Positions 1 through 64,000 of a stretch of 64,000 bases of DNA are shown here, in pieces. This DNA comes from Xanthostigma xanthostigma. Lineage: Eukaryota > Arthropoda > Insecta > Raphidioptera > Raphidiidae. Each line of letters begins with the position of its first letter. Position 1 is the first letter of the stretch. The position numbers were made by a program, and so were the translations under genes. The stretch spans positions 47,627,665 to 47,691,664 of the forward strand of contig OY754468.1 of the NCBI GenBank assembly GCA_963575645.1. Reading direction: 5' to 3'. The notes below the pieces were generated by a model. It had not been told where the DNA came from and searched no databases. It saw nothing but the letters and a program-made list of their open reading frames with translations.

Positions 1-67
1 AAACCAAAAATCCGTATTCAGATCCGTATCCGCGGATATACATTGTTAACGATCCGGCACATCACTA
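1..67. repeat. end of a hAT-like element (GTGCCGGAT family)
   Basis: The first 67 bases are the terminus of the repeat family seen complete at 26737-27260: repeated ATCCGTATCCGCGGAT motifs followed by the terminal CCGGCACATCACTA. The rest of the copy lies outside the window. Confidence 0.75.
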
Positions 68-2369
68 ATTATAACTAGGAAATTTTTAAAAAACGTGTGA
101 GACTCGCCCACGTAATCTCACAGGGGAAGTGGAACTTCTTTAGAGTTATGAGCTCGTTTCATCGACGCGTTATCCAGTTTGCGTAACCAGAAGTACCACT
201 TTAAATATGTGTCAAATTCTAGTAAATAGAAAACTTCCTAATTGTGATTTTTGTTTTCATTAATGATTTTAATTTTCGAAATGACATTTCTTCGAGAAGA
301 GACTTTGGATTTGTAAGTTTTTATTTGTTTTAGAATAAAGAGTTCCTGGCTTGTTCCAAAGAATCTTCAAAATTTGTAAATAAAAAGCTAAATTTTGATG
401 CTAGCATACTTTTTAATAGCTGCTATTTTTTAGGAATGTTTGTACCCGGTTGTGATTTTTACTATCTGTAAGCTCTTTTCATTTAATGGCTTACTATCGT
501 TTTTTTATGTAAGTGTTAAGCATCTACTATCTTCTTTAAAAGATGAGTTAATTCCCTGTGATTCTTATTTACTCCGTGTGACTTAAGGACGTAATCCTAT
601 GTTCAGGCTCGTTTTCAACCGTTATTTCAGAATTTTTTTTAATATCAAAATAATGTACGATGTTTTCAATTTTGTTACATGTTTTTACTGACATCGTAAA
701 CTAAAAAAAAATTTTTTTTTTGCTTAATTTTATGCCATTTTATAATTGTTTTTTTAACCTAAAGTAGACAACTTTAAATGGAAGTAGGTGGGTAGCGCGG
801 GTGATAACGTCACTTGGAATCAACTGAATTATAAAAATTAAATTAGTTATTGTTTCGTAGGCTTGTGGCTCTATCCCGTACTAGAAATAAACATTTTTAT
901 TGATAAATAACAAAATGGCGGGTTTTAGAAAAAAACAACGAGAAAATCGTGATTTTTTCGTTGAAAATCGGTTAAAAAAAATAGAAATAATTTTTATAAT
1001 TAAGTAATTCTAGTACCGGACGGAGCTATTGTTGTGTAGAATACCCTGTGCAAAACTGAAAGCAATCGGTTGTATACAATTGTTTCAATCACCCGCGCCA
1101 CTTAGAAAAACGTAGTTTTGAGAAAAACGCGTTTAATAATTTCAGATTTCTTACAAAAAAATAAAAATGAATATTTACACTAATCAGCTATGCCTGGTGT
1201 ATATTAAACCTTCAGTTTCTTCAAAGGCATCGTTTTCTGCTAATTTGTTTGCTCTACTCTGCGAGAGTATAAGGGTAACGTGATAACAATTGAGAGGTAA
1301 AAGCGTTGCTGCTCTCGACTATATGCTATAGCTTTGTAAATATTTAATATTTCGGTCTAAAATTTTTACAGTATTTTCTCTATTTATTATACTTACTAAA
1401 AATGTAAAAAAAATAAATTCGTTTTTTCAAAACCCGAACACCAGACTACGTCCTTAAGTCTTTTACAATTATAAAACTTAACTTTTACAGTATCAACTCT
1501 ACACTGAAAAACGTTTCATAATAATTAGGTATAATTAAATATCTACAAATAGGTAATAAAAATAGCTATTTTGGAATTAATGAAAAGTTTAATGTTATTT
1601 ACTAACCCTTCAATATTTGTAGTTTCTTTAATACGAAAAGTTACTCAACGCGTTTTTTAAATACTGGGTATTTATAAATCGTGTTTTATTATAATGGTTG
1701 TGATCCTTCGCTTATATTTTTAGTTATCTAACGTTCACAATATAAGTATTGTGCATAATGAAATCATATAGTATTGCCATATGACTAAATACTAGACATA
1801 TTGTAAATTAGTATAGAATCCTTCCGATATAAAATTAGTAAAATTGCCACCAGCGCTGCTAGCGGTTAGATTTCTATAAATAAAACAATAATCGGTGAAA
1901 TGATTTTAGTACTTACTTGTATAGTATTACATATATAAATGTACAATACTATGCTCATTAATATTATTTTGTGTTATTTGTAACTTAATGCCATTTTAAA
2001 AGCTCTTGTGTCAAAAATTACCATTACGTTTAAATTTTTCTTTTAATAAATGACAATTTTTTAGAAATCGCCAATCATTTTTCTATCGAACACTTTCCTT
2101 GACCAGATATCCGCTAATAACCTTGACTGATGAACATCAGCGCTATTAGTGCCCAAAGAATGGACTATCAAGTGGACTGTACTTCCTGGTCTATGAATAT
2201 ATCTTCTTTGATCAGGACCAGTCTTGTTGTTTCTTTTTTTTTTAATAAGGGTACAAGTAATGTATAATGTGGGCAGTTAGTCACCCTAAGTAAATTTGAA
2301 AACTGTTTTGACACAAAAAGCCTCATTTTATCTAAATCTATAAAAATCAATGCCACTTTTCGTTGTAAT
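68..2369. other. AT-rich stretch, no gene seen
   Basis: About 2.3 kb of AT-rich sequence with many homopolymer runs. I see no ORF with coding character, no RNA gene and no clear element boundaries. The small ORF at 2168-2356 (minus) is low-complexity and not supported. Confidence 0.5.
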
Positions 2370-3214
2370 TTTATAACTCAAGAACGGGCTCACCTATCCA
2401 AACCAAATGTTTAGGCTTTGTTCGGACTATTTAGTAGATGGTTTATGTGAAGTTTACACAAAATCGGTCGAGCGGTTCTCATTTATCACATTTTTTGTAA
2501 CAAATGAATTCAATAAATGGCGGATCATTTTGTTAATGGGAATTTTGCTGTCAAATTGAAACTTTTTTCGGATGGGGACTGTGCTGTCAAATTGAAACTT
2601 TTTTTAGTATTGACAGTACAAGCATGTTGTTATGTCATTCATGCGGTCATTTCATTTTGGACGTGCTTCGATTAAAGCAAATTGTCAGCGATAATTATTG
2701 CTTTGTGTTTATATTTTTAAACATATTGTTGAGTGCATTCATACAAACGGTGAGTCTTGAATTGTTCAAATGTACTATGTATATGTGTGCGTGTACTTTT
2801 CTCAGTTTTTTAGTGAGCCGTCGGTGTTTCATATCGTTTACAGGCTTTTTTTGAATTAAATTGTCAAACGCATTTACACAAACGGTAAGTTTTGAACTGT
2901 TGAAGTGAATTACATGTATGTATGTGTGTTTCTTTATTTGAAAAAACATATTGTGTGCATACGGGTGTTTTATTCTTTTGTAACAGATGGAAGCACGTCG
3001 ATTTAAAAATGAATTATTTAATGACATTTTTATATATTTTTATTGACGTATGCAGTCATATATATTTCCATACACACATATACGCACATGTATATTTTAA
3101 AATAGCTAGCAATTAATAAAATATTTTTTTGTTTGAATAAATGAATTTGATGTTCCAATTAAATTATTTTATTATTTCACTTTATACATAGCGAAGCACG
3201 TACCGGGCTGCTAA
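2370..3214 (+). mobile_element. Helitron-like element, 3' end clear, 5' end uncertain
   Basis: The right end (CACTTTATACATAGCGAAGC through GGGCTGCTAATT) is nearly the same as the right end of the Helitron-like element at 25125-25670, which ends GGGCTGCTAGT. The interior holds two diverged copies of a segment (around 2745-2775 and 2885-2915, both ACGGT-AG-TTTGAA type). The left boundary is a guess; the overlapping ORFs at 2624-3116 are fragments of this repeat. Confidence 0.5.
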
Positions 3215-3854
3215 TTAATTATAAAAACACCAATATACCTATTTTAATATTTTATTCGAACTATAATGTCAATAATAAATTGCACTTTATTTTTTAAGTT
3301 GTACAAAGCTTCAGTGACATATTTATATACAAGATTATTACAACATATATTTATTTTCTTTTTTTATATATATATAGAAAAAAACAAATAACAGATAAAC
3401 AGCCAATAAATAAATTTCAAAATGATAATAATGGAATAAAATAACGAAATACAAAATGTAAATTTGATTACTTTTTTGTATTTTCTACTTACAACGCCAA
3501 TAAATAGATGGAACGTTTTCTATCGACTCGGCACATTATTCTATGTTAGAAACACAGTCATACAATCGCGTCGTTTTTAATGGTTATTTCTAGATACAAC
3601 GCGACATTTGACTGCAACTAACAAGATAGTGAGCCGATTCCGCAGAATCTTTATGGCCCTAAATTCTATAAATTACATAATTCTACATAAAAATTACAAA
3701 GTCAACTGTATCGTTACACAAAATGTCAATACTGACAATATAATTTACAAAATCAATACGGGACTAGGAATAGTGTCAAAATGTGTTAAAGTTGTATTTT
3801 TCTTGATGTATAATAATTTACTGGGCACACCCAAGTCTAATTTTACTTTTTTTT
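3215..3854. other. AT-rich stretch, no gene seen
   Basis: AT-rich sequence between a Helitron-like 3' end and a foldback element. The ORF at 3608-3856 has no recognisable domain and runs into the foldback arm, so I do not call it a gene. Confidence 0.4.
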
Positions 3855-4269
3855 AAGAGTATTCGTCCCTGCAAATACTCCCTGCACCCTTTATCTCAAA
3901 TCTTTTCCCCTCGCCTTAAAACGGTTCGCGCTCTCCCGACGCTATTTTTAAAGCTAGAGGGTTCTGGTAAACGCCAAATGAAAGACAAAAAATCAGACTA
4001 CAGATCCCTCAGGCGAATTTTTTGAAAAACAGTTTCGCCTACATGTGAAATATTATGTAACTTATTATTTTTTGCAAAAGGTTGTAAGTTTTTTCAGGAA
4101 TTTTTTTTCAAAAAATTCGCCTGAAGGATCTGTAGTCTGATTCCTTGTCTTCCATTTGGCGTTTACTAGAACCCTTTAGCTTTAAAAATAGCGTCGGGAG
4201 AGTTTTTAGGCGAGGGGAAAAGATTTGAGATGAAGGGTGCAGAGGGTGTTTGCAGGGACGAATACTCTT
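3855..4269. mobile_element. foldback/MITE with long inverted arms
   Basis: Two arms of about 180 bp (3855-4035 and 4090-4269) are imperfect reverse complements. They begin TAAGAGTATTCGTCCCTGC and end GCAGGGACGAATACTCTTA. A spacer of about 55 bp of AT-rich DNA separates them. No transposase is present, so this is a non-autonomous palindromic element. Confidence 0.75.
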
Positions 4270-4639
4270 ACATAAATCTGCAATAGACAATTAATAATCA
4301 AATTGGAATTTTAATATTTAAATAAACCAGACTGTAAATAGAACAAAAAATGGTCTTATCTACCTATTTGTATTTACCAAAGATTAGATTTGTCCTGTTC
4401 AATTTAATATACAGAATGTTCTCAAAATAGATAGTTTAAGAGCGACTTCTACTCAAGAAAGTACATCAAAAAGCAAGTTTAAATTTTGGATAAACTTTTC
4501 GTAAGAGTTTTACAAGCCCTTATAATATGGGTGTTGAAAATCAGTTTCATTAAATAAAACGAAATTTCTCCGAAAATTTACTGAAAATGTTAAATGAAAT
4601 TATCAGAAAGAACCGGTTTTCAACTCTTGCTTTATTGCG

Positions 4640-5100
4640 AATATTAAGGTTGCTAAGCACGAGGCTGGATTTGCCGCTAGATTTGACTACTAGTTTTCTA
4701 GCGCTGGTCTTCTTGATTGCTTTTGTGTGCTCGCTTCACACGAGACGTATTTTCAAGCTTGTTTTGTAGGTAGGTTCGGTGCGCGCGCAGTGACAGTTCA
4801 AATATAAACACAGAGCAAAACGTGTCTGTTGTCTGACTCTGTGCAGAATGACGCAATGTTGGTTTGTGGGCGTTTGTTTCTATCGCCCACGTGCCAAGAT
4901 ACTGTTTCCTGATTGGTTCTTGCTCATACCTAGCAGCGGATCTAGCAAAAAAAAATAGCCCCTGTTCTAATTTTAAAATCTATCTTGTGAGCTAGCAGAT
5001 GAGCCCGCAGTGACGTCATTTCCGGACTCGTACCCAGCCTGCCGGCCAGTAGAAGTCCAAACAGTATTTCCAGCCTCGTGTTCAGCGGCCTTTAAGCTCC
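4640..5100. mobile_element. non-autonomous TIR element (CACGAGGCTGGA family)
   Basis: The left end reads GCACGAGGCTGGATTTGCCG and the right end TCCAGCCTCGTGTTCAGCGG, so the termini are inverted. A related copy lies at about 15640-16075, sharing the internal segments GAACCAATCAGGAAGCAGTA (in inverse) and GCCGGCCAGTAGAAGTCC. No coding capacity is seen. Confidence 0.65.
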
Positions 5101-5295
5101 CTTCTAACAAGTGATAACAAATTGCAATAATTTCGTCAAATAGCATTCGATTTTGAATTTTGACATCCAAATATCCCGGTATTTCACGGTGAAATTTAAA
5201 GTACCTACTCAAAAGTGTTTTGGATGGTTACCCAACTTGATTTGGACAATTTATGTAAGCTGTCTGAATCTGGGTCTCCATCTAAACAGCAAAAG

Positions 5296-8200
5296 CTATC
5301 TACTCATTATACTAAATGTATTATAACCCCTGTAATATGCGTAATACGCACTGAAAAGTGCAGTAGCAGTGGCAGTAAATGCAAGCAATTTAAATGCTCT
5401 ACTTTTTCTCGGTACTAATCGGCTTATATAACTAATATTGCGCATGAAACGATTCTGTTGGCGCTGCATTCTTCGTCGTTTAGCTCTCTCTTCATCCCTT
5501 TTGCGTTGCTCCATTCTAAAATCATATATTTTTACGTTAATTTCAAATCTATACCGGGTGTCCCATTTTAAAGGAACACCTTGAATAACTTTTACAGTTT
5601 TCATTATATGGAAAAATGACCCGAATAAAAGTTGTTTGGTTTGGAGGGGGACATCGTATAAAGACAAATACCACCCCCTACTCTCATCCTCTACGCAGGG
5701 ATGAGGGTGACTTTGACTTTTTTAATAGGAATACCTATTTTTTATTATAAATTAAGATTTTTCTAGAAAAAATATGCAACATTTGTCTGAAACATTTTTT
5801 TACCCGATGCCTCCCTCAACCCTTAAAATGTATGTCAAAAATCGGTTTCCCGAAACTCCATTAAATGTTTATATCTAAACAACGACGTTGCGCAAAAAAA
5901 TATGAGAGGTAAGTGTTGTTTGTTTTGGGACCAGTAAAATTCTCGTGTCACAATTTTGGCTCGCTAATCTCCGAAACCACTGAACTGAATGAAATTTTGT
6001 AAATGTGTCTTGCTTGGTGCAACTTACACTATAGGAGAGTTTTTGTTAAATATTTTGGACAAAATTACGGTGTTTTCTCAAAAAAACTGTTTTAGTAACA
6101 TGTAACGACATCTGATATAATTTACTCAAAGCTATTAGTTCAGAAGCAAACAAAAAAAAACTATTTTGGTACTAAGTAGCAACGTCTGTTAGAATCATAG
6201 ATATTTATATTAATAGATAGCGGATGCCTATCCTTGTGTGCGGAATGGTTCCAATTAGAAGCCATACGGAAGCCATTTTGTACGTGGAAAACGCCGTAAA
6301 AAGCGCGCGGGATTCAAAAAGATTAAATATTTTATAGTATGATGTTGATGGAAAAACAATAAAACTCGCAGTAAACAGTGATATTTCGCTCCAAAACCTA
6401 TTTTTATATTGAAACGTTTCAAAAATTACAAAACTGAGCATAAATATAATATAAAAGCTTAGAACATTTTACATTGTCAGAGTGGCATCAATGCTTGTCA
6501 ACCTTGATGCCAAATTGACAATGTAAAATGTTCTAAGCTTTTACATTATATGTATGCTCAATTTTGTAATTTTTGAACGTTTCAGTATAAAATTAGGTTT
6601 TGGAGCGAAATATCACTGTTTACTGTGAGTTTTGTTGTTTTTCTCAATAAAATCATATTATAAAATAATTAATATTTTTGAATCTCGCGAGCTTTTTACG
6701 GCGTTTTTCACGTACAAAATGACTTCTAAAAGGTACAGGAGACGCTAGTGTATCCGCAATCTATTAAATATATATATTTATGGTTAGAATTCGCTCAAAG
6801 AAGCAAACGAAATACATTTTGCAGTATTACATCTATCGCATCCGGGTAGAACCAGGACAGGCCGCTGGTATATTTATAAAGAAACAATATTGTCTTTCAG
6901 TTGTCGCATTAGAAAACAGACAGCAGTTTTTGAACTAAGAAAATCGGCACAGGATTGTACGTAGGTACAAACTTAATTCACAATGTTGTCTTTTGTCATA
7001 GTCAGTAAAAAAGAACAATTGGTACGCTAATACGATTTCCTGAAGGATTAATTAGATACTTACTCTCGTCTAATCCTTTCTTCCGCGTCTTTTTCAATAT
7101 CTTCAGGAGGATATTTATCGTACAATTTAGTCGCATTTTCTAAAATTCGTTCAAACGGTAAATTGTCAGGCACAGTTGTTAACAAACAATGTATGCTGGC
7201 CATATCACAGTCAACCTCGAAAATATCATCTGCTCGGTACATAACCAATGCCGCAGCTACATATAACGGAGCTAACGGCGGCGAAGCCAGAAAATAATCG
7301 TACAGTCGAACGACGTGTCGATATTGGTTCAAAGAATGGCCAAACCACGTCAAGTACCAAGGCAGTGCAAACATTGTACCTACAGTTGATCTAAAAACGT
7401 AATAAAATATATAAACTGTGTAAATAGTAGTCGATATCGATTTTTGTGCAAATTTACAGTTTCAAGATCTTTCATTGCATCGCATCACTTTTTTATAATT
7501 AGTACAGAAATGCCATGGATTTATAATACGCGCCACGAATCTAAAAGGCTCGGAAGTTAGATGCGAATGCGGGCTTGCGCTTGTACAGTCTGTTGAAAAA
7601 CTACAAACTCGCAACTCAACAAAACTAAAATAGCAATAACAACTTGACAATAGCGTACTCGACTGTACTTTAAAGCAGGAAAGCGACAAGTGACAAAGGC
7701 AACGAGCGATCACGGCCAATCACCGACGAGCGCACGTGCCGTGCAGGTAGCTGGGAGGTGGTGGGAGTATCAACGGCTCTAAAATGTGCCTTTGCGACGC
7801 TGTTTGTGACTAACTTCCGAACCTTTTACATCCGTGGCTCTTATTATACGTAAACTTTAACTATCAATAATAATACATACTTTTCTAAATAATCATACAG
7901 TTTAGGATGTTCTCTTTCTATTAACGGATAAATATAATTTAACCGATTTGATGTTTTTTCCATTGTCGGTTCCATACATTCTCGCAAATGGTTGGTACTA
8001 AGTTTATCCATTATACTAAAAGCTACTGCCTCTCCGACGACTAGTAAAAATGTTATGGCTACGTCGTGGTATCCCTGGTAGTATCGAAGATGCGGGTACT
8101 TCATGATAACTCTTAATATTAAAACGGTTAGTTGATCCTGTAACTCCAATCGTTTGTCGTACGGAATGCCCGGAGGAAATCTTTTCAAAGACCGGTTAAC

Positions 8201-9713
8201 GTCCAACACGACTTGATGGTATTCAATATGTTCGGACAGTTCTTCTAGAGTAGGAGCTACTTCCGATGGATTCGGATCAACTTCCATTAACCTTGGCCAC
8301 ACTCTTTTTCGCAATTCATCTAAAGAAATTATATTTTTTTGTTTGGATCATTAAGAAATTCTTCGCGTTACTAGCGGAAAAATGAACCAGTGGATTCGAA
8401 TTTTTGACGTGATAACGTCTTATAAATTGATGAATCACGTCAAAATAAAAAGATGAAACACCGGCTGCATGCACGAAAAAGTGTAACGTTCCTAACGTTA
8501 CTAAGTGAGCGACTAGAATGCCTTCGGTAGTTTTGAGGCAGATATCATCAACCGATTGAGATGAAAATTTGTATACACGTTTAGTTTGAATGACAATGCA
8601 TGGTTAGCTGTGTGACGTCACTCTAAATCCAATATGGCGGACTTCTAAAGATGGCGGACTAATTTTATTATGCTTTCCTACAATATGGGTATGAAATGAA
8701 AGGGCTTGCTGAGAATAACTCGAAAAATAAAGTGACGTCACTCTAAATCCAATATGGCGGACTTCTAAAGATGGCGGATAATTTTATTATGCTTTCCTAC
8801 AATATGGGTATCAAATGAAAGGGCTTGCTGAGAATAACTCAAAAAATAAAGTGACGTCACTCTAAATTCAATATAGCGGACTTCTAAAGATGGCGGACTA
8901 AGTTTTTGACGTGATAACGTCTTATAAACCAGCTGCACGCACGAAAAAGTGTAACGTTCCGCCTGACCCTGTTGCGTGCAAGCGAGAGCGCAGTAATGTA
9001 TTATTAAATATGATATTCGAGCGGAATACGTTATCACGTAAAACTATCGTCCGTAAACCGACTTTACAGACAACCAATGTTTTTTTATACAAATATCTTA
9101 TTACAGCCAGTCGAAACTTATGTGATCTTGACAGGATACAATCACATAGCGTCTCGCGTTGTATGCAGACGTCAATTCATATTCAACGCCATTTTGAGAC
9201 CCGCTGCGTCATTGTTTCCCGTCGCGATCGCAAATTTCGAAAGGCTGTTTTAAAGCAACCCATTGATCCGTTTTTACACTACTTACTAAACAAAAAACAC
9301 GTGTCAATTTACCATTTATGAGACCATGGTCAGTTTTAGCTAGCCTTCGCCAACACTCTAAATTCGTATCGGGATTATTTAATGCTTTTTCGATTTCTTC
9401 AATCTTCTCTTTTTCAAGAGCAGTTTCTGGAACTAAAGTACAAAAATGAAATTGCGACTTTAAAATATATTATCATATCACGACAAAGCAATTTACTTTT
9501 TTCAAAATTTAATTCATTCTCGTTTAATACTATCGCCGAATTGTTTTCTGATGAAGTTACTTGTAATTTTGTTGAAACATTTATTGAATCATCAATTGAT
9601 GAAGCATCACTCCCTGTTTCAAAATCACTGGTATTTTTCTCACGATCAAATTCTATATTGCTATTAATTGTATTTTCAGTATCCATAATTGTATGTTGTA
9701 ATTTAATATCCAA
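5296..9713 (-). CDS. TBC1D20: TBC1 domain family member 20, Rab GTPase-activating protein
   Basis: Five coding exons on the minus strand: 9497-9713, 9313-9432, 7881-8319, 7064-7390, 5296-5515. All introns are GT-AG with matching phases (1,1,2,2), giving 440 residues; vertebrate TBC1D20 is about 400. The TBC domain spans roughly residues 110-345. It has the arginine finger (VVLDVNRS, Arg155), the glutamine finger (YYQGYHD, Gln194) and the family signatures FLLVVGE, STNHLRE, FALPWYLTWFGH and RHVVRLYD. After a charged Arg/Lys/Glu linker the last exon encodes a C-terminal hydrophobic tail (AFKLLAFTATATALF) that would anchor it in the ER membrane, as in the family. Known role: GAP for Rab1/Rab18 in ER-Golgi traffic and lipid-droplet biology. 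The N-terminus is longer than in vertebrates; Met10 is an alternative start. Intron 4 holds a 580-bp hairpin element and intron 2 holds tandem repeats. Divergent from the gene at 10008. Confidence 0.92.
5520..5760. repeat. GGGTGTCCCATTTTAAA repeat fragment in TBC1D20 intron 4
   Basis: The stretch ACCGGGTGTCCCATTTTAA, followed by GGAACACCTTGAATAAC, resembles a dispersed insect repeat whose ends read GGGTGTCCC. It lies immediately upstream of the last TBC1D20 exon and creates a spurious longer ORF that reads into the exon. Boundaries are not resolved. Confidence 0.4.
6195..6777. mobile_element. long palindromic element, copy 1 (TBC1D20 intron 4)
   Basis: Nearly the whole 580 bp is one imperfect hairpin: arms begin AATAGATAGCGGAT and end ATCCGCAATCTATTAAATAT. 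Internal paired blocks include CGTGGAAAACGCCGTAAAAA, TATTTCGCTCCAAAACCTA and AGCTTAGAACATTTTACATT. A second copy is at 49109-49673. TA-rich flanks suggest a TA-targeting (Tc1/mariner-like) non-autonomous element; that class is an inference. Confidence 0.8.
8398..8480 (+). mobile_element. partial TTTTGACGTGATAACG element (TBC1D20 intron 2)
   Basis: Contains TTTTGACGTGATAACGTC, CTTATAAATTGATGAA and CGGCTGCATGCACG, matching the left part of the family seen at 8904-9078, 20704-20954 and elsewhere; the right part is missing. Confidence 0.65.
8612..8902 (+). repeat. tandem repeat of about 120 bp (TBC1D20 intron 2)
   Basis: The block GTGACGTCACTCTAAATCCA followed by ATGGCGGACTTCTAAAGATG starts at 8612, 8732 and 8851, i.e. 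periods of 120 and 119 bp, about 2.4 copies. Each unit also contains CTTTCCTACAATATGGGTAT and AAAGGGCTTGCTGAGAATAA. Copies differ by only a few bases, so the duplication is recent. Confidence 0.9.
8904..9078 (+). mobile_element. TTTTGACGTGATAACG element (TBC1D20 intron 2)
   Basis: Runs from TTTTGACGTGATAACGTC to CTTTACAGACAACCAAT, with the inverted core ACGTTATCACGTAAAAC near its right end. It is one of seven copies in the window and has no coding capacity. Confidence 0.8.
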
Positions 9714-10007
9714 AATATAATGATGCAGTAATCATGACAGCTTTAAAAACGCAATGACAGTTACTCAAATATGTTAATGACAATTGACAGCGACAGCTTT
9801 GACGCAAAATGAAAATTGTTAAACGTGACAGTCATTTTTTGTAGTGGTGTCCCTGATTTATCAGAACAAAAATTTCATAGAGAAAAAAACTTATATAGAA
9901 TACCGACATGACGTTTTATTGCCGTTTTTTTAAAACAATTGAGAAACTAGACTTTTCCTACGAAACTGTCAAAAATGTAAAATTTCCTTATATTTACAAC
10001 CATTTTC
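9714..10007. promoter_or_regulatory. shared upstream region of TBC1D20 and the 10008 gene
   Basis: Only 294 bp separate the divergent start codons, so this interval probably contains a bidirectional promoter. No TATA box or known binding site is identified with confidence; the motif TGACAG occurs several times. Inferred from position only. Confidence 0.4.
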
Positions 10008-10937
10008 ATGAAAATTATCATGACTCTTGGAACAGAGCATCGAGAAATTGATACAATCATTGATGAAAGAAAAGCATCAGGTTTGTATAGTATTAAAAAA
10101 GTTAATTTCATATTACCCAACGAACAAAATTGTACAGTGCCTGCCGAATGTAATTTATTTCAAAACGAAGATTCATCTGAATCTGATGAAATAGCTTCTT
10201 CCAAAAGTGACGGAAATTTACTAAAATCAGAAAATTGTACCTCAACTCCTGTTTGGCCCAGCGACTCTGAAATAACAGTCATAAGAGTAAAGAGACATGG
10301 TAATTCGTTAAAAAATACTTTGAACGAGCAATGGGAAAGTGTTCATGATGAAGCTGTTCCTGGTGATGGAACACATTTGGGAGAAAGTCCTTCTATGGTA
10401 AATTTGGCCACACTCATTTCTCCGTCAATTCATTCAGTTTTGAACGCTGGTGAATTATTAGTTCCACTTTCATCTTGGGATCCGTCGGATAAACCGTATC
10501 AAAAAATGGAGCGAAAGCAGTGGGAACCCGAAAACACTTCTGTTTCTAAAGAACCGATTTTGGAAGAAATACATAGATCGAATATGCCGAAGCTATCCTT
10601 ATCGGCTTTACATTTTCCTTACATGATGAAGAACAAGTTGTCGCCAAGGCCCGGTGCATTATTCAGTAAATCGCATCAACCTTTGATTTCTACTTCCAAA
10701 ATTGAAAGAGAAATCCGTACAAGCAAAGATATACATGTTATAAAAGCACCACCTGAAAATAATCTCGTACTCGAACACGATACAAGCACTAAGAAAAGTT
10801 TCAAAAATTCGTTCCGCGCCATTTTCTGTCGTTGTTGGAGTCGCCAACATAATAAATATAAATTTGACAATACTCAAGCCGATCTCAGTACTAAACAGTC
10901 TTCAAATCTATCAGATTTAAATAATAATAACAAATAA
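10008..10937 (+). CDS. uncharacterised intronless protein, 309 aa
   Basis: I do not recognise this protein. It is a single open frame of 309 codons on the plus strand. Its codon use resembles the neighbouring genes and it has no frameshift. Visible character: mostly hydrophilic; an acidic Ser/Glu/Asp stretch at about residues 55-75 (SSESDEIASSKSD); a proline- and tryptophan-containing middle (WDPSDKPYQK, KQWEPEN); a basic region from about 200; a small Cys/Trp cluster (FCRCWSRQ) near residue 275; and an asparagine-rich C-terminus. There is no signal peptide, membrane segment or catalytic motif. Met5 (MTLGTEH) is an equally good start. It lies 294 bp from divergent TBC1D20 and only 168 bp upstream of PIGW on the same strand, so the two could share a transcript. 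It could be a rapidly evolving insect-specific gene; no function is proposed. Confidence 0.65.
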   Translation: MKIIMTLGTEHREIDTIIDERKASGLYSIKKVNFILPNEQNCTVPAECNLFQNEDSSESDEIASSKSDGNLLKSENCTSTPVWPSDSEITVIRVKRHGNSLKNTLNEQWESVHDEAVPGDGTHLGESPSMVNLATLISPSIHSVLNAGELLVPLSSWDPSDKPYQKMERKQWEPENTSVSKEPILEEIHRSNMPKLSLSALHFPYMMKNKLSPRPGALFSKSHQPLISTSKIEREIRTSKDIHVIKAPPENNLVLEHDTSTKKSFKNSFRAIFCRCWSRQHNKYKFDNTQADLSTKQSSNLSDLNNNNK

Positions 10938-11105
10938 TTATAAATTAAAAGATTTTTATCAATCTACAGTGCTATATTATAATGTAAAAATAGTCTATAT
11001 ATAAATTAAAATTTGTGACGACAAATTTGTGTAACCTCAAAATTGAACAAGAAATTTAAAGTTAATAAATCTTATACTTAAGCTCGGCCTAAACTTTTTT
11101 TCAAA

Positions 11106-12545
11106 ATGGATGTAAAGAACACAGAAGATGCAATCGTTCAAGAACAAAGTTACAAGTACTTCCACGAAAAATTCATGAAAAATCACAACGGAACAACAGC
11201 ATGGGACACATACTCAGTATTTCTGCCTTCGTTTTTAACAGTATTTGCATCGATAAGCATAATTTCATTGGTATTACCTTGCGCCGTTCCAAAAATTAAC
11301 AATTTGGCGCGTTTTTTGATAGAATTTTTTGTGCTAGTAATTCCCATCATCTTAAGTGTAACGGTTTTGTCTGATGCTTTAATTGGTATATTTATTTTTT
11401 TCTTGGGTTTCGCAATAGCTCTTTTGATTGTTTTGGAAAGAATGTCGACAAATATCGAAACAACAAAAATTAACGTAAGCGAACGCCATCGTCATTTCAT
11501 AACAAATGCGAGATCAACAATTAATTTAATGACAATTATTTGTATCCTGGCGGTAGATTTCAAGATTTTCCCGCGCAGATTTGCGAAAACGGAGACGTAT
11601 GGTTTTAGTTTAATGGATGTCGGAGTGGGACTATTTGTATATTCCAACGGAATTGTAGCACCGGAAATATACCAGCACAGAAGAGACAGTTATTTTAAAA
11701 CTTTATACAGATCAATTGTTGGAAGTATTCCTTTAATTATTCTGGGAGTAGTTCGAACCGTAGCGACTTCAGAATTAGATTATCAACAACACGTATCCGA
11801 ATACGGCGTCCATTGGAATTTTTTTATAACGCTAGCCGTTACAAAAATTGCGACCAGTATAATTTTAGGATTGATCAATATAAGATTTGCGGTATCGGTA
11901 GCCGTTGCAATTTTGACAATACATGAATTTCTATTACTTATGGGCTTACACGATTGGGTTTTGAGCGAAGTAAAACGGGAAAATTTCTTGACAGCAAACA
12001 GAGAGGGTATTGTTTCTTCTTTGGGTTATGTAGGCATTTATTTTCTGTCGGTTCATATCGGAAGGTTAATGAAAAACAAAGTTACGTTTACGTCGAACAT
12101 TTATTTGATAATGCAGATGTTGCTTTTATCGATCATCATGCTGTCGATCAGTTTCTCGGCGGAAGTGAACTTTCGCATTTCACGCCGATTAGCAAACGCG
12201 GCGTACTGCGTTTGGGTTGTGTTTATCGGTGTCTCGATGACAATGCTATTTTTGATTATTGAAATGGCGCTGAGATACATTTATGCTTCGACGCATAGAT
12301 ACTTTAAAAGTAAAAAAATCTTATTGGTTGAAATATACACTCCGCTAATTTATGAAGCGATAAATTTCAACGGATTGACATTTTTCCTTTTTTCAAATAT
12401 TTTGACGGGTTTTATTAATTTAAGTATTCATACTTTAGAAGTCAACTCGTTTTTAAGTTTTTTAATAATAACACTCTATGCACTATTAATTTCTTCAATT
12501 ATTGTATTTTTGTATTTGAAAGAAATGAGGTTGAAATTCTGGTAA
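11106..12545 (+). CDS. PIGW: GPI inositol-acyltransferase PIG-W/GWT1
   Basis: A single-exon ORF of 479 residues, close to the roughly 500 of animal PIG-W, which is also encoded by one coding exon in vertebrates. Family signatures are clear: a short luminal N-terminus with NGTTAWDTY, then about twelve hydrophobic segments. The conserved block AVDFKIFPRRFAKTETYG, followed by SLMDVGVGLFVYSNG, marks the active region of GWT1 enzymes. Downstream is TANREGIVSSLGYVGIY. Known role: acylation of the inositol ring of GlcN-PI in the ER, an early step of GPI-anchor synthesis. The start Met follows TTTTTTTCAAA and no upstream in-frame Met exists. Candidate poly(A) signals AATAAA lie at 12631-12636 and 12676-12681. 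The stop of the upstream gene is only 168 bp away, with one AATAAA at 11064-11069 in the gap. Confidence 0.93.
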   Translation: MDVKNTEDAIVQEQSYKYFHEKFMKNHNGTTAWDTYSVFLPSFLTVFASISIISLVLPCAVPKINNLARFLIEFFVLVIPIILSVTVLSDALIGIFIFFLGFAIALLIVLERMSTNIETTKINVSERHRHFITNARSTINLMTIICILAVDFKIFPRRFAKTETYGFSLMDVGVGLFVYSNGIVAPEIYQHRRDSYFKTLYRSIVGSIPLIILGVVRTVATSELDYQQHVSEYGVHWNFFITLAVTKIATSIILGLINIRFAVSVAVAILTIHEFLLLMGLHDWVLSEVKRENFLTANREGIVSSLGYVGIYFLSVHIGRLMKNKVTFTSNIYLIMQMLLLSIIMLSISFSAEVNFRISRRLANAAYCVWVVFIGVSMTMLFLIIEMALRYIYASTHRYFKSKKILLVEIYTPLIYEAINFNGLTFFLFSNILTGFINLSIHTLEVNSFLSFLIITLYALLISSIIVFLYLKEMRLKFW

Positions 12546-13649
12546 AACGTTTTTTTATAATAACTCAGCTTAACAAACTTTTCGGGTACATACAAACCGT
12601 AAAATTACTATTAAGTGTCTTTTATCTAATAATAAACTTGCTGTGAATGAAAAAAGTTAGTCATTTGGTAACAAAAATAAAATACAGTTTAGTCTCTATA
12701 ATCCAAACCCAAGCCAAACCGTAACTCCAGTAATTCGAGCTCAAAATAACGCGACCTTGAAAATTGTTTAAGAGTTTATAAGAATCATATATCTATTAAT
12801 TAACTATATGAATCATTGCCTATCTACTCACCGTGCGGTGAGTGAACGCAACAAAGCGTATCGAAAATATATCTGCGTCTCTTTCTTCGATGTAATTCCC
12901 TGATTTCTCCGATGATAGGATTGGTTGATGTACTTGCATTCAATCTGAATAAAGTATGTCTGTTTCAAAAACACAAAAACTTTGTCTTTTTCTATGACGT
13001 TAACATGGGCGTACCCAGCTTTTGACCCAGGAGGAGGCAAATTAGAAATTTCTTAAGCCGGATCCCCAGTGCTTGTGCCTTCCTGGATACGCCAGTGCTT
13101 ACGGCGTAAAAAAAGACAGAAGTATATTATGTTTGCATCCTAATAGTTCGATTGCGATTTTATTCCTATGCTTAGTAATGAAGATAAGAATCCAGTGATC
13201 CGATTTTTTGATAACCCAAACAATCCGTAGTTTCTATGTTCGGATTATAGAAACTAAACTGTATCTACTTACCTTATTGTACAAAATAGTTAACTGGAGA
13301 TACTACATCAAATTTGATGTAATTTTATGTGGTTTTAAAGTTATCGTTGTATTAAAATAAATCAATAATGAGTGTTTATATATGCACTTAAAAATGTTTT
13401 TATACAAAAAAATTCAATATCATGACATGTACAATAGATATTTAAATTCTGTGTTTTACAGAATAAATTTTCACTAACAATAATAATTCACTATGATGGC
13501 TTCCGTTTTTTGAATTTGTTTTTTCGACACAACGCTTTAACCCATTAAATGTCGATTTTTATAGGAAAGTCTCATGTTATAGATATTTTAGATTATAGAC
13601 GCTCGATAACCGAGGTCATTAACGTCTGCGCGGTTGAGTTAGTAAGAGA
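12546..13649. other. PIGW 3' flank and AT-rich DNA
   Basis: Holds the PIGW 3' region with AATAAA at 12631 and 12676, then AT-rich sequence without supported genes. The ORF at 12828-13040 (minus) is not convincing. Confidence 0.5.
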
Positions 13650-14136
13650 AGAAAGATCCGTATCCGTTAGTTTTTGGCGGATTTTTTACGGATCTTTTAC
13701 CTTATTAATTTTCAATTCATAGATGAAATTTTATATATATATATAGGTGATTAGGTAATAATGAAAACCTGTTAAATACCATTCGAATTATTTTTTATAT
13801 TTTTAAATCGTATTTGGCACCTTTATATTGCAAACATTTATCGTAGTGAGTACCATACTAATAGTACATAACTCAAAGGTACTAAATCAACTATCTTTAT
13901 AATGAGATATTGCACATCGATCTTTGGAAAGAGACAATCTGTTATGAGAGTTAACTCTTAAAGAGGTCAATAACTTTTTCCCATAACAGATAGTCTCTTT
14001 CCAAAGGTCGATGTGCAGTATTTACCGCCGCGGACGCTAAGAAAGTTAAGATCCGTATCCGCGGATCTTGAAACCAAAAATCCGTATTCAGATCCGTATC
14101 CGCGGATATACATTTTTAACGATCCGGCACATTACT
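13650..14136 (-). mobile_element. hAT-like element, truncated copy (GTGCCGGAT family)
   Basis: Matches the 26737-27260 element in inverse orientation: the AAAGGTCGATGTGCA palindrome near 13912-14020, the AACAGGTTTTCATTATTACC block and the terminal CCGGCACATTACTA. The left end (13650) shows the ATCCGTATCCG motif but no clean terminus. Confidence 0.75.
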
Positions 14137-15280
14137 AGTAGTTAGGGGGGCTGATGATGTTTGCTTACCGGTTATTTCACGGAACGATATAAATATTCAT
14201 CGTTAACTACTCGTCGCCTATATCAAAATGAAATTCTAAGACGTCTCCAAAAACGGCGTTCTTTTGTTTAGTTCTTCATACCTTTTGAGAGAATCGACTT
14301 TGGTATTTTATACAAATACAATAATAATAATTAAAAATGCAATAATTACGTACGTTATGTAATAATATATAGAATAAAAAAAATGAAATACAAAGTCGAT
14401 TCAGCTAGTCGATTTTTTGTTATCAATTAATTATTTATTTAAAAAACGTTAGAATTTTAGACCCATATTTACATAAAATATTTTTAAGCTCCAAAAAGAC
14501 CACTATTTTTAAACATACTATAAAAATTTAGAACCCCGATTATCTGAATTAATTGGGACATGGGTCGATTCGGATAATCGGACATGTAGTGTCTTGCCTC
14601 AAGCTTTCAACCATAACAGTTGAAATACATCTGGACTCCAGCGAGTTCCAACTTTGACGTGTGCTGATACCATTGTAGCGTCTACACGGCAATTGTCACT
14701 CGCATTTTTGTATTCTTGCGTCCCCACAAAACTTGTTTTTATTGAAAAATTATTGGTTTTAATTTTTTATATTACGCTTAGGACCGATTCGGATAATTGG
14801 CGATTTGGTTAATCGGCGTTCAGATAATCGGCGTTCTACTGTAGATTATTTGTAATTTTTTTTATAAATAACTTATAATTTTTTATAATTAAAAGTGTTA
14901 TTCAAACGAAACTAGATTATCGTTGAAATATAATATTTTGTCTTAAAATCGTGAATGGTTCATGAGTAATATTCTGCTATATTATAAAACCTTTATAAAA
15001 CGCTATAAATAATTGGTAATTAACAACTGAAATAATTGTATTGGGTACTTTGTTGATCGTTTATTTTTTTGTCAACTTTTGTGAAAAATAAGACTGTGAG
15101 TAGATTCTAGTCAGAACGTTATATTTTATAAAACGTGTATTATAAATTATGAAAAATTATATTTGTACCTTCCGATAGTGACTCATATTTTGAAATGAAT
15201 ATTTAGGAAATTTTAGTACGCCTAAATCCACCACAAATGAAGAATGTACAACAGTAGTTATCAACTCTTCCAATAAATAA
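14137..15280. other. AT-rich DNA, no gene seen
   Basis: No coding or RNA feature recognised. A short stretch at 14540-14845 repeats ATCGG-type motifs (GGATAATCGG, GATTCGGATAATTGG), which looks like an old repeat fragment. Confidence 0.4.
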
Positions 15281-15545
15281 AATTGTCGACCAATTTTTTT
15301 CAGACCAATAATTGACAAAAATTATATAAAAATATAAATCAAAATAACAAAGGATGACGTTTCGATCCGGATTTGGATCTTCTTCAGAAAAATCTAAAAA
15401 ATATAAAAATTATTAGTATTAGTTATTTAATATTATCTAATAGAATGCACGATGATTGAATGTTTGAAAGAATCAAAAGATAATTTTTGTCAATATATGG
15501 TCTGAAAAAAATTGGTCGACAATTGTATTTATTTGAAGAGTTCTA
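15281..15545. mobile_element. TIR element with GGTCGACAAT termini, copy 1
   Basis: Left end AATAAAATTGTCGACCAAT and right end ATTGGTCGACAATTGTATTT are inverted. The interior carries ACGTTTCGATCCGGATTTGG next to ATCTTCTTCAG. The 35285-35580 copy shares termini and this internal motif, and a fragment of the terminus is at 49068-49100. Confidence 0.7.
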
Positions 15546-15639
15546 TTCAGACGTTAATCAAAGATTTGAGTAGTTATCAACCTTGTTTTTTTAAATGGAT
15601 TGTTGAAAGTTCTCTTCCTACACTTTGATACCTGAAGTC

Positions 15640-16075
15640 GCCATTTTCAGTCTTCAGATTGCTGCACACGATGCTAGAGAAACACTGCTTGGACTTCTGC
15701 TGGCCGGTAGGCTGGGTACGAAGCTGGAAATGACGTCACTGCGGGTACGTCTGCTACCTCTAAAGATAGGTTTTAAAATCAGAACAGGGGCTATTTTTCT
15801 TGCTAGGTCCGCTGCTAGATATAAGCAAGAACCAATCAGGAAGCAGTATCTTGCCACGTGGGCGACTTGAGCAAACGCCTACAAACAAACACTATGCCAT
15901 AGTGTGTGTTCTGTTCAGAGACAATAAACATGCACTTTTGTTACCGTTCTATCACTGCGCGCGCACCGAATCTGTCTGCAGAGCAAGCTCGTACTTAAAC
16001 CAGCGCTAGAAAACTAGTAGTGATAACTAGCAAGGAACCTAGCGGCAAATCCAGCCTCGTGTGGAGCGGACTTTA
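15640..16075. mobile_element. non-autonomous TIR element (CACGAGGCTGGA family), copy 2
   Basis: The right end (GGCAAATCCAGCCTCGTGTG then GAGCGGACTTTAAAT) is the inverse of the left end of the 4640-5100 element, and internal segments match in inverse. ORFs at 15625-16009 are read-throughs of this repeat. Confidence 0.6.
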
Positions 16076-16543
16076 AATAATTTTGTAATGTTTGTTTAAC
16101 AAAACAAACGGCAACTAGCCTCAATTTGTTATGTACGCAATTAATGTGTAGATTTGAAATACTATAATTTATTGATCAAAATTAAATAATCAAAAATATG
16201 TACTGCAAAGTATCAAAAATGTAGTACATAAATAATTTTAGAATATTGTAGTTTTTGATAAATGGAAAATAATATTACGTTTGTAAATGTTTTGTGATGT
16301 TATAGAAATTTAATTGTTGAATAAATGTTCAGAATGTTTCGAAATAATTTTTATGAATCTAATATAACTTAAATAAAAATGAATCAAATAAAAAACGGCA
16401 CTGTTCTTTATTAAAATATAAAATCATTTAAAAAGGTAGATTCTTAAAAATAGATAATATCATCTTTTAAAACTTAACAGAAATCCTTACATTTTTTTTA
16501 ATTGAGTATAAATTACACTTACTTTGATACAAGCATTCTATTT

Positions 16544-17734
16544 GAGATAAGTAGTGTCCGACCGAAATTTCGGTTTCGGCCAAAAAACTGGTTTCGGCTT
16601 AGTTTCGGCTGCCTATCCGGCCAAAACTGAAACTAAATTAGGGAGGTTTCGGGCTGAAATACGGTGAAGCTGCGAGCGACGAAGTGTCTTTTATACCTGC
16701 GCGCTACGCGTTTTTTTTTTTAAGTTTGAAAGAAAACTTTTTATTTTAAACTTTCGATTGAAGTATTATTTGCGTTAAAAATATTTATTTAGTTGTTGTA
16801 TTTTTGTATTTGGTAGGTAGGTACTTATTAATTTTAATTTTATTGTAGTTTGTTAACAAGAGTACCATACAAAATGACCAAAGTTTAAAAGAAATAATTT
16901 TGTTCTTAAGATGAAAGACTGTTTTCTTTTTTTGATGTGTGTACCTACCTAAACATATTTATTAGGTAAATATTTTTTACTAAAAAGTAATTTTGTTTTA
17001 TAGCTTTTATTTTATTTCATAATATTAAAAAAAATAGTATATTGTGTGACTAGTGAGAGAAGGAGAAGATTCCATGAGCGTGAAATTTGCCGCACGAGCG
17101 TAGCGAGTGCGGTAACACGCACGCGAGTAGAATATTCTCCTTCGATCAATGGTCGCACATAATATTTTATTCAATTAGCACGAGTAATATAATTGACGTA
17201 CCCACCGTCCTCGATGCACACAAGATTGCCATGACTTTCGCTGAATTGCGATGCTGTTTTCATATATACAATACCGCCTACCACGTTCCTATTGGTCCAG
17301 AAGCTGTGCAGTTTTTTTTCATTATTTAACGACTTGGACTTGCTACTGCGTTCCTATTGGTCCAGAAAATTCATTATCTCACAGTACGGCTCATTATTAG
17401 CACTCTACGTGTCAACATGAAGTAATTTATTATTTCTCCCAAATTTAGCAGGGCCCCGAAATTACATATTACTCACGTGTGTTGAATAAAATATATTTAT
17501 TTGTGTTTTTCAAATAAGGGGTGTAATAATATGATATGATATGTTAATGATTAGTTAAAATATCAGAGGTTGAATGATTAATATCTGATTAATTTAAAAA
17601 TAAAAAAAAATAATAAAGCCTGATTATGATAATGTTTCACGAAAAATGAAGTTTCGGTTTCGGCCGAAACTGAGACTGAGGCCGAAATTCGGTTTCGGCT
17701 GTAAAACTAGTTTCGGTTGGACACTAGAGATAAG
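16544..17734. mobile_element. hAT-like element with perfect 8-bp target-site duplication
   Basis: The element at 16552-17726 begins TAGTGTCCGACCGAAA and ends TTTCGGTTGGACACTA. GAGATAAG is duplicated exactly on both sides (16544-16551 and 17727-17734). Subterminal regions are packed with inverted TTTCGG/CCGAAA motifs. The 1175-bp interior has no transposase ORF, so it is non-autonomous. An 8-bp duplication and short TIRs are typical of the hAT superfamily. Confidence 0.92.
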
Positions 17735-18044
17735 TCTCAGGAATGGTTTTCTTCTTTTTGTTTGTTCGAGGCCACTAGAGGCTTTTGTCCGTTTTTTCTT
17801 GTTACGTTTGCATAATGTTAAAATATTTCAGTACGCGGAGTAAGTAAATAGAATTGCAATAACACACCGAGTGTTTTCTGCCTCATCGACCGCCAGTTAG
17901 AGACACTGCCAGTGGAGTGATCGCAAGTTTCGAATTGCTACCTTAAATAATATTAAACCGATTCACTAGGAAATGCTGCCTCACCCTAATAGTTAGTGAG
18001 ATGGCGACAGAAATGGTTCAAAAACTGTCAAAAAACGGCAAAAT

Positions 18045-18235
18045 TCAAAAGTCCTCTACGAAATAGCAGAAAATGACTGAACAGCATATGGAAGGACCTC
18101 CTAGTTGCAGAAAAAATATTTTATAGTAAATTGGCAGAAAATATTTTTTCTACAACTAGGAGGTCCCTCCAAATGCTGTTTAGTCATTTTCTGTCATTTA
18201 GTAGAGGACTTTTGAATTTTGCCGTTTTTTTTTAA
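18045..18235. repeat. imperfect palindrome
   Basis: Arms CAAAATTCAAAAGTCCTCTA and TAGAGGACTTTTGAATTTTG pair. Inner blocks AAAATGACTGAACAGCAT and GGACCTCCTAGTTGCAGAAA pair with the second half. Probable MITE. Confidence 0.75.
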
Positions 18236-18474
18236 AGCGCCTCAGCGGCGTATCGCAACGCGCTAGACCCCTACTCCCCATTTGTCGAGGGGGGCTCAGA
18301 CTACCTGAAAGAGAGCGTTTCTGCCACCGAGTGCTCCTTGACCGTTTCTGTCGCCATCTCGCAGACTATAAGTCTTTCTAAAAACTGAAGCTTAATATAT
18401 TTTTATTGTTGTGCATTCGCAGTATTTCATTTGATGTGCGCTTATCGTAAGCTAATCCAAAGAAAAAAAAAATA

Positions 18475-18840
18475 GTTGTGTGGTTTTAAGAAACCACGAC
18501 GCAAGTGAAACTTTTATTGGATTGTAGGCGTTGGATTGCAGACACTCATCCATCACGATTAATTATAAACAACAATATTCACATGAATACACGAATAGAA
18601 ACATGTAAACACTGTACAGCACTTGCCCGCATGACAGACTGACTATGTGTTATACATACTACACGGTCAGCTGATGCTAACCATGGGCGCCGCCATATTG
18701 GCCTTGGCTGCTCTACCGAGCGCCTACTCCGAGCGCCTTTCACTTTACCCCTACTCCGCGGCCGCCTGTAACGCGACATGCAACAGACGGCCAGAAAAAT
18801 TCGGGGCGATAGAATAAAAGTTTCACTTTAAAAATATTAA
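18475..18840 (-). mobile_element. AGTGAAACTTTTAT-ended element, copy 1
   Basis: A GC-rich 300-bp unit bounded by AGTGAAACTTTTATT on one side and its complement on the other, preceded by the small hairpin GTGGTTTTAAGAAACCAC. It is highly similar, in inverse orientation, to 29558-29898 in HADHA intron 5. The ORF at 18579-18779 belongs to it. Confidence 0.75.
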
Positions 18841-18996
18841 TAAACGTATTCATAAAATTAAATCTATTAGTATAATTTAAAAGCATTCATTGGTGAGATT
18901 GGCAGAGCACTGTATTCCGCTTTGTTCAAAAATTAATATCAATATTTTAGGAGTATTTTTTAAGTACATTGGCAACAAGCATTCGATACACGGCGG

Positions 18997-21900
18997 TTAT
19001 AACTCATCGTGTAATAATTCGTTAGTTCCGTTTATAAACTGTTGAAACATCGGATGCTGTTTTACATGTTTTGCTGCTTTTTCAATCAGTCGCATGAATT
19101 CTTTAACGTCGAAGGAGTAATTTGTAAATTTTGCGTGAGCTCCTCCGTCTGGATGATGACCCTACAAATTTTCAAATTGTTTAAAGTGACAATTTTCTTA
19201 TTTCAATATATTATTTAATGGGAATTAGACTTTTGAAAAAAAAATAATTATTGATTTTTTTATTGTATTTTAAAACTTTATTATAAATAATATTGATAAT
19301 CGATGCGAAAAACTTTCAAAAAACTTTTTAAAATTAATTATAAGCAATTTAAAATTGATAAAATATTTAAAAAAATCACGTGACTGCAAACGCACTAAAA
19401 TTGTTTTTGACAGTTGTGACGTCATAATGTTAAAATGTATATACGCAGTATACTATCAATGGCTTCTACATGTATTATTATAATAATATAAATTACCATT
19501 ATGACGTCACATTATGTTCGGAAAATGGCGCGTTCTCGGAACTGGGTACAAAAATTTATTTTTAATTTGATATAACTTTTGAATTATAACGAAAATAAAA
19601 AAAAGAAAAATAGTTTTGTTATAAAACTTATATACGATCTTTCCATTTATGACAAAAAAAAATTTCATTCAAAATCCCAATTATAAAACGGTCGAATAAA
19701 AAAAAAATTTGGTGACTGATGATGAGATACTGTTTTAATAACTTGAGCGGTATGAAATAGAGTAAACGAAAAAATAACTAAACTAGCGACAAATATTGGT
19801 TAATAATAAAATCCAGAACGGGCTTACAAACATTGGGTTGTGAATAATCCATTTGAGATATTCAAATAATAGTTGGGTGACTAAATTACTAAGTGAGCGA
19901 CTAAATTACTAAATGAGCGACTAAATTACTAAGTGAGCGACTAGAATGCCTTTGGTAATTTTGAAGCAGTTATCTTCTTTTGTTTTTACTTTTTAATTTT
20001 TTTTTTCACTTTGAGACTACAACTTAAAACTCACATTTTCATGAAGATTGAAAACCACCGCTTTCTTTGATAAAGGGGTATGCGAATTGTCTCGCAGTGA
20101 AACGGGAAGGGGCAAATGTGGAGTTTTTAAAAAACACAATTCCGGGGTGAACGATAATGGGGTATGCGAATTAAATAGTTAATTGTTTGAATAGAACTGC
20201 GTTTTCTAAAAAATGTATATTTAATTGACAGTCAATTAAATATATATTTTTTAGAAAACGCAGTTCTATTCAAACAATTAACTATTAACAAAATGCCGCT
20301 CAGAATAAATAAATCATTTGCCAAATTTTGAAAAAAATGCAGGACGTAACGTTGACACTCAAACAAATATTAGGTCGCTCAAATATTATGAAGGTTCCCA
20401 TTTTGTATTTTAAGTAACTCAAATGGATGTTTGTAAGTTGCTGTTCTGTTGATTTCTCGTCACGCGCAGTCAGTCGCTCACTTAGTAATACAGTAACCCA
20501 AATTGATTATTTTTGTCACCCAAAATTGTAATTTACAATCACTCGTTTAAATACTATCCTTATTTAATTACCTCATCTTCTTGAATAAGTGCTGTGCTGT
20601 TCTCCCATGTTATGTATTTAACTCCTCTTAATCTTGATAAATCTAAATAACAATTTGGATCTTCACAGTTGTATCTGCAATTATCAAAATATTGTAAAAA
20701 AAAATTGGTTGTCTGTAAAGTCGGTTTACGGACGATAGTTTTACGTGATAATGTCATAAAGAAACATTGATGAACTCTCTGACGTCACGCGAGAAGAGAG
20801 GGAAATGCGTACAAGCCGACGCTTGGGCCGATCGTGCCTCTCTATCGCTTATACCGCGCTCTCGCTTGCACGCTCAAGCTCAGGCGGAACGTGACACTTT
20901 TTCGTGCGTGCAGCTGGTGTTTCATCAATTTATAAGACGTTATCACGTCAAAAACATTTCTTTTAATTTGAATCGGTATCTCCGATTTATCAAAATCGAT
21001 TACTTACAGTTCAAAAACAACTGCCCAATCGGGCAAAAACAAAAGATGCGTTAAACCAGCTCCGTGTATTCCAATAAATATATCCGTGTTTCGACTCACT
21101 TCGAGTTGTTTCTTAAAACTAATATTTCTATTAAAAATAGCCTTTTTAACTTTATAATTTTTATTTTTCTTTAAAGCTTTCAACAAATCGTCTTCGTTTA
21201 ATATTCGTCTGTATTTCGTATCTCTGGACAAAAGTGTTATTCGTATTTTAGAATCTTTACGTTTATATAAAGGTATTTGTAAACGGTGTAAAATATGTTT
21301 AGAAAACGCGTGGAACAATCCACTTTTTTCACAGCCAGGTATCTGCAAAAACAATGTAAATGTTTCTTTAGTTTTGAATAAATTAGAAAAACCAATTGCC
21401 ATTAGACCATATAACGTGGGAAGCTGATGTTAAATTAAAAAGATATAGTTTAAAAAAAACTAAAAAATACGCTTTATATCGAACTAAAAAGTAAAAAATA
21501 TTTTTTTTAAAATAAGCTTAAAACAATAATGAATAAAAAATACAAGTATTATTGTGAAAAAAGCGTGGGGCGCTCGATGTACGAAAATGTGAAACAAAGC
21601 GCCCCACGCTTTTTTCACAATAATACTAGTATTTTTTATTCATTATTGTTTTAAGCTTATTTTAAAAAAATTATTTTTTACTTTTTAGTTCGATATACCT
21701 AAAGCGTGTTTTTTACTTTTTTTTAAACTACATATATTTATTTTTCACTTTTTAGTTTGATATGAAGCGTGTTTTTTAGTTTTTTTTAAACTATATTTAT
21801 TTTCCACTTTTTAATTCGATTTATTGTCAAAAATTTGCCGAAAAAAAAAATTTTTTTTTCGGCGTGGACGGGATTAGAACCCACGACCCGTGATTCCGAG

Positions 21901-23276
21901 AGTTGACGTCAGCGAAGACCCGTGCCTTAGACCGCACGGCTAACCACTGTAGTTACAGTGCTGGCATATTATTATACTACAGTAATAAACCACTTGCTGT
22001 AGTCCAAACGAAGGTTACAAACAAACATACAAACTTACAAGCGAAGTTAATATAAAGCGTGTAAAAATGCAAAGATAATTGACGTGAGAAAGCAGAGGAA
22101 GCGATTAACAGGTTTGGAGGAAGTTGAAAACTTGAGAATTGAGGAATAGAGAAAAACTGCCCAAAATTCGTCTGTAGAAATATGATAATAATTACCAAAG
22201 GCGTATTATAATATAATCCAAAAATCATTCTTGGAAGTAACGGAAAAATAATGTTTTTAAAGCAAACTGTTTCGCCTCGGAATGTTTTCAGATCCATAAT
22301 CGGATGTTTTGTAAATGCTTCAAACGTTTCACTAAATGCAGACTGATACGTAAACGACTCCCAAATTAAGATGTTGATATCGGTAGAAAACATACTTTCG
22401 TGCGTCGTATTCAAGTGTAGTGACGCGTATAAATTTAAAAAATCGCAAAAATGATGGTACATGTTTACCGCTGCAAAAAAAGGCTCAAAAATAATATCGG
22501 ATTTAAGTATTGATTGATTGTTAAACAATATACATACTTGCATCGATCTTCATAAGGAATGTAGGTCTATCGATGACTACGTCACACTGCCCTTCAACAA
22601 TCGGACGCTTTGCTAATTTTTTAAAAAATCTCAGTTCAGGTCCCCAACTTTGTAACGGACTAATATGATCGGCTTCTTTTTCTAAACGATCTTTATAAAA
22701 TGTACAGTAACCGCCTATATCGCCTTCTTCCAGTACATCCATTTTGTATCGCAGAGGCTCGTTTCTTTTTGCCAGTTTAGTGAAATTAATCATAATATTC
22801 CTACCTCGGCAAAATCGTAAATGTTCCGAACATTCTAGACTCGAATCATCAGGAAACAATGGTTCACATATAACCATCATTTCTTCTGATTGTTGTTTTA
22901 TGAAACCAAAATCTCCCTGAGTATAGAACGTGTTTTGTTGATCCTGTTTTGTTTTGACCCATCCTTGATGATCGCCGGGACATACAGGTATCGAATATCC
23001 TTCGTTCAATTTGCAGTTGCGTTCGTAACCCCAACATTTATTCTGATGTAAATAATCCTTGTACGGACACTCTGAGTCGTTTTCACAGCGCTCAGTTACT
23101 TTTGGAAATTGCGAAAAATAGAACGGTAAATGTTCGGCGGACAAATTTAGTTCTGTATAATTCACCAGCAAAATTCCTGGTAAAAATGTTAGCAAAAATA
23201 CACATTTTATAAACATTTTAAAAATATATATTAATTTTATTACACTATTTAACATAAATAGTATTAATATGCGCAA
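18997..23276 (-). CDS. EOGT: EGF domain-specific O-linked GlcNAc transferase
   Basis: Five exons on the minus strand: 22538-23276, 22196-22470, 21008-21342, 20572-20674, 18997-19161; GT-AG introns with phases 1,0,2,0; 538 codons from the first Met. Met21 (23216) starts a typical signal peptide ([14 protein letters not shown]) and gives 518 residues, close to the vertebrate 527, so it is the preferred start. The cysteine-rich N-terminal half ([14 protein letters not shown]) is followed by the GT61/DUF563 domain with [42 protein letters not shown] and [16 protein letters not shown]. The last exon ends HDEL, an ER-retrieval signal. Known role: adds O-GlcNAc to EGF repeats of Notch and matrix proteins in the ER lumen. 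The last two exons are short and lie among repeats. Divergent from HADHA. Confidence 0.95.
19214..19683 (-). mobile_element. TIR element (AATTGGGCTTTTGAA family), copy 1 in EOGT intron 4
   Basis: Ends read GGAATTAGACTTTTGAAA and TTCATTCAAAATCCCAATT. The interior shares long blocks in inverse with 31967-32410 and 44545-44991: TTATGACGTCAC, GGAAAGATCGTATATAAG in inverse, and AGAACGCGCC in inverse. No coding capacity. Confidence 0.75.
19880..19955 (+). repeat. short tandem repeat, about 21-bp unit
   Basis: The unit GAGCGACTAAATTACTAAGT recurs four times (first copy GGTGACTAAATTACTAAGT, last copy ending in GACTAGAATGCC). Located in EOGT intron 4. Confidence 0.85.
20050..20290. repeat. minisatellite fragment joined to a palindrome (EOGT intron 4)
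   Basis: 20070-20170 contains GATAAAGGGGTATGCGAATT, CTCGCAGTGAAACGGGAAGG and TTCCGGGGTGAACGATAA, i.e. one block of the minisatellite seen at 60.1-60.5 and 62.3-63.3 kb. It runs directly into a palindrome (20172-20288) with arms AGTTAATTGTTTGAATAGAA and TTCTATTCAAACAATTAACT. Confidence 0.8.
20704..20954 (-). mobile_element. TTTTGACGTGATAACG element, fullest copy (EOGT intron 3)
   Basis: Runs in inverse from ATTGGTTGTCTGTAAAGTCG to ACGTTATCACGTCAAAA. This copy keeps the middle segment (CTCTGACGTCACGCGAGAAG and GATCGTGCCTCTCTATCGC) that most other copies lack, so it may be nearest the source element. It fills most of EOGT intron 3. Confidence 0.85.
21440..21800. mobile_element. foldback element with near-perfect hairpin (EOGT intron 2)
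   Basis: Arms share TTAAAATAAGCTTAAAACAA, AATGAATAAAAAATAC and AAAAAGCGTGGGGCGC with their complements. The loop is CTCGATGTACGAAAATGTG. The right flank repeats the outer arm (AAGCGTGTTTTTTAGTTTTT). A shorter sister copy with the same loop is at 41046-41261. Confidence 0.85.
21861..21965 (-). repeat. tRNA-like sequence, degenerate (SINE head or pseudo-tRNA)
   Basis: On the minus strand there is an A-box-like TGGTTAGCCGTGCGG and a B-box-like GGGTTCTAATCCCG followed by CCACGCC. The 5' part does not pair with CCACGCC, so no acceptor stem forms. It lies in EOGT intron 2. Best read as a tRNA-derived repeat, not a working tRNA. Confidence 0.5.
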
Positions 23277-24015
23277 TTCACAATGAATTTGAAGTTTTCT
23301 TATGAATATGAATGAAGTTTATAAGTGAGGTTATATTATTTAATTTAAATTTGATTAATATGAATTAAAATAAATTAATGTTATAGGAATTTGAGTTATT
23401 TTAGGAATAATTGTAATAAAAATATGTTGCAGTCTTCGTTAATACTGTTATTTTCGTAAATAATTAAAGCAGGTGTCATTGTCAAAACGTCAAAAATTTT
23501 TAAATGTCAAAAGCGCAAATTGCAAATGTGACAAACCTAAATAAACAAAAGTTTATTATTTCAGCTTCAAACCTACGCTACTAACTAATTTTACGTCAAC
23601 TTCTTACACTAAGTAACTTAAAGCTAAGCTAGAGACATCGAACGGAATTAAAACTAAGCTGTTAGTTTGCACATTTTAGCGCTGTATGTCTGTAGCTTCT
23701 CTAAGGATGAGATAAATTTGATAAATCTATTTTCTAGAAAATTGAATTTGTTATCTAACAAAAAAAAGTCAATTAATGACATGAAAATAAAGAAATATCC
23801 GTAGGGTTAATTTATATTTTATAAATTAATTATTTTTTCTGTAGGGTATTTTTATTGATAAAAAAAAAATTGATCGCTGATTAGTAGCGGACTTCAGCCG
23901 ATCCGTCAATTAAGAGATTTTAATACATGTAGAGAAGGGAGCAAAGTTCTAAAAGATTAATTAAAGTGGAACGTTGGGCGAGAGTGGAATCACCCTGAAA
24001 TTTGTGAAAATAAAA
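23277..24015. promoter_or_regulatory. shared upstream region of EOGT and HADHA
   Basis: 739 bp separate the divergent start codons. The stretch is AT-rich and without ORFs. It presumably holds both promoters and 5' UTRs. No core motif identified with confidence. Confidence 0.4.
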
Positions 24016-27000
24016 ATGGCTAGCTGTAGGTTATTTGGTGCTCTAAACAAAATTTCTAAAACCAACATAAAATTATTCAATGGAAACGGTACGGTTTTAC
24101 AACTTATCGGAAAATTATTAAATTCTTTTATTAATATTGACATACTTTTGCCATGTCATCTTTACTATACTTTATTCGCTTCTTATTATTTAATATGCTT
24201 TTATTTATTTGTGTTTCAGTACAATATTTAAGATTAGCATCAACTTCAAGCGCCAATAAACACTTCAGAACAAAATTTAATGGAGATGTATACGTCGTCA
24301 CTTTTGATTCGCCGGGTACTAAAGTCAATTCATTGGGTACAGAAGTTTCACAAGAAATCGAAACCATTTTGAACGAAATTCAGAGCAACCCTGCAATTAG
24401 ATCAGCCGTATTAATATCCGGGAAGCCAGGCTGTTTTATTGCCGGAGCAGATATAAGCCTACTAGAAACTGTAAAGACTGAAGAAGATGGAGCAAAGATA
24501 TCGCGTGACGGCCAAAGACTCCTTCAAAGAATAGAGGACAGTCCAAAGCCGATAGTTGCGGCAATTCAGGGATCGTGTTTGGGCGGAGGTTTGGAAACAG
24601 CGCTTGCATGTCAATACCGGATCGCCGTGAAGGATAAAAAGACCGGACTCGGACTTCCAGAAGTAATGCTGGGTCTCCTTCCGGGCGGTGGCGGAACTCA
24701 GAGACTGCCACGCCTTACGTCTGTGCCTACGGCTTTAGATTTGGCACTCACCGGGAAGACAGTTAAAGCGGATAGAGCGAAAAAATTAGGAATTGTGGAT
24801 TTGTTGGTCGACCCGTTAGGACCGGGATTGAAAACTCCTGAAATTCGAACGATTGAATATTTGGAAGAGGTCGCTGTTCAAGTTGCAAGAGATATTTCCA
24901 ACGGAAAGATTAAAATAGATAGAAGTAAAAAGGGTTTAGTAGATAAAGCTTTGAAGTTTGCTTTACAGTATAATTGGGTTCAGGATCAAGTTTTTGGAAA
25001 GGCGAAAACGCAAGTAATGAAGCTATCAGGCGGCTTGTATCCAGCACCACTTAAGGTAAATATTCAATTGTTTAATTTTATATTTATCTTTTTTTTTTTA
25101 GATGAATTTAGTTACAGTTAGTAATCTTTATATATAAAAATTACGTGTCACATGTTTGTCCGCGATGAACTCCTAAACTACTGAACCGATTTTAAATTTG
25201 ATTTGCACACCGTGTGCAATTCGACCCAACTTGAAAGATAGGATAGCTTGCATTTCAATTTATAGTCGCAATATTATTTTATTGCAAATTATTTGTCTAT
25301 TCCTTGACAGTCATAATTATCTGTTGACTGGATTGAGTGAATATTCAATAGATGGCGCAACGTTTCATATAAGCTACAATTCAATAGCATAACCACCACG
25401 TGTTGCTGAGGTTAAGGTATCGAGCACGACGGCGCAGCCGGAGTGCTCGAAATAGAACAAGTGTTTTAAAGACCAGTTATCCACGAATACTTTACGCTAT
25501 TTTTTTTCGAGCACGACGGCGCAGCCGGAGTGCGCGACATACACACATATACGCCCATGTATATTTTAAAATAGCTAGCAATTAATAAAATAGATAGATA
25601 GATAGATGTTCCAATTAAATTGTTTTATTATTTCACTTTATACGTAGCGAAGCACGTACAGGGCTGCTAGTTATTATAATATATTGCAGAGTAGCTACTG
25701 TTTGCTACAATTGCCAAGAAACACCCATTGTTACAACGCTATCAACATAGAAAAATTAGTTTATTTTTCAAACAATGTCACCGCCGGGATGCGAACCCCG
25801 AATCTTTCCACTCTCGCGGCGGACTGAGTTACATTACACCACAGTGACACAACTATCAAACTATCATTCTAATATTTATAGCGTTGGTAACTGATTTTTT
25901 CACATCATGCGAGAGCCAATTATATTAGTTAACGTTAGATATGAACCATCACAGTAGTGAGAGCTATGAGTGAATCAAAGGTTATATTTATCGTTTGTTT
26001 GGCAGACAAATTTCAATAACACTGAAATTTATAGGGATTTAACGGTTTCACCCCCCCCTGGGTTTAACCATCGACGTAAAAATAATATGTTCTTTCATAA
26101 GAATAAAAAATAAGTTCAAAAACTAAAACCCGACTACTGAAAAGTATGAAACAAGAAAATATTCTCATCTGAGGATAGTCGTGGTCATATGCCTCCTACC
26201 CTAACAAAACATTACATTTTAACAGTAGTAAGCGATCCTAAGCTCTAGGGGAAAGTGCATCACGCTGGGGCCTCATATATATGAGATGGCAAACGACCAC
26301 GGCTATCCTCAGATGAGAATATTTTATTGTTTCATACTTTTCAGTAGTCGGGTTTTAGTTTTTGAACTTATTTTTTATTTAAATTATTTTTTTGAACTTA
26401 TTTTTTATTTATTTTCAATTTGCTCTCCTCTGGGACCAAAATTCAAAAATAAATGTAGCCTATGTTACCCAGGCTGTAATAACGAATCGATTGACACCTT
26501 ATTTATCAAAATCGGATGAATAGTTTAGGCGCTATGGTAGAACATCCGTAAATACAAACATCCATAGACTGCTTGACTCATAACCCTTCCTTTTGGCTTC
26601 GCCGTAGCCGGGTAGAAAGATAGAATCATTGTTCAGTCAATTCCTATTTCTTTCAATATTAAATCGATGGATCGAAACAACCCTCTATCTTTCTTATTCC
26701 CGTGACCCTGTCAAGCCAAGAATTTACCATTATGATTAGTGACGTGCCGGATCGTTAAAAATGTATATCCGCGGATACGAATCTGAATACGGATTTTTGG
26801 TTTCAAGATTCGCGGGTACGTATACGGATCTTAACTTTCTTAGAGTACGCGGCGGTAAATATTGCACATCGACCTTTGGAAAGAGACTATCTGTTATGGG
26901 AAAAAGTTATTGACCTCTTTAAGAGTTAACTCTCATAACAGATTGTCTCTTTTCAAAGATCAATGTGCAATATCTCATTATAAAGGTAGTACATAACTCA

Positions 27001-30000
27001 AAGGTACTAACTTTGAGTTATGTACTATTAGTATGGTACTCACTACGATAAATGTATGCAATATAACGGTGCCAAATACGATTTAAAAAAATAAACAATA
27101 ATCTGAATGGAATTTAACAGGTTTTCATTTTTACCGAATCACCTATATATATAAAATTTCATCTATGAATTGAAAATTAATAAGGTAAAAGATCCACTAA
27201 AAATCTTTCTTCTCCCTCGGATATCCGCGGATACGGATACGGATATCCGGCACATCACTAATTATGATATACCGCTGGGGCACATCCAGTAGCAACCACA
27301 TTTTACTGTATTTTCATTTTCTGCAACCAGGTGTCATAGCGTCAAATCCTTACAAGGAATTTGGCACAGCGACATGGCAACAATCCAAGTAGTGTATGCT
27401 TTATAATCAGACGACTTAATATTTATTTTTAACTCAATATTGATCACGTTTTTTTAAAATTAATTTCATGTTAAAATATATTACTGGCACTAGAAATCAT
27501 GTGTATTTTTTTTTAATAATCCAAGGGATATTTCATTTTGACGTGATAACGTCTTATAAATTGATGAAACACCAGCTGGACGCACGAAAAAGTGTAACGT
27601 TCCGCCTGACCCTGTGCGTGCAAGCGAGAACGCAGTATGCTTCTGCCCAAGTTTGACAGCTACTAAAATTTAGGTTATGTATTACGGAATACGTTATCAC
27701 GTAAAACTATCGTCCGTAAACCGACTTTACAGACAACCAATTTTTAACAGAAAATAAGCACGAAGCACATTTAAGCTCTGTAATATTGAAATTTCAGATT
27801 ATTGAAGCGATACATAAAGGCGTAGAGAAGGGTCTTCCAGCCGGATATGCGGCAGAAGCGAAGGGTTTCGGTGAATTGACCGTATCTCCGCAATCCAAAG
27901 GTTTAATCAGTTTGTTCAGAGGTCAAACTGAATGCAAGAAGAATCGATTTGGAACACCTCAAACGCCTGTAAAAACCGTAGCAGTATTAGGCGCAGGCCT
28001 GATGGGCGCAGGCATTGCACAAGTATCTGTGGATAAAGGATATAACGTTATAGTTAAAGATACTTCCGATGCAGGACTTAACCGTGGACTTGGACAAATT
28101 CAAACTGGATTAGTGAACGCCGTCAAAAGAAAAAGAATGACATCGTAAGTTAATTTGGTTTCTTTAAATCTCGATAAATCTAGACTCGTTCAAAAACGTA
28201 AGAAAGAGACAATTAGGTTCCCACCTGCTGCGTGCTTAGGTTTTCCGATTTGCTTTCTTTTAACTTATTAGTTTCATTTTTGCGCAGTTGGGTAACTTGT
28301 TTTTTTTTTTTATAATAATTAATTTTTTTGGATAATCTGATTTAGACGCACACTTCATTTGTTTGTAGTACAAAACAAATGAATAATGTTAAACAACTTC
28401 TTTCTTTTGAGTCATAAATTGTTCATAACTTACTTTTTAAGATAAATTAGGTATAACAATGCAATTTTTTTCGAGAAATTGATAACTATTGTACCGTTTT
28501 AGTTTGGAAAAAGATAAATTTTTGTCAAATTTGTACACTACGTTAGATTATAAACAATTCAAAAATGCGGACATTGTAATTGAAGCAGTATTCGAAGATA
28601 TTAATATAAAACACAAAGTAATCAAGGAAATTGAAGCTGTCGTTCCGCCCCACTGTGTCATTGCTACCAACACTAGCGCTATTCCAATAACCAAGATCGC
28701 AGCAGCATCGAGCAGACCCGATAAAGTAATCGGTAAGGAACGTTTTTTTTTATTATTTCAGTAATAAAATATCAATTGATGTATATGTATATTGATAATA
28801 GATAATAGCTTTTTGATAACAGACGCGTCAAAAATTTATTTATAAAAGTTGCTTGTAATCGAAATTTAGGTTCATATCCCAAATTTTAAAATCTTCAGCC
28901 AACTTTTTTTTATCTCATTTTCTTTTGTTTATCTTCCAAATCAAAGAAGTTTGAAATTTGGTACACAAACCTGAATTTTGATTTCTGTAGAAAAATCGAA
29001 AAATAACAAATGTATTTTTATTCACAGGTATGCATTATTTTTCACCCGTGGACAAAATGCAGTTGCTGGAAATTATAACGACAGATAAAACAAGTAAAGA
29101 TACAGCTGCGACCGCAGTTGCGGTTGGTCTAAAACAAGGGAAGGTCGTTATTACTGTAGGCGACGGTCCCGGATTTTACACCACTCGCATTCTGTCGACG
29201 ATGTTATCGGAAGCTATTCGTATTTTACAAGAAGGCACCGATCCCAAAGACTTGGATAAATTGACTAAGAAATTCGGTTTTCCGGTGGGCGCTGCTACAC
29301 TTTCCGATGAAGTCGGTATTGATGTCGGATCACATATTGCTGTCGATTTGGCCAAGGTATTTATATCTCACATTATTGGTACACACAATCGAAGTGTTAA
29401 TGGCTGATTTAAATAAGAGTTGAACGAATAATTTGTTCGGCAGCAAATCGAATAGTCAGAAAATTATAAACGATTTTGGAGAATATCGAAGACAGAAACA
29501 TTCTAAATTATTCTTTTTTAAATAATACAGCTTAAGAAATTCCTCGAGCTACTTTTATTAAAGTGAAACTTTTATTCTATCGCCCCGAATTTTTCTGGCC
29601 GTCTGTTGCATGTCGCATTACAGGCGGCCGCGGAGTAGGGGTAAAGTGAAAGGCGTTCGGAGTAGGCGCTCGGTAGAGCAGCCAAGGCCAATATGGCGAC
29701 GCCCATGGTTAGCATCAGCTGACCGTGTAGTATGTATAACACATAGTCAGTCTGTCATGCGGGCAAGTGCTGTACAGTGTTTACATGTTTTTATTCGTGT
29801 ATTCATGTGAATATTGTTTATAATTAATCGTGATGGATAAGTGTCTACAATCCAATAAAAGTTTCACTTGCGTCGTGGTTTCTTAAAACCACACAACTGT
29901 TTTTTGTTTTGATTTTCTCTTGTAGTGAAAGGTGTGGGTTATTATAAACACTAAACTTTTTGAGAGACTTACGCGAAAAATAATTGCGTTGTTTATTATT

Positions 30001-31363
30001 TTGTAAAGGTATTTGGAGAACGCATCAGTGGTGGAAATTTGAACATAATGACGGATCTGGTTAAATCTGGTTTCATGGGTCGTAAATCTGGGAAGGGCAT
30101 TTATGTTTATGAAAAAGGAAGCAAGAATCGCGATGTAAACACAGAAGCTCTCGATATAATCAAGAAATACTCTCTCGAACCGAAAGGAGCCGATAGCGAT
30201 GAGGATAAACAAATCAGAATGGTGTCGAGGTAAAGTATTCATTAAAAATCTGTATGGGTTTCGCATTTTTGGAGACTTTTTGCGGTCTTAAGAAGGTATT
30301 TTGCACGTTTTGGGAATATTTTTCATGTTATAAGGCGATTTTTTTTTAATCTTTAGATAATATGATATACCCAACATCAGTATATCATATATATTAATAC
30401 GCTAAGGTTAAGAATGTTTGCCTCCCTTTTTAGAAAAAACCTCACAATTTCTCCACATAAATTATATATCGTTTTACAAATTAATTAAAATACTGCAACA
30501 CTGAACAACGTCTGCCATCTGACGGCCTTTAATTTTGAAACAACGTCAACACTTCGATCTCTCATCTAACCTTCATATTGTAATACAACAGACACAATAC
30601 TGCATACTGCCATCTGACGGCTTTAATTTTGAAACAGCGAGCAACGCTGAACAACGTCACAGCAATGCTACATGATGCCATCTGACGGCCTAGCTCAACG
30701 CTTTTGCTACTTGCGCCTCTATATGACAATTTTAGTAAAATATTTCTTCGATCTGTCATCTGAGCTTCATATTGTAATACAACAAAAAGAAGAACGTTGT
30801 AAGCAGTGTGCAAAATTAGAAACGAATTGAATACCTGCAATCATATTTAAAAAATAATTTTGTAAAGTGATAATTATTATACTTATTTAGTGCACAGGTC
30901 ACACTAGTAGTCATTAAAGTCTCAAAAAAAAAACCGCAGTAATTACATTTTAAGCACAATTTTTTAGATTAATTTTAACAGTTCTGTGTTCTGTAAGCTG
31001 TTCTTTTTCTTTTTCGGGGGTACATAGTTATTGCTAGCGCACAAAATACCACCAAAAGATATACAATAAATATCTGATAATATAATAGTACGATTGTTTT
31101 GCAGATTCATCAATGAAGCCGTGTTGTGTTTGGAAGAAAAAATTCTTCACAACCCATTGGAAGGTGATGTTGGTGCTGTTTTCGGTCTTGGATTCCCTCC
31201 ATTTACGGGCGGTCCGTTCAGATTCGTGGACGCATACGGTGCTGATAAATTAGTCAGTAAAATGTTAAGATACGAGCAGTTGTACGGCACTCCTTTCAAA
31301 CCAGCTCAAACTTTACTCGATATGTCGAAAGATTCGAGTAAGAAATTTTATCCGTCAAAATGA
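24016..31363 (+). CDS. HADHA: mitochondrial trifunctional enzyme subunit alpha
   Basis: Seven exons: 24016-24088, 24220-25055, 27798-28144, 28503-28732, 29028-29356, 30009-30229, 31105-31363. All introns are GT-AG with phases 1,0,2,1,0,2, giving 764 residues against 763 in human. Exon 1 ([15 protein letters not shown]) is a mitochondrial targeting start. The enoyl-CoA hydratase domain (about 45-300) has [21 protein letters not shown] and [14 protein letters not shown]. The 3-hydroxyacyl-CoA dehydrogenase domain has the NAD-binding [11 protein letters not shown] (from residue 368) and [14 protein letters not shown], with catalytic His at 498. The C-terminal domain has [16 protein letters not shown]. 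Known role: steps 2 and 3 of long-chain fatty acid beta-oxidation, in complex with HADHB at the inner membrane. HADHB is not the neighbour here; EOGT is. Intron 2 (2.7 kb) and introns 5-6 are full of transposons. Poly(A) signal AATAAA at 31402-31407. Confidence 0.96.
25125..25670 (+). mobile_element. Helitron-like non-autonomous element (HADHA intron 2)
   Basis: Starts A|TCTTTATATATAAAAA and ends GGGCTGCTAG|T, the TC...CTAG form inserted between A and T that marks Helitrons. Inside are a duplicated CGAGCACGACGGCGCAGCCG motif (about 25419 and 25508) and a short GATA microsatellite near 25590. No Rep/helicase ORF. Confidence 0.75.
25777..25848 (-). repeat. tRNA-like 72-nt sequence, probably not a functional tRNA
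   Basis: On the minus strand the 5' GTCACTG pairs with 3' CGGTGAC (one G-T wobble). An A-box-like TGTGGTGTAATG and a perfect B-box GGTTCGCATCC are present, and a five-pair anticodon stem (TCCGC/GTGGA) can form. The seven-base loop lacks the invariant T before the anticodon and no CCA-independent terminator is seen. It is either a recent tRNA-derived SINE head or a decayed tRNA in HADHA intron 2. Confidence 0.5.
26085..26410. mobile_element. foldback/MITE (HADHA intron 2)
   Basis: Arms AAGTTCAAAAACTAAAACCC and GGGTTTTAGTTTTTGAACTT pair over about 125 bp, including ACTGAAAAGTATGAAAC and ATATTCTCATCTGAGGATAG. A loop of about 55 bp lies between. The outer AACTTATTTTTTATTTA is repeated just downstream. 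Confidence 0.8.
26729..27268. mobile_element. hAT-like element with perfect 8-bp duplication (HADHA intron 2)
   Basis: The element at 26737-27260 begins TAGTGACGTGCCGGAT and ends ATCCGGCACATCACTA. ATTATGAT is duplicated on both sides (26729-26736, 27261-27268). It contains an internal palindrome of about 100 bp (GCACATCGACCTTTGGAAAG ... CTTTTCAAAGATCAATGTGC). Other copies or fragments: 1-67, 13650-14136, 52389-52795. No transposase. Confidence 0.92.
27536..27741 (+). mobile_element. TTTTGACGTGATAACG element (HADHA intron 2)
   Basis: From TTTTGACGTGATAACGTC to TTACAGACAACCAAT, ending 56 bp before HADHA exon 3. Close to the acceptor but does not disturb it. Confidence 0.85.
29558..29898 (+). 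mobile_element. AGTGAAACTTTTAT-ended element, copy 2 (HADHA intron 5)
   Basis: Inverse copy of 18475-18840, ending AAAGTTTCACTT and the hairpin GTGGTTTCTTAAAACCAC. It lies about 110 bp upstream of HADHA exon 6. The ORF at 29610-29810 is part of it. Confidence 0.8.
30385..30907 (+). mobile_element. Helitron-like element (HADHA intron 6)
   Basis: Starts A|TCATATATATTAATACG and ends AGGTCACACTAG|T. It contains repeated CCATCTGACGGCC motifs. The copy at 56211-56805 keeps the 3' hairpin that is partly lost here. The ORF at 30562-30840 is shared by both copies and is not a gene. Confidence 0.8.
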
Positions 31364-31401
31364 ATTGTCAATTTTTAGTTTTTACTCCAGTAAACATATA
31401 A

Positions 31402-31407
31402 AATAAA
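31402..31407 (+). terminator. HADHA poly(A) signal
   Basis: AATAAA, 39 bp after the HADHA stop codon. It is the first such hexamer downstream. Confidence 0.7.
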
Positions 31408-31966
31408 TCATCCCTTTTTTCTTGAAAAATTAGCGATAACGAATCACTATAATTTACAAATACGTATGAATGACATTTGTTTTTAAACAATTGAATACAG
31501 ATACTCAAGGTTAACCGTTTTTTTGTTTTAATGTATTTCGTAAGGTAACCTGCATTTAGTTTGCTCTAAAGTTGAGTCAGATTTGTGATAGACTTTGAAA
31601 TATCAATGCAACTCTAGCTCGATAGTCTACAAACGGGTTTTTAAAATATATGTGTCCTGTAAAAGTGCCTTAACCAATGTAAAAATTATATGTTTTTTTA
31701 TTGTTAATCCAGCTATATAATAAAGTCGATTTCATAATTTTCTATGACTTTTGATTTTGAGCTAATTATTAATAAAAATTGTCTCCCTCTCAAGACTTTC
31801 ATGATGCTAATTTTATTGGTCAAATGTGTATCGAGTTTTTCAGATTTTATATGCAATAAAAACAAACATGACGACTTGTCCTTATTTCTTAATCAAAAAC
31901 TGTATAAATTCAATTAATATTTAAATATGAAGTAAATAATGATATTTTTAGGGAAGAATAATTGGG
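31408..31966. other. HADHA 3' flank, AT-rich
   Basis: No coding or RNA feature seen. Further poly(A)-like hexamers occur, so the 3' UTR could extend. Confidence 0.4.
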
Positions 31967-32410
31967 CTTTTGAATGAAATTTTTTTTTGTCATAAATGGA
32001 AAGATCGTATATAAGTTTTATAACAAAGCTATTTTTCTTTTTTTTATTTTCGTTATAATTCAAATGTTATATCAAATTAAAAATAAATTTTTGTACCCAG
32101 TTCCGAGAACGCGCCGACATTTCCCGAACATAATGTGACGTCATAATGTTTTAGTCACATGTAGAAGCCATTGATAGTATACTGCGTATATACATTTTAC
32201 CATTATGACGTCACAACTGTCAAAAACAATTTTAGTGCGTTTGCAGTCACGTGATTTTTTTTAATATTTTATCAATTTTAAATTGCTTATAATTAATTTA
32301 AAAAAAGTTTTTTGAAAGTTTTTCGCATCGATTATCAATATTATTTATAATAAAGTTTTAAAATACAATAAAAAAATCGATAATATTTTTTTTTCAAAAG
32401 CCTAATTGAC
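31967..32410 (+). mobile_element. TIR element (AATTGGGCTTTTGAA family), copy 2
   Basis: Begins AATTGGGCTTTTGAATGAAA and ends TTTCAAAAGCCTAATT. The interior is nearly colinear with 44545-44991, including CAGTTCCGAGAACGCGCCGA and CATTATGACGTCACAACTGT. Confidence 0.85.
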
Positions 32411-32854
32411 AAATTATGCATACTTGTAACATAACCAGATTTAATAAAACATATTTTCTTTTAATTCTTTATTTTTTTTCACTACCAAATTTCCAATCTA
32501 TCCGATAGGTATTCCAGATTTTCCAGAAAAGCACTTCGAACGGGCCTATCCTCGAAACGGTAAGTGATACAGCGCAATGGGTGGCGTTGGTGACCGGCGC
32601 GTCATTTTCTGTAAGCATAATCGAATCCGAGAGAAATTGTCCAAAGAAACACTAAGGTTTATTTTCTGTAAGCTACCGAATTTGAAAGATATCTGAGAGA
32701 TTTTCCAATTTATTATACTTTTATTGTATATGACCTAAACGCAAACGAAGCCGAATATAAAGTAGCTTATCTTTTGATGTAAAGAACCCTATATACATGA
32801 TACAAATTTCATTGAAATCGGATTAGGAGCATAGCGATAACGTACTTTTGTATT

Positions 32855-33071
32855 TTTTGACGTGATAACGTATTATAAATTGATGAAACACCGGCTGCAT
32901 GCACGAAAAAGTGTAGCGTTCCGCCTGACCCTGTGCGTGCAAGCGAAAGCGCAGTATAAGCGATAGAGAGTCGGTAAAAATATAGTTTGACAGCTACTAA
33001 AATTTAGGTTATGTATTATTATAAATATGATATTCGAGCGGAATATCACGTAAACTTTACAGACAACCAAT
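32855..33071 (+). mobile_element. TTTTGACGTGATAACG element inserted in the inverted-repeat arm
   Basis: From TTTTGACGTGATAACGTA to TTTACAGACAACCAA. Part of the right end is deleted (the CTATCGTCCGTAAACCG segment is missing). It is absent from the matching right arm, so it inserted after the arms formed. Confidence 0.8.
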
Positions 33072-35284
33072 TTTTTTTGTAGGAAACAACAACGTTTCAA
33101 CTTTTTGTTATCCGGTCTCCATAACTTCTTAAGATGCATTTTTTTGATACGAAACTGAACATTAAAAATTCGCATTCAACTAGCTTTCAATAAGCTTGTT
33201 GCCAATTACATTTCAATTGAAGCCTTTACACCGCTGTATCTTAGCTGTAGGTGTAGAGCATCTAAAATCTATAAAATATCTCTGGGGCCTAGGTCCTAGA
33301 ATACCAGTCCGAATATTGGACTAAACAAGTAGCTGCGCCGAGATAGCCGCCGCTTCACAATCACATTTCTTTATTTTAAAATTTACAATTTCCTAAATTT
33401 ATTTTTAAATAGAATAATAAGGGCGTCTATAAGACCCTTGACCTCCGTTGTCGAGCGTCTATTACATTATAATAAAGTTAATCTAATTCTTACGTTGAGA
33501 AAAAATAAAGAGATATGCTAAAAATCTCAATAAACCTAAAAATCAAAAATTTGCTATTCAGCTCCCAGAAGCATATAAGAGGTATTATTGCATTAAAAAT
33601 CTTTATGCATGTTGTATAATTTCTCAACAAAGTTGAAAATCAAAAAATTGGTATTCAGCTCCCAGAAGTATATAAGAGGTATCGATGGCCAGTGATGCTA
33701 ATAGATAGTACACGAGACGTAATTGCATAACATGATTATATACCGGATGTTTTCATAGCTCTGTACCGCTGTGGTGTTAAATGTACATTTATTATTCTTT
33801 GATTTATTGTTAATTGTTAATTTATTATTCGGTCCGCATGTAAAAAGCATAGATTGTAAATTATAGACGCTCGAAAACAAACGTCGTCAGCATTAATTCT
33901 TGCAGAAAAGTCGGTGGTTTCAACATTAAATAAAAAGTATTGAAATAAGCTAGTTTCGAAATTTTGAACGCGTTTATAAGTACAGTGACAATGCATAAAT
34001 CCAACATGGTGGACGCTACACCTATTTCTTTACAACTCTCTTGGCATTAGAACATTTCAACAAAAGATTTTTAAAAAGTATATTTTACTAATACTTTTTT
34101 AGAAAACTTTTTTACACATTCAAAAAAATATTTACATAGACAATTCTTCAACAAGATCAATTAGAAAATCGCTTCCTGCAGATACTAGTCGCAGATTTTC
34201 CCACTTCATATTATGTGAGTTGATCTCAAAATTGTTGACCAAAGGACATCTTTTTAGAATTTAGAGGAAATTCAGCGCTGAATCTGCAACCATCAAATGT
34301 TTCTATGTGATTCTGGTGTTTGGCACATTTTAATAGGATAAAAAAATATCAAATCAACATAATATTATATAATAATAATATATCTATCTATCTAATATTA
34401 TAATATTTTAATTTTATAATAGTTATTAAAATAATATTATAATTAATATGCTCATGTGTTTTCTTTTAAATTTTTTCAAAGGCCTAAATATCTATTCAAA
34501 GCCGAGTAGTACTGTCCATTGTTTATCAGACACTGCGTATAATATTTTAAATTTATAAGCATTGTCTTTTGACTCCGCCATAGGATAATTAAAATAATAT
34601 GCGTCTGGTGTCTGTATCCTCAAGTTTAAGATAATTTACCCTTTTTATTACCTTTTAATGAAAATTAATTTAGACTAAATAAATAAAAGTTTCAATTTAG
34701 TATGTGTTTTAGTTTTTAATTTAGAGTCTGGCCCGCTAGCATACCCTAGAATCTAGATCATTCAAATGGTCCTTTAGAAAAATCAGTCTGACACCCCTGA
34801 TATAGGGGACTTCTGAGAAAAATTGCATGCTCCTAGATCTACCGGTTTAGGCTGTGCCTTGTAGAGTTTTAACTAAGAGATTAACCCCCTTGGGGGATGA
34901 ATTTTCAAAAATTCTTCTTTAGAACCTGAACACATCCATTTTATATAAGGAACTCATGTGAAAAATTCCGTTGCTCTACCGGTTTAGGCTGTGCGTTGTC
35001 TGTCAGCCTTTAGAGGGCCTTTTAAGAAAAAATGAATAAAATGCAATATTTTTCATAAATATCAGAAATTTGCTATCCGGCACCCAGAAACAGTTAAGAG
35101 GTATTTCTAGCGAATAAAACAAGACGACAGACTTGTTATCTAATTAATTATGTTTTTTTAAAATTTAACCCCTTCCACAGTCAGGGCCGTATTAACCCAC
35201 TTTGGCCTTTTTAAAATCTAAAAAAATAGTTGAAAAACAGTACATTCAAATTCTTTTTTGAGTGTATAAAAAGAATTCTAAATT

Positions 35285-35580
35285 ATTCAATAAATAAAAT
35301 TATCGATTTATTTTTCAGACAAATATATTAACAAAAAATATATAAATTCAATACATTAACGTTTCGGTCCGGATTTGAACCTTCTTCAATATTTTGATAT
35401 TTAAAAACTTGAAGCGAATTTTTATTAAATACCAATTAGAAACTTAATTTTTATATTTTATATTTTTAGATAAGTTGTGACGAAGATCCAAATCCGGACC
35501 GAAACGTTAAAACAATATTTTTTGTTAATATATTTGTGTGAAAAATTGGTCGATAATTTTATTTATTAAAGAGTTCTAAC
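35285..35580. mobile_element. TIR element with ATCGAT-type termini, copy 2 of the 15281 family
   Basis: AATAAATAAAATTATCGATT at the left pairs with the right end. Internal AACGTTTCGGTCCGGATTTG is present once forward and once in inverse (ATCCAAATCCGGACCGAAAC). Confidence 0.75.
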
Positions 35581-35999
35581 CATGAGACGTGAATCAAAGA
35601 TTAGAATTCCATATTATCGGAAAAATTAGTTTTTAATAAAAAGAAACATAAGAACACATTTTCTTTAGATTTTAGAATATCCATTTAAAAAGCAATACAT
35701 TTTTGTTTATTTGTTTATTATACACAGTTGTCCAACAGAAAAGTGAACTATCTTGTTTACAAACCTCTTCAAAATAGACAGTTTGACCGGGTTCTTTTTA
35801 AAACCGGCCCTGCCCACAGTATTGCAATTTAGGTATTGCATAATAGTCTTAAAATTCGTCTTTGACAAAATATAAACAAGCAGGCCTAATAATAATTAAT
35901 TAATTTGGTACCAAAACAGTTTTTTTTTTGTATTTTTGCAGACATTAAAAATTTTAAGTTAAGATAAAAACAATAAAATAAGTATATTTACACAGACAA

Positions 36000-36530
36000 G
36001 ACATGCATAACGTGACCATTTATTTTCTCAAAACGAGACATCGGTTTATTTACGTCAGTTAGCAGATTCTCAATAAAAAAACACATTTTTAATGTTTTTT
36101 ATTCAGAAAAACTTAGATATTACAAATCAAAAATATGCAACATAAAATATCTAGTTATTATTTATATTTATCAGAGGAACATATTTATATCATTTGCTTA
36201 TGAGAAAAGAGAAAGGTATATATATGCACTTATATCTATGACAAACAAATATAGAAATATCAATTGGTTGAAATACATTTGTCAAAAATATAATATAGGT
36301 ATATATAGTTTTTTTAAATATGTACATCTTTTTAATTAACGTAAATTTACTTTTTTTAGCTGAAATAGAAACCCGCACCGCTCGCGTCCGGCGAACTCTA
36401 TAATTTTCGCGCGGTTTCGGAAAACGGGACAATTGTGTGTCCCGGAGCTTTTTTGGGGACAACGGGACAGATAACCGAAAAAAGGGATGGTCCCGTTCAA
36501 AACGGGATGTATGGTCACGTTATGCATGCA
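36000..36530. mobile_element. hAT-like element, TAACGTGACCAT termini
   Basis: 36008-36522 begins TAACGTGACCAT and ends ATGGTCACGTTA. Flanks GACATGCA and TGCATGCA agree at 6 of 8 bases, consistent with an old 8-bp duplication. The right subterminal region repeats GGGAC / GTCCCG motifs, as does the element at 50367-50997. Confidence 0.7.
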
Positions 36531-37909
36531 TAATAAGCTTGGTAAGGAAACAAAAGAGTACTAATTAATGTTGCAGCTTTTCAAGTCTAAATATTTTAAA
36601 ACTGTAAAATTACAGACATGACCTTTTGATTTAGGACTGCATTATACGTAGTATTCGACATTACGCAATCTTTAAAAATTCGTCAGTCAATAATGTAAAC
36701 ACAAAAGTATCAGGCGCTCAGCTAAATAGGTAATAATTGTTTTACATAAACTAGCTGTTACCCGCGACTTCGTCCGGGTGGAATTTATGTTTGTAAGCTT
36801 TGTATATTCGAATGTATACTCTTTGCAGTTAGAACTTTGAAGCTTAAAATTTCCGTATGGATATATTTTTGTTTTGTTTTGCAGAATTGTCCCAAACACC
36901 TGTCAATAATCTCAAGATTAAAGTACAATTTTTTTTCTATATAATAATACAAAAAAGTGCCCTGTCAAGGTCATAGGGGCCCCATTATCCTAATGTGCCC
37001 AGGGCCTCCAATAGACCCGCGACCAAACTATACCTCAAATATGGTACCTGATATCAAGGAGCTTATCAAAAACAAGAGACCTCAGGTGCCTGGATCCTCA
37101 AGCTCAAGATTATTTACCCTTTTTGTTGCCTTTATATGAAAATTGATTTAAATTAAATAAATAAAGATTTCAATTTAGTATGTGTTTTATTTTTTAATTC
37201 TGGCCTGCTAACACACCCTAAATCTTATAAATGGTCCTTTAGAAAAATCAGTCTAACACCCTAGATAGGGGACATCTGTGCAAGACTGCATTCTAGGCTA
37301 TTAGGCTGTACGTTGTACGCTCAATCAATGTTAGTTTTAACTAAGTAAATTAACCTCCTTAGGGGATGAATTTTCAAAAATGCTTTCTTAGTGCTCAATA
37401 ACGCCATATAGGGGACTTCTGTGCAAAATTTCATGCGTCTAGACCCATCGGTTTAGAGTGTGCGTTGAAAGATCAGTCAATGTTAGTTTAAACTAAGTAG
37501 AATAATTAGGGGATGAATTTTCAAAAATCATTTATGATGACATTCACGTTATATAAGGACCTCATGTACCAAATTTCATTGCGCTTTACAAAACTTTACA
37601 ATAAAAGAAGAGTTTTCAAAATCGGTTCAGTTCATATTTTTAAACAAGTATAAAGTCGTCAACTTTCTCTCGATTTTAGTCGCATTTTTCTGATGAACCA
37701 CGTATGACGTAGATAATTCTGATAAACCCTGCAGATAATAATTTATGATACAATCTCTGATAAGCTACATAGGATACTTCGTACAAGCTCTGATAAATTT
37801 CGTAGATAAATGTCGTTATTATTCATTTTGAACACTTTTTATCCGGATCCCAGAAACAATTAAGAGGTATTTATGTGAAAGACGATTTTTAAAACCATTA
37901 TTTAATTTA

Positions 37910-38476
37910 GGGGAGACCGGGTACAAAAGTTACACTGTATTTTTACTTTGATTTCTGGCTGCTCATTATATTTCGATAAAATATCTAAATATAGCCATAA
38001 AAATTAAAAACTTTTGTCTATATACTCCAAAAAATATGTCCATTATAATTTTATTTAGCATATCTTAGGTTCTAATAATTACAACGCTGCAAAAAAAAAA
38101 AATGTCGATTATTACTTTCGTCCCCAATATCAGTGCTAAAGTAACACGGTACGGGTCGAAAGTAACACCGTTAATATCCTGACGCCTGCGCAATATTATA
38201 TGTACAAGACAAAAACACACAAAATTGAATAATATTATTTATTAGAATGATAAAGTATTAAAAAAACGTAACATAAAACATTTTTTCTCGCGAATAACAA
38301 AAAGTTAAATGATTTCTTATACGAAATAATTGTTAAATAAGCAATTAGAAGATCAACTTTAAAATGAGATTAATGTTCTGTTAAGTTATCGTTTTTTCAG
38401 GGACAGTTTCGGCTGTTGGACAATTTCTAGTTTGTCACTTTCGACCCGCCATTACTTTTGTACCCGGTCTCCCCTA
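37910..38476. mobile_element. TIR element, GGGGAGACCGGGTACAAAAGT termini
   Basis: The left terminus GGGGAGACCGGGTACAAAAG is matched by the right terminus CTTTTGTACCCGGTCTCCCC, perfect over 20 bp. It is flanked by TA on each side. Interior is AT-rich without ORF. Confidence 0.88.
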
Positions 38477-39480
38477 ATACAGTGGGTGTGGTTTTAATTT
38501 ATTGTATTTTAATATAATTAATTACATAATTCCATTGCCGGCAACAAAAAAAGTGTCATAAAGGACATTATTTTTATATTTGAAAAAATGTATTAGGTAT
38601 TCATTCTATGCTTAGAGAAATCGTCGCGCTGATTTCAACTAGGCCTGCCCATCGCGCGAAGATATAATCGTTCCAAGTGTTTATCGGGAAAGTCTAGAAT
38701 ATGCACTGGATACTTTCCAAATTAGGTATACCTTCGAACAAGACTTTCATATAACTCAATTTTTCTTAAACATACTCAGAAGTGAATGATTTCACATCAC
38801 AACCAGTGTATTTATAGATTAATGTAGGTACCTACATACTAAATACTACCTTTCAGTGTGAGTACTGATGACCTTAACTGTTGACCGTCTATAATAATTT
38901 ATCTATCTAAAATGTACCGCGAACCAAATAAGTCTCGAAACACTGATTTATATAATAGAGTCACTGAGTATCTGGTATGAATTGATTTTTTTTTCAATAA
39001 AATGATGGTTTAGACTTCTGTCGTTCTCGTAAGTAAAATCCGAAAGACTGCCCTTTTTTAATCATTTCAAAACTATGTAATTCCGCAATCAAATTAGTTT
39101 GAATATAGTCTCTGCGTCATTTTTAATCGAAATATTTGTGAAATAATTGTGTTATAAAACGCAAAATATAAAACTATACTTTTTGATTCAACCAAAAAAT
39201 TTTAATTTGCATACGCCACTGATTCGTTATGTAACCGAATCGACCTGTGCTCCTAATATTATTATTTTAATTACCATAGGGCGGAGTCAAAAGACAATGC
39301 TTAAAATTTTAAAATATTATACACAGTGTCTGATAAAAAATTGATAGTACTACTTACTCGGCTTTGAATAGATTGAGAACTTTGAAAAATTTTTAAAGAA
39401 AACACATGAGCATAATTATTATATTATTATTATAATAAATATTATAAAATTAAAATAGTTTAATATTAGATAGATAGATG

Positions 39481-39625
39481 TCGGGCTGTTGGCTGTTGGG
39501 CTGTTGGCTGTCGGGCTGTTGGCTTTCGAGCTGTTGGGCTGTTGTCTGTTGAACTGTTGGGCTGTATGCTGTTGGGCTTTTGGCTGTTGGGCTGTTTGGC
39601 TTCGGGCGGTTGGGCTGCCAAACAG
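39481..39625 (+). repeat. GC-rich minisatellite, GGGCTGTTGGCTGTC-type unit
   Basis: Short units built from GGCTGTTG and GGGCTGTTG repeat for about 145 bp. It interrupts the right arm of the large inverted repeat. The ORFs on both strands here are translations of the repeat. Confidence 0.9.
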
Positions 39626-40639
39626 CCAAACAAAAAAACAGCTATTTTATACGCATGTAGTATCCGCATAATATAGTTAAGGTGCGCACGTTAATGTATT
39701 GTTAACGGGAGTAACTCCATGGATCGACAAAAGACAAGAGTCGGGCTTACCACCATTATAAAAAAAGACAATCTGGCAAAAAACTGGCGTTTTTCCGTAT
39801 GTGTACTGTACTTATACACGCGTTCAAAATTTCGAGACTCTAGCTTATTTCAATACTTTTAATTCAATGTTGAAACCTCCGACTTTTCTGCAAGAATTAA
39901 TGCTGACGACGTTTGTTGTTGAGCGTCTATAATTTACAATCTATGCTTTCCACATGCGGACCGAATAATAAATTAACAATTAACAATAAATCAAAGAATA
40001 ATAAATGTACATTTAACACGACAGCGGTACAGAGCTATGAAAACATCCGGTATATAATCATGTTATGCAATTACGTCTCGTGTACTATCTGCCATCGATA
40101 CCTCTTATATACTTCTGGGAGCTGAATACCAAATTTCTGATTTTCAAGTTTGTTGAGAAATTTATACAACCATGCATACAGATTTTTAATGCAATAACCT
40201 CTTTACGCTTCTGGGAGCTGAATAGCAAATTTTTGATTTTTAGGTTTATTGAGATTTTTGCATATAAAAAAAGATCTCTTTTTTCTCTCAACGTAAAGAT
40301 GTAATAGACGCTCGACAACGGAGGTCAAGCGTCTTATATACGCCCTTATTATTCTATTTAAAAATAAAATTAGGAAATTGCAAAGTTTAAAATAAAAAAA
40401 TGTGATTGGTGAAGTGGCGGTATCTCGGCGCAGCGACTTGTTTAGTCCAATATTCAGACTGGTTTCTAGGACCTAGGCCCTAGAGATATTTTATAGTTTG
40501 TGTAGATGCTCTACAGCTAAGGTACAGCGGTGTAAAGGCTTTAGATGAAGCGTTCACAATCTACAAGATTTTGAAAGCTAGTTGAATGCGAATTTTGTAA
40601 ACGTGAAAAAATAACTTTTTCGTTTTTAAACGCTTTATA

Positions 40640-41023
40640 TTAGTTTGGGTTGTAAATATGTGTGTATGTATGTCCGTAACTATGTAACTATGTATGTATG
40701 TCCGTAACGGAATCTTTGAGCATAATTTTCACCAATTTCCCGAAGTCTGATTAATTTGAAACTTTGCATACGTATCAAGGACCGATGACAATGCAATAAT
40801 TTGATAACAGTTTCCCATTATCCTTATTAGGACCCCCAGGATTAATAAATTCTTTTATAGATCCTCTGTAGTAAACGCTTTATTTTCACCAATTTCCCGA
40901 AGTCTGATTAATTTGAAACTTTGCATACGTATCAAGGACCGATGACAATGCAATAATTTGATAACAGTTTCCCATTATCCTTATTAGGACCCCCAGGATT
41001 AATAAATTCTTTTATAGATCCTC
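40640..41023 (+). repeat. near-perfect tandem duplication, 157-bp period
   Basis: The segment beginning TTTTCACCAATTTCCCGAAG at 40726 restarts at 40883 and both run to TTTTATAGATCCTC with no difference that I can see over about 140 bp. The preceding 40660-40715 is a GTATGTATGTCCGTAACTAT-type microsatellite. Confidence 0.92.
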
Positions 41024-41045
41024 AAACTAAAAAGTGAAAAATAAA

Positions 41046-41261
41046 ATATAGTTTAAAAAAAACTAAAAAACACGCTTTATATCGGACTAAAAAGTAAAAA
41101 ATAATTGTTTTAAAATAAGCTTAAAAAGCGTTGGGCGCTCGATGTACGAAAATGTGGAACAAAGCGCCCAACGCTTTTTAAGCTTATTTTAAAACAATTA
41201 TTTTTTACTTTTTAGTCCGATATAAAGCGTGTTTTTTAGTTTTTTTTAAACTATATTTTAT
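41046..41261. mobile_element. near-perfect palindrome, sister of the 21440 foldback
   Basis: Arms of about 100 bp (TAGTTTAAAAAAAACTAAAA ... AAGCGTTGGGCGC and complement) close on the loop CTCGATGTACGAAAATGTG, identical to the loop at 21440-21800. The arms have almost no mismatch. Confidence 0.92.
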
Positions 41262-41263
41262 TT

Positions 41264-41640
41264 GTTATAGATACTTCGATTGCATTGAATCGACCATCAC
41301 GTGCCTGGGCGACCTCCAATCCCCATAGTTGAAACTACATCAAGTTGATTATTGTCTGCATTTAAAAAAACTGTTATTTTGTTTACTTATTTTATGTTTG
41401 TACTAAATAATTATAACTTATAAGGAAAAAGGATTGTGAGAAAATAAACACAAATAAATTTAAAAAAAAATTTATTTATAAAACACTAAGGACCTGGTCC
41501 GGCTTCGCCTGATTTTGTAGATTATCACCGTTTTTTTCGTCGAGTTACGTTGCAAAATTGGTTTCCACGAAAAGCACTTATATTATAACGCAATAATCTA
41601 TAATAATTAATCTATGTCCATCCTGAAGGTATGAAAGTAT
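41264..41640. other. AT-rich DNA, no gene seen
   Basis: No feature recognised between the palindrome and the outer block of the large inverted repeat. Confidence 0.4.
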
Positions 41641-42127
41641 GTTTTCATACAAAATTGGAAAATCTCTCGGATATCTTTCAAATTCGGTATGCTTTCAAAA
41701 AAAGCCAGCGTTTCTTTGGACAATTTTGGAAAATCTCTCGGATTCGATTCAAATTTGACATGCTTATATGACGCGCCGGTCACTAAGGCCAGGCATTGCG
41801 CTGTATCACTTACCGTTTCGAAGATAGACCCGTTCAAAGTGCTTTTCTGGAAAATCTGGAATATGTATCAGATACATTTCAAATTCGGTGTACTGATAGA
41901 AAACTACACGCTAAATTTAATAAGCACACCTGAAGGTCTGTATCTAATATCTATATCTAACAGACACGTTCAAATATTGCTTCGATATTACAATGCTCAC
42001 CAAACCAAAAGTTGAGCTTATTTTTTTATTCAGAGTGCCATTTCCTGTTAGTATAAGCTGTTTGGACCTAAATGCAAGTTTTTGGAAAATGTCAAAAATC
42101 GACTAAAAACGAGCTCTTACTATAACT

Positions 42128-42300
42128 AAGGGTAAAAACATAGTAAGCGACGATATAAGCGACGAGTCAGGAGACATGCATATAGTGAGGATACAGAAGT
42201 TGCGATTTACTGCTTTGACTTTCCAAACTCAATTCAGTATAAACAATGTTCTCTGACAGTGAAGATGAAATTTTATTCGATAATGCCCTTCGCAATCAAG
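42128..42300 (+). mobile_element. Harbinger-like fragment, left end only
   Basis: Starts GGGTAAAAACATAGTAAGCG and contains CAATGTTCTCTGACAGTGAA, the start of the same transposase N-terminus (MFSDSEDEILFDNAL) as at 42609-42911, here on the plus strand and broken off. Confidence 0.65.
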
Positions 42301-42439
42301 CAATTTTTATTCGTGACACATTTAAAGATTACCTAAATAATTTCCCTGTTCAATACCAGTGACTGTATATAAAATATATGACTTAAATTTACTTGCCTGT
42401 TATTCCACATTCTGTAGCCACTTGTGCCCAAAGTTCATC

Positions 42440-43050
42440 TAAGGGTAAAAACATAGTAGAACGACGAGGCTAGAGGCACAGCGACGAGGTAAGCGACGCG
42501 GCTTTTATTTCATCGTGTATGGTAATGAAGCCAAACATAGTGAAGAGATTGACGCAGTAATAAGCGACGAGACAAGCGAGGAGATGCGCGTCGAGATAAA
42601 AACTAGATTTATTGTCGCGTTGTCTCTTCCGGTCCAATAGGTTGTTTATTGAAGTTTGTCCAGTTCTTTTGTAGGCTTGAAGACACTTTGTCCAGAATAT
42701 AGTTAAACGTGGCAATTTCCATTCTCAAATATTCAAAAAATCGGTCTGGGTGCTGCTTGAGTTCAGAAAATAATGTATGGTACTGTCCAAACCGTTTGCG
42801 TACTTTATTAATAGGATGTACAAAATAAGTTCTGTCCAAACTTCCCATTGCAATAAGACCGCGAAGCGCGGCATTATCGAATAAAATTTCATCTTCACTG
42901 TCAGAGAACATTGTTTATACTGAATTGAGTTTGGACAGTCAATGCAGTAAATCGCAACTTCTGTATCCTCACTATGTGTATGTCTTCTGTCTCGTCGCTT
43001 ACCTCGTCGCTGTGCCTGTAGCCTCGTCGTTCTACTATGTTTTTACCCTA
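42440..43050 (-). mobile_element. PIF/Harbinger-like element, internally deleted
   Basis: Termini GGGTAAAAACATAGTAGAAC and GTTCTACTATGTTTTTACCC are perfect inverted repeats continuing through CGACGAGGC. They are flanked by TAA, the 3-bp target typical of PIF/Harbinger. It carries the N-terminal fragment of a Harbinger-type transposase (see 42609-42911). Confidence 0.85.
42609..42911 (-). pseudogene. PIF/Harbinger transposase N-terminal fragment
   Basis: About 85 residues with the conserved Harbinger N-terminal region: LRGLIAMGSLDRTYFVH, FGQYHTLFSELKQHPDRFFE, FNYILDKV and WTNFNKQPIGPEE. The DDE nuclease domain is missing; the frame runs into terminal repeat sequence after PEE. This is a relic inside an internally deleted element, not a host gene. 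Confidence 0.8.
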
Positions 43051-43240
43051 AGGCCTAGTTTATATGAGAGGCGTTCAACGCGCGTTTACAATTTCTATAC
43101 AATTGTATATAACTGTTTACATGATAACGCGCGTTGACGGCGCGTTATCATATAAACGGTTATATACAATTGTATAGAAATAAATTGTAAACGCACGTTG
43201 GGCCAACGCGCGTTGAACGCTCTTCATGTGTGCTAGGCCT
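43048..43240. mobile_element. palindromic MITE with GGCCTAG termini
   Basis: Bounded by TAAGGCCTAG and CTAGGCCTAAG. The arms pair through AGGCGTTCAACGCGCG / CGCGCGTTGAACGC and TATACAATTGTATA. It inserted exactly at the TAA flank of the Harbinger-like element. Confidence 0.85.
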
Positions 43241-43640
43241 AAGGGAAAAAATCTCGTTTTTCGTCGATTTTCGATATTTTCCAAAAACTCGCTTTTCAGG
43301 TCCAGGCGGCTTATACTAACAGGGAATGACACTCCAAATCAAAAAATAAGCTCAGCTTTTGGTTCGGAGGGAATTTGAAGTGCGTTTAAACACGGAAGGA
43401 ACATTTGAACGTCTCTATGGTCTCTATCTCCGAAACGGCATTAGATACACTTACACTTACCTACTTAGAGGCATTTCGAGTGCGCTGAGCACACGAGCAA
43501 CTTTTGTATCTGTTAGGTTAGAAGATATTGTTGATTTGTTTTCTCAAACTTTTCATAGGAATGATTTTCAAATAAAATCAGTAATTTGTTCAGCTCTAGT
43601 TGTAAGCCTCACAAAAATGCGGGTTTTCAGTAATAAAATA

Positions 43641-44544
43641 AAAATAAATAAATAAAAATGAATACAATTATTTTATTGTTTTTTCCTTGAACATGTATTT
43701 ATTACATTGTCCTTAAATATAAATAAAACAGGAAATATATGTGTTTTGTGTCTTCTGCTATTTCAGATCTGGACCGATTGAAGTGAAATTTATAGTTGTT
43801 GCAAAATTACACAAAAACTTAGAACGATTTATTTATACAGAATTTACAAAGCGAATTTCATAAAAGCTTTATATTAGAGCAATTGGTTTTATTAACATAA
43901 AATTTTGGAATGACGTGTTGTCAATCGCTGATAAAATTCACATTTATGAAACTAACACGAAGATTTCAAAATAGCTTTTATATACACCGTGTAATCCCAG
44001 CGATCGCGCAATAAAGTATAAAATTTTGTCTAAATACGGTATAATTTCTGTATTTTCGACCTGTTGGAACTAACTCTTGTATTTTCAACTTCTCCCTCAC
44101 TTCATGGCAGTCATGAACCAATAAAAAATTCTCTATTATTTTGAGGTTAAACGTATTTGTCTATTGGTTGAGCAGCAATTGAAACCAGTTGTAAATACAT
44201 GAAACCGACTGCATATTTCTTCTTCTTGCCACACAGCAATCCGTATTTTTTTTTTAAATCAGTTGATCGATAGTTTTTTAGTCGTGTCCTGCACCAAGAG
44301 AAGAAGTGAAATTCCGCAAAATCTCGCCTTAGTGCGTTCTCACCTCACAAAAAGAACCTACTGTTCAAATTTCAAGTTTCTAGCTTCAGCGGTTTGACAT
44401 GAGTCAGTCAGTCAGTCAGGGCTTGTTCTCTTTATATTTATAGATAATAATAGTTCCAACCACCGCACTGTGAAGCGATTGCACCTTGTTCGGCCTGTAA
44501 ATCGCTGAATATACGAAACAGTTTCTTGTCTGGACTTGTCGTTA
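43641..44544. other. repeat-derived AT-rich DNA, no gene seen
   Basis: Includes a short GTCAGTCAGTCAGTCAGG run at 44402-44420 preceded by a CAAATTTCAAGTTTCTAGCT phrase of the kind found near the 3' ends of insect repeats. No coding feature. Confidence 0.4.
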
Positions 44545-44991
44545 CAATTGGGCTTTTGAATGAAATTTTTTTTGTCATAAATGGAAAGATCGTATATAAG
44601 TTTTATAACAAAACTATTTTTCTTTTCTTTATTTTCGTTATAATTCAAAAGTTATATCAAATTAAAAATAAATTTTTGTACCCAGTTCCGAGAACGCGCC
44701 GACATTTCCCGAACATAATGTGACGTCATAATGTTTTAGTCAATACACATGTAGAAGCCATTGATAGTATACTGCGTATATACATTTTACCATTATGACG
44801 TCACAACTGTCAAAAACAATTTTAGTGCGTTTGCAGTCACGTGATTTTTTTAAATATTTTATCAATGCTTATAATTAATTTAAAAAAAGTTTTTTGAAAG
44901 TTTTTCGCATCGATTATCAATATTATTTATAATAAAGTTTTAAAATACAATAAAAAAATCGATAATTATTTTTCTTTCAAAAGCCTAATTG
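44545..44991 (+). mobile_element. TIR element (AATTGGGCTTTTGAA family), copy 3
   Basis: Begins CAATTGGGCTTTTGAA and ends TTCAAAAGCCTAATTG. Almost colinear with 31967-32410, with a small deletion near 44866. Confidence 0.85.
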
Positions 44992-46049
44992 TCGATGACC
45001 CTTCGATTCAAAACTTCCAATGAAATATGCTTACAGAATAATCGAAATTACATTTATATTATTATTAATATTTACAATCTTTATTGCACAATCTCTAGGA
45101 CACAGTATATAACATATAGTGTACCAAAAAATTTATTTAATCGCACTTAAAATAAACATTCTAAAAAAATAATAATAAATTTACTATTAATTTGGCAAAG
45201 TAATACTAATAAAATTACTAAACTTACACAAAAAAACAAAAATACTGCAATTTATAATATTTTGATACCCATTCACAATTTTCAATAATCAATAAAAAAC
45301 TATTTTTCCTTTTTTTATTTATTATTAGACGTGCTATCACCTGCATAAAATATATTATTTTTTATGTGCTATTATATCTTGGAATTAATAATAATATACA
45401 AAAATATATCGTAAATGGATGTTCATAAATAAATAAACGATTCTTAAAAAAAAACATTTTTTCAAAATTATAACTTATTTGAATACATTCCATTTTTGTT
45501 TCGTTCATTACTGGTTTTGAAAAACTGTCAACGATTCATTATGCAAAGCACAGTATAGCGTCAATATCAGAATTCGTGCGCATTTGACACTGCGCAGCCT
45601 GCTGCTGTTTTTTTTTTGTCGTCATTACTGGTTTGCTCATTTGTTTCAGTAAGGGCTACCATTTCAACGCACTTTAAAATAAATGAAAATTACATAAATA
45701 TTACCAATCGGAACTATAAAAAAATATACTGAACTCAGATATGCGTTGCACTGCATTTAAAAACTTTAAGAAAATATTTAATTGAAAAAAATGCATTCAT
45801 TTATTTCTGAACATTGGTACTTACGTAACCAATTTTAAGCGCAATAACAAAATTTAAAAAAACAATGTCATACAGCAGGGGTCTCCAACAATATGTACTT
45901 ACGGAACGAAAAACGCATGTTCACAACACAATCGATGATCTCAACTTTCTTATTATTATTACTACTAAAAAAATATCCAGGTCAATAAAAAAAGACGGGT
46001 TGCACTCCGGGAGTGCCGGCAGAAGTGAAAACTTGAATATTAACGTCTT
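44992..46049. other. AT-rich DNA, no gene seen
   Basis: Very AT-rich, with no supported gene. It could be a 3' UTR of an unmodelled minus-strand transcript; nothing in the sequence proves this. Confidence 0.35.
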
Positions 46050-46215
46050 ACGAATTTTCGATCAGGTCACGTGTCCTGACGCGAGTTTAACATTTTTTAC
46101 CCATTACAAAAAAAGTGTAAAAAAGTTTTCGTCTTACGAATTTTCGATCAGGTCTTACGAATTTTCGATCTGACGCGAGTTTAACATTTTTTACCCATTA
46201 CAAAAAAAGTCTACA
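46050..46215 (+). repeat. short nested tandem duplication
   Basis: CTTACGAATTTTCGATCAGG occurs at about 46048, 46132 and 46153, and GACGCGAGTTTAACATTTTT with CCCATTACAAAAAAAGT at 46078 and 46172. Confidence 0.85.
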
Positions 46216-47726
46216 ACGCCGCTAAAGAAGTTTTCACTTAAAAAATCAACAGGTTTGCAATAATGCACATTAAAAAATATTAACGTCATGAATATGAAAT
46301 AAGTCGACCGATGCTAAAATTTTCTATATTTTAATCGATAACTGAAAAAAACCCATAGATTTAATATTTCCACCGTCGACTCACTTGTATAATAATGAAA
46401 TCTGCACTTTTACAACAGAGCCGAGGTGGAATTGTTTTTTTAGAAAAACAAAAACGTTACAGATTTCCATAATTTCAAATTCGTACACATGAGATATTTT
46501 AGGGCAAAAAAAAAACAGTTTCAAAAAAGTGAACTAAAATAAAATTTACACGACGTAAAACAATGGCACAGTAACAAAAGAAAAGCGAATTTCAGTGCAT
46601 TGGTATTACTGACGCTAGGATTGTGTAGGTAAGTTGGAAAATTCTTGGAGAGCCCTGTTATATAAATAAAATAACGACAATAAAACACTAAATGTCAGTT
46701 TCACGTTTTTCAAATAACAACAAAACAATTGCGTCCTTTTCAACAATACAATATCACTGTTGTTGTTTTGTTTTACGCGAATCTGATATTTAGAGTGTAC
46801 GATCGATCTTTTTCATATCATTTAAAAAAAATCTTTGTTTATATTCCTTTATGAATCTACCAAAGATAACCGTTTAAAGAAAATAATCTCTGTATACAGT
46901 CCGCAAGTAATCGTATTCGAAATACCTACGATTTGTTAAAATTGTTTAAATAAACACATCTGCTTTCTTCTAAATGATAATAATCATGTAAATTATACAT
47001 TATTACATACTAGAAATTTGATTATTTACATTCTATTGGCAATAAAATATTTATTTAAATTTATCAACAATTTTTTATGGTAATTATTCAAAACAATGAC
47101 GCTACGTTCGTTGCTCTCTTCATTTTGTATATTTTTAAAAAACAAAAGAGATCAACGAACACAGCCATTGCTGCCATTTTTTTATGGACAACAAATAATC
47201 CACAGTTCAAATTCACAGAACTGTTGAATGTTAATTTCTTTTCACTTCTGAACGGTATAAATTTGTTAATGACAAGGGAAAAAAATATATATCATCATCG
47301 TTCTTATGTCCAACAAAATGCATGCTTTTGTTTGTATCGACTAGCAGAGAATAAACATGTTTTTGTTTATCACATTCACAAAGCAATATTTATGTGCCGT
47401 ACAAGAAATAATATTTAACAAAATATTGAGGTCACGTTGTTATTTGCGACAAAGTGGCACCGATGTAGTGCCAAAATAACTAGTAGCCTGCAGTTGTGGA
47501 ATGATTCGCTAGGATATTCGACTCCAATGAAATGACACTAGAACAAAAGAAGGAAATCATTTTTACTCACATAGCTCCTAGGAAAAAGCGTGCACGCTGC
47601 GCCTAAAGTAGTTGTCACTTGAAAAAATGTCTGTAATCGGCAACTTGTCGCTATTCACAAGCAGAGCGATTCGCTAAACATGTTTTCGGTTCCCGATTAG
47701 GTCTGCTTCAAGCTTATCCGGCTATC
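46216..47726. other. AT-rich DNA, no gene seen
   Basis: The largest ORF (47077-47418, 113 codons) has no recognisable domain and AT-driven composition. No RNA gene seen. Confidence 0.4.
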
Positions 47727-48278
47727 GTGTAAACCAGTGATTCCCAAAGTGGTCTATATCGACCCCCAGGGGTCGACGACAACTTGCAAGGGGTCCACGT
47801 CAGCGGGAAAAGACATTGGGGGTCCATGAAATGAAAATGGGGGTCAACGATAGTGAATCTCCTAATAAAAAAGAAACACACTGGACATCGTTAACCGAAG
47901 AGATTTAAGATTAAATCTAACTAAATTGATGCCAAATGTTGAAAATTTATTATTAAAGCATCAGGTTCATCCCTCACACTAAAAGCATTTATTTTTTGCT
48001 TAGTTATTTTATGTAACAGAAATTAAATTTTAATTTGATTCGTTTAATTTGAATCTAATTAATAAATGTATAAAACTAAACATTTCACACTACATTTCAC
48101 TACCGTTATAAATTTAAATCGTTCAAAGTGAGTAGCACTATACCGGTTGTCAAAAACACATTTGAAATTAATGAATTTGCAAAAAATCAATATCAGATAA
48201 GCAGGGGGTCTACCCAAAACCGAAAAACATGACAAGTGGTCTACGAGACAAAAAAGTTTGGGGACCTCTGGTGTAAAC
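47727..48278. mobile_element. hAT-like element with perfect 8-bp duplication
   Basis: 47735-48270 starts CAGTGATTCCCAAAGTGGTC and ends AAGTTTGGGGACCTCTG. GTGTAAAC flanks it on both sides (47727-47734 and 48271-48278). Repeated GGGGGTC motifs lie near both ends. 536 bp, no transposase. Confidence 0.92.
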
Positions 48279-48894
48279 AATGTCGTATACAAGACTGTTG
48301 GGAAAGTGTACAAGAGATTTCATACTTGACCGGCAAATATCAGAGTCGGGTAAACGACGCCCGGCTGTCGAGCTCTTGCTCCACTGCGAGGGCCGACCGT
48401 TGGTGTTGGCAAAACAAACTGCAGATATTTTGTAACAGTTAATTTTGACGGCTTTTATTCAATTAAAATTTCTTATGACATCGCAACACATTCTTTCTCT
48501 GTTAGCCGTACGACAATTTATGTCTGCATTCGACCGTGGCTTTTTTTTTCTTATGTACGCAGAAAAAAGTTACAAAGCTATCGTTCGGTATTGGCTATAT
48601 CGATTATTTTACTAATTATACTCTAATTTAATATGACTTTACACGTCCTGTCAGAAGGACCAAAAAAATACACTCTGCAAAAAATGTAATGCATTGCCTG
48701 AGTTTTTCCTTTTAAGTACTCAACGAAGCGATAATTTTTTTGCGGAATATATTTAAAAAAATATATATATATATTTGGTAAGATTAACCCTTAAACTCTC
48801 GCCTAACTGCGCTTGCGCATAAACAAGTAAGAGTCAGCGCTGACAGTCGACAGATCTAGTAACGACATTCAAATGTTTCACACTTCTGCCAATT
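48279..48894. other. AT-rich DNA, no gene seen
   Basis: No element boundary or coding feature recognised. Confidence 0.35.
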
Positions 48895-48999
48895 TTACAG
48901 AATAGAACAGTTGAACGTCGCCATTTCTATAAAATACATTTTAGATCCCTCTTCTATCACTTTATTAATATGTTCGTGTAACGCACCGTAATTGTTTCC
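48895..48999 (-). CDS. putative terminal coding exon, CaaX-like C-terminus
   Basis: On the minus strand a good acceptor (TATTTTTCAG) is followed by 34 codons and a stop. The peptide begins GNNYGALHEHINKVIEEG and ends in FNCSIL. It has non-repetitive, coding-like composition, unlike the surrounding AT-rich DNA. The last four residues fit a prenylation box (C-a-a-X with Leu, the geranylgeranyl type). I found no upstream exon that joins it before the Su(dx)-like gene, so it is either the last exon of a gene whose other exons lie elsewhere, a decayed gene, or chance. Family not recognised. Confidence 0.3.
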   Translation of the reverse strand, partial: GNNYGALHEHINKVIEEGSKMYFIEMATFNCSIL

Positions 49000-49108
49000 C
49001 TGAAAAATATAAAAAAAATATTGATTTTCAATTGGCAAAAATTAAAATCGGATTATAGTTTGTTTTCAAATAAATAATTTTATTTATTTGAAGAGTTTTA
49101 TTCAGACC

Positions 49109-49673
49109 GTAGATATATATATTTAATAGATTGCGGATACACTAGCGCCTCCTGTACCTTTTTAGAAGCCATTTTGTACGTGGAAAACGCCGTAAAAAGC
49201 GCGCGAGATTCAAAAATATTAATTATTTTATGATATGATTTTATTGAGAAAAACAACAAAACTCACAGTAAACAGTGATATTTCGCTCCAAAACCTATTT
49301 TTATATTGAAACGTTTAAAAAATTACAAAACTGAACAAATTTAATATTAAAGCTTAGAACATTTTACATTGTGAAATTGGCATCAATGCTTGTCAACTTT
49401 GATGCCAAATTGACAATGTAAAATGTTCTAAGCTTTTAAATTATATTATTTATGCTCAATTTTGTAATTTTTGAAACGTTTCAGTATAAAAATAGGTTTT
49501 GGAGCGAAATATCACTGTTTACTGTGAGTTTTGTCGTTTTTCTCAATAAAATCATATTATAAAATAATTAATATTTTTGAATCTCGCGCGCTTTTTACGA
49601 TGTTTTCCACGTACAAAATGGCTTCTAAAAGGTGCAGGAGGCGCTAGTGTATCCGCAATCTATTAAATATATA
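49109..49673. mobile_element. long palindromic element, copy 2
   Basis: Sister of 6195-6777. Arms start AATAGATTGCGGATACACTA and end TAGTGTATCCGCAATCTATT. The arms are more regular than in copy 1. TATATATA flanks on both sides suggest TA targeting. Confidence 0.88.
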
Positions 49674-50358
49674 TATCAATGATCATTATATACAAAATAA
49701 ACAATTGAATTAACAAGAAAAATAATAGACTACACAAGTCAGATAAACAAATAAAATCACAAGATAAACAATGGACTGGGCAAGATAAACTGAATCCATA
49801 GTTAAACAACAAATGAATTCATAACAACCAACATTTAAAAACAAAAATTCAAACAAACAAAAGAATTTACTTTGAGAGTTATAAGGGTTAACTTTACTTC
49901 TATGTCAGAGACGAACCTCTCAATGTACACTTCGAAAAAAAAAGTACAACTTAAGGGATATTTAATTTCAAATATGCTTTTTGTCAACTATTTTATATTA
50001 GGTACTTTTTTACTTACTTTAATGTCTAATCAAATGTTTTAATAGTATTGTGGAGATTAAAAATTATACTTCGCTTAAAAAAAAAGCCAACAACACATTG
50101 GGCATTTGTTTAATAATAAAAATTAACGAGTAGCTAAGTCAGAAAACAAACTATAAAACTCCAATCAAGAACAAAGATTATATTTTGTACAAGAATATTG
50201 TCATTGTTAAATAATCAATAACAAACTATTTTCATTACTTGAATCGCTACAATAGTTTATGAAACGAGATGATTTTTTTTTATTTTTGAAATATTTTGTG
50301 GTACTATATCCCGACCACAGGAGACTGCCAGAATCAACATTCATTCTTCAGCAGGTAT
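49674..50358. other. AT-rich DNA, no gene seen
   Basis: No element boundary or coding feature recognised. A TAAACAA-rich stretch is seen at 49690-49860. Confidence 0.4.
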
Positions 50359-51005
50359 ACAATATTTAGGGTTACCAGATGGTCTGAATGAAAAAACGGG
50401 ACATTTTACAGCCAACACCCCCCCCCCCCCCTATTGATAATTGAAGAATGAAAAAATATTTTTGAAATTTCTGAAATCTAAAAAAATTTGTTGTAAAAAA
50501 ATTATTTTTTTTTATTCCTATTTATCAGTTCCCAATTTTTACACTTCTATCTCAGTACCGAGCAACTGTCAGGAACGAAAAATCCTCCGACCCTAATAAT
50601 AACTTTAAAAAACCCTTCTTCAGACAAAAATTGATGAAACATCTGAAGTGTGCTGTGTGTATCAATCCACAATCGATATCTATCGAAATCGTGTAATTTA
50701 ATATGAGACGAACACGATTTTGAATAATTTGAGGATAGAAATATAGTGAAAAAAGAGACTTAATTATAGTGGTCAGTATGTTTATTTGTTCATAACACAT
50801 CAATCATGAATATATACATGTGTAAAATATACTTCGAGACACAAATTTCAGTCGGGTCTATTAACAATATTTTTTCGAGTCACTGATTTTTTGCAAAACC
50901 GGGACATTTGCATAGATTTTGAAAAAATTCCGGGACACCGGGACAGGAGGGCGAAAACGGGACATGTCCCGGAAAACCGGGACGTCTGGTAACCCTAACA
51001 AGATT
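50359..51005. mobile_element. hAT-like element, TAGGGTTACCAGA termini
   Basis: 50367-50997 starts TAGGGTTACCAGATGGTC and ends GACGTCTGGTAACCCTA. Flanks ACAATATT and ACAAGATT differ at one base, an 8-bp duplication. Subterminal GGGACA/TGTCCC motifs and a 13-C run near 50418. The minus ORF 50552-50803 may be transposase residue but shows no motif I can name. Confidence 0.85.
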
Positions 51006-51234
51006 CAATGTCAATATTTTCACGAGTTTTGAAATACTACTCAAAATCTGTTGCTGGCTTCGGCTTATTAGCATTTAAAATAATAAATCCAGTTTTAAAA
51101 AATCTTTAAAAAACAAATGATCATCCGTTAACTTCCGTCATGTCTCACCGAGTTATCTTGAAATGTTCACTGATAATTGAAGTGGGGCGATATTAAGTTA
51201 CGATAAGTACTTACATTTTACAGCCTTTGTCCGT

Positions 51235-57126
<5,892 letters not shown>

Positions 57127-57934
57127 GGTTAAATGGAATTTATTTTCTTGTGATGATCATTTCACTGTGATAACAGATTCCTGTCAAAGAATTAAAAAAA
57201 TGAAACAAAAATATAGCAAAATCTATAGATAAAGAGATTATTTCTTCTTATCACTAAACAATAGTGATAACAGTAAAATGATGCAGTTATGAATATAAAG
57301 ATATGTCATGTATGAAGAATTACAAATTGCAACATAAAATTTTGACACATTAAAAACAAAATAACTTTACATGGAATTTACAGTATGACAACAATATTTC
57401 TAGTGCACATGCTTAAATATTATTAAGGCTTACCTTGCCGAAAATCATATTAAAATATAAATGTTGGAAAAAATGCCAAATAACAATTGTAAAAATTAAT
57501 TATAAAGTTCCAACTTATCAAAAAAATGAACTTGGATTGCTAATGAGACTTGTTTCTTCCTAAATTGACAACTAATTTACAATGGTAGCAGTCACGTGCT
57601 TCTTATTTAAATTAAAATAAGCAATGGTTTAAAATAGAATAATTATTTGTAGACTTGTTTATACTTAATTTCTCTTGCAAAAAATCACTGAAAAATTAGA
57701 GCAAAAATTTTGACGAGTTTGGTAGTCATCCATAAAAATTAATTTTCATAACAGTTGTTGGTAAGACTGCAGTAGGGTGCCTAATTGTTAACCTAAATTG
57801 TACGATGTAAAACATTTTTGTTTCTACATCGTGGGTCTGGTTAGTGGTTGTGTTAAATTATAAAATCTATTAAATTCTCATTGACAGTTCATCAGTGATT
57901 TTTTCTAGTGTAAATTGTATTTAAAATTTAAAAG
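57127..57934. promoter_or_regulatory. shared upstream region of Su(dx) and NOB1
   Basis: 808 bp between divergent start codons; AT-rich, no ORF. It should include both promoters and 5' UTRs. No core motif called. Confidence 0.4.
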
Positions 57935-59547
57935 ATGTCTTCAAAAATCGAACATCTTATTGTTGACACAAGTGCATTTATTAAAGAGGCACCCCTCCAA
58001 GTATGTATTTTCATATTTAACACATAAAAGGGTTGCAGTATGAACATAACTTGCATTAAAATATCAATTACTTCAAACGAAGCAGCTGTTTTACTTGAAA
58101 CCTGATATTAATTTTTCTGTCTCTTATTCAGGACATTGGCATAAATATTGTCACTGCACAAGAGGTAGTTGATGAAATAAAAAATAAACGTCAGCTGAGA
58201 AGACTCGTTGCGCTGCCGTATGATTTACAAATTCGAGAAGTTTTCCCGGAAAATATAAAATTCGTAAGCGATTTCTCTAAAAAGACTGGCGATTATAGGA
58301 GTTTGTCCGCTACAGACATAAAAGTCATAGCACTGACATACCAAATAGAAAAAGAAATCAACGGAACCGAACACCTCAACGCAGAACCAAAAGGGCCACC
58401 AAAAGTAAATCTACTTAACGGCAAAACGAAAGGTGAATTCGAACACCTCAGTGGGTTTTATATTCCTAAAAAAACAAGTAAAACTAACGTAGAAACAAGT
58501 GATAATGAACAAACTGACGAAGAACTAAATCAGAAACTGTCTGATTTGAACTGCGATCCGCTCGAACACAAGTCAGACAGTGAAGAATTCCAAAGTTGTA
58601 ATGAAATCTTCAGTGAAGACAACGAAAAAAACAGCGATAACGAAAGCGGCTTCGAAAATTGCAAAACGATAAATAATGAAAACAAAAACAAAGAACATTC
58701 TGGGAATGATTCCGAATCGGAAGATAGCGACGAGGATAAAATCACAAACGATTATTTTGACGCTGAAAATAATGACGTAAATATTTTAATTCCGGTTAAA
58801 TCAAACTGCGAAGATAATTCGTGTTCCGATTATGAATCGGACGATGAAGATAGCGATAGTGGCTGGATAACACCGGGCAACGTACAAAAAGTCAAAAAAG
58901 AAATACAGTCCGAATTAATCGAAGAAAGGGATGTTAATGTTGCTTGCTTGACGACCGATTTTGCAATGCAAAATGTTTTAAAACAGATCGGTCTTAGTGT
59001 ATCGGCTTTGGATGGAAAAGTAATAAAACAGTTGAGAACGTTTATATTCCGCTGTTATTCTTGCTTTAAAACAACGAGTGTGATGACCAAGGTGTTCTGT
59101 CCGAATTGCGGGAACAAAACGCTGAAGAAAGTAGCCGTTTCGTTGGATGAAAACGGCAAACAAATTATACATATCAATACTAGAAGACCGCTGACTGCGC
59201 GCGGTAAAAAGTTCAGTCTTCCGACGCCGAAAGGTGGTAAACACGCCAATAATCCGATACTGTTTGAAGATCAACCTGTGCCACAGCAAAAACCGACTAA
59301 ATCGGCTAGAATGAAACTCAATCCATTGGATCCTGATTACATTGCCGGTACTTAACTTTTTAATATTCTTTTGAAACTTGAAACGCTAATCGACTGAAAT
59401 TATTTTAAATATTTTGTTACAGGATATTCCCCTTTCGTCATGAGGGATGTTAATTCAAAATCTGCCGTCCTTGGGATCAGACCCGGTTCAGAAGTCAAAC
59501 ATTGGATGAGGAAAAATCCAAATGAAGCGCGAAGAAAACGAAAATAA
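57935..59547 (+). CDS. NOB1: RNA-binding protein NOB1, 40S subunit maturation endonuclease
   Basis: Three exons: 57935-58000, 58132-59347, 59423-59547; GT-AG, phases 0 and 1; 468 residues (human 412; the difference is a longer acidic linker). The PIN nuclease domain spans about 1-100, with the first acidic site in HLIVDTSAF (Asp11), then AQEVVDEIKNK and SKKTGDYRSLSATDIKVIAL. A long Asp/Glu/Ser/Asn-rich linker (about 140-265) follows, then GWITPGN and CLTTDFAMQNVL. The zinc ribbon has cysteines at 330, 333, 345 and 348 (RCYSCFK ... FCPNCGNKTLKKV). The C-terminus has RKFSLPTPKGGK-like (KKFSLPTPKGGKHA) and DPDYIAGYSPF, and a basic tail. Known role: cleaves 20S pre-rRNA at site D in late cytoplasmic pre-40S particles. 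Poly(A) signal AATAAA at 59698-59703. Divergent from Su(dx), followed by RBM18. Confidence 0.95.
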
Positions 59548-59697
59548 TTTTGTTTTAATGTAAATTTCTATTTGTTCAAGCCTATTTTGGAAATGCTTTC
59601 GACTAAATTTTAAGTCCTGTGCATGAATGTTGATTTTGGAAATACGAACATATATAACTTAAAATTTATTTAGGTGTTACCAAAACTGTGGATCTTT

Positions 59698-59703
59698 AAT
59701 AAA
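59698..59703 (+). terminator. NOB1 poly(A) signal
   Basis: AATAAA 151 bp after the NOB1 stop codon, just before a Helitron-like element begins. Confidence 0.7.
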
Positions 59704-59984
59704 GTTTTGTAAAATTGTTTACGTTTTTTTTTAAATCTATGCTAATATATAAAACTGAAGAGTTTGTTTGAACGCGCTAATCTCAGGAACTACTTTTTCA
59801 AATTGAAAAATTTTTTTTTTGTTGGATAGCCCATTCGAGGAAGGCTATATAAAACCAGGCTACGAGCATTAGGAGCACACGACTATCAATACCAGGGGTA
59901 TACCCGTGGGTTCGAGCCCTACGTTGGGCGAATATATTTTTATTTTTTTATTTTCTACATTGCTTTCTTCTAAGGCTTACATTT

Positions 59985-60743
59985 AAATTTATGGTAATTA
60001 TACACTTTCACGGTCACCTGGTTTTTTGGCTCTAGAAAATCTAAAAATAGATGGATTTCAATTATCTCGGTCTCAAAAAATTCCATTTTACGGCGGATTT
60101 ATGAAAAAAATTAGTTCACCCCGGAATTACAATTCGCATACCTGTTTATCGTTCACCCCGGAATTGTTTTTTTAAAAACTCCACATTTGCCCCTTCCCGT
60201 TTCACTGCGAGACAATTCGCATACCCCTTTATCGTTCACCCCGGAATTACAATTCGCATACCCCTTTATCGTTCACTCCGGAATTACAATTCGCATACCT
60301 GTTTATCGTTCACCCCGGAATTGTTTTTTTAAAAACTCCACATTTGCCCCTTCCCGTTTCACTGCGAGACAATTCGCATACCCCTTTATCGTTCACCCCG
60401 GAATTACAATTCGCATACCCCTTTATCGTTCACTCCGGAATTACAATTCGCATACCCGTTTATCGTTCACCCCGAAATTACAATTCGCATACCCGTTTAT
60501 CGTTCACCCCGGAATTGACGTCAGAAACAGTTATAAAGAATTATATGTAGAAAGTCAATTTTTTTTGCATTTAAAGTCATGAAACTGTGAGAAATATTGA
60601 TTTTTTCAATTTTCGTATTTTTTTCCATAAATCCGCCATAAAAACGAAGATTTAAAAAAAAATTCATCGAAATCGGATGATTTTTCGATTTTCTAGAGCC
60701 AAAAAACCAGGTGACCGTGAAAGTGTATAATTACCAAATTTAT
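59985..60743. mobile_element. hAT-like TIR element with internal minisatellite, copy 1
   Basis: 59993-60735 has 49-bp perfect inverted ends beginning GGTAATTATACACTTTCACG and continuing GTCACCTGGTTTTTTGGCTC. AAATTTAT is duplicated on both sides (59985-59992, 60736-60743). Inside, 60110-60515 is a minisatellite (units GTTCACCCCGGAATTACAAT plus TCGCATACCCCTTTATC, 37 bp), with a larger 157-bp period marked by CTCCACATTTGCCCCTTCCC at 60179 and 60336. Confidence 0.93.
60187..60515 (-). repeat. minisatellite array inside copy 1
   Basis: 37-bp unit (in inverse AATTCCGGGGTGAACGATAA then AGGGGTATGCGAATTGT) and a 46-bp spacer block (CTCGCAGTGAAACGGGAAGG ... TTTTTAAAAA), grouped as three units plus spacer (157 bp). 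Variant bases distinguish AAAGGGG from AAACGGG units. Confidence 0.93.
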
Positions 60744-60949
60744 TTTAATTTCATTTAATTAATTAAAAAAAAATTATTAGTTAAAAAAAGTATAAATACT
60801 GCTTTTTATCGACATCATGAAATTTGAACACAACATTCATCTCGGTAAACTAAGATGAATGTGTGTACTCATGTTCTCTTCCCCATTTGTTCTTTTACAC
60901 CAGAGAACATACACTTTTACACCCGGGTGAAACCGGGCGGGACCGCTAG

Positions 60950-61286
60950 TTATAAATAGACAGCGCTACATGATTGGAACTAAAAGATTTAGTAAAATCC
61001 CATCTGACGTCGTTAATATTAACTAAAATTAGCTGTCATTATCTACCATAGACTTATTTATTATTGATAATTTATTTTGAAAATAGCACAAGATTTTTCT
61101 ATAAAATTTATGAACTTTAATTATCTACACAAATGAAATGTTCAAAATTTAAAAATCAGCGTTTTATATAGTAAATTTCGTTAATATCTAAGCATTAAAT
61201 AGTGTCTTTAAAACTGCATAACATACTCCTTGTGAAAATTAGGTGTGTGAAAATCGAAATTTTGATATGAAAAAACATTTCTAGAA
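60950..61286. other. RBM18 upstream region
   Basis: Unannotated AT-rich DNA between a Helitron-like element and the proposed first RBM18 codon. The promoter and 5' UTR should be here; no core element recognised. Confidence 0.4.
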
Positions 61287-63761
61287 ATGAAGACAGACTT
61301 GGTAAATAAATAAACAATTTATATTGCTAGTGGATTCGATAACATTGGTGTTTAATTTTGCAGCAGTCAGAAAATGCCGAAACTACAGAAACTACAAATC
61401 CAGAGAAGAGATTATGGATAGGAAATTTGGATCCTAGAATTAATGAGTAAGTTTTTCTCACTTGTATAAACTTTATCATTAAAATAATCATTTGATATAA
61501 TTAAACGTCAAGGCTGTTTTTATGTTTACAATATCACACTGACCTTGTCAAATTGCAAATCAAATTATACAAACTTGCATTACTTACTTTTAACTGATAT
61601 TTATTTTTTTTTTACCGGTATCAATTACTGAAACTAACGCAAATATATGGTAAAATCGAAAAATTCGATTTACTTTTTTATCGTAATGGACCGATGGCAG
61701 GACTGCCCAGAGGATACGCTTTTGTCACGTATGCTAAGCAAACCGATGCTGTAACTGCTAGAGAAGCACTCGACAATAAACTAGTTGGAACAAAACACAT
61801 CGTTGTCAAATGGGCTCACAGTGTCAATAACGTAAGTTCCATTTTGACGTGATAACGTCTTATAAATTGATGAAACACCAGCTGCACGCACGAAAAAGTG
61901 TACCGTTCCGCCTGACCCTGTGCGTGCAAGCAGTATAAGCGATAGAGAGTCGGTAAAAATATAGTTTGACAGCTACTAAAATTTAGGTTATGTATTATTA
62001 AATATGATATTCGAGCGGAATACGTTATCACGTAAAACTATCGTCCGTAAACCGACTTTACAGACAAACAATTTTTTTTTACAACATTTTGCAGGTATTT
62101 ATGCATTTCTTTTTTTGTAAAGGTTATTATACACTTTCGCGATCACCTGGTTTTTTGGCTCTAAAAAATCGAAAAATCATCCGAATTCAATGAAGTTTTT
62201 TTTAAAATCTTCGTTTTTATGGCGGATTTATGGAAAAAAATACGAAAATTGAAAAAATCAATATTTCTCACAGTTTCATGACTTTAAATGCAAAAAAAAA
62301 TTGACTTTCTACATATAATTCTTTATAACTGTTTCTGACGTCAATTCCGGGGTGAACGATAAACGGGTATGCGAATTGTAATTTCGGGGTGAACGATAAA
62401 CGGGTATGCGAATTGTAATTCCGGAGTGAACGATAAAGGGGTATGCGAATTGTCTCGCAGTGAAACGGGAAGGGGCAAATGTGGAGTTTTTAAAAAAACA
62501 ACTCCGGGGTGAACGATAAACGGGTATGCGAATTGTAATTCCGGGGTGAACGATAAAGGGGTATGCGAATTGTAATTCCGGGGTGAACGATAAAGGGGTA
62601 TGCGAATTGTAATTCCGGGGTGAACGATAAAGGGGTATGCGAATTGTCTCGCAGTGAAACGGGAAGGGGCAAATGTGGAGTTTTTAAAAAAACAACTCCG
62701 GGGTGAACGATAAACGGGTATGCGAATTGTAATTCCGGGGTGAACGATAAAGGGGTATGCGAATTGTAATTCCGGGGTGAACGATAAAGGGGTATGCGAA
62801 TTGTAATTCCGGGGTGAACGATAAAGGGGTATGCGAATTGTCTCGCAGTGAAACGGGAAGGGGCAAATGTGGAGTTTTTAAAAAAACAACTCCGGAGTGA
62901 ACGATAAACGGGTATGCGAATTGTAATTCCGGGGTGAACGATAAACGGGTATGCGAATTGTAATTTCGGGGTGAACGATAAACGGGTATGCGAATTGTAA
63001 TTCCGGAGTGAACGATAAAGGGGTATGCGAATTGTCTCGCAGTGAAACGGGAAGGGGCAAATGTGGAGTTTTTAAAAAAACAACTCCGGGGTGAACGATA
63101 AACGGGTATGCGAATTGTAATTCCGGGGTGAACGATAAAGGGGTATGCGAATTGTAATTCCGGGGTGAACGATAAAGGGGTATGAGAATTGTAATTCCGG
63201 GGTGAACGATAAAGGGGTATGCGAATTGTCTCGCAGTGAAACGGGAAGGGGCAAATGTGGAGTTTTTAAAAAAACAACTCCGGAGTGAACGATAAACGGG
63301 TATGCGAATTGTAATTCCGGGGTGAACTAATTTTTTTCATAAATCCGCCGTAAAATGGAACTTTTTGAGACCGAGATCATTGAAATCCATCTATTTTTCG
63401 ATTTTCTAGAGCCAAAAAACTAGGTGACCGTGAAAGTGTATAATTACCTTTGTAAATGTGTCACTTATTTATTTTCTAGGAGGACGCTGACAAACTAAAG
63501 CCGTGTTTAAATATTCCTGTATTAGCAGGAGCTAAAGAAGATGAAAAGAAACCGAGTAGAGAAATGCAAATAAAAGCGATAGAGGCAAAATTAAAAACTA
63601 TGGAATACACAGATTTGACGGAGGAGTTGGCTGTAAACAAAACAACGCGACAACAAACTTCCACTTCAACATATAAACAAATGCAAACAAAATCTCAATG
63701 GAGACATCACAATAACGCAAATCATCCCTATCGAAAAGACAATCGAAGATACAGAAAATAA
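61287..63761 (+). CDS. RBM18: RNA-binding protein 18 (single RRM)
   Basis: Four coding exons: 61287-61301 (MKTDL, proposed), 61364-61446, 61618-61831, 63480-63761; phases 0,2,0; 197 residues (human 190). The RRM spans about 18-105: RLWIGNLDPRINE (RNP2), YQLLKLTQIYGKIEKFD, GLPRGYAFVTY (RNP1), then HIVVKWAHS. The C-terminal IKAIEAKLKTME helix is shared with vertebrate RBM18, followed by a basic, Gln/Asn-rich tail. Role known only as a nucleic-acid-binding family member. Odd points: intron 2 has a normal donor (GA|GTAAGT) but the only frame-compatible acceptor reads TTTTACCG|G, CG in place of AG, and no AG occurs for 80 bp around it. Intron 3 carries two transposable elements. The 5-codon first exon is inferred from a good donor (TTG|GTAAAT) and homology at the N-terminus. 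AATAAA at 63809-63814. Confidence 0.88.
61842..62072 (+). mobile_element. TTTTGACGTGATAACG element (RBM18 intron 3)
   Basis: From TTTTGACGTGATAACGTC to CTTTACAGACAAACAAT, starting 11 bp after the exon 3 donor. It is followed by a decoy acceptor TTTTGCAG at about 62092. Confidence 0.85.
62114..63456. mobile_element. hAT-like TIR element with internal minisatellite, copy 2 (RBM18 intron 3)
   Basis: 62122-63448 begins GGTTATTATACACTTTCGCG and ends GTGAAAGTGTATAATTACC. TTTGTAAA is duplicated on both sides (62114-62121, 63449-63456). The ends match copy 1 at 59993-60735 but the interior is in opposite orientation and the array is much longer. The element ends only 31 bp before RBM18 exon 4. Confidence 0.93.
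62338..63328 (+). repeat. higher-order minisatellite, 194-bp period
   Basis: 37-bp units (AATTCCGGGGTGAACGATAA plus AGGGGTATGCGAATTGT) occur in groups of four, separated by a 46-bp block (CTCGCAGTGAAACGGGAAGG then GGCAAATGTGGAGTTTTTAA). The block AACAACTCCGG returns at exact 194-bp steps (near 62500, 62694, 62888, 63082, 63276). Units within a group carry the same variants across groups (e.g. AAACGGG in the first position), a true higher-order structure. Confidence 0.95.
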
Positions 63762-63808
63762 TAAACGATTATCTAACGTTCCGTAAAAAACTTTTGTGCG
63801 ATTTCGAG

Positions 63809-63814
63809 AATAAA
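63809..63814 (+). terminator. RBM18 poly(A) signal
   Basis: AATAAA 48 bp after the RBM18 stop codon. The remaining 186 bp of the window show nothing further. Confidence 0.7.
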
Positions 63815-64000
63815 GCGTAAACAGTATTCCGCACATTTAAATAATTATAAGAGAAAAGTTTAATTTTTAATAGTATTTGTGAAAAATGTGATTACTCGAA
63901 TATTTAAAAACGCCGAGTGAATTATAAAAATGTATTATTATCAGCGATCTACGGAAAACTGATTCTGTATTGAATTTTGAAAAAAAATGTTGGTGTTTCA

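Follow-up and report, generated by a model that had tools for sequence, protein, structure and literature searches.

A non-autonomous Merlin family with a tandem-array interior in Xanthostigma xanthostigma, and the probable history of its array

The window, by which we mean the whole 64,000-nucleotide stretch of contig OY754468.1 of Xanthostigma xanthostigma that was analysed, contains two short transposable elements, copies A and B, which are separated by 1.4 kb and inverted relative to each other. Each contains a tandem array in which 37-bp steps (U) are mixed with 83-bp steps that consist of U and a 46-bp insert (H). The features of the two copies, in coordinates of the window, are:

59985..59992, no strand assigned: left target-site duplication of copy A, AAATTTAT
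59993..60735, minus strand (the strand of its array): copy A, a predicted non-autonomous Merlin element of 743 bp whose array has 8 U and 2 H
60114..60516, minus strand: tandem array of copy A, with steps of 37 and 83 bp and a period of 157 bp
60736..60743, no strand assigned: right target-site duplication of copy A, AAATTTAT
62114..62121, no strand assigned: left target-site duplication of copy B, TTTGTAAA
62122..63448, plus strand: copy B, a predicted non-autonomous Merlin element of 1327 bp whose array has 20 U and 5 H
62143..62342, plus strand: inner part of the long arm of copy B, with 93% identity to the beginning of L081, a Merlin copy that bears the transposase domain
62343..63327, plus strand: tandem array of copy B, higher-order period of 194 bp, 5.1 copies at 97%
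63449..63456, no strand assigned: right target-site duplication of copy B, TTTGTAAA

The first-pass annotation had described a hAT-like element with inverted ends of about 49 bp and arrays of a 37-bp unit. Inverted ends are present in both copies, but they are longer, forming imperfect arms of approximately 122–129 bp with 79–83% identity. Both copies likewise carry the array, although the 83-bp steps mixed into it mean that the 37-bp unit does not describe it fully. The higher-order periods of these arrays are 157, 194, and 231 bp; in copy A the 157-bp period extends over 60114–60479 and the 37-bp period over 60212–60516. The termini of A and B read GGTAATTATACAC...GTATAATTACC, with GGTTATT as the left end of B. 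Neither copy coincides with an open frame of 150 aa or more, and Rfam at gathering scores returned no matches within the window. Copy B appears to sit in an intron of an RRM gene.

A 35-bp pattern of the element end was searched against the 623-Mb assembly (28 contigs), allowing up to 3 mismatches. The search returned 755 matches, 372 forward and 383 reverse, while the reversed pattern used as a control returned none. We read 44 distinct two-ended copies, which span 389–1327 bp in length. The flanking 8-bp duplication is perfect in 38 of these and alike at 7 or more of its 8 bases in 41, and a single copy shows identity over 9 bp. The control for the duplications, in which flanks of different copies were paired, gave 0 of 1892 mismatched pairs. 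Given the outcome of both controls, chance can be excluded for the end matches and the duplications. Both termini carry GG in 41 of the 44 copies, with one altered end each in L026, L076, and L077, and most copies start with GGTAA or GGTTA. A 990-bp copy, L069, likewise has a perfect duplication, with AAATTCTG at either flank; it is not among the 44, as extra bases at its right end caused it to escape the pairing of ends. Another copy, L074, is inserted in an interspersed repeat, and its empty site is found in the window itself, where a copy of that repeat at 61930–62079 is uninterrupted. The flanks of L074 match this site over 35 bases at 100% and over 123 bases at 99%. The two matches have 8 bases in common, AAATATAG, and these are present there only once.

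These data bear on the number of events that A and B represent, and on the superfamily to which they belong. The proximity and opposite orientation of A and B might suggest that they stem from a single segmental duplication or from a rearrangement at the locus. We give this reading practically no weight: the perfect duplications of A and B differ from each other, their array lengths differ, and their 200-bp flanks listed no match to one another (E up to 1e-10). A single segmental duplication for A and B is thus contradicted by the flanks, and the earlier proposal of two separate insertions holds. The hAT label does not. hAT elements also make 8-bp target duplications, so the duplications seen here are compatible with it, and the 38 perfect ones are A/T-rich (82% versus 68% in the flanks), a bias that decides nothing. 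However, hAT termini usually follow the form C/TA...G, and the ends of our family, GGTAATTATACAC, are unlike the usual C/T-A start. PF12762 (DDE_Tnp_IS1595, the Merlin transposase domain) has six matches in the genome. One of these lies in the Merlin copy L081 on contig C10, which begins with GGTAATTATACACTTTCACGGTCACC, the same left end, and has the domain approximately 1 kb inside, with a Pfam score of 38.5 bits against a cut-off of 27. Over 203 aligned bases, L081 and the arm of copy B share 93% identity. In the definition given in PMC8101967, Merlin elements have 5'-GG ends, inverted ends of 24–462 bp, 8- or 9-bp duplications, and DDE_Tnp_IS1595. The present family has GG ends, inverted arms whose length falls within that range, 8-bp duplications, and a DDE_Tnp_IS1595 domain linked to its left end. 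The hAT label therefore falls, and a hAT element holding a minisatellite is in our estimation very improbable. Judged from their sequence, A and B are non-autonomous Merlin elements.

The transposase-bearing copy on C10 is broken: its catalytic blocks are split over two frames and its right terminus is absent, so that it is not itself a working source. A second copy on C10 duplicates it at 99.7% across 1720 bp, but the left end is missing there. Two further Merlin genes, L079 on contig C5 (with a 309-aa open frame) and L080 on C12, have no such ends within 2.1–2.2 kb. An intact transposase source with these ends was not found in the four of the six PF12762 loci that were examined.

As 21 of the 44 two-ended copies had been found by a query with the array-bearing copy A (A itself among them), array content was judged on loci picked by their ends. 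These were drawn from the matches listed, the first 100 end places. The first 30 ends listed correspond to 23 distinct loci, 17 of them two-ended and 6 with a single end seen, and every one contains at least one unit. Fourteen further loci were added, chosen among the listed ends because they had no listed partner end. The resulting 37 end-picked loci comprise 26 two-ended copies, 9 composites, and 2 truncated copies, and 36 of the 37 contain at least one unit. In the exception, L065, the unpaired end was traced over 4 kb and revealed no partner, no unit, and no open frame longer than 121 aa, on which grounds the locus is taken as truncated. The first-pass annotation had considered that its reading would fail if the ends occurred mostly without an array; in this sample the units accompany the ends almost throughout. 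Like MITEs, the array-bearing Merlin copies are short, present in many copies, and without a transposase gene.

The arrays themselves vary. The commonest pattern, UUUHUUUHU, occurs in 19 of the 44 two-ended copies, and the full set displays 20 patterns with between 1 and 20 U. The many insertions with 8-bp duplications and arrays of differing length that had been anticipated are thus present. Among the 19 modal copies, units at the same position differ at 0.52 of 37 bases, versus 1.54 for units at different positions within a copy and 1.53 for those at different positions between copies. The units of copy B give similar values, 1.54 within the copy and 1.51 against the modal copies. Homogenisation within a copy is not evident in the 19 modal copies or in copy B. 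The difference between same-position and different-position units suggests that the array is copied along as an inherited block, and in the non-modal copies steps have been both gained and lost. In pairwise comparison the modal copies differ by 1.6% on average (0.7–2.7%), and they differ from their majority sequence by 0.3–1.4%. This low divergence indicates that the spread was recent in relative terms. Among the loci read, no array exceeds 25 U and 12 H, and no long array free of transposon ends, as in a classical satellite, was seen; these loci thus lend no support to the seeding of large satellites that the first-pass annotation envisaged.

Each of the nine composites has a single Merlin end, enclosed by a larger element whose termini read GGTTCTATGACTCTATATCC and GGTAACCGGACTCCATATCC. 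Each has a duplication of its own, of 8 bp in seven cases and 9 bp in two, and the inner junctions are alike in all nine, with small sequence variants. The composites are 1337–2103 bp long and contain 13–25 U and 5–12 H, approximately 53–70% of their length being array. The common junctions, together with the separate duplications, suggest that a Merlin copy landed in a second family and lost its right end, and that the composite then spread. By its GG ends and its 8–9-bp duplications this second family looks similar to Merlin.

A third fragment of the array had been noted at 20070–20170. The fragment is real, at 20069–20172, but rather than a stray piece of array it is part of another repeat family, X. 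The corresponding features are:

19679..20559, no strand assigned: stretch common to the window and the X copy L085 at 94%, the putative extent of X
20069..20172, plus strand: third array fragment, two 20-bp unit cores (20069–20088 and 20153–20172) flanking one H, the probable seed
20174..20286, no strand assigned: palindrome P, complete, 113 bp, adjoining the seed

An inverted pair lies within the X stretch, at 19873–19902 and 20472–20501. The X copies L086 and L088 have no left edge where the window copy predicts one, which argues against an outer boundary of X at 19679. X is found at 40 places at least, these being the best 40 of 1554 candidates with the window included, at 95–100% identity from base 1 to at least base 369 of 381; the 1554 candidates do not represent a copy number, since Merlin arrays share approximately 104 bp with the query, and the scoring keeps the best candidates, so that deviating copies could escape. 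None of the 40 scored places contains an expanded array, and there are no Merlin arms at the 20069–20172 fragment.

The Merlin copies retain differing portions of the transposase-bearing element. L031, L032, L041, L074, and L077 keep the left part of the C10 element to approximately position 345–360, and the long left arms include some 45 bp that are absent from the C10 copy. From the right part of that element, 42 bp survive in L033, L071, L073, and L077. In these last four, the array ends with GCGAATT and is followed by 84 bp of P. The junction is the same as that in the window at 20173, where P is complete. The direction from X to Merlin is based on this one shared junction and on the completeness of P in X. 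With P whole in X and cut in Merlin, X to Merlin is the simplest order, and comparison of the sequences makes X probably the donor of the array seed to Merlin.

Two alternative accounts of the array remain to be weighed against these observations. It might have arisen within Merlin from internal sequence, with X gaining its piece later. Merlin arrays do far exceed in length those of the observed X copies, and a 9-base match to the unit, AACGATAAA, lies inside the C10 copy near the place where the long left arms end, although this could be due to chance. We nonetheless consider this origin unlikely, because the four copies with the shared junction have no more than 84 bp of P, against the full 113 bp in X, and because the 40 scored X places are nearly full-length and free of expanded arrays, bearing in mind that the scoring favours such copies. 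A different account holds that the array lengths reflect separate local expansion after each insertion, so that the array would not be true cargo. The range of patterns, from 1 to 20 U, is what such expansion might produce, but a single pattern is common to 19 of the 44 copies with units that match by position, and units within the modal copies and copy B are no more alike than units across copies. Separate local expansion is accordingly a poor candidate, more doubtful still than an origin inside Merlin. Local change supplements block inheritance and does not substitute for it. The proposal that tandem-repeat DNA travels as cargo of a DNA transposon is therefore upheld by the independent insertions, by the presence of the array in nearly all copies, and by the position-matched units.

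We therefore favour, with a probability of roughly 0.8, a recent, high-copy, non-autonomous Merlin family that has a tandem-array interior, was seeded from X, and was carried again by a second family. The copies directly display the Merlin-type ends with their duplications, one transposase-bearing copy, the block inheritance, and the second carrier; around these we infer the loss of the transposase gene, the capture from X, slippage, deletions, and spread by an outside transposase. A Merlin element would have lost its transposase gene and would have taken from X two 20-bp cores around H together with part of P. The 83-bp and 37-bp steps could then have arisen from these cores by slippage or by unequal exchange, as their direct repeats suggest, and deletions may have stripped P and portions of the arms. 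The product, of 705–746 bp, would have been spread by Merlin transposase supplied elsewhere. Subsequently, one copy would have inserted into the second family and, after losing its right end, been spread via the ends of that family. The array would have passed between at least two, and probably three, element families. We lean slightly towards a chain in which X provides the seed, Merlin multiplies and spreads it, and the second GG-ended family carries longer arrays, the carriers acting as successive amplifiers.

Tandem repeats inside Merlin elements and MITEs are of an already published kind. PMC8101967 describes Merlin families with internal tandem repeats, several of them in Repbase, and proposes them as spreaders of proto-satellites. 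Those families share with ours the 5'-GG ends, the 8–9-bp duplications, DDE_Tnp_IS1595, and the internal repeats. Those whose repeats the paper details differ in being dinoflagellate families with transposase genes, whereas the present family is non-autonomous, high in copy number, and built around its array; relative to the account in that paper, apparent steps of capture and trimming are still visible here. MITEs with satellites or other tandem repeats are described from Xenopus, bivalves, and Lepidoptera (PMC12628747, PMC9659126). The closest in form is miDNA4 of Xenopus (Scalvenzi and Pollet), a MITE whose satellite unit occurs singly or in arrays of variable length and which is thought in these sources to have captured a pre-existing repeat (PMC12628747, PMC9659126). 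However, miDNA4 belongs to Tc1/mariner and not to Merlin, and the present case adds a dispersed repeat as probable donor and a second family that carries the array again. Xstir/Xmix of Xenopus (Hikosaka and Kawahara) also consists of tandem repeats borne by a MITE, but the repeats are thought in these accounts to be internal to the MITE, while here an outside piece is more likely (PMC12628747, PMC9659126). Tetris of Drosophila virilis is, as described in PMC4079207, likewise a DNA transposon that supplies the building blocks of tandem arrays; it is a foldback element with the repeats within its inverted ends, in contrast to the array between the ends seen here. In the Pacific oyster, short satellite-like arrays are spread in a non-autonomous element, but the elements described in PMC7492417 are Helentrons, whereas ours have ends with 8-bp duplications. 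What stands out in Xanthostigma xanthostigma is that a series of forms survives, from donor-like through captured and trimmed to re-carried.

Carriage of tandem repeats by transposons is known, and the source of the internal repeat is often unclear. In this one genome the probable donor coexists with an early captured form, with the trimmed form of high copy number, and with the second carrier. Because these forms survive together and the modal copies are so little diverged from one another, comparing copies and individuals offers a direct test of the sequence in which events occurred and of how fast arrays change after each jump.

The second element family, which carries the array together with a truncated Merlin copy at nine composite loci (L059-L063, L067, L070, L072 and L075), is GG-ended and flanked by duplications of 8-9 bp. 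Close to either end its interior holds short repeated motifs resembling GGACAAAATATCC. In the dispersed repeat X, at window 19871-20503, tandem steps of 20 bp (GACTAAATTACTAAGTGAGC) lie close to an inverted pair, and a near-perfect palindrome of 113 bp occupies the middle. The window also holds these tandem repeats:

8612-8906, tandem repeat with a period of 119 bp, 2.5 copies, 96%
40725-41023, tandem repeat with a period of 157 bp, 1.9 copies, 100%

A 309-aa open frame at L079 (positions 527-1456 of this locus on C5) matches the Merlin transposase domain at 46 bits. The inverted ends of the family of copies A and B were not found within the 2.2 kb read, and the frame could belong to another Merlin family or be a host gene.

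Copy B, the array-bearing non-autonomous Merlin element at window 62122-63448 (+), lies in an inferred intron of an RRM gene (stretch 61365-63700; PF00076 match), which resembles RBM18. The next exon, its start read from sequence, begins approximately 23 bases past the end of copy B's target duplication. Copy B may influence splicing of the gene at the insertion.
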